The notes under the pieces: model-generated
The model's database searches: none
What the model saw: only the letters and a program-made list of their open reading frames with translations
What the model was told of the DNA's origin: nothing
In this document: piece after piece, positions 1 to 24,697 of the stretch
Layout of the letters: the number at the start of each line of letters is the position of its first letter
Position numbering within the stretch: position 1 is the stretch's first letter
Virus record (IMG/VR): IMGVR_UViG_3300033153_009814
Location: 1 to 24,697 of that record
DNA: 24,697 nt
Reading direction: 5' to 3' (one strand)
From: a virus
Position numbers and translations under genes: made by a program

Positions 1-1
1 C

Positions 2-124
2 ACGCTGGATGACATCGCGGTTGCAGCGTATGAGGTACTTCGTAATCTCGGGTGGGATGTCGCGCCATTCTCCGGTGAAGAGTTGTACTGCAGCATGGAT
101 TTGACGGATGTGCAGGAGTTGTAA
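2..124 (+). CDS. C-terminal end of an unidentified protein (partial)
   Basis: An open frame runs in from the left edge and ends at TAA (122-124), giving the last 40 residues of a protein whose start lies outside the window. The visible part is acidic (LDDIAVAAYEVLRNLGWDV then EELYCSMDLTDVQEL) and looks like ordinary helical protein sequence. The next + strand gene starts 55 bases later behind its own ribosome site. No family is recognised. It is called real because its composition and strand match the genes that follow. Confidence 0.5.
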   Translation, partial: TLDDIAVAAYEVLRNLGWDVAPFSGEELYCSMDLTDVQEL

Positions 125-178
125 AAAAAGAGGGAAGAAGCGAAGCGTAGCAAGCGTAACACTAAATAGGAGAGAGTC

Positions 179-373
179 ATGGGACCGAAACTCACATCAG
201 GCTTCACGCACCCACAACTTGGAGCGTGCGCTAACGCTGGCGGGAACGCCGGCACCTTGACCATGGAGTTTCTGAGAGAGATTGCGCCAGAAGGGACGTA
301 TCCAGTAGTGGACGAGAGTGGATCAATTTACTACGTCTTTGGTGAGGAGGAGAAAAAGAGCGAGAAAAAGTAG
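179..373 (+). CDS. small hypothetical protein, 64 aa
   Basis: A 64-residue protein begins at ATG 179, about six bases after AGGAGAG. The N-terminal half is rich in Gly, Ala and Thr (GACANAGGNAGTLTMEF). A central part carries YPVVDESGSIYYVF, and the C-terminus is a charged EEEKKSEKK tail. There is no signal peptide, membrane segment or known motif. Its stop at 371-373 is followed by about 250 bases without a convincing gene. The function is unknown; the ribosome site and position in a phage gene array are the reasons to call it. Confidence 0.6.
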   Translation: MGPKLTSGFTHPQLGACANAGGNAGTLTMEFLREIAPEGTYPVVDESGSIYYVFGEEEKKSEKK

Positions 374-623
374 GGAAGCTCTAGCTATGCAGGAGCGTAG
401 TATTAAGCGTAACTCAAAACGGCGATGACGCAGAAGGGAATCTAAGATGAGAACGTCGGGGAGAAAGCCCCCGTGGATAGTCTCTGCGCTCTTTTGGTAG
501 GGCGTTGGTTCATGACCAGGCAGAGACACTGAAAAAAGAAAGAAAGCTGCTTACCCCCTGCTTCTAGGCAAAGGCGCTAGACATTGGTCAGACCATGGTG
601 GGGGGACTAAAGGAGAAAAGGCA
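374..623 (+). other. gene-free stretch with structured RNA potential
   Basis: About 250 bases lack a normal gene. They hold a hairpin at 457-471 (GGGG/CCCC arms around AGAAAG) and a possible three-way junction at 480-527 (separate entry). Two tiny frames have fair ribosome-site spacing: 387-428 (13 residues, basic, MQERSIKRNSKRR) and 447-500 (17 residues, MRTSGRKPPWIVSALFW). An A-rich stretch at 532-545 follows the junction. A motif resembling cgtag-N-aagcgtaac occurs after the stops of both preceding genes, near 146-160 and 397-414. No tRNA or known riboswitch was recognised. Confidence 0.35.
480..527 (+). ncRNA. candidate compact three-way-junction RNA element
   Basis: GTCTCTG (480-486) pairs perfectly with CAGAGAC (521-527). 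Inside this 7-bp stem are two more hairpins: 487-491 with 500-504 (CGCTC/GGGCG, one G-U pair) and 506-509 with 515-518 (TGGT/ACCA, loop TCATG). The junction linkers are zero, one and two bases, so the fold is compact. It is too short for a tRNA, shows no hammerhead core, and has no T-run after it that would make it a terminator on the + strand. This is a fold seen by eye, without energy or covariation support. Confidence 0.25.
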
Positions 624-860
624 ATGGGACACAAGACAAGATCAGCGCGTAGGGGCGAGAGTGCCATCAAGGAGCGCCGTGAAGAGGCTGCAGTGCGCCA
701 GGCCGCTAGGGGTGCGCGTAGCGACGAGCGGCAGCTTGCGCGTCTGCCAGAGGGTGGTGCGAGGAAGGAGCGCGCGAAGCTAGAGAAGCGTATTGCGCTA
801 GCGCAGAAGCAGCGGCAAGAGAGAAAGAAGAAGAGCGCAGAGAAGAAGGAGGGAGAGTAA
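624..860 (+). CDS. small, highly basic helical protein, 78 aa
   Basis: The start is ATG 624, behind AAAGGAGAAAAGG. The protein is dominated by Arg, Lys, Glu and Ala, with stretches such as SAIKERREEAAVRQAARGAR and a repetitive charged C-terminus (KLEKRIALAQKQRQERKKK). It is probably one or two long helices able to bind nucleic acid. A Q-L-A-R-L-P-x-G-x-x-x-KERAKLEKRI segment resembles small basic proteins I have seen in other phages, but I cannot name a family. Its stop overlaps the next start by one base (TAATG at 858-862), so the two are probably translated together. Confidence 0.65.
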   Translation: MGHKTRSARRGESAIKERREEAAVRQAARGARSDERQLARLPEGGARKERAKLEKRIALAQKQRQERKKKSAEKKEGE

Positions 861-1294
861 TGAGTAAATCAGATACAGAGAAGGCAGCACGCATTTATGC
901 AGTCGCGCAACACGTCATGATGTGCAGTGGCATTGCCGCTGCTGTCCTGCGTGAAGCAGAGCGTACCATGCGCTCACTGGGGCAAGATGCTTTCGCCCTT
1001 CTGAAAGAAACGAACAATGATGCAGCCAGTGTTGTCGGGAATGACATCTATGCTGTATGGGCAGCTCTGCAAGCCGCCACAGCTGCGGTAACGTCCGCAG
1101 AGCAGTTTGCAGTTGTCACATTCTCGATGGACGAGATGCAGGAAAACCATAACGCCATGTACGAAGAGATGCTACATTCAGCACGTGATGTCGTGCTGAC
1201 TGCTATCGAAAAGACGCAGAGCAATTCTCTGCAGGATGACGAAGGAGAGTTTGGTATTGCGCTGACATCTCCTGGAAACAACGAGAAGAACTAG
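860..1294 (+). CDS. hypothetical helical protein, 144 aa
   Basis: It is translationally coupled to the basic protein upstream through TAATG, with GGAGGGAG just before the start. The first 115 residues are Ala-rich and read as a helical bundle (VMMCSGIAAAVLREAERTMR, then VWAALQAATAAVTSAEQFAV). The last 30 residues are polar and probably disordered. No catalytic motif or membrane segment stands out. The function is unknown. It is the last gene before the CTAG-rich repeat and an apparent intergenic element. Confidence 0.65.
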   Translation: MSKSDTEKAARIYAVAQHVMMCSGIAAAVLREAERTMRSLGQDAFALLKETNNDAASVVGNDIYAVWAALQAATAAVTSAEQFAVVTFSMDEMQENHNAMYEEMLHSARDVVLTAIEKTQSNSLQDDEGEFGIALTSPGNNEKN

Positions 1295-1304
1295 CGGAGA
1301 ACAG

Positions 1305-1341
1305 CTAGAGCTAGAGCTAGCAACTAGAGCTAGAGCTAGCA
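1305..1341. repeat. 18-bp direct repeat built from CTAG hexamers
   Basis: The 18-base unit CTAGAGCTAGAGCTAGCA occurs at 1305-1322 and again at 1324-1341. With one flanking CTAG on each side, eight CTAG tetramers fall between 1291 and 1345, mostly six bases apart. The repeat sits between two genes and is not coding. It could be an iteron-like binding site, a target of a CTAG-recognising enzyme, or a slippage product. Confidence 0.7.
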
Positions 1342-1369
1342 CTAGCCAACGGGGTGTATCATGCGGTCT

Positions 1370-1453
1370 GTCATTGCCAGAGCAGCCAAGATGCAGAATG
1401 GTGCAGGAGTACATAAAGACCGTAGATTGCCGCGCGAGGGCACGCGCAATGAC
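1370..1453. repeat. inverted repeat resembling a bacterial interspersed element
   Basis: GTCATTGC (1370-1377) and GCAATGAC (1446-1453) are perfect 8-bp inverted ends of an 84-bp segment. Read in the + frame it gives VIARAAKMQNG and RLPREGTRNDSR, close to the spurious VIAR and LPR...ARNDS peptides typical of short interspersed repeats in several bacterial phyla. It lies upstream of, and open in frame with, the Cys-rich gene at 1538, which is why the longer frame was not accepted as coding. Confidence 0.4.
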
Positions 1454-1537
1454 TCACGTGATTGGATGCATGAGGCAAAAGGTGGTTTGAAGCAGCAAGT
1501 AGAAAACGCGGGTGAGAAAGGGGAAAGTGGGGACAAA

Positions 1538-1900
1538 ATGCACCAGTGTGAAGAAGAGTGTAGCGGACTACTGAGGGCAGTAGACTGTGACACGAGGTGC
1601 TTTGTGTGCGGTAAGCCTTTGCTTGTTTACACTAGGCTAGAGCAGCGGGAAGAGTACTCTTGGTATGCACTAGATGGCGACTCTGTGCGCTGTACATGCT
1701 GTGGGGTACAGGCAGTGGTGTGCATTGGTTGGAGCGAGGATGACGCATGGATTGAGTGTGACGAGAAGAGTGAGCACAACATGGATTGTGAAGCCTGGTA
1801 CGGAGTATCAATGGGTGAGCAGCAGGCAGTAAGCGCCTCAACAGATGCCCCAACAGGTGCCTCACCGAAGTGTCTCATTTTGCCAGAGGAAAAAAGTTGA
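1538..1900 (+). CDS. Cys-rich zinc-finger-like protein, 120 aa
   Basis: The frame is open from 1361. I chose ATG 1538 because GGGGAAAGTGGGG precedes it and because the upstream codons fall in the repeat-like element at 1370-1453. The protein has CEEEC near its start, then CDTRCFVCGKP and VRCTCCGVQAVVC, a pattern expected of a zinc ribbon. Acidic residues (SEDDAWIECDEKSEH) follow, then a polar tail. The function is unknown. It is the last + strand gene before the convergent junction with the RepA-like gene. Confidence 0.55.
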   Translation: MHQCEEECSGLLRAVDCDTRCFVCGKPLLVYTRLEQREEYSWYALDGDSVRCTCCGVQAVVCIGWSEDDAWIECDEKSEHNMDCEAWYGVSMGEQQAVSASTDAPTGASPKCLILPEEKS

Positions 1901-1919
1901 GTTGTGAGACAGTGCGGTA

Positions 1920-1962
1920 GCTCGGCAGCTTGCGAGGGGTGAGAGTTTGAGTGTTGCCGAGC
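1920..1962. terminator. hairpin after the Cys-rich gene, possible terminator
   Basis: GCTCGGCAGC (1920-1929) pairs with GTTGCCGAGC (1953-1962) over ten base pairs including one G-U pair. It starts 20 bases after the stop codon of the upstream gene. There is no T-run immediately after it, so intrinsic termination is uncertain. Confidence 0.3.
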
Positions 1963-2111
1963 GTCGAGCATGAGAACCATCCTACAGCAACCCGAGAGAA
2001 GAGTCAAGCCCTCCACGCATTTTTTATCCACGCCACTTTGCCTCACCCAGAAACTAGCGTGGGAAACTTGAAAAGGGGTTTGGGGTATTAATCTCTCGCG
2101 GTGGCTCGGTC

Positions 2112-2167
2112 GGGGGGAGGGTTACCCCCTCTCCCCCCTTTGGGGGAAGGGGGGAACCTCTCCCTCC
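2112..2167. terminator. G/C-rich hairpin, possible two-way terminator or G-quadruplex
   Basis: An outer stem pairs GGAGGGTT (2116-2123) with AACCTCTCC (2155-2163), with one bulge. An inner stem pairs CCCCCC (2133-2138) with a G-run at 2142-2146 or 2149-2154. Four G-runs on the + strand also satisfy a loose G-quadruplex pattern. It lies in the middle of the convergent junction and could stop transcription or replication from either side. Confidence 0.4.
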
Positions 2168-2386
2168 TCACCACGGGGCATGAGGCATCTTACCTAAAAC
2201 CCTAATAATATTGCACCCCTCCAAAGACACTAACCGAGTAAAAACATTGAGCGGTTTCGTCCCCAACGTGGAAATCATTGAGGTTGTCACGCCTTTTTTT
2301 GACACAGCATTACCAGTTTCGGCTATAGAGCGGGTTTATAACTGCCGTAAATTTATTTACGTTTTAGACTAAAAATGAAGGGGGTT

Positions 2387-3430
2387 TTAGTGTATACGCC
2401 AACGCACGCCTTTTCCATGTTTGACCTGAATTGAGCCTTGTTCAAGCAGACGCCCAAGCACATAATCAACTCTTTCCATACTAGTTCCACATGCCCCTTT
2501 GAGATGATCTTTGGAAATCCAATCACCTTCCAGATTGATCAAATTAAGACATACTGTATCATACAAATCCGATGCAGTTGGACCTTGTCTCAGCCCTCCC
2601 TGATCTCCATTCTCCTTCTTTTTCTTCTTCTGCTTACGTGCAACATTGGGGTCTACATGCACCACTTTTAGCGATGTCTCAGTAAATGACAGTTGCACAC
2701 CAATTTCAAAAGGCGGGCCGTCACGCAAGGTGACACTCAGTAGCTTTAGATCTTGCTCTTCGCCAGGGAAGATATCTATCCATCCATCAACAGCTCCTTG
2801 AAGCGCTGATGATCCACGCGCCATATCTCCATCTTTTCTGAAATGGTGAACCAAGATGATCAAACGCTTACATTTTTGTGCGGCGTCTCTAAACGGCCTT
2901 ATGAGACCAGCCATCTCCAACGGGTCATTCTCATTTTTCAGCCCCAGCACGTAACCCGCTTCCACCAACGGGTCGATGATTATGACATCAGCTTGTAGCT
3001 TTGGATCGTCAATGCAAGCCATCAACGAAGACAAGCCATCACGCGATTTCAACAGCGCGAAATCTGTTCCCTCTTCCATCTTCCCTGATCCCTTGTCCAG
3101 CATCTTGCCGCGCCAACCAAGGCGTGCAGAACCATCTTCTACATTTGCCAATAGAACTATTTGCTTGACCGTCTTTCGCCCAAGAAATGGTATTCCTTGC
3201 GTGATGCAACGTGTAAGCTCTAGCATGAGAAACGTTTTGTTTGCAAACTTCGCAGCTCCACAAACGACTACAACCCCCACTTTGGGGAACATGCCATCAA
3301 CCGCCCATTCGGGTTGCACAGCGCCAGCCTCTGCCTCTCTACTTGTTGTCAGATGTTTGCTGAATGACGCCCGACGCGCTTTTGCGGCTTGTGGGGTCTC
3401 TGGCCCTAGAATCTCAGTCTCTTTACTCAT
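2387..3430 (-). CDS. RepA/AAA_25-type RecA-fold ATPase with winged-helix tail, 347 aa
   Basis: This is the only gene on the - strand. ATG is at 3430, behind AAAGGAGTAGGGAGAG. Residues about 45-230 form a RecA-fold ATPase like the hexameric RepA and AAA_25 helicases: nucleotide-loop region CGAAKFANKT (57-66), a LANVEDG strand, Walker B VIIIDPL with D153, LVHHFRK (193-199) and GSSALQGAVD (206-215). In the Walker A the usual second Gly is Asn (NKT), while Lys65 and Thr66 remain. A lysine-rich linker (267-272) leads to a C-terminal winged-helix domain (about 287-347). It may be a replicative helicase or loader; ATPase activity with this Walker A is uncertain. Confidence 0.75.
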   Translation of the reverse strand: MSKETEILGPETPQAAKARRASFSKHLTTSREAEAGAVQPEWAVDGMFPKVGVVVVCGAAKFANKTFLMLELTRCITQGIPFLGRKTVKQIVLLANVEDGSARLGWRGKMLDKGSGKMEEGTDFALLKSRDGLSSLMACIDDPKLQADVIIIDPLVEAGYVLGLKNENDPLEMAGLIRPFRDAAQKCKRLIILVHHFRKDGDMARGSSALQGAVDGWIDIFPGEEQDLKLLSVTLRDGPPFEIGVQLSFTETSLKVVHVDPNVARKQKKKKKENGDQGGLRQGPTASDLYDTVCLNLINLEGDWISKDHLKGACGTSMERVDYVLGRLLEQGSIQVKHGKGVRWRIH

Positions 3431-3581
3431 CTCTCCCTACTCCTTTCATTTTTTATCAAAGCACAATTGCCTGCTTGCTTTTATCACACCCTACTTGACA
3501 AAGCAAGAAAAAGTGTTTTACGAGCAGCGAGTGTAAAAAGCGGTTGACGAGAGATGGTAGGGTGCGGTAGAGTATGGGGGG
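3431..3581. promoter_or_regulatory. divergent promoter/operator region
   Basis: The 151 bases separate the - strand RepA-like gene from the + strand helicase, so promoters for both should lie here. Two TTGAC(A/G) boxes point rightward at 3495-3500 and 3544-3549. CACCCTAC (3487-3494) and GTAGGGTG (3557-3564) form an 8-bp inverted repeat that embraces the region and could bind a regulator. The leftward promoter is not clear; a TTGATAAAAAATG-like AT-rich stretch near 3450-3460 (- strand) is a weak candidate for its -10 area. Confidence 0.45.
3544..3573 (+). promoter_or_regulatory. candidate sigma-70-like promoter for the helicase gene
   Basis: TTGACG (3544-3549), an 18-base spacer and TAGAGT (3568-3573) match five of six and four of six consensus positions. 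The -10 ends only eight bases before ATG 3582, so a transcript from it would be nearly leaderless. The upstream TTGACA (3495-3500) has no good -10 partner at 16-18 bases. Confidence 0.35.
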
Positions 3582-6128
3582 ATGGAAGAGAATTGTAAAG
3601 GGTGGGAGCGGCTGCGCGCGTATCAGAAAGAGGGAGCGCTAGCACTAGCTTCAGGTGAGAAAGTCGGCTTGTGCGTCTCCACGGGGTTGGGGAAGATGCA
3701 ACCACTAAGTGCAAGAATTCTTACGCCTTATGGTTGGGTTAGCATGGGCAAACTACGCTTAGGTGATAAGGTCGTGGACCCTGATGGGGGATACGGGCGC
3801 GTCATCGCTATTTACCCCAATGGAGAACAGGAGGTGTTTAGAGTCACCATGAAAGATGGGGGCTCAACTCTGTGTGGTGACAAACATCTGTGGCTTGTAC
3901 AAAATGCAACGGGTAAATGTAAAGGCATTGAACCCAAGGTTGTATCAACAAAAAAGATGCGTAAAAAAGGAGTCAAAACCCCACCAGCAAAAAATGGGTG
4001 GGCAAGGCACAAGTTTTTTATTCCAACATGTGATGTAGATTTTTACCCTTCACAGGCGCCGCTGCCTCTAAAGCCTTACTTGCTTGGTGTGATACTTGGT
4101 GACGCTTCAAGTGAAGAAAATAGTATTACACTGCATACCCCTGATGAGTACATAGTCAACAGGGTGATTGAGCTTTTGCCTTCTGGCACAAAACTGAATA
4201 AACATAAAAGTAAACGTGCGGGCGCTTGTGACGCATGGGGAATGGCAAGAGATGGTGTAGGAAGTGCTACACCAAATGCTGTTGTTGCAGCTTTCAAACT
4301 ACTTGGTCTTGCAGGAAAAAGATCTTGGGAGAAACACATTCCGATTATTTATCTTCGTACTTCCAAAGAGGAACGTATTGAGCTGCTGCGTGGTCTGATG
4401 GACACTGATGGAGATTGTAGTGCAGGGGGAGCAGGAAAAAAAACCAGTTGTGCTATTTTCAATACATCTTCAGAAATAATGGCATATCAAGTGCAAGAGC
4501 TTGTACGCGGTCTAGGTGGCATTGCTTCTTTGTCAGTAAAAGAAGAACCAAAGTATGCCTACAAAGGTGAAATTCTTACAGGGCGGCGTGCATATCGTGT
4601 AACAGTCCGTACTCCTTTCAATCCCTTTACGCTTCCAAAAAAGGCTGATCGCTATACAGAGCCTGGGCTTGCGCGTGCTATCGTTTCAATTGAGCCAGAG
4701 GGAACAGCGGTTTGTCAGTGCATCACGGTTACAACAAAGCGTAATTTGTATATTACAGATGACCACATTGTAACACATAACACGGCAAAGATTCTAGCAG
4801 CTTGGAGTAAGCATCCCGTCGGCCCCGTGCTAGTACTCACCAGAGCCATCGGGCGTCATGCATGGGTGCGCGATGCTGAGTGGGTGCTCGGAGAATCATG
4901 CGCTGAGTTGTGGGCAGGGAAGATTCACGGGAAGTCTGGCGTACATAAAGATGGAACCTTCACGTCACTAGAGAAGGCGTTGGAGGGTTCAAGATGGGTG
5001 GTAGCGAACTACGATATTGTAAAAGCGCGTTACGAGGAATTCTCAGCTATTAATTGGCAGTACCTGATACTAGATGAATCGCATGAGGTCAAACAAGGAT
5101 ATGCACCCCCGAAGCGCCTGGAATCGGGCGGCTACAAATGGCGCCGGTACGAGTACGTCAAGGCTCTTGCAGTACAGGTGCAAGCGCGCGGCGGGGTTGT
5201 CTGGATGCTAACAGCCACCCCAGTGCGAGATCGCGTACGAGACCTGTGGGCGCAGCTGAGTATCGTGCTACCAAAGGACCACCCTGAAAAGGGCAAGTTT
5301 GGGAAGTGGAATTGGCTCCATAAGTTTTGCGGAGCCAAGCGTAACGAGTGGGGAGGCTTGGATACCACCGGCAGCAGCAACGAGGAAATACTAGGGGCAT
5401 ACATCCAAAAGCACTTTGTTGTGTTACGGCGGCAGGACGTAGCGGACCAGATGCCGGCGCTACAACGAGAGATAAGAGTTGTAGAACCTCAGTGGAGCAA
5501 AAAGGGTGTGCGGCTTGGTGGTGGCATAGAAGCTGCAATAGATACTGCAGCCGTCATGAAGTTTGACGTTGCATGCGAGCTGGCGCTGGAGTACCTGTCA
5601 GGTGGTACCAAGGTCATACTCGTGGTGTCACGCCGGAAGCATGCTACAGCCCTCGGGATGCTGTTAGCGGAGAGATGTACCAAAGAGCTACACGCGCTCG
5701 TGAGGCGCAACCTATGGGCAGCTACGGTAACAGGCGCTACCGAGGTCCGCGCGCGCATGAAGGTATGTGGGGAGTTTCAGGCGCATCAGGGGCCGGGCGT
5801 GCTAGTGGCTACCATGGACTGCATATCGACGTCCATGGACCTACACACCGCTTCTGGGCTTATCTACGTCGCGCTTCCTTACACGTACCTGGGCGTAGTG
5901 CAGATGGAAGGGCGCGTTGGGCGTCTAGGTGGAGTACCGTGTACGATTACTTACCTGATTGCGAAACGAACCATTGACGAGCGGATCAAGTCTCTGTTAC
6001 TCTCCAAGTTGCGTGCGGTAGAGAACGTGGGGGCAGATACGCAGGGAGGAGAGGGGACGAAGGGAGTACTAGCAGGTGGATCAGATGCAGAAGTGTTGAA
6101 GGGTTTGAGGGATTGGCTAAACAAATGA
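3582..6128 (+). CDS. SNF2-family DNA helicase/translocase precursor with intein, 848 aa
   Basis: Residues 1-38 and 401-848 form a superfamily 2 helicase of the SNF2 type; residues 39-400 are an intein in the same frame. Removing it gives a 486-residue protein with motif I restored to STGLGKT. Other motifs are LRAYQKEGA (11-19), DESH Walker B (498-501), LTATP motif III (543-547), and in the second lobe VILVVSRRKHA and QMEGRVGR motif VI (774-781). SNF2-type phage helicases move on DNA and remodel forks or displace bound proteins. The start is preceded only by a G-run, a poorer ribosome site than those of most genes here. A small gene follows at once. Confidence 0.88.
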   Translation: MEENCKGWERLRAYQKEGALALASGEKVGLCVSTGLGKMQPLSARILTPYGWVSMGKLRLGDKVVDPDGGYGRVIAIYPNGEQEVFRVTMKDGGSTLCGDKHLWLVQNATGKCKGIEPKVVSTKKMRKKGVKTPPAKNGWARHKFFIPTCDVDFYPSQAPLPLKPYLLGVILGDASSEENSITLHTPDEYIVNRVIELLPSGTKLNKHKSKRAGACDAWGMARDGVGSATPNAVVAAFKLLGLAGKRSWEKHIPIIYLRTSKEERIELLRGLMDTDGDCSAGGAGKKTSCAIFNTSSEIMAYQVQELVRGLGGIASLSVKEEPKYAYKGEILTGRRAYRVTVRTPFNPFTLPKKADRYTEPGLARAIVSIEPEGTAVCQCITVTTKRNLYITDDHIVTHNTAKILAAWSKHPVGPVLVLTRAIGRHAWVRDAEWVLGESCAELWAGKIHGKSGVHKDGTFTSLEKALEGSRWVVANYDIVKARYEEFSAINWQYLILDESHEVKQGYAPPKRLESGGYKWRRYEYVKALAVQVQARGGVVWMLTATPVRDRVRDLWAQLSIVLPKDHPEKGKFGKWNWLHKFCGAKRNEWGGLDTTGSSNEEILGAYIQKHFVVLRRQDVADQMPALQREIRVVEPQWSKKGVRLGGGIEAAIDTAAVMKFDVACELALEYLSGGTKVILVVSRRKHATALGMLLAERCTKELHALVRRNLWAATVTGATEVRARMKVCGEFQAHQGPGVLVATMDCISTSMDLHTASGLIYVALPYTYLGVVQMEGRVGRLGGVPCTITYLIAKRTIDERIKSLLLSKLRAVENVGADTQGGEGTKGVLAGGSDAEVLKGLRDWLNK
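3696..4781 (+). mobile_element. LAGLIDADG intein inserted in helicase Walker A, 362 aa
   Basis: The insertion lies between Lys38 and Thr401 of the precursor, exactly inside GK-T of the P-loop, a favoured intein site. Splicing blocks are visible: N-terminal MQPLSARILTPYGW (39-52), block B GDKHLWLV with H102, and C-terminal NLYITDDHIVTHN ending at His399-Asn400 before Thr401. Two dodecapeptide motifs, LLGVILGDA (167-175) and LLRGLMDTDG (268-277), keep acidic residues D174 and D274/D276, so the homing endonuclease may be active. The DNA is visibly richer in A and in AAA codons than the flanking helicase, which suggests recent gain. The first residue is Met, not Cys, Ser or Ala. Confidence 0.9.
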
Positions 6129-6142
6129 AAGAGGTGAGGGAG

Positions 6143-6469
6143 ATGAGTGAGTTGAAAGACGTATGTAGTGAGCGCAATGAGCCAGAGGGTGTGGAAGACT
6201 GTGAGCTGCGCCTGGTACTACGCGAAGAACCAGAGGGCCATTTTGTGCTGTTTGCTGATCTTGGAGAGAATGATGGGGTGAAGCGCCGCCGCCGGTTCAA
6301 GGCACTAGGTGTCATTCTTCCAGAGCTGTACAAGAACAGCACTTCAAAAATAAGCAAGGAGGCGTGGTTTAGGCAGGCTGTATCAAACATTGTGCGAAAG
6401 CGCTCGTCCATGATCATGGGATATCTGCTTGGCGTACCAGAAGGGGAAGAAGATGACAACGCGAGGTGA
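6143..6469 (+). CDS. hypothetical protein, 108 aa
   Basis: ATG 6143 (MSELKDVC) is preferred over in-frame ATGs at 6113 and 6125 because GAGGTGAGGGAG lies just before it; the earlier choices would overlap the helicase end. The protein has a charged N-terminus, a strand-like segment (HFVLFADLGEN), a basic patch KRRRRFKALG, and a helical C-terminal part. No family is recognised. Its 3' end overlaps the next gene by 17 bases in another frame, which suggests coupled translation. Confidence 0.6.
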   Translation: MSELKDVCSERNEPEGVEDCELRLVLREEPEGHFVLFADLGENDGVKRRRRFKALGVILPELYKNSTSKISKEAWFRQAVSNIVRKRSSMIMGYLLGVPEGEEDDNAR

Positions 6470-6749
6470 GTTTGAGCAGGCAGGCGCTTCCCTTGGAGAG
6501 TTGGTTGCTGCCAAGAATGAGGCGTATGGAGACTCTGCGCGCACCGCTGAGAGCATGCTCGGACTGCTTTACCCTAGCGGTGTGAGGGTGGACCAGTACC
6601 GAGACATGCTGCTAGTTGTGCGCGTGCTAGACAAGCTCTCGCGCGTCTCTCATAAGAAAGATGCGTTTGGCGAATCGCCCTGGGGAGATATCGCGGGCTA
6701 CGGGCTGTTGGGCGCTACCATGGATAAGGAAGGAAAGAATGATGAGTAG
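6453..6749 (+). CDS. DUF6378-like phage protein, possible nucleotide hydrolase relative, 98 aa
   Basis: ATG 6453 (MTTRGEFEQ) follows AGGGGAAG and replaces the earlier in-frame ATG 6429. The sequence pattern LVAAKNEAYGDS, then a hydrophobic helix with LLVVRVLDKLSRV, then KDAFGESPWGDIAGYGLLG, matches a widespread phage family similar to DUF6378. That family is all-helical and often sits with nucleotide-metabolism genes; a MazG/dNTP-pyrophosphatase-like role is suspected but not established. Here it is followed directly by a deoxyribosyltransferase-like gene, which fits a nucleotide-pool role. The family is fairly secure; the function is inference. Confidence 0.7.
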   Translation: MTTRGEFEQAGASLGELVAAKNEAYGDSARTAESMLGLLYPSGVRVDQYRDMLLVVRVLDKLSRVSHKKDAFGESPWGDIAGYGLLGATMDKEGKNDE

Positions 6750-7728
6750 AAGCGATAAAGAGCTAGTGTTTATCTCCGGACCGCTGACCGCTGGTTTGTG
6801 CAGTGAGAACGTGCGTAAGGCCAACGAGGTAGCCATGCTGCTGCGCGAGGCTGGATACGTGCCCTTCATTCCTCATCTCTTCTGGTTCACTGAACTTATG
6901 TTTCCGCGCAATGAGTCATTTTGGTTGGAATGGGAATATGACATGCTGTCGCGCTGTGACTTGGTGTACCGCATTGATGGAGAGTCACCGGGGGCTGACA
7001 GCGAGCTAGACCTGGCTGAAGAGTTGAAGATACCAGTGTACTACGGCGAGGCGGGGCTGGTGGATCTGCTAGAGAGTGGAGAGGAAGAAGAAGAGGAGAA
7101 AGTACTAGCAACTGAATTTGTTGAGGGTGACTTGATTGACGTATCTTCTGAATCCCAAAGCATTGCAGCCGGTAAGACAGTGATGTTTGAGTCATATGTC
7201 CAGCTAGACAAGAGCTTGGCGCGTGTTGTGGTGGCTTCAGGGCAGAACACTTATGTAGGGGCGTGCTATCTGACGCTGCATGCTGACGAGAGGGAAGAAG
7301 AGAGGGAGTGGGCGAGTGCAGAAGAGAGTGAGACGTTTGAAGATAGCGAATTCATCAAAGGAGATCTACTCGACGTCTCTTCTGAATCAGTGGGTATTGC
7401 AGCAGGTAAGATTGTCAGATTTGAGTCTTACACATACCCTGGTATGGCATGCGTTGTAACAGAAACAGGGCTGACTACTTTCGTGTATGCGCACTATTTG
7501 TCATTTCACGAAGAACCAGTGAAGGCTAAAGCGGAGAGTATTGAAGAGGAAGAAATCAAAGACGTGTTCTGTGTTGGTGATCGAGTATGCTCTATGCACT
7601 CAAACAACCTCGGAACCATTGTAGGGGTAGCTCAGCTGGAGTACGAAGGCGTGGTGACTGTAGTTTGGGATACAGAGCTAGGGCGTCAAACAAATGCGTT
7701 TGCAGAGTACCTGGAACTAGTTGAGTAG
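6742..7728 (+). CDS. DUF4406/deoxyribosyltransferase-like protein with SH3-like repeats, 328 aa
   Basis: The start is ATG 6742 (6739 is an alternative) behind AAGGAAGG, overlapping the preceding stop. Residues 7-110 have a Rossmann-like fold of the DUF4406/nucleoside 2-deoxyribosyltransferase type: FISGPLTA (10-17), a WLEWEYDML segment, and GADSELDLAEELKIPVYY where Glu88 would be the catalytic Glu. An acidic linker (EEEEEEK) leads to two near-duplicate units (125-180 and 203-256, each with SSES...IAAGK...FESY) and a third SH3/KOW-like unit (275-328) with VGDRV and VTVVWD. It may cleave or bind nucleotides, with the repeats binding a partner or nucleic acid. The fusion to these repeats is unusual. 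Confidence 0.7.
   Translation: MSRSDKELVFISGPLTAGLCSENVRKANEVAMLLREAGYVPFIPHLFWFTELMFPRNESFWLEWEYDMLSRCDLVYRIDGESPGADSELDLAEELKIPVYYGEAGLVDLLESGEEEEEEKVLATEFVEGDLIDVSSESQSIAAGKTVMFESYVQLDKSLARVVVASGQNTYVGACYLTLHADEREEEREWASAEESETFEDSEFIKGDLLDVSSESVGIAAGKIVRFESYTYPGMACVVTETGLTTFVYAHYLSFHEEPVKAKAESIEEEEIKDVFCVGDRVCSMHSNNLGTIVGVAQLEYEGVVTVVWDTELGRQTNAFAEYLELVE
7114..7509 (+). repeat. intragenic tandem duplication of an SH3-like module
   Basis: Unit 1 (7114-7281) and unit 2 (7348-7509) start 234 bases apart and encode related peptides, including GDLIDVSSES versus GDLLDVSSES and IAAGKTVMFESY versus IAAGKIVRFESY. DNA identity is still plain (tcttctgaatc and attgcagc in both), so the duplication is moderately recent. 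Confidence 0.7.
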
Positions 7729-7742
7729 CAGGGGAGGGAAAG

Positions 7743-7973
7743 ATGAGTGAAGAGCTAGAAGCAAACGAGAATCCATGGGCACCTGTACCGCCGCCTGGCT
7801 CTATTGAGGCACAGGAGCAGGGGTGTACATGCGCTGTATGGGACAACTGCTACGGGAAAGGGCGTGGGATGAACGGGTGTAGGTGGGGGTGGCACGTAGA
7901 GGGGGGGTGCCCACTTCATACTACAAAAAAGAGTGAGGGGGATGAAAAGGAGGGAAGGGGTAGCGGGGAGTAG
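7743..7973 (+). CDS. Cys-rich small phage protein of the GCTC...CPLH type, 76 aa
   Basis: It starts at ATG 7743 behind GGGAGGG. The core has NPWAPVPPPGSIEAQEQ, then GCTCAVWDNCYGKG, then a Trp-rich stretch and GGCPLH. This pattern of spaced Cys and a final His matches a common small phage protein I have seen in many genomes, probably a zinc-binding or structural Cys module; no function is known. The C-terminus (KKSEGDEKEGRGSGE) is charged and disordered. It is placed between the DUF4406-like gene and a run of small genes. Confidence 0.7.
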   Translation: MSEELEANENPWAPVPPPGSIEAQEQGCTCAVWDNCYGKGRGMNGCRWGWHVEGGCPLHTTKKSEGDEKEGRGSGE

Positions 7974-8006
7974 CCGTAAGACTAGACAGAGGAAGGGGCG
8001 AGAGAG

Positions 8007-8351
8007 ATGAACAAAGGGAATGCACTATGGAACTTGGGCGTGAAAAAGCTCAAGAAAATGCATGAAGAAGGTGATGTGAGTTGTTTTGAAAACACCTTCA
8101 TTTGTAATTTGAGGCGCGGGGAGGAAGCTGCAAATCTGATGTGCGTTGTGGCTACCTTCGCTGGTACTAGAAGCGTAGTGTCTTTTTTCGCTTATCAAGA
8201 TGGCGAAAAATACGCAGCTGTCGATGATTGTTTTGATTTCATTGATGACGTGTCAATGGACGGTCTAGTACCAGAGGGTTGCACGCTAGAGGTGAGGCAG
8301 TGGTCTTTGCCTTTGAGCGCTATGGAGAGTACTGCGGTCAGTTGTTACTAG
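8007..8351 (+). CDS. hypothetical protein, 114 aa
   Basis: ATG 8007 follows GGAAGGGGCGAGAGAG. The protein has a basic N-terminal helix (ALWNLGVKKLKKMHEEGDV) and then strand-rich sequence with MCVVATFAGTRSVVSFFAY and an acidic CFDFIDDVSMDG loop. Four Cys are scattered and do not form paired CxxC motifs. There is no membrane segment or known domain. The function is unknown. Confidence 0.6.
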   Translation: MNKGNALWNLGVKKLKKMHEEGDVSCFENTFICNLRRGEEAANLMCVVATFAGTRSVVSFFAYQDGEKYAAVDDCFDFIDDVSMDGLVPEGCTLEVRQWSLPLSAMESTAVSCY

Positions 8352-8376
8352 TAGCGTTGTAGAAAGGGATGGAGTC

Positions 8377-8595
8377 ATGGATTACTATTGGAAAGACACG
8401 TTGAAGCGCCTGCAGACAGCCAACACGCAGCTGAAAGTGCTGTGGGAGTTGGTTGAACACCCCCTGTTCTACGGGCTGTGCTACCAAGATGGGAAGTACA
8501 TAATTGAGGTAGCAGACCAGCTGTTCACATCAGAATTCCTTGATGACGTGCTAGCGCAAGCCGCAGAGGCGCTGGAGAAAGAGGGAGCGCAATGA
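8377..8595 (+). CDS. small hypothetical protein, 72 aa
   Basis: It starts at ATG 8377 behind AAAGGGATGGAG. It reads as helix (DTLKRLQTANTQLKVLWELVEH), a short hairpin (YQDGKYIIEV) and a final helix (LDDVLAQAAEALEKEG). It overlaps the next gene by four bases (ATGA), so the pair is probably co-translated. No family is recognised. Confidence 0.6.
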   Translation: MDYYWKDTLKRLQTANTQLKVLWELVEHPLFYGLCYQDGKYIIEVADQLFTSEFLDDVLAQAAEALEKEGAQ

Positions 8596-8837
8596 AGAAT
8601 GAAAATGATTGGTCGTTTTTTGATACCGTCGGGATTGCTATGCGTAAGGCTGCCCAATTGGCATATGACGTAAGGGCCTTCGCAGAGGAGTGTGAAGAGC
8701 AGCGTAGCTTTGCTGGCATCGAGCATGACGCACTGCTGTATCGTCGAATGGTAGACTCGCTGGGGCGCGCTGAGAGAGCCCACGAGAAAGCAATGGAAGA
8801 GATGAAGCGTATACAGAGGGGGGAGGAAGAGGGCTAA
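8592..8837 (+). CDS. small helical hypothetical protein, 81 aa
   Basis: It is coupled to the upstream gene by ATGA at 8592-8595, with GAGGGAG inside that gene as its ribosome site. The sequence is helical and charged (AQLAYDVRAFAEECEEQR and RAERAHEKAMEEMKRIQRG). Its stop overlaps the radical SAM gene by one base (TAATG at 8835-8839), so any functional link between the two deserves attention. It lacks features of a peptide substrate such as a Cys-rich or Gly-rich core. Confidence 0.6.
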   Translation: MKNENDWSFFDTVGIAMRKAAQLAYDVRAFAEECEEQRSFAGIEHDALLYRRMVDSLGRAERAHEKAMEEMKRIQRGEEEG

Positions 8838-10342
8838 TGAGAGTACATTCGATCCGCGAGGGCCATGCCACTAACAGTAGTTCCTCACACTCTATCATCT
8901 GCATCCCAGATGGCATGGAGGTGCCGCATGATAAGGTGACTGGGGATTATGGATGGGAGCGCTTTACGCTGTCCTCTAGGCGCGAGAAGGCTACGTATAT
9001 GGCCTATCAACTGGCGCGAAATCTGTATGGCGTTCAGGAAAAAAGGGCGAAAGTGGCTGAGAAGTACGTGTATGATGCGACAGGAGAGAAGGTCGAAGTC
9101 TGTGAAGATGACTGGAGTGGTATTGATCACGAGAGTGTAATGAGTCTTCCCTCTGCTTTTGGTGCAACAAGCCGCGACCCTGTCAACTCATTCTTCCAAA
9201 ATCTGCTCACGTATGTGATGCGTGATGACGTAGTGATTCTTGGTGGTAATGACAACGGTGGTGAGCACTTTTTGGTTGAGGCACTAGGGGCTAAATCTGA
9301 CGACTGGAGTGATGAAGGAGAACGGCAAGAGAAGTTGAGGCAGAAGGAGTTGGGGTTTGGTTTCTTCAGTAACATGTTCTATGTCGAGCATGTGTATGAC
9401 GCAGAACAGAAGTGCCCGAGTGTAGTGTGCCGCTACGATCCTCAGTACCATTTCTGGACACTGTACGCGCCTTCAACGGGTAAGAAGATCCGCGTATCTT
9501 TCGCTCCTAAGCTGGATACGAAATACGCTGTTACGCGCGCTTCTGCCCCTGAGCTGGTAGACCTGAAAATCACCGACTACTGCACGCGCGGTTGCAAGTA
9601 CTGCTATCAATCATCTACCGCGAAGGGGGAGCACGCATCTCTGGAGAGTGTGACTGCAGTACTGCGAGACCTGGCTGATGCACATGTATTCGAGGTTGCG
9701 CTAGGCGGTGGCGAGCCTACACAGCATCCAGACTTCTGCGCTATCTTGCGTGCAGCTAAGGAGCTTGGTATCACGCCAAACTTCTCTACTGCACGGGTTG
9801 AGTGGATGCTTAATGAGAGTGTAGTGGCTGCAGTAAAAGAGTGCTGCGGGGCGTTTGCTGTGAGCGTAGATGAAAGTGGGCGGTATGGCTTGATGCAAGA
9901 GGCTTGTTGGTATGCGAAGGAAACCGGGCTTAAGAGTAAGCTGCGCTACCAGTATGTCATGGGGTCCGCACCGCGAGAGTGGTTCTGTAGAACGCTGCTC
10001 CCCTTCGTGCGTAACCATCAGGTTGGCCTAACGCTGCTAGCTCCAAAGTCGAAGGGGCTCGGAGGCGCGGCAGAGTGGCATGCCTTCTCTGGTTGGCTGA
10101 AAGATGTGAAGGCAGCAGAGGTGTATCGCTTCGGGATTGACACCGCGTTGGCTGCTATGTCAGTCGAGGCTCTGCAGGGAGAGGGAGTGGATGCGCGGTA
10201 TTACGAGGTCGAAGAGGGCCGTTTCTCCATGTATATCGACGCGGTACATGGGCGTGCGGGGCCTTCGTCATTCTGTGACGAGGGAGAGATGGTAGATTAT
10301 TTGGGGGATACGAGGGAAGTATTTGGTGGCTTCGGGGTATAA
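8837..10342 (+). CDS. radical SAM protein with TNSSSSHS N-terminal domain, 501 aa
   Basis: It starts at ATG 8837 behind GGAGGAAGAG. Residues 240 to about 460 form a radical SAM core. C249, C253 and C256 (CTRGCKYC) would hold the 4Fe-4S cluster and GGGEPTQHPDF (290-300) is the SAM-binding GGE motif. Residues 1-235 are a separate domain opening with EGHATNSSSSHSIICIP (Ser-rich motif at 12-19), then GWERFTL, DHESV and VVILGGNDNGGEH. I know similar sequence combinations in uncharacterised proteins but no proven function. It is too long for QueE and lacks the extra C-terminal Cys cluster of SPASM maturases. Enzymes of this core modify peptides, nucleotides or RNA; the substrate is unknown. Confidence 0.85.
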   Translation: MRVHSIREGHATNSSSSHSIICIPDGMEVPHDKVTGDYGWERFTLSSRREKATYMAYQLARNLYGVQEKRAKVAEKYVYDATGEKVEVCEDDWSGIDHESVMSLPSAFGATSRDPVNSFFQNLLTYVMRDDVVILGGNDNGGEHFLVEALGAKSDDWSDEGERQEKLRQKELGFGFFSNMFYVEHVYDAEQKCPSVVCRYDPQYHFWTLYAPSTGKKIRVSFAPKLDTKYAVTRASAPELVDLKITDYCTRGCKYCYQSSTAKGEHASLESVTAVLRDLADAHVFEVALGGGEPTQHPDFCAILRAAKELGITPNFSTARVEWMLNESVVAAVKECCGAFAVSVDESGRYGLMQEACWYAKETGLKSKLRYQYVMGSAPREWFCRTLLPFVRNHQVGLTLLAPKSKGLGGAAEWHAFSGWLKDVKAAEVYRFGIDTALAAMSVEALQGEGVDARYYEVEEGRFSMYIDAVHGRAGPSSFCDEGEMVDYLGDTREVFGGFGV

Positions 10343-10363
10343 CTAGAAAGAGAGGGGAGAAAC

Positions 10364-10657
10364 ATGAACAATACCAACATGCACCGATATCTCGTATGGG
10401 AGCCAGAGGCACAGGAGACTCCCAGGGATGCAGGACACTTTGATGCTCATTGGGCAGAAGACGCTGTGGAGCAATGGGCCGTGGATTATGACATTGACGA
10501 TAGCGTGATAGGAAGTGGTACAACAGTAATGGTACGGGTATGCGAGCAAGACGCTTACGAGAAAGCGAAAGTTGCTGGTGTTGAGGTAGAGTCGATGGAG
10601 TATGAAGTGTGGGGAGAGCATACGACTTACTACCATGTGGATAGATGTGATGAGTAA
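10364..10657 (+). CDS. small acidic hypothetical protein, 97 aa
   Basis: ATG 10364 follows AAAGAGAGGGGAGAAAC. The pattern HRYLVWEPEAQ, HWAEDAVEQWAVDYDID, then GTTVMVRVCEQDAYEKAKVAGVEV is like a small alpha/beta phage protein family with repeated occurrence in other phages, whose function is unknown. It is acidic and Trp/Tyr-rich. It directly follows the radical SAM gene but has no leader-core layout of a RiPP precursor. It overlaps the next gene by eight bases. Confidence 0.6.
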   Translation: MNNTNMHRYLVWEPEAQETPRDAGHFDAHWAEDAVEQWAVDYDIDDSVIGSGTTVMVRVCEQDAYEKAKVAGVEVESMEYEVWGEHTTYYHVDRCDE

Positions 10658-10850
10658 AGAATTCAGAGTCAAGTCATGCTACCAGTGCCTAGCGCGCAAC
10701 TACATTCTTTTGGGAATGCGCAAAGGAGCAATGCTATGCGCGTTAAAGGGTGGACGCCTGATAGACGTCTCTGAAGAAATGCCACCAGACTGGTGCCCTC
10801 TGCGTGCAAGTGATATAACTCTCGTACTAGACATAGAAAGGGAGGGATAG
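10650..10850 (+). CDS. small hypothetical protein with CxxC, 66 aa
   Basis: ATG 10650 (MSKEFRVKSC) overlaps the upstream stop by eight bases. The frame is open back to 10602, and ATG 10635 is another choice; no strong ribosome site decides. The protein carries CYQCLARNY near its start and PPDWCPLRAS later, a loose zinc-binding pattern, with a GGRLIDVSEEMP segment between. The function is unknown. Confidence 0.45.
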   Translation: MSKEFRVKSCYQCLARNYILLGMRKGAMLCALKGGRLIDVSEEMPPDWCPLRASDITLVLDIEREG

Positions 10851-11054
10851 ATGGACTACGAAGAGAAGATCGTGATTACGGTTACGCTTACCATGGGCGA
10901 GCTGCTTCAGGCAGCCAAGGGGGTTTTTGCTTACATGCCCAATGTAGAGGATATCAGCGTACAAGTTGGTGATTGGGATGAACTAGACATTGATGACAGC
11001 CTCACTGTATCGTACACGGCTATGGGGTCCAGGGAGGGAACGCAAGATGCCTAA
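10851..11054 (+). CDS. small acidic hypothetical protein, 67 aa
   Basis: The ATG directly abuts the preceding TAG (10848-10850), with GGGAGGG just upstream. It has two strands (KIVITVTLT and DISVQVGDWDELDID) around a helix (GELLQAAKGVFAYMP). It overlaps the next gene by eight bases. It may be a small alpha/beta protein; nothing indicates its role. Confidence 0.6.
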   Translation: MDYEEKIVITVTLTMGELLQAAKGVFAYMPNVEDISVQVGDWDELDIDDSLTVSYTAMGSREGTQDA

Positions 11055-11910
11055 AGTGGTGTTTCATGAGCATGCCTCCAAGGTCTCTTGTCCGAAGTGC
11101 AAAAGCGAACAGCTTTCTACACTCCCTGATCCGTTGGGTGTAGAGCCAGACATCTTCTCATGCGATTGTGGACACAAATGGGATGTTCCTGATTGGCTTT
11201 GGATGCATGATGGCTTTCCTCAGTTGCGCCCTGTAGTAGCATTCACCCCGCCTGTTGCACCGCTGACAGCTATGCAAACCCTACAGAAGGCGTTCTCCAT
11301 TGGTGACAGGGTGATGGCTAGTGTTAGCGAAGGAACGCGGGTATATGGTGTAGTGACTGGTCACGGGATGCACACTGTAACGGTGCGGTTGAATGGCCGG
11401 CAGTCTGATACGCCCTTCTACCCCAATGAGCTGAAGTTTTGGGTAGCAAAAGTCGAGTGTGGTGGAGATGGCTGCGCGGCGGAAGAGAGTAGTGGAGAAG
11501 GTTGTAAGAAGGCAGTTGTGGAGCCGGATGAAGATGGAGGGATTTGGGGGCCATTTGAAGTTGATGATCTCGTGTTTTTTACTTCTGTAGGTGCGAAGGG
11601 GTGCATGGCGCGAGTTATTACTGCTGATTCTAGGTACGTTGCGGTAGAGCTGCTTGCTGATGGGAGAACAGAGAAAGGGCATACGTTTAAACGGGGGCAT
11701 CGGGTTGTAGGTAAAACCGAGTTGCTTCGTAAGGTGTGTGTTGGTGACATGGTAGAGTATAATCTAGCAGTAAGCGGTACAGCCCGAAAGCCTGTTGAAG
11801 AAATCCGAAAGACTCATCTCGTTTTTGGGTGCTTGTATGTTCCCTTCTGTGAGATTATCAGTGTATCACCAGCGCCTTCGAAGAAGATTGAAGAGCCCGG
11901 AGATCGCTAG
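11047..11910 (+). CDS. zinc-ribbon protein with SH3-like repeats, 287 aa
   Basis: I chose ATG 11047 (MPKVVFHEH) because AGGGAGGG lies eight bases upstream; the frame is open from 10990. The N-terminus has a zinc ribbon, CPKCKSEQ followed by FSCDCGHKW. The remainder has repeated SH3/KOW-like units: FSIGDRVMA...YGVVTGHG...VTVRLNG, FEVDDLVFF...ARVITADSRYVAVEL, and VCVGDMVEYNL. These resemble the third unit of the DUF4406-like protein at 6742. Such modules bind nucleic acid or protein. A role with transcription or ribosomes is possible but not shown. Confidence 0.65.
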   Translation: MPKVVFHEHASKVSCPKCKSEQLSTLPDPLGVEPDIFSCDCGHKWDVPDWLWMHDGFPQLRPVVAFTPPVAPLTAMQTLQKAFSIGDRVMASVSEGTRVYGVVTGHGMHTVTVRLNGRQSDTPFYPNELKFWVAKVECGGDGCAAEESSGEGCKKAVVEPDEDGGIWGPFEVDDLVFFTSVGAKGCMARVITADSRYVAVELLADGRTEKGHTFKRGHRVVGKTELLRKVCVGDMVEYNLAVSGTARKPVEEIRKTHLVFGCLYVPFCEIISVSPAPSKKIEEPGDR

Positions 11911-11947
11911 TCACATAACACCCCCTAGCCTAAAAGGAGTAAATCAA

Positions 11948-12469
11948 ATGTTCACTACTTGTGCAGAGACTAGCAGAAATGCTTATGCACGCATCAAGGC
12001 AGAGGGCCTGTTGAGTAAGATGCAATTCCTGGTGTATGAGTATGTACATGCGGCGTGTAGGCCCTGTACCGGAGCAGAGTTAGAGGTGTATCTGCGTGAG
12101 GTCCACGGGGGTCTCAGGCACTATCACCAGCGCCTGTCAGAGCTAGAGAGGGTTGGAGTAATCGAGAAAGTAGGGGAGCGTAAGTGTAGCGTTACAGGCT
12201 TTGTGGCCTATGAATGGGCAGTGACCGGGCGTGTGCCGCGCAAAGAGGGTGTTGAGAGGGTTGGGTGGAAGGCGCGCGCGCTGGAAGCAGAGAGGCTGTT
12301 AGAGGCGGTCAAGGGACAGTATGGAGCACTGTGTGAATACCTTGCTTCGTTTGAAGAAGCTGAACAAAAATGTACTCTGTGCGGAATGGTATGGCAAGAG
12401 TGCTTTTTGTGCCCTTACGAAGACAGGTGTAAGTCATGCTCGCACTGTTGTGGCTGTGACGAAGAGTAG
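11948..12469 (+). CDS. winged-helix protein with C-terminal Cys cluster, 173 aa
   Basis: ATG 11948 (MFTTCAETS) is chosen over 11795 because AAAAGGAGT precedes it and the longer form would overlap the preceding gene by over 100 bases. Residues about 25-100 look like a winged-helix DNA-binding domain: MQFLVYEYVHA, TGAELEVYLRE, YHQRLSELERVGVIEKVGE and SVTGFVAYEWAVTGR. This layout is seen in phage HTH proteins. The last 35 residues hold nine Cys (KCTLCGMVWQECFLCPYED, then CKSCSHCCGC) and probably bind two metal ions. It could be a transcriptional regulator of the early region. Confidence 0.65.
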   Translation: MFTTCAETSRNAYARIKAEGLLSKMQFLVYEYVHAACRPCTGAELEVYLREVHGGLRHYHQRLSELERVGVIEKVGERKCSVTGFVAYEWAVTGRVPRKEGVERVGWKARALEAERLLEAVKGQYGALCEYLASFEEAEQKCTLCGMVWQECFLCPYEDRCKSCSHCCGCDEE

Positions 12470-12519
12470 GGAAGGGCTAGCGCTGGTGGGGCGTACAACT
12501 ATAAGAAGGGAGATAAGGC

Positions 12520-13038
12520 ATGAGTGACTATACACATGTGTTGAGTAAAAAGATTCAATCCTTGCAGATTTCTGTGGATCATGAGCGTAGATTTGCAAAC
12601 GAGCAACTGGCCTTGCGTCATGATGCAGAGAAGGAGAATATTGCACTTCGGAAGGCAGTACATGAGGCGCGTGAAGAGTCAGAGTCTAGGTTGCTTGAAG
12701 GCGGGAGGCTGTTGGCAGAGGTAGAAGAAGTCAATGAGTACCTCCTGAGTGAAGTTGTTGGGCTGCATTGTGAAGTGGACGAGCTTGCAGACGAGCTTGC
12801 AGAGACTGAGGAGTGGCGAGAGGATGAGACATATAACGCAGATAAACTCATGCTTGGGGTGGAGAAACTTGTCATAGAGAAGAGAAACCTGAAAAATGAG
12901 TTGCATGACCTGGCAAAAGAGCTAGAGAGGCGTGAGAACCATTACAGCGCGCTTACCTCATATGACGACGCATGTAGAGTCTGTGGGGCGTGCTGGAGTA
13001 CGCTTGAGAGAGCTACGTTGTGTTGCATCAAGGGGTAG
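12520..13038 (+). CDS. coiled-coil protein with C-terminal Cys pair, 172 aa
   Basis: ATG 12520 lies behind AAGGGAGATAAGGC. Residues about 5-150 are almost entirely charged helix with heptad-like Leu spacing (LLAEVEEVNEYLLSEVV, then VDELADELAETEEW and LKNELHDLAKELERRE), a clear coiled coil. The end has CRVCGACW and TLCCIKG, which may bind zinc. It is not a membrane protein. A scaffold or partner-binding role is likely but unproven. It lies just before the AAA+ ATPase gene, 22 bases away. Confidence 0.65.
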   Translation: MSDYTHVLSKKIQSLQISVDHERRFANEQLALRHDAEKENIALRKAVHEAREESESRLLEGGRLLAEVEEVNEYLLSEVVGLHCEVDELADELAETEEWREDETYNADKLMLGVEKLVIEKRNLKNELHDLAKELERRENHYSALTSYDDACRVCGACWSTLERATLCCIKG

Positions 13039-13060
13039 AGAAAGGAGGCTTTCGGGCATT

Positions 13061-14548
13061 ATGCTTTCCGATAAACAACTGAACCTGGAAAAGCCCGTTG
13101 AAAAGCTGCGTGATCTTGTGCGCTGGTATCAATCCCACAGCCGCTGGTTCGACCTTGGGGAGAGAGCACTCAAAACCATTTACTATGCGCGTCAGGGTGG
13201 TCCTCTGACTACAGCAGCCGCGTGCGTGACGATGGGCGCCTCTGTTGTAGAAGCGGCCTTCCCTGAGCTATCCATTGATGAAAACTTGCGGCGTATGGGG
13301 TATCACTCTGTCAATACAACTATCGGTGAGGTGTTGTGTACGCTGATAGACAAAGACGCTACTCCAACCATGGAAGTAGAGCGAGGTAACAAGACTGCGA
13401 GGATATGGGCTTCGTCTCTTGGTGGAGTTGCAGCAGTGTACTCTGGTGGGAAGTACGCTTGGGGACCATACGTGCTAGGTGGAGATGATCGCTACTTGTT
13501 GGATACAATCGCAAGCTGTGTGTGGGGTCAAGGTAGTGACCTGATGCTCACTACAAAAGAGGGCAAAAAGGGGTTTGCTTTGGTGAACATGCTAGAGCCG
13601 GGACCATACATCGCAAAGCAGATGCCCGAGGTTTATGCAGAGCGCTTGTCTCGCTATGGTGCGCGCCCACGTACACTACTCATCAAGGGGCCGACGGGCA
13701 TAGGTAAAAGCGTGCTTGCGCGTCGAGTAGCCGCTTTAGCCTCTTGTGGCACAGCGCGCACCTTGAAAGTCTCTTCTACAGTACTGAAAGGATTTGGCTC
13801 CGCAGAGCTGCGCGACTTGGCGCGGTACATCCAACCATCCGTGTTGCTTTTGGACGACCTGGAGATTTCTAGTTACAGTGAGTCTACAAGTATCAATGCT
13901 CTGTTGGATACCCTGGAGTCACTGCGCGTCGAGGGCTGCTTGGTGATTATCACCATGATGATTGACACTGATGCGCACAGTGCGCGGTATCGAGGTGAGA
14001 ACTATGTGGAAGGCATGCGCCCTGGACGCATTGACGAGATAGTGACGCTATTCGCTCCACAGAAAAAAGAGCGTGAGTTGATCCTGAACTACTACTATGA
14101 CGTGTTTGGTGTAGGGGACGAGATTGATGCGAAGTTGCGCAAGATGATCCTTGCTCAGACAGATGGGTTGACAGGCGCTTATCTGCGCGAGGTTGCGGAG
14201 AGGTTGTCAGTGCATGGGGCAGATGGAGCAATGAAGGAATTGGAGTCTATCCTGCTGAGTGCTCCTTATATGACTGTGGACAAAAAGAAGCAAAAAGCGC
14301 TTTTCACTCCGGCGGTTAGTAGGAAGCAGAAGACGCCAGCAAAACTCCGGCAAGAAGCAAAGAGGAATGCTTGTTGGGCTAATAGGGATGAGAAAAAGAT
14401 GAAGGCCAAGCAGAAGAAGTCTGAAGAACTACTTAAGAAGGCGAATAAGCTGGAGAAAGAGTTGGAGGAGAAGAAGGTGTTGGATAGAGAGAAAAAGGCT
14501 AAGGCTGTGAAGGCAGTGAAGGATAAAAGGAAGAAAGGGAAGAAATGA
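13061..14548 (+). CDS. AAA+ ATPase resembling FtsH/BCS1 type, 495 aa
   Basis: ATG 13061 sits behind AAAGGAGG; the frame is open from 12932, but those codons overlap the previous gene. Residues 1-200 have no recognised domain and include a mildly hydrophobic stretch (49-67). Residues 200-395 are an AAA+ module: Walker A GPTGIGKS (210-217), Walker B LLLDDLE (262-268), and MRPGRIDE (319-326) with arginine-finger candidates R320 and R323, as in FtsH, Cdc48 and BCS1-like proteins. Residues 405-495 are very Lys-rich coiled coil (KLEKELEEKK) that may bind DNA or RNA. The second Walker B acid is Asp, not Glu, which could lower hydrolysis. The role is unknown; it is not a DnaC-type loader by motif. 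Confidence 0.75.
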   Translation: MLSDKQLNLEKPVEKLRDLVRWYQSHSRWFDLGERALKTIYYARQGGPLTTAAACVTMGASVVEAAFPELSIDENLRRMGYHSVNTTIGEVLCTLIDKDATPTMEVERGNKTARIWASSLGGVAAVYSGGKYAWGPYVLGGDDRYLLDTIASCVWGQGSDLMLTTKEGKKGFALVNMLEPGPYIAKQMPEVYAERLSRYGARPRTLLIKGPTGIGKSVLARRVAALASCGTARTLKVSSTVLKGFGSAELRDLARYIQPSVLLLDDLEISSYSESTSINALLDTLESLRVEGCLVIITMMIDTDAHSARYRGENYVEGMRPGRIDEIVTLFAPQKKERELILNYYYDVFGVGDEIDAKLRKMILAQTDGLTGAYLREVAERLSVHGADGAMKELESILLSAPYMTVDKKKQKALFTPAVSRKQKTPAKLRQEAKRNACWANRDEKKMKAKQKKSEELLKKANKLEKELEEKKVLDREKKAKAVKAVKDKRKKGKK

Positions 14549-14826
14549 GATATCTCTGTATAAGGTGTATGAAAAAGCGGGGAATTGATACCTATTGTCG
14601 TGAATCATGCCTGCGACCTTTTTGTGATGATTGCGCAGTAGAAGACAAATGCTGGTCTATCTCCGAAGCAGAACTAGAGGGGGAAGACAAGACAAAGGCT
14701 GTGCTCACTTCAATTCTTGAAATGAAGGAGCGTGAAAAGCGCCTGGAGGAAGAATTGAATGGGGTGCGTGCAGAGCTTGCAGCCATTGCAGGGCTAGTTG
14801 CTTCGAGTGGAGGGACGGAGAAATGA
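14545..14826 (+). CDS. zinc-binding, coiled-coil small protein, 93 aa
   Basis: It overlaps the AAA+ gene by four bases (ATGA) and the next gene by four bases (ATGA). The first 40 residues have CIRCMKKRGIDTYC, CLRPFCDDCAVEDKC, a B-box or treble-clef-like zinc pattern. The rest is an acidic-charged coiled coil (EMKEREKRLEEELNGVRAEL) ending in Ala/Gly. Tight coupling to the AAA+ ATPase suggests it may be a partner. No enzymatic motif is seen. Confidence 0.65.
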   Translation: MRYLCIRCMKKRGIDTYCRESCLRPFCDDCAVEDKCWSISEAELEGEDKTKAVLTSILEMKEREKRLEEELNGVRAELAAIAGLVASSGGTEK

Positions 14827-15179
14827 GAGTACTCATAGCAGGTAGTAGAAACTACTCTGACCTTGCTGGCGTGAAAAAGTACGTGTTGGCCCTACCGGAA
14901 GGTACAGTTGTACTATCAGGCATGGCGCGTGGGGTGGACGCTACAGCCGCAGTGGCAGCGAAGGAGCGCGGGTTGGAAGTAGAGATATTCCCTGCAGAGT
15001 GGTCGAAGTATGGGACCAAAGCTGGCATAATGCGCAACATGGAGATGGTAAACTCAGCTGCCTTTGTGGTATGCTTTTGGGATGGGGAAAGTTCAGGGAC
15101 AGCGCACACGATGAATTATGCAGAGCAGCAGGAGAAACCCCTCTTGACGATAAGGAGTGAAATCAATGGATTCGGATAA
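14823..15179 (+). CDS. DUF2493/SLOG-family nucleotide-binding protein, 118 aa
   Basis: This short Rossmann-like protein matches the DUF2493 (YspA-like) branch of the SLOG superfamily. It has VLIAGSRNYSD (3-13), VVLSGMARGVDATA (29-42), FPAEWSKYGTKAGIMRN (56-72) and FVVCFWDGESSGTAHTM (81-97). SLOG proteins bind nucleotides and NAD- or ADP-ribose-like ligands, and some sense signalling nucleotides in defence. In a phage it might bind or destroy such a signal, or take part in nucleotide metabolism. It is coupled to the zinc protein by ATGA at its start. The family is secure; its role is inferred. Confidence 0.85.
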   Translation: MRVLIAGSRNYSDLAGVKKYVLALPEGTVVLSGMARGVDATAAVAAKERGLEVEIFPAEWSKYGTKAGIMRNMEMVNSAAFVVCFWDGESSGTAHTMNYAEQQEKPLLTIRSEINGFG

Positions 15180-15501
15180 TGGTGGGTGTGATAGTTGCAA
15201 GGGAGATTGTGGCAGCTGCAGCGGTTCCTCTTCTGGTGTCTACAGAGACGACTGCTATGACCATACGCTGATCAAGAGACCAACAGATCCTTACCCTGTT
15301 GGTACATACGTGCGCTCCAAATCGACGGGAGAGTGGGGCGAGGTGAAGCGTGTGGAGTACAGGGAGGTGTTCTTTGCACCACATGGTGAAGATGGAAGGA
15401 GACTGCTGGGGTTCTTGGTGCAGTACATAGAGCATGCGTGTGGGGCCTGCGGGGGCAAGTGGGTTGATGGCGCGTGCAGCAAGGGGTGTTCAGATGAGTG
15501 A
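15166..15501 (+). CDS. Cys-rich protein, 111 aa
   Basis: ATG 15166 follows TAAGGAG by eight bases; a GTG at 15157 is a weaker choice. It overlaps the SLOG gene end by 14 bases. The start has CDSCKGDCGSCSG, the middle is strand-rich and SH3-like (YPVGTYVRSKSTGEWGEVKR), and the end has CGACGGKWVDGACSKGC. Both Cys clusters could bind zinc. No function is known. Confidence 0.6.
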   Translation: MDSDNGGCDSCKGDCGSCSGSSSGVYRDDCYDHTLIKRPTDPYPVGTYVRSKSTGEWGEVKRVEYREVFFAPHGEDGRRLLGFLVQYIEHACGACGGKWVDGACSKGCSDE

Positions 15502-15778
15502 TTGGAAAAGGTTCTGGCCTATGTGCGAGGCGTGTGTGTTCCATGAAGAAAACGATGAGGGAGAACCAGTGTGCAACGGGAGGCCCCCAAGTGACGGGGA
15601 GAGTAATGTGTGGGTAATAAGCGGGCTTGACTGCGTCCCGGATTGCGCGCCAGATAGATTGGCGTGTGCGGTGTTCATGGACAAGGTACATCTGTATGGC
15701 TTGAGAGAGTTTTTGAAGCGGGAGCGAGAGTCTTGTGAGGTAGGCGAGGAAGAGAGGAAGGGGTTGAGTTATGTATGA
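15494..15778 (+). CDS. Cys-rich small protein, 94 aa
   Basis: ATG 15494 (MSDWKRFW) overlaps the preceding stop by eight bases; the frame is open from 15434 but the internal start fits the overlap pattern here. Cys residues occur as MCEACVFHEE, VCNGRPPS, GLDCVPDCAPDRLAC. This spacing (CxxC-x2-H, then C, then a C cluster) resembles small phage Cys proteins related to the next gene. A charged C-terminal part follows. The function is unknown. Confidence 0.6.
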   Translation: MSDWKRFWPMCEACVFHEENDEGEPVCNGRPPSDGESNVWVISGLDCVPDCAPDRLACAVFMDKVHLYGLREFLKRERESCEVGEEERKGLSYV

Positions 15779-16121
15779 AGCCTGCAAAAGATGTAAGTGG
15801 TGGGATGAGACTGAGGTACAGCCAGATGAAGAAAGGTTTGGAGAGTGCTATGCTCGCCCAAACAATAACATGAATGACGGGAGTGAATATTATTGGACAA
15901 GCTCTGATGCACGTTGTCCTCAATTCACCCCGCTTCCATCTAACGATCTACAGCCCGATGTGTGTCCAGGCTGCAAAAAGGCAGCGAGGGCTCTCGGTAT
16001 GATTTCAGCAATGATACATCAACTTGCTAGTAGACGCTTGTCAGAAGCTGACAAAATGAGGTTCTGCGCGTCGGTGAGTAAGCTGGTTGGTGCAGTTGTG
16101 AACGGAGAGGATAATGAGTGA
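15771..16121 (+). CDS. Cys-rich protein, 116 aa
   Basis: It starts at ATG 15771, behind GAAGAGAGGAAGGGG, inside the end of the previous gene. The N-terminal half has CKRCKWWDE, FGECYARP and DARCPQFTP, the same order of Cys motifs as the protein at 15494, which suggests the two are distant duplicates. Then VCPGCKKAAR starts a helical C-terminal half. It probably binds zinc. The function is unknown. Confidence 0.6.
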   Translation: MYEACKRCKWWDETEVQPDEERFGECYARPNNNMNDGSEYYWTSSDARCPQFTPLPSNDLQPDVCPGCKKAARALGMISAMIHQLASRRLSEADKMRFCASVSKLVGAVVNGEDNE

Positions 16122-16428
16122 GGGCTTGACAGAAAAGCAGTTGGCTGAATGGACCAAGCTCTTTGTAGGAACGTACGATGACGAGTTGCTTGCGATTTTG
16201 TGTAAAAGTGCATTCTTGCCCCTTGTGGAAGAGGTAAGGCGCTTGCAGGGCGTAAACGCCTCATTGAAAGCCTCCCTGGTGAGAGTAGTGAGTGAGGCAA
16301 GTGGGTGTTACTGCGTTGATGATTGGGCTGATGCAGGGTTTGAGAGTAAGAGGATAGCTGAAGAGGTTTTAAAGGATGAAGGCGCCGGGTTTCATTGTAA
16401 GCAAGAGCCAAATTGGGAGGAAGAATGA
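16114..16428 (+). CDS. hypothetical protein, 104 aa
   Basis: It overlaps the preceding gene by eight bases and has GGAGAGG upstream. It reads as helices (LTEKQLAEWTKLFVG and LPLVEEVRRLQGVNASLKAS) followed by a part with CYCVDDWADAGF. No motif identifies it. It overlaps the next gene by four bases. Confidence 0.6.
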   Translation: MSEGLTEKQLAEWTKLFVGTYDDELLAILCKSAFLPLVEEVRRLQGVNASLKASLVRVVSEASGCYCVDDWADAGFESKRIAEEVLKDEGAGFHCKQEPNWEEE

Positions 16429-16757
16429 TTTATCATGTAACGAATGAAGCCGGGCATTCAGAGCTAGTTATTGCCGACTCACCAAAGGACGCAAAACAGA
16501 GAGCACGTATCTCGAATCCTAATAGAAAGCGCAGTGATTTAGATGTAAAGCCAGCAGCCTGTGAACACGGAGATCACTGGAATAATGCGGTGCTTCACGG
16601 ATGCAACTTCGCTGTAGCCTTTGTGCGTAAGGTGCCGATGTGTGCGCATTGCATTGAGACTATAAGCAAGCCTCTAGACGAGCGCGTGGCAGAACTAGAG
16701 GTGCGTGTAGCAGAGCTTGAAAAGGACAATACGCGTCTTTGGGAGCACTCCGATTAG
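16425..16757 (+). CDS. hypothetical protein with C-terminal coiled coil, 110 aa
   Basis: ATG 16425 (MIYHVTNEAG) lies behind GGGAGGAAG; an in-frame TTG at 16413 is rejected. The first 80 residues are a small alpha/beta part (HSELVIADSPKDAKQRA) with scattered Cys and His and a CAHCIE motif. The end is a short coiled coil (VAELEVRVAELEKDNTRLWE). No family is recognised. It ends 56 bases before the Cas4-like gene. Confidence 0.6.
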   Translation: MIYHVTNEAGHSELVIADSPKDAKQRARISNPNRKRSDLDVKPAACEHGDHWNNAVLHGCNFAVAFVRKVPMCAHCIETISKPLDERVAELEVRVAELEKDNTRLWEHSD

Positions 16758-16813
16758 CTTATCTGCTTGACCTATCAGCAGACTTGAGCTACTCTTTTCT
16801 TCAGGGAGCATAC

Positions 16814-17605
16814 ATGGGAACAGCAGAGAACGACACCGGCCAGTCAGCATCTGGCTATCACCGAATCGCTACCTTCATTTCCTGCCCTCAGAAGTTTGCA
16901 TACCGCTACCTACTCAACCTGAAGCGCCCTACCGAGGGGATGGCTACAGGAATAGGTACCGTGCTGCATGAAGCTCTGTATGCGTACTATGTGGGGGTAG
17001 ATGTAGGGGAGCAAGTAGGAAAGCTGCCCGCGCGCTACTCTGCGTGTATACGTAGAGGGATGGAGCTGTTTGAAGAGTATCAGCGCGTGTACCCTGTTGA
17101 TCCCTGGTCACAAGTGCTGCTGGCAGAGCATGAGATAGAAGTGGCTCTAGGGGACCACCGCTTTACGCGCCGCCTGGATTTGGTAGTGCTGTGGGGCGGG
17201 AAGATTTGGGTGTTGGACCATAAGACAGCGGGGCGTGTAACTTCACGCTTGCGCTCTGCAGAGCTTGACTGGTCATTGGCTACTCAAGAGCTAGTTGGAG
17301 AATCAGTGCTGCCAGGGATGTTTGGTGCGCCATGGGGAGGCTTCGTTCTGAACGTCATTGGAACAGGCACCGAGGCGGTTGATTGTCGGTACAAGCGGCA
17401 GCCTTTGCGCTTCCCCGCGCGCTTCATGTCGTCACTCCCCCGTTCACTGCATTGGTATTTCGAGCGTGCTGCCGCGTTGGAAGGCACAGACCCATGGTGC
17501 TATCCAAGAAGTGGAAAATGCATGGGGCAATATGGCGCTTGTGATTTCGTTGACTTGTGCAGATATGGAAGAAGCGCAGAAAGAAATTTCAAAAAAGATG
17601 AGTGA
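16814..17605 (+). CDS. Cas4-like PD-(D/E)XK nuclease with Fe-S cluster, 263 aa
   Basis: I chose ATG 16814, behind AGGGAGC, over 16739, which overlaps the previous gene. This is a RecB/Cas4-type exonuclease. It has ISCPQKFAYRYLL with C24, GTVLHEAL with H52, an acidic E105, D122 in RRLDLVV and DHKT (135-138) with the catalytic Lys137. C-terminal Cys C236, C243 and C249, with C24, would hold an iron-sulfur cluster as in Cas4 and AddB (C229 is an extra Cys). Phage Cas4-like nucleases process DNA ends for recombination. Its place just before Sak4, ssDNA-binding and polymerase genes fits that role. No Cas1 or CRISPR array is present. Confidence 0.85.
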   Translation: MGTAENDTGQSASGYHRIATFISCPQKFAYRYLLNLKRPTEGMATGIGTVLHEALYAYYVGVDVGEQVGKLPARYSACIRRGMELFEEYQRVYPVDPWSQVLLAEHEIEVALGDHRFTRRLDLVVLWGGKIWVLDHKTAGRVTSRLRSAELDWSLATQELVGESVLPGMFGAPWGGFVLNVIGTGTEAVDCRYKRQPLRFPARFMSSLPRSLHWYFERAAALEGTDPWCYPRSGKCMGQYGACDFVDLCRYGRSAERNFKKDE

Positions 17606-17663
17606 ATCGGTTGACACATCATACAGAGATGAGCTATGTTTGCTCAGGACGGAGACGAGAGAT

Positions 17664-17900
17664 ATGAGAGAGTTTGAAGTAAGTATTGAGCGTAACACCA
17701 ACACAAAGTGTTGTGAATGTGGCAACGTGAGTGAGGTTGGTTATTCATGGGATTCAGAAAAAACCCCATGGTGGTCTTCAGCATGGTATTGCATGCAGTG
17801 TGCAGAAGACCATGGGCTGGTGAAGTATGTACAAGACTGGTTTGACTATGATGGCCCTGATAATACTCCAGATGGATTTCATTACGAGGTAGTGCGATGA
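17664..17900 (+). CDS. small zinc-binding protein, 78 aa
   Basis: The frame is open from 17358, but that part overlaps the nuclease gene. I chose ATG 17664 (MREFEVSIE) with GGAG nine bases upstream; ATG 17598, which overlaps the nuclease stop, is an alternative giving 100 residues. It has CCECGNVSEVGYSW and WYCMQCAEDHG, a treble-clef-like zinc site, then an acidic, aromatic end (WFDYDGPDNTPDGFHYE). It overlaps the Sak4-like gene by four bases (ATGA). It may be an accessory factor of the recombination module. Confidence 0.55.
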   Translation: MREFEVSIERNTNTKCCECGNVSEVGYSWDSEKTPWWSSAWYCMQCAEDHGLVKYVQDWFDYDGPDNTPDGFHYEVVR

Positions 17901-18673
17901 GTACTGGCTCTGTATGCATCTACGGACGTACGAAGATTGGCAAGACGTCTGACGTACTCAACATGTTTCAAGATGCGTATGTCATCTGTACTGAGGCAGA
18001 AGCTCTTGCACCTGTGACACATCAATTCGGCTTTACGCCTGCTCATACTGAGCTGCTTGACTCTAACGACCCCTACACCGACATGCTGAATGTGATTGAG
18101 CACAACGTGCGCCCTGCAATAGCTTCTGGTGCGCATACCGCTGTTGTGATGGATTCTGGTACGGCATTCGGGTCGCGCTTGTTCAAGCACCTTGACCGCA
18201 AGTTTCGCTCTGATGGCCGGAAGGTGTACCCGAAGTTTGATCATCAGTTTCGTGACGTGATGACTCAACTTCTGACTCTGCCCGTGTGGGTAGTTGTCAT
18301 CTTCCACGAGCAAGAGCCGAAAGCGTCGGAGAGTCGGTTTGTGCGTGGCGGACCTCGTACGGGTGGCTCTGCTAGCTTGGTGGAAGACATCGGTGGCATG
18401 TTCCGGCTCGTGATGCGTGGGGCTGCTGTACAGGGTCCAGGTGGCATCCAGCGCGCTTACATGTGTGACTCCCTTAGTCCACAGTGGGTGCAGGGTGATG
18501 CATACGGGGCCACGTCTAAACAACAACCAATGGATTTGCGTCCAATCGTCTGGCGCATTGTTAGGCCAGATGAGGTGATGCCTGATTCGATGAAGACGCC
18601 AAAACCATACCGTGTGGTTGAGGTAGAAGAGTGTGGGATGGGGATGCTGGGCAATGGTGCTGCAGCATCGTAG
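17897..18673 (+). CDS. Sak4-like RecA-fold recombination ATPase, 258 aa
   Basis: A single-domain RecA-like ATPase of the phage Sak4/AAA_24 type: Walker A YGRTKIGKT (9-17), a strand with VICTEAEAL, Walker B TAVVMDSG, and a VVVIFHEQE strand with the polar residue expected near motif III. Its length is in the family's range. Sak4 proteins anneal single strands and work with a single-stranded-DNA-binding partner, which here is the next gene. It starts by ATGA overlap with the zinc protein upstream. A basic and Pro-rich C-terminus follows the core. Confidence 0.82.
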   Translation: MSTGSVCIYGRTKIGKTSDVLNMFQDAYVICTEAEALAPVTHQFGFTPAHTELLDSNDPYTDMLNVIEHNVRPAIASGAHTAVVMDSGTAFGSRLFKHLDRKFRSDGRKVYPKFDHQFRDVMTQLLTLPVWVVVIFHEQEPKASESRFVRGGPRTGGSASLVEDIGGMFRLVMRGAAVQGPGGIQRAYMCDSLSPQWVQGDAYGATSKQQPMDLRPIVWRIVRPDEVMPDSMKTPKPYRVVEVEECGMGMLGNGAAAS

Positions 18674-18707
18674 TGTAGTTTTACCTGTATGTGTTTAGGA
18701 GAAACGA

Positions 18708-19454
18708 ATGTCAAACGAAAGTCTTCTTACTGCGGCTGATGGCGACAATGCAACTGCCGTCACTATTGAGATGGGCGAGCAACGTTTCGGCGTTGGTGCT
18801 GGGCGCGTTGATCCCGGTATCTACAAGCTCAAGATTGAGAATGCCTGCTGGCGCAACAAGGCCGAAGGCAAGGCTGGCAAGAACTTCTACTTTGAGGCTG
18901 TTGTCACTGGACCAGAGGGATGCGACGGGATTGGTACCAAGATTCCGAAGTACGATGCAGCCCCGATGGGTGATGCTGGTGATGAGAAGGTGCAGAAGGC
19001 AAAGCGCCGTTTCTCCAACCTGCTTGGGTCTATTGCTTCTGGCGCGGGGCAGCTCGACGCAGCGCGTGCTGCTGGCTCGATGACTATCACTCCGCAGCAG
19101 CTCAACGGGAGTGAATTCTTCGCTTTCGTTGATGATGACGATCCTTACGAGGGCCGTGTGAAGTCGTCTATCATCTACACGGTGGCCATGGAGGATTACT
19201 CTAGGAAGCCGGGTGCTGATCCCGCGCTGAAGAAGCGTGAGCTTCCTGCGGCTGATACTGCGCCGGCTACTACTGGTTCGATTGCTGCGAGCACTCCTGC
19301 TCATGCGCCTGCTCATGTGGCTACTCAGGCTGCTACTCCCAACCTGCTCGATGGGGGTAATGGTGTAACTGCTGGTGCGGTCACTACGGTTGCCGCTGCT
19401 GCTACAGCCCCTGGTGATTCTGTCTCTACTATGCTGTTTGGAGGTGCGAAGTAG
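18708..19454 (+). CDS. DUF669-like single-stranded DNA-binding protein, 248 aa
   Basis: ATG 18708 follows TTTAGGAGAAACG. The first 170 residues are strand-rich and OB-like: IYKLKIENACWRN, GKNFYFEAVVTGPEG, and FFAFVDDDDPYEGRVKSSI. This resembles DUF669-type phage ssDNA-binding proteins. The last 75 residues are Ala/Thr/Pro-rich and disordered (APAHVATQAATPNL) and the end is MLFGGAK rather than the acidic tip common in SSBs. Its place between Sak4 and polymerase supports the call. A strong terminator follows at 19475-19531. Confidence 0.72.
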   Translation: MSNESLLTAADGDNATAVTIEMGEQRFGVGAGRVDPGIYKLKIENACWRNKAEGKAGKNFYFEAVVTGPEGCDGIGTKIPKYDAAPMGDAGDEKVQKAKRRFSNLLGSIASGAGQLDAARAAGSMTITPQQLNGSEFFAFVDDDDPYEGRVKSSIIYTVAMEDYSRKPGADPALKKRELPAADTAPATTGSIAASTPAHAPAHVATQAATPNLLDGGNGVTAGAVTTVAAAATAPGDSVSTMLFGGAK

Positions 19455-19474
19455 AAAACAACTAGTCCTGCTCA

Positions 19475-19531
19475 GGGGCGAGAGTCATGTTAGGCTGCCT
19501 GGCTCTGCATGATTCTCGCCCCGTGTTTTTT
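19475..19531 (+). terminator. intrinsic terminator after the ssDNA-binding gene
   Basis: GGGGCGAGAGTCATG (19475-19489) and CATGATTCTCGCCCC (19508-19522) pair over 15 positions with one mismatch. An 18-base loop separates them, and GTGTTTTTT (19523-19531) follows. This is a textbook Rho-independent terminator, 20 bases after the stop codon. It overlaps the longest open frame of the polymerase, which argues for the later start at 19550. Confidence 0.85.
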
Positions 19532-19549
19532 GAGCTTTGGATAAGAGTA

Positions 19550-22150
19550 ATGTACAGACCCGAATTCACAATCCGCGATACTTACAAATACACTCCAGAA
19601 GACCACGGTTGTAGATGCGAAGAATGCCCGCTGTATGACGTCAGAAAAGCAAACCACTTCGTACCGCCGGAGGGCAATCCTGCAACAGCGCGCTTGACGG
19701 TAGTGGCGGAAGCTCCTGGACGCAACGAAGAAGAAATGAAGCGCCCGTTGGTTGGAGCTTCTGGCAACGAGTTTTCTCTGGCGCTGCGCATGGCGGGGCT
19801 TTCGCGTTCCTCCTGCTTTCTCACAAACGCGCTGTTGTGCCGCCCCCCTGGAGGCACGCTAAAGAAGTTTCTAGCCGGTCTAGGGGCGCGCAACCGGCGG
19901 CGTAAGGCACAAGGTAAGCCCCCAATCATCTCCCCCCTAGTGGCGTGTAGTGCGCGGTTGATGGCAGAGGTAGAGCAAGCCTCCGCGCTGTTGCTCATGG
20001 GGTCGGCTTCGCGCTCTGTTGTATACGGTGGTGGCGCGGGCTCGGAGAAGGGGCTCATGGGCTCGCGTGGCTTCCCGGATAAGGTGATGGTTGGAGAGAA
20101 AGAGATTCTTGCACTCTCCACCGTGCATCCCGCACACGCCTTGCGCGAGAGGCGTTGGATACCGATATTCCGTGCTGATGTTGCTAAGGCCGTGCGCATG
20201 GTCAAGGGAGCGCTGTCATGGGAGTACCCCAACAAAGTCTACTTCCCTACGCCAGACGAGCTGCGTGCTTCCTTGGGTAGGATGGAGGGGCAGATAGTTT
20301 CGTACGATGTTGAGACACGCCCGAAGGATTTCTCATACGGGCGTGGGCCTGAGAGCACCACGGATGTGTTGCGCTGCATTGGTATCGGTACCACAACAGA
20401 ATGTGTGTGTGTGCCCTTCGAGTCATGCGAGCCTGATAAGTGGGACCTTGGGTGGAGCGCGTGGTACTCGGCAGCAGAGTGGGGCGAGATACTTGACATC
20501 TTGCGCAAGTGGTTTGGTGATACAAGTGGAACGGTTTGTGCCCATAACGAGCAGTACGATAGATTAGTCATGCGCCACCAACTCCCCGACATCCCCATCA
20601 TGCGCCAAGTCTTTGATACAGTGATAGCGCACCATGTGGAGTTTTCAGAGTACCCCCATGGATTGAGTTTCCTGGAGTCACAGTTTACGGACGCAGCCCA
20701 GCATAAAGCAGTCAATCATGCGCGTTGGGAGTCGGACGAGGTATTGCACCGCTACTGCATGGATGACGTTGCAGTGACCTCTTTCTCTGCGGACGTACTG
20801 GCGCGCAAGCCCGGTTTTGTGGCGCAACGCAAAGTGTTTGGTGTAGACATGTGGCTGTCGAAATTCTGCCGCGAGTTGCATGATATTGGCATCGGGTTTG
20901 ATGTACAAGAAAGGGATAGACACTATGTTGACCTCTCAGGTAAAATGGAGAAAGCTCTTGCTAAATTTCGGGCGTACGCTGCTCGCTCTGCTGGTCTTTT
21001 TGGTGCGTCTACTGATTCGTTTCTTGAGACGCTAAATCCTAGCTCCCCGCAGCAAGTGAGAAAGTTCTTGTTTGAGTACTGCGGGTTGGAGCCAGTACCG
21101 GCGGACGCGGGTGGATTCACGGATAGCGGAGACCCTTCTGTGTCGCGCGATAACCTACTGTTCCTGATTGATAGAGGGCTGCCGGAAGAGGTAGAGGAAT
21201 GCTTGCAGTACCTGATTGACTTCAGGGAAGCGTCGAAGATGCGCGGTACGTACTGCACGATTGAACCATGTGCAGATGGCAGGGTGAGGGCTAATTGGAA
21301 TCCGCATGTAGTGGTATCGGGGAGGTTGTCAACGTCTAGTCCGAATCTGCTGAATATCAAGGGCGCCATGCGCTCCATGTACTACGCTCAAGAGGGGCAT
21401 GAGCTAGTGTTTTGCGATAAGGGGCAGTTGGAGTTGCGTATCATTGCGTGGGAAGCCCAAGACAAAGAACTAATTGACGTGTTTTTGACTGGTGCTGATG
21501 TACACATTGTGAACACAGCAGCCATTCTTGGCATAGGGGTCGATGAAGTAACAAAGCAAGAGCGGAAGTTTGGTAAGACCTTCACCTACGCGGTGCAATA
21601 TGGTGCGGCGGCAGAGAAAGCGTGGCGCATGGTGCGTAACTTTCGCGCACCCGATGGTTCACGCCCCTACAAGTCGTTTACTCTAGAGGAGTCTCTACGC
21701 GCGTTTGAACAGTGGTGGAGAGCGCGAAAGGCGCTCAAAACGTATCATCGGCGCAACAGAGAGTTTTGGCGAGAGCATGGATATATCGAAGATGCCCTGC
21801 ATGGAAGGCGGCGGTATTTCTTGGATGGAGAGGACCCTGAAGCTATGAGTAACTTCCCGATCCAATGCTCGGGTGCCTCAGATGTAAATGATGCAATGCG
21901 ACGAGTTGCTGATGTATATCCATGGCATAGCCTCGGAAAGAACACCGGGCTGGTGCATTACAACTACGATTCAATTGGACTTGAGGTACCTCTTGGAATG
22001 GGCCTAGAAGTAGGCGCTCACGTTGTAGAGCTAATGCATTCACAAATCGGAGATATGCCACTGCCAGTGGATTTGGGCATTGGACCCAACTGGTACGCTT
22101 TGACAGAGTACGAGCAATCACCTGATGGCACTTGGACAGCAAAGGAATAA
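19550..22150 (+). CDS. uracil-DNA glycosylase/family A DNA polymerase fusion, 866 aa
   Basis: I chose ATG 19550 because the frame's earlier ATG (19487) lies in the terminator stem. Residues 1-215 are a family 4 uracil-DNA glycosylase: four Cys for an Fe-S cluster (C23, C26, C97, C133), EAPG (54-57), VHPAHALR (192-199). Residues 245-410 are a 3'-5' exonuclease with D253/E255, D337 and Y402/D406. The polymerase has SGRLST (590-595), motif A DKGQLELR (623-630), motif B R672-K676-Y680-YG, and motif C YNYDS (804-808). A Tyr stands where E. coli has F762, and the usual HDE is YDS. The glycosylase fusion is known in SPO1-like phage polymerases and could check the template for uracil. Confidence 0.9.
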   Translation: MYRPEFTIRDTYKYTPEDHGCRCEECPLYDVRKANHFVPPEGNPATARLTVVAEAPGRNEEEMKRPLVGASGNEFSLALRMAGLSRSSCFLTNALLCRPPGGTLKKFLAGLGARNRRRKAQGKPPIISPLVACSARLMAEVEQASALLLMGSASRSVVYGGGAGSEKGLMGSRGFPDKVMVGEKEILALSTVHPAHALRERRWIPIFRADVAKAVRMVKGALSWEYPNKVYFPTPDELRASLGRMEGQIVSYDVETRPKDFSYGRGPESTTDVLRCIGIGTTTECVCVPFESCEPDKWDLGWSAWYSAAEWGEILDILRKWFGDTSGTVCAHNEQYDRLVMRHQLPDIPIMRQVFDTVIAHHVEFSEYPHGLSFLESQFTDAAQHKAVNHARWESDEVLHRYCMDDVAVTSFSADVLARKPGFVAQRKVFGVDMWLSKFCRELHDIGIGFDVQERDRHYVDLSGKMEKALAKFRAYAARSAGLFGASTDSFLETLNPSSPQQVRKFLFEYCGLEPVPADAGGFTDSGDPSVSRDNLLFLIDRGLPEEVEECLQYLIDFREASKMRGTYCTIEPCADGRVRANWNPHVVVSGRLSTSSPNLLNIKGAMRSMYYAQEGHELVFCDKGQLELRIIAWEAQDKELIDVFLTGADVHIVNTAAILGIGVDEVTKQERKFGKTFTYAVQYGAAAEKAWRMVRNFRAPDGSRPYKSFTLEESLRAFEQWWRARKALKTYHRRNREFWREHGYIEDALHGRRRYFLDGEDPEAMSNFPIQCSGASDVNDAMRRVADVYPWHSLGKNTGLVHYNYDSIGLEVPLGMGLEVGAHVVELMHSQIGDMPLPVDLGIGPNWYALTEYEQSPDGTWTAKE

Positions 22151-22158
22151 GGAGAGAA

Positions 22159-22326
22159 ATGTTTACTGAGTTTACGTGTGAGAATTGTGGAGCCCATGTT
22201 GATGATCCGACAGAGTTGCTTCAGTGTGAGAGGTGCTTTAGGGAGTGCTGCGTGAATTGCATCATTGCACTCATCTCTGACATAGACCTGTGTGACGAGT
22301 GTGCTGGTTTGGAGAGTGTGGGGTGA
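22159..22326 (+). CDS. zinc-finger peptide, 55 aa
   Basis: ATG 22159 (MFTEFTCENCG) sits behind AAGGAGAG; the frame opens earlier but overlaps the polymerase. It is almost wholly a zinc module: CENCG, CERCFRECCVNC and CDEC, eight or nine Cys in a RING-like or double treble-clef order. It overlaps the microprotein frame downstream by GTGA. The function is unknown; protein-protein contact is the usual use of such modules. Confidence 0.6.
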   Translation: MFTEFTCENCGAHVDDPTELLQCERCFRECCVNCIIALISDIDLCDECAGLESVG

Positions 22327-22382
22327 GCTACGTCTTTTGGGTAATACTCTTCGTGTGTATAGTGGTCTTGTTGCAAGACTGA
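22323..22382 (+). CDS. candidate 19-residue membrane microprotein
   Basis: A GTG start (22323-22325) overlaps the preceding TGA as GTGA and has GGAGAG about seven bases upstream. The frame encodes MSYVFWVILFVCIVVLLQD and stops at TGA 22380-22382. Fifteen consecutive residues (3-17) are strongly hydrophobic, enough for one membrane span, with polar ends. This would be a single-span microprotein, next to another membrane protein gene. Without homologues it remains a candidate. Confidence 0.5.
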   Translation: MSYVFWVILFVCIVVLLQD

Positions 22383-22394
22383 GAGGGGTGGCAG

Positions 22395-23129
22395 ATGTTT
22401 GATATACTCATTGGTGGCAGCCTTGTTGTACTTTCATGCGTGATAGTACTTCTTTCCTATCACAGCAAGAAATTGAAGCGTTGGGCTGAGGTTGCTCTTG
22501 CAGGGTTCACATCCACCCTTCACCAGCGCGATTCAGAGAGAGACCGTATAGTCTCTGTTTACATGAGCATGAAGGCACGCGAGTGTACTGACTATACTGG
22601 TGTGTTCGATACATGGCGCGGAAAATCAATTGTTAGCTCGTCTACACTGAGGCACATACCAAAAGAACTAGAAAACCTGGCAGTGCCCTTGCTGAACAAA
22701 GACGAGCAATTCACTCTTCTGAAGTACGAGTTGGATTCGACTTTGGGTATCCTGGTTGATTATCCAGAAGAGATAACGCCTTCCTTGATGTTCTACCTGC
22801 ATAAACTCGGAGAGAATACTAGTGGTATAGGACGCTTTTTGAGAGAGATGGAATGGGTTTTCACGATTAGCTACGGAACACCCGTGTATGGGCAGGGGAG
22901 TTACTTTAATCGCCCTATTGCAAGAACGTGTAGGCTCTATAGTGAGCGCAAAGGGGTTTGCGTGGAACTACTCAATTGGATACAACGTGGCGTCACAGGA
23001 GCATCTTATACTACTTACTACCTGAGTCAAGAGGAGAGCTTTGCAGACATGTGCGGTGTTGATGTGAGGCAAATCAATGCTGATATGCCAGCGTTCCAAG
23101 GGCCACCAGAAAGGAATACGCGGTTCTAA
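22395..23129 (+). CDS. membrane-anchored protein, 244 aa
   Basis: ATG 22395 lies behind AGGGG. Residues 3-21 (DILIGGSLVVLSCVIVLLS) form a clear membrane anchor followed by a basic patch (HSKKLKR), so by the positive-inside rule the rest is probably in the cytoplasm. The body (about 30-244) is mixed helix and strand with no recognised family; it has scattered Cys and a Tyr-rich stretch (ASYTTYYLSQEESF). It overlaps the next gene by one base. It could organise phage replication or act on the host envelope; nothing decides between these. Confidence 0.6.
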   Translation: MFDILIGGSLVVLSCVIVLLSYHSKKLKRWAEVALAGFTSTLHQRDSERDRIVSVYMSMKARECTDYTGVFDTWRGKSIVSSSTLRHIPKELENLAVPLLNKDEQFTLLKYELDSTLGILVDYPEEITPSLMFYLHKLGENTSGIGRFLREMEWVFTISYGTPVYGQGSYFNRPIARTCRLYSERKGVCVELLNWIQRGVTGASYTTYYLSQEESFADMCGVDVRQINADMPAFQGPPERNTRF

Positions 23130-23449
23130 TGAGCACTCATAATCTAGGCATCTACGCCACAGAATTCGAGGCTATTTCATCAGGGACAAAAACGCATGAC
23201 GAGATGGCGCTGAAGCGAGGGAAGATGCCTATCTTCACCAAAGACACAATCAACTTGCGCGAGGTGCGTGATGTTTGTGGCTCTGCGCACCTTACCGGGC
23301 GCTGGCTTCGGATGCGCGTGAAAAAGGTGTGCCTGGCGCGCGAGGGCTTCGTGCGGGTTGATTTCGTCATAGAGGAAGGAGGGGACCATGGGGCAGCAAC
23401 AGCGGATACTGATAATTCGGAGGATGAAGCCGGAACCGGAGGAAGTTGA
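23129..23449 (+). CDS. ASCH/DUF3850-like protein, 106 aa
   Basis: It starts at ATG 23129 by overlap with the preceding TAA (TAATG). Residues 1-75 have the DUF3850/ASCH layout: EFEAISSGTKTHDEM, a TKDTINLREVRD strand, TGRWLRMRVKKV and GFVRVDFVI. ASCH-type domains are small RNA- or nucleotide-binding folds. The last 25 residues are acidic and disordered. The end overlaps the next gene by 62 bases in another frame. The family call is moderate because the usual Arg-rich signature after GxKT is replaced here by DEMALKRGK. Confidence 0.6.
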   Translation: MSTHNLGIYATEFEAISSGTKTHDEMALKRGKMPIFTKDTINLREVRDVCGSAHLTGRWLRMRVKKVCLAREGFVRVDFVIEEGGDHGAATADTDNSEDEAGTGGS

Positions 23450-23804
23450 GCTAGGCGAGGTGGCTCGTGATGCGCTGGAGGGGGCTGGCGCTTTGGTGGT
23501 GATGGACGAGTCTCTGCATTGGGCAGATATGCGAGCGATGTGCGGGGGTTGGCTAGGGGCGTATAAAAGTGTTGCATCTTTGTTCTCTGCCGTGGTAGTA
23601 ATAGAGGGATGGGACAAGAAGGGTGAGTGTGATTTCGTGGCGCGAGGGCAGTATGCAATCATAGAGGGATGCTTGGAAGCGGGAACATCTGTAGCGTGCT
23701 GGCGTACTATAGGGGGAAGGCGCGTTGTGGGGCTGAAGAGGATTGAAGATGCAGGGTATGGTATGTGGGGGCAGTGCATATTAGAGGAAGAGGGTGAGAG
23801 ATGA
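23388..23804 (+). CDS. hypothetical protein, possibly Rossmann-like, 138 aa
   Basis: ATG 23388 has one of the best ribosome sites in the window (AAGGAGGG, six bases upstream) even though it lies inside the previous gene. The N-terminus is charged (RILIIRRMKPEPEEVEL). Then strands and helices alternate: GALVVMDESLHWADM, SLFSAVVVIEGWDKKGE, ARGQYAIIEGCLEAGTSVACW. The VVVIEGWDKxGxxxF part resembles the distal part of DUF4406/deoxyribosyltransferase-like folds, but the first motif is missing. It is coupled by ATGA to the next gene. Confidence 0.55.
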   Translation: MGQQQRILIIRRMKPEPEEVELGEVARDALEGAGALVVMDESLHWADMRAMCGGWLGAYKSVASLFSAVVVIEGWDKKGECDFVARGQYAIIEGCLEAGTSVACWRTIGGRRVVGLKRIEDAGYGMWGQCILEEEGER

Positions 23805-24295
23805 AAACGTTTGATGAACGGCTGCGGAATGCTTGTAGTTATGAAAAAGGGATGACGGAGTGTGACGCCTTATGTACGGAGGCAGCAGATAGGATTGAGG
23901 TGTTGGAAGAAGAGGTTGAGTGGCTCACACTCCTGCATGATGTTGTAACAGCAGATGAATTCTCGCTACTGTATCACCCGTGGGGACAACCTAAAAAATG
24001 GTGTGTAGAGCTGCGCGATTCAGACTGGAAGTTGATTAGTGTTCCGCAGGGAGAAACGCTCGAAGCGTGTCTGAACCATGCGCTTGATGCGATAAACGAG
24101 GAGGATGAACCAGAGGTTGAGGAGTCAGAGGACAAGGCCGAAGTGAAACGCCTTACCGCTGCGTTGGACGAGATAGCAGGAAGAGACTGTCAGGGCTCTG
24201 GGCTGTACACTTGTCGAACCTCAGTACACCGCGAGAGCTGGTGTGCGGCATGTATTGCCAGAGAAGCCCAGCAGAGTACAAAGGGTGAGAAATGA
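23801..24295 (+). CDS. hypothetical protein with C-terminal Cys motif, 164 aa
   Basis: It starts at ATG 23801 through ATGA coupling, with GAGGGTGAG upstream. A helical N-terminal part (ADRIEVLEEEVEWLTLLHDV) is followed by a domain with PKKWCVELRDSDWKLISV and LEACLNHALDAINE. An acidic linker leads to a terminal segment GRDCQGSGLYTCRTSV then WCAACIARE. The end looks like a small zinc-binding tail seen in several phage proteins. The function is unknown. It overlaps the next gene by four bases. Confidence 0.6.
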   Translation: MKTFDERLRNACSYEKGMTECDALCTEAADRIEVLEEEVEWLTLLHDVVTADEFSLLYHPWGQPKKWCVELRDSDWKLISVPQGETLEACLNHALDAINEEDEPEVEESEDKAEVKRLTAALDEIAGRDCQGSGLYTCRTSVHRESWCAACIAREAQQSTKGEK

Positions 24296-24552
24296 GTAAT
24301 GAATATCCTGATTTGGCTAGCCTCATGAAGGGTCTTCGGGAGAGAGCGCCTAACGATGGTATTTGTGCTCTAGCGGAGTTTTACCTGTGCTCCTTGCAGC
24401 ATGAGGTGCAGGAGCTTGAGCTGGCGTGTGGTGATTGGTGCGAAGGGTATAACAACAAGCTGAAAGATATTGAGTCTTACAGGAAGAAGCTGCAGCTAGT
24501 AATGGAGGAGAACACTGAGTTGCAAGCCAAGCTAGAAGACCTGAAGAAGTGA
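24292..24552 (+). CDS. small coiled-coil protein, 86 aa
   Basis: It starts at ATG 24292 by ATGA overlap, with AAGGGTGAG upstream. A short N-terminal part (LASLMKGLRERAPNDG) leads into helical sequence ending in a coiled coil (YRKKLQLVMEENTELQAKLE). No family is recognised. A GTGA at 24549-24552 could start another frame that stays open to the window edge. Confidence 0.6.
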   Translation: MSNEYPDLASLMKGLRERAPNDGICALAEFYLCSLQHEVQELELACGDWCEGYNNKLKDIESYRKKLQLVMEENTELQAKLEDLKK

Positions 24553-24626
24553 GTGAGTGGAGTAAAGGTTGTGGCTATCCGAAACCAAGAAAGAAAGATA
24601 ACCGAAGGATAAAAAGGGAGAAACAG

Positions 24627-24697
24627 ATGGTAGAAGAACAGACGAGTGAGCAGGTGGAAGTACGAAAGCATGTAACGCGCGTATCAGGGAACGTCAA
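24627..24697 (+). CDS. N-terminal end of an unidentified protein (partial)
   Basis: ATG 24627 (MVEEQTSEQVEVRKHV) has AAAAGGGAG about eight bases upstream, and the frame is open to the right edge. An in-frame GTG at 24549, overlapping the previous stop, would add 26 residues; its ribosome site is weaker. Only the first 23 residues are visible, so no function can be given. Confidence 0.5.
   Translation, partial: MVEEQTSEQVEVRKHVTRVSGNV

Follow-up and report, generated by a model that had tools for sequence, protein, structure and literature searches.

The stretch of DNA analyzed here, referred to as the window, is the 24.7-kb viral record IMG/VR IMGVR_UViG_3300033153_009814, which is probably a fragment. 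Among its replication and recombination genes lies a gene that joins a domain with an Asn-Ser-Ser-Ser (NSSS) motif to a radical SAM (rSAM) enzyme in a single chain (Table 1). Elsewhere in the window, an SNF2-type helicase (3582-6128, + strand) is split by an apparent intein, an insert of ~350 residues with a LAGLIDADG domain that starts directly after the GLGK of the SNF2 P-loop and whose last letters, VTHN, stand just ahead of the resumed helicase sequence. Farther along (19487-22150, + strand), a uracil-DNA glycosylase domain (PF03167) is fused N-terminally to a family A DNA polymerase (PF00476).

Table 1. Features of the fusion gene, in window coordinates
Feature	Position	Strand	Basis
NSSS-motif domain + rSAM fusion gene (ATG start, 501 aa)	8837..10342	+	Full-length homologues exist
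Purine-rich Shine-Dalgarno-like stretch, just 5' of the start codon	8820..8829	+	Sequence
ATNSSSSHS motif, residues 11-19; proposed modified loop	8867..8893	+	Invariant N-S-S-S-x-H; low pLDDT
Partner domain, residues 1 to about 145	8837..9271	+	hhalign to phrog_28997-type phage motif proteins
DHES, residues 97-100; DH[EQ]S in partner domain	9125..9136	+	Conserved in alignments
ILGGNDN, residues 134-140; [GD]NDN in partner domain	9236..9256	+	Conserved in alignments
Radical SAM enzyme part, residues 197-501, with preceding beta hairpin	9425..10339	+	PF04055; AF2; fold matches
CxxxCxxC, C249/C253/C256; predicted ligands of a single [4Fe-4S] cluster	9581..9604	+	Sole conserved Cys in fused family
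GGGEP SAM-binding motif, residues 290-294	9704..9718	+	Sequence; alignment

The C-terminal radical SAM core recognized in the initial annotation is borne out by its canonical cysteine and GGGEP motifs and by a match of PF04055 to residues 244-345 (3.9e-12; 47.1 bits against a cut-off of 29.5). Across an alignment of 29 fused proteins (the window protein and 28 homologues with 27-37% identity to it), the three cysteines are invariant, as are P238, L240, D242, K244, Y257, Q258, S260, T261, A288, the GGGE of the SAM-binding motif, P298, T318, L401, K404, D435, G461, S464, Y466, S477, and S478. The C terminus of the fused family lacks the cysteines of SPASM or twitch auxiliary clusters; the bacterial sister enzymes described below match PF13186 and have a SPASM domain, with ten conserved cysteines. 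Two viral enzymes of the class whose motif reads NSSSxSF (L012 and L092) carry GAD in place of GGGEP, an unusual change at the SAM site of otherwise conserved enzymes.

In the AF2 model of the window protein (mean pLDDT 81, pTM 0.81), most of the enzyme part exceeds a pLDDT of 90. Its start lies at about residue 197, in a beta hairpin also present in small rSAMs, so the initial annotation was right to see a distinct N-terminal domain but drew it too long at 235 residues. The nearest solved folds of the enzyme part are the peptide maturases SuiB (Z 22.7; structural alignment beginning at model residue 104-114) and SkfB (Z 21.3), with viperin (Z about 19), PqqE, and anSME as further matches. Within the whole-chain model, the predicted order of helices and strands in the enzyme's N-terminal part does not obviously follow that of a RiPP recognition element (RRE). 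Profile searches placed the enzyme in none of the families named by the models that we consulted: NrdG2, MoaA, and HxsC models scored far below their cut-offs (for HxsC, 20.3 bits against 267.9), the viperin model NF038283 gave 32.5 bits against a cut-off of 180, no NCBIfam maturase model reached its own cut-off, no QueE model was among the 25 best of 48, and a PHROG QueE-like profile gave an E value of 0.3. The earlier statement that the protein does not resemble QueE, NrdG, or a SPASM maturase thus holds for the profile scores and for the missing SPASM cysteines of the fused enzymes, but it needs qualifying in that the nearest folds are peptide maturases and the bacterial sister enzymes do carry SPASM.

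Residues 1-235 have no Pfam or NCBIfam match, also when queried alone. A phmmer match of residues 132-223 to designed Kelch propellers (~1e-13) was taken as chance because no Pfam Kelch model matched and the GG/W spacing is lost in homologues. The serine motif itself is anything but random, as N-S-S-S-x-H is invariant across the 28 diverse fused homologues. Invariant positions in the N-terminal part of the 29 aligned proteins are R7, A11, N13, S14, S15, S16, H18, F43, G136, G137, and D139; nearly invariant are G9, S19, G39, K51, Y54, D97, H98, S100, and N140, of which D97, H98, S100, and N140 are kept in at least 90% of the proteins. The fused family is mainly phage. Salmonella phage Arash gp146c, annotated "methyltransferase," matches the window protein over its full length (31% identity), and a protein of Methylobacterium indicum plasmid pVL1_2 is the one full-length match on a plasmid; each comprises both halves and reproduces the motif letter for letter. 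The idea of a glycyl-radical activase was dropped, the Gly preceding the motif being unconserved in the FETNSSS class.

The N-terminal domain, of unknown function in the initial annotation, is not an orphan. Stand-alone phage motif proteins of a phrog_28997-like family, encoded beside separate rSAMs of ~300 aa, contain FGW, K..Y, DHQS, and NDN, ordered as in the window domain, and with the motif removed hhalign still aligns the two with a probability of 98.7 (E 2.2e-16). Because this homology does not depend on the motif, the window protein amounts to a two-gene pair in one chain.

The motif also accompanies the enzyme far beyond the fused family. A viral scan with a single protein query gave no matches, and one with an alignment of the rSAM alone gave 80 viral loci. 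Nearly all of these have a motif open reading frame (ORF), which is either part of the rSAM gene or a gene of its own, located upstream in the same orientation. By strict count 29 loci are fused, and 2 more are fused with longer N termini (L043 and L052); in 40 a separate motif gene precedes the rSAM on its strand at a distance of up to 1.2 kb, and in 5 it lies elsewhere in the locus, beyond that limit; 1 is truncated at a contig end (L041); and 3 (L049, L050, and L070) have no motif ORF nearby. No motif ORF was found on the opposite strand in the 80 loci. The rSAM relatives at L049, L050, and L070 have long N termini or long branches. At L036 (7454-8783), the motif domain and the rSAM occupy two overlapping frames instead of one ORF, which may reflect a frameshift, an assembly error, or a natural split. 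An informal negative control comes from other rSAMs, apparently of different subfamilies, around which a 4-kb range holds no motif ORF: those of Thermus phage phiYS40, Citrobacter phage Miller, Escherichia marmotae, Deinococcus, and P. sordellii plasmids.

The motif follows the consensus N-S-S-S-[TS]-[HS]-[SF], with the Asn and the three Ser conserved at 98-100% in each of three classes. In the pairs, N-S-S-S-x-[HS] stands within ~25 residues of the start of a protein fused or adjacent to this rSAM family. The phage motif proteins are ~95-300 aa long with one N-terminal NSSSxHS each, and, together with the phage rSAMs, fall in or near phrog_16999, phrog_28997, phrog_7293, and phrog_7397. BLASTP with the motif removed gave, in the motif clusters, at least one further sequence group, a recurrent family that ends in TT.SGDKIVAFGYYGYDG, and a singleton; the sole feature common to all motif proteins is the motif. 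Some loci hold clusters of motif genes with one rSAM, up to six motif proteins in L093 (3368-6657) and others in L075, L078, L083, and L088. A motif protein of L092, of the other class, also ends in THFGAGRDG.

The association held when the search was run from the motif. An rSAM is encoded in 47 of 50 viral records picked by a VFETNSSSTHS DNA pattern, leaving 3 without one, and in 35 of 50 picked by the KIRNGFVSNSSSSSF pattern; many of the 15 NSSSSSF-motif records without a detectable rSAM are fragments, and some exceed 200 kb. Among random viral records, chosen by random 14/15-mers, the count was 0 of 50, a control somewhat weakened by these records being smaller on average than the motif records, although several exceed 100 kb. 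Of 121 rSAM loci, 114 contain a motif ORF; of 141 random viral stretches, 4 do, none of them with the flanking consensus. In 23 viral records of 49-452 kb, all FETNSSSxHS copies (1-5 per record) map to the rSAM locus, and the pattern in reverse had no match there or elsewhere in these records. In 28 fused-type records, NSSSxHS occurs in the fused ORF itself, with extra matches only at about the control rate. The fused enzymes therefore seem to have no other partner, in keeping with the suggestion in the initial annotation of an enzyme that modifies itself.

Whole bacterial genomes gave the same picture. In each of 26, the NSSSxSF pattern is either absent or present a single time, at the rSAM locus. 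Among 149 Bacteroidales genomes, motif and rSAM were present in the same 3, one of which was the seed, and stand side by side in the other two. Among 289 Alphaproteobacteria, the rSAM was found in the seed and in one further genome (G624), which the tight motif pattern missed; on reading the locus, MKIRFDFVTNSSSSSFV lies directly downstream of the rSAM.

In plasmids of rhizobia and Rhodobacter, a small ORF starting MKIKMDFVSNSSSTSF is followed directly by a separate rSAM gene. In a bacterial sample drawn with CYK-type enzymes only, the rSAM gene is immediately preceded by the motif gene in 40 of 41 loci, the exception being cut by a contig end (a 42nd row, a weak match, was left out). These loci come from Pseudomonadota, Bacteroidota, Campylobacterota, Thermodesulfobacteriota, Spirochaetota, Nitrospirota, Acidobacteriota, and Cyanobacteriota. 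One rSAM locus is on a contig labelled Micrarchaeota, and in L519 the gene order is swapped. The bacterial motif protein (~132 aa) starts MKI[KR]xDFV[ST]NSSSTSF. Its body shows no homology to the phage partner domain (hhalign probability 0.4), and a fold search with it gave no match at an E value below 0.001. No curated family covers the motif proteins; the phage families that exist have no assigned function.

The distribution bears on the proposal that the N-terminal domain recognizes a host protein or nucleotide that the rSAM alters during infection, which the initial annotation had raised. The location of the phage gene among replication genes would suit such a role, but motif and enzyme also lie next to each other on bacterial chromosomes and plasmids, nothing that we found ties the domain to a host target, and we saw no sign that a nucleotide or an unrelated host protein is acted on; we regard this explanation as very improbable.

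In bacteria the pair belongs to a conserved operon that encodes a large NTPase, a ~125-aa protein, the motif protein, and the SPASM rSAM. A profile derived from the NTPase matched 43 loci, and the ~125-aa protein is present in 41. The sampled NTPases match PADLOC Avs2 (1e-20 to 1e-71), and both of the two alphaproteobacterial NTPases scanned carry Pfam SMEK_N. Phocaeicola-type loci have a different NTPase, placed downstream. No PADLOC model matched the ~125-aa protein or the NSSS protein. The Avs2/SMEK-type STAND NTPase operon suggests that the bacterial versions serve in antiphage defense. Because the NSSSxHS phage loci have no STAND NTPase, we make this suggestion for the bacterial form only. 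Loci L336-L376, L005-L008, L520, and L521, which span many phyla, are candidate antiphage operons.

Motif type and enzyme phylogeny go together. In a tree of 135 rSAM domains (midpoint root; quick search without bootstrap), the NSSSxHS enzymes (33 fused and 25 separate) split from the NSSSxSF enzymes (39 bacterial and 35 viral, the viral sample having been picked mostly by its motif) with a support of 99. Within the fused enzymes is nested the separate E class, which forms a single clade (support 100). The tree requires 6 changes of motif-type label versus a mean of 75 for shuffled labels, again with a viral NSSSxSF sample mostly chosen by motif. It is conceivable that two functionally unrelated genes merely hitch-hike in a common mobile cassette, such as phages and plasmids spread, but we give this almost no credence: the linkage is kept at low identity, with unrelated partners, across phyla and on the contig labelled archaeal, in swapped order and as a fusion; enzyme clade and motif type agree; and the reverse tests on viral records and the bacterial genome scans disfavor it.

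Structure predictions place the motif in a similar setting in two unrelated folds. Residues 11-23 of the window model have a pLDDT below 50 and are flanked by strands 2-7 and 19-22; in the model of a bacterial motif protein, residues 6-11 have a pLDDT below 50 and the motif lies between strands 2-7 and 14-20. Both models thus show the motif as a loop of low confidence that connects two strands near the N terminus. The AF2 models, which contain neither cluster nor SAM and in which the loop is of low confidence, do not place the loop in the active site.

From these observations we infer that the motif is the substrate. The rSAM probably modifies the NSSS loop covalently, which would make the window protein an enzyme fused to its own substrate. 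The notion in the initial annotation that the serine motif is a recognition tag or a modified segment recurring at the starts of unrelated proteins is well served by the linkage data. Several points count against loop modification: the modeled loop is not in the active site, some motif-bearing viral records have no detectable rSAM, three viral rSAMs have no motif nearby, the phage enzymes lack the auxiliary clusters used by many peptide-oxidizing rSAMs, and viperin, a nucleotide enzyme, is among the high-scoring structures. The viperin match would favor a different arrangement, in which the loop is an unmodified docking element, the partner domain is a regulatory or substrate-binding subunit, and the rSAM acts on a small molecule, as viperin does on CTP. 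Weak matches of the bacterial rSAMs to PADLOC pVip (1e-11 to 1e-13) point the same way, and the polar DH[EQ]S and NDN of the partner domain could build a small-molecule site. Yet SuiB and SkfB fit the shape better, the viperin model falls far short of its cut-off, several unrelated partner families share the motif alone, and a core of three invariant serines resembles a chemical target more than a docking code. We therefore consider docking improbable.

Covalent modification of the loop, which we favor, includes a special case in which the rSAM would install a catalytic cofactor that activates partner enzymes, such as formylglycine or an electrophile of the pyruvoyl/MIO type derived from the serines. 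The conserved polar residues K51, Y54, D97, H98, D139, and N140 of the partner domain and the location of the Ser-rich loop between strands are consistent with this version. We nevertheless think it rather unlikely, as the motif occurs on unrelated partners that have no common active-site pattern and the phage enzyme, unlike anaerobic sulfatase maturases, has no auxiliary cluster.

As to mechanism, the [4Fe-4S] cluster would cleave SAM to a 5'-deoxyadenosyl radical. This radical would remove a hydrogen from the NSSSxHS loop, with the three invariant serines as the likeliest sites, and so leave the loop changed by oxidation, dehydration, epimerization, or a crosslink. In the window phage, where loop and enzyme share one chain, the reaction would take place in cis or inside an oligomer; enzymes of this type in other phages would work in trans on one to about six neighboring motif proteins; and in bacteria the SPASM-bearing sister clade would act on the NSSSTSF protein beside the STAND immune-type NTPase. 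The products of the single-cluster phage enzyme and the SPASM-bearing bacterial enzyme may be alike or different. Our working guess as to purpose is that the modified loop would be a docking tag or an installed cofactor that activates the partner protein. More tentatively, and less probably than not, these systems could form a general posttranslational modification system of phages and bacteria, in which unrelated proteins have an N-terminal Asn-Ser-Ser-Ser loop modified by one rSAM family, arming a STAND antiphage operon in bacteria and acting in phages on small proteins or in cis, possibly for counter-defense.

If loop modification is correct, it would explain why the NSSS start recurs on unrelated phage and bacterial proteins, as the target of one enzyme family, and it could reveal a new protein modification. 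It also makes what was an orphan motif part of an enzyme-substrate pair that can be tested, for which the one-chain versions (Arash gp146c and the window protein) are convenient, and it singles out a candidate antiphage operon in which an Avs2/SMEK-type STAND NTPase is combined with a maturase and a tag protein.

We found no description of the NSSS motif, or of SMEK with radical SAM, in open-access full text; an earlier description elsewhere is possible. The annotations of the relevant phage families (phrog_16999, phrog_28997, phrog_7293, and phrog_7397) read Fe-S oxidoreductase or unknown and mention no link among them. Likeness to Avs2-type STAND and SMEK-domain proteins is confined to the NTPase of the bacterial operons. 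With viperin and prokaryotic viperins the window enzyme shares a single-cluster radical SAM fold, but it scores far below the viperin model's cut-off and has an NSSS partner. The His-Xaa-Ser system (HxsA with HxsB/HxsC) is similar in that a short His/Ser motif protein is paired with radical SAM enzymes. HxsA is laid out as HxS repeats; the motif proteins here have no repeats of that type and carry NSSSxHS once, at the N terminus. Another close system is that of the maturases of ribosomally synthesized and posttranslationally modified peptides (RiPPs) SuiB, SkfB, and CteB, which offer the nearest folds, a small motif-protein gene beside the enzyme, and the action on a peptide segment that we propose. 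They differ in that the motif here is N-terminal on folded, otherwise unrelated proteins with no leader/core layout seen, that the phage enzymes lack SPASM cysteines, and that substrate and enzyme are fused in the window protein. In sum, radical SAM enzymes that act on peptide segments are a known kind. What appears to be new is the motif targeted, its fusion to the enzyme, its occurrence on unrelated proteins, and the setting in a STAND operon.
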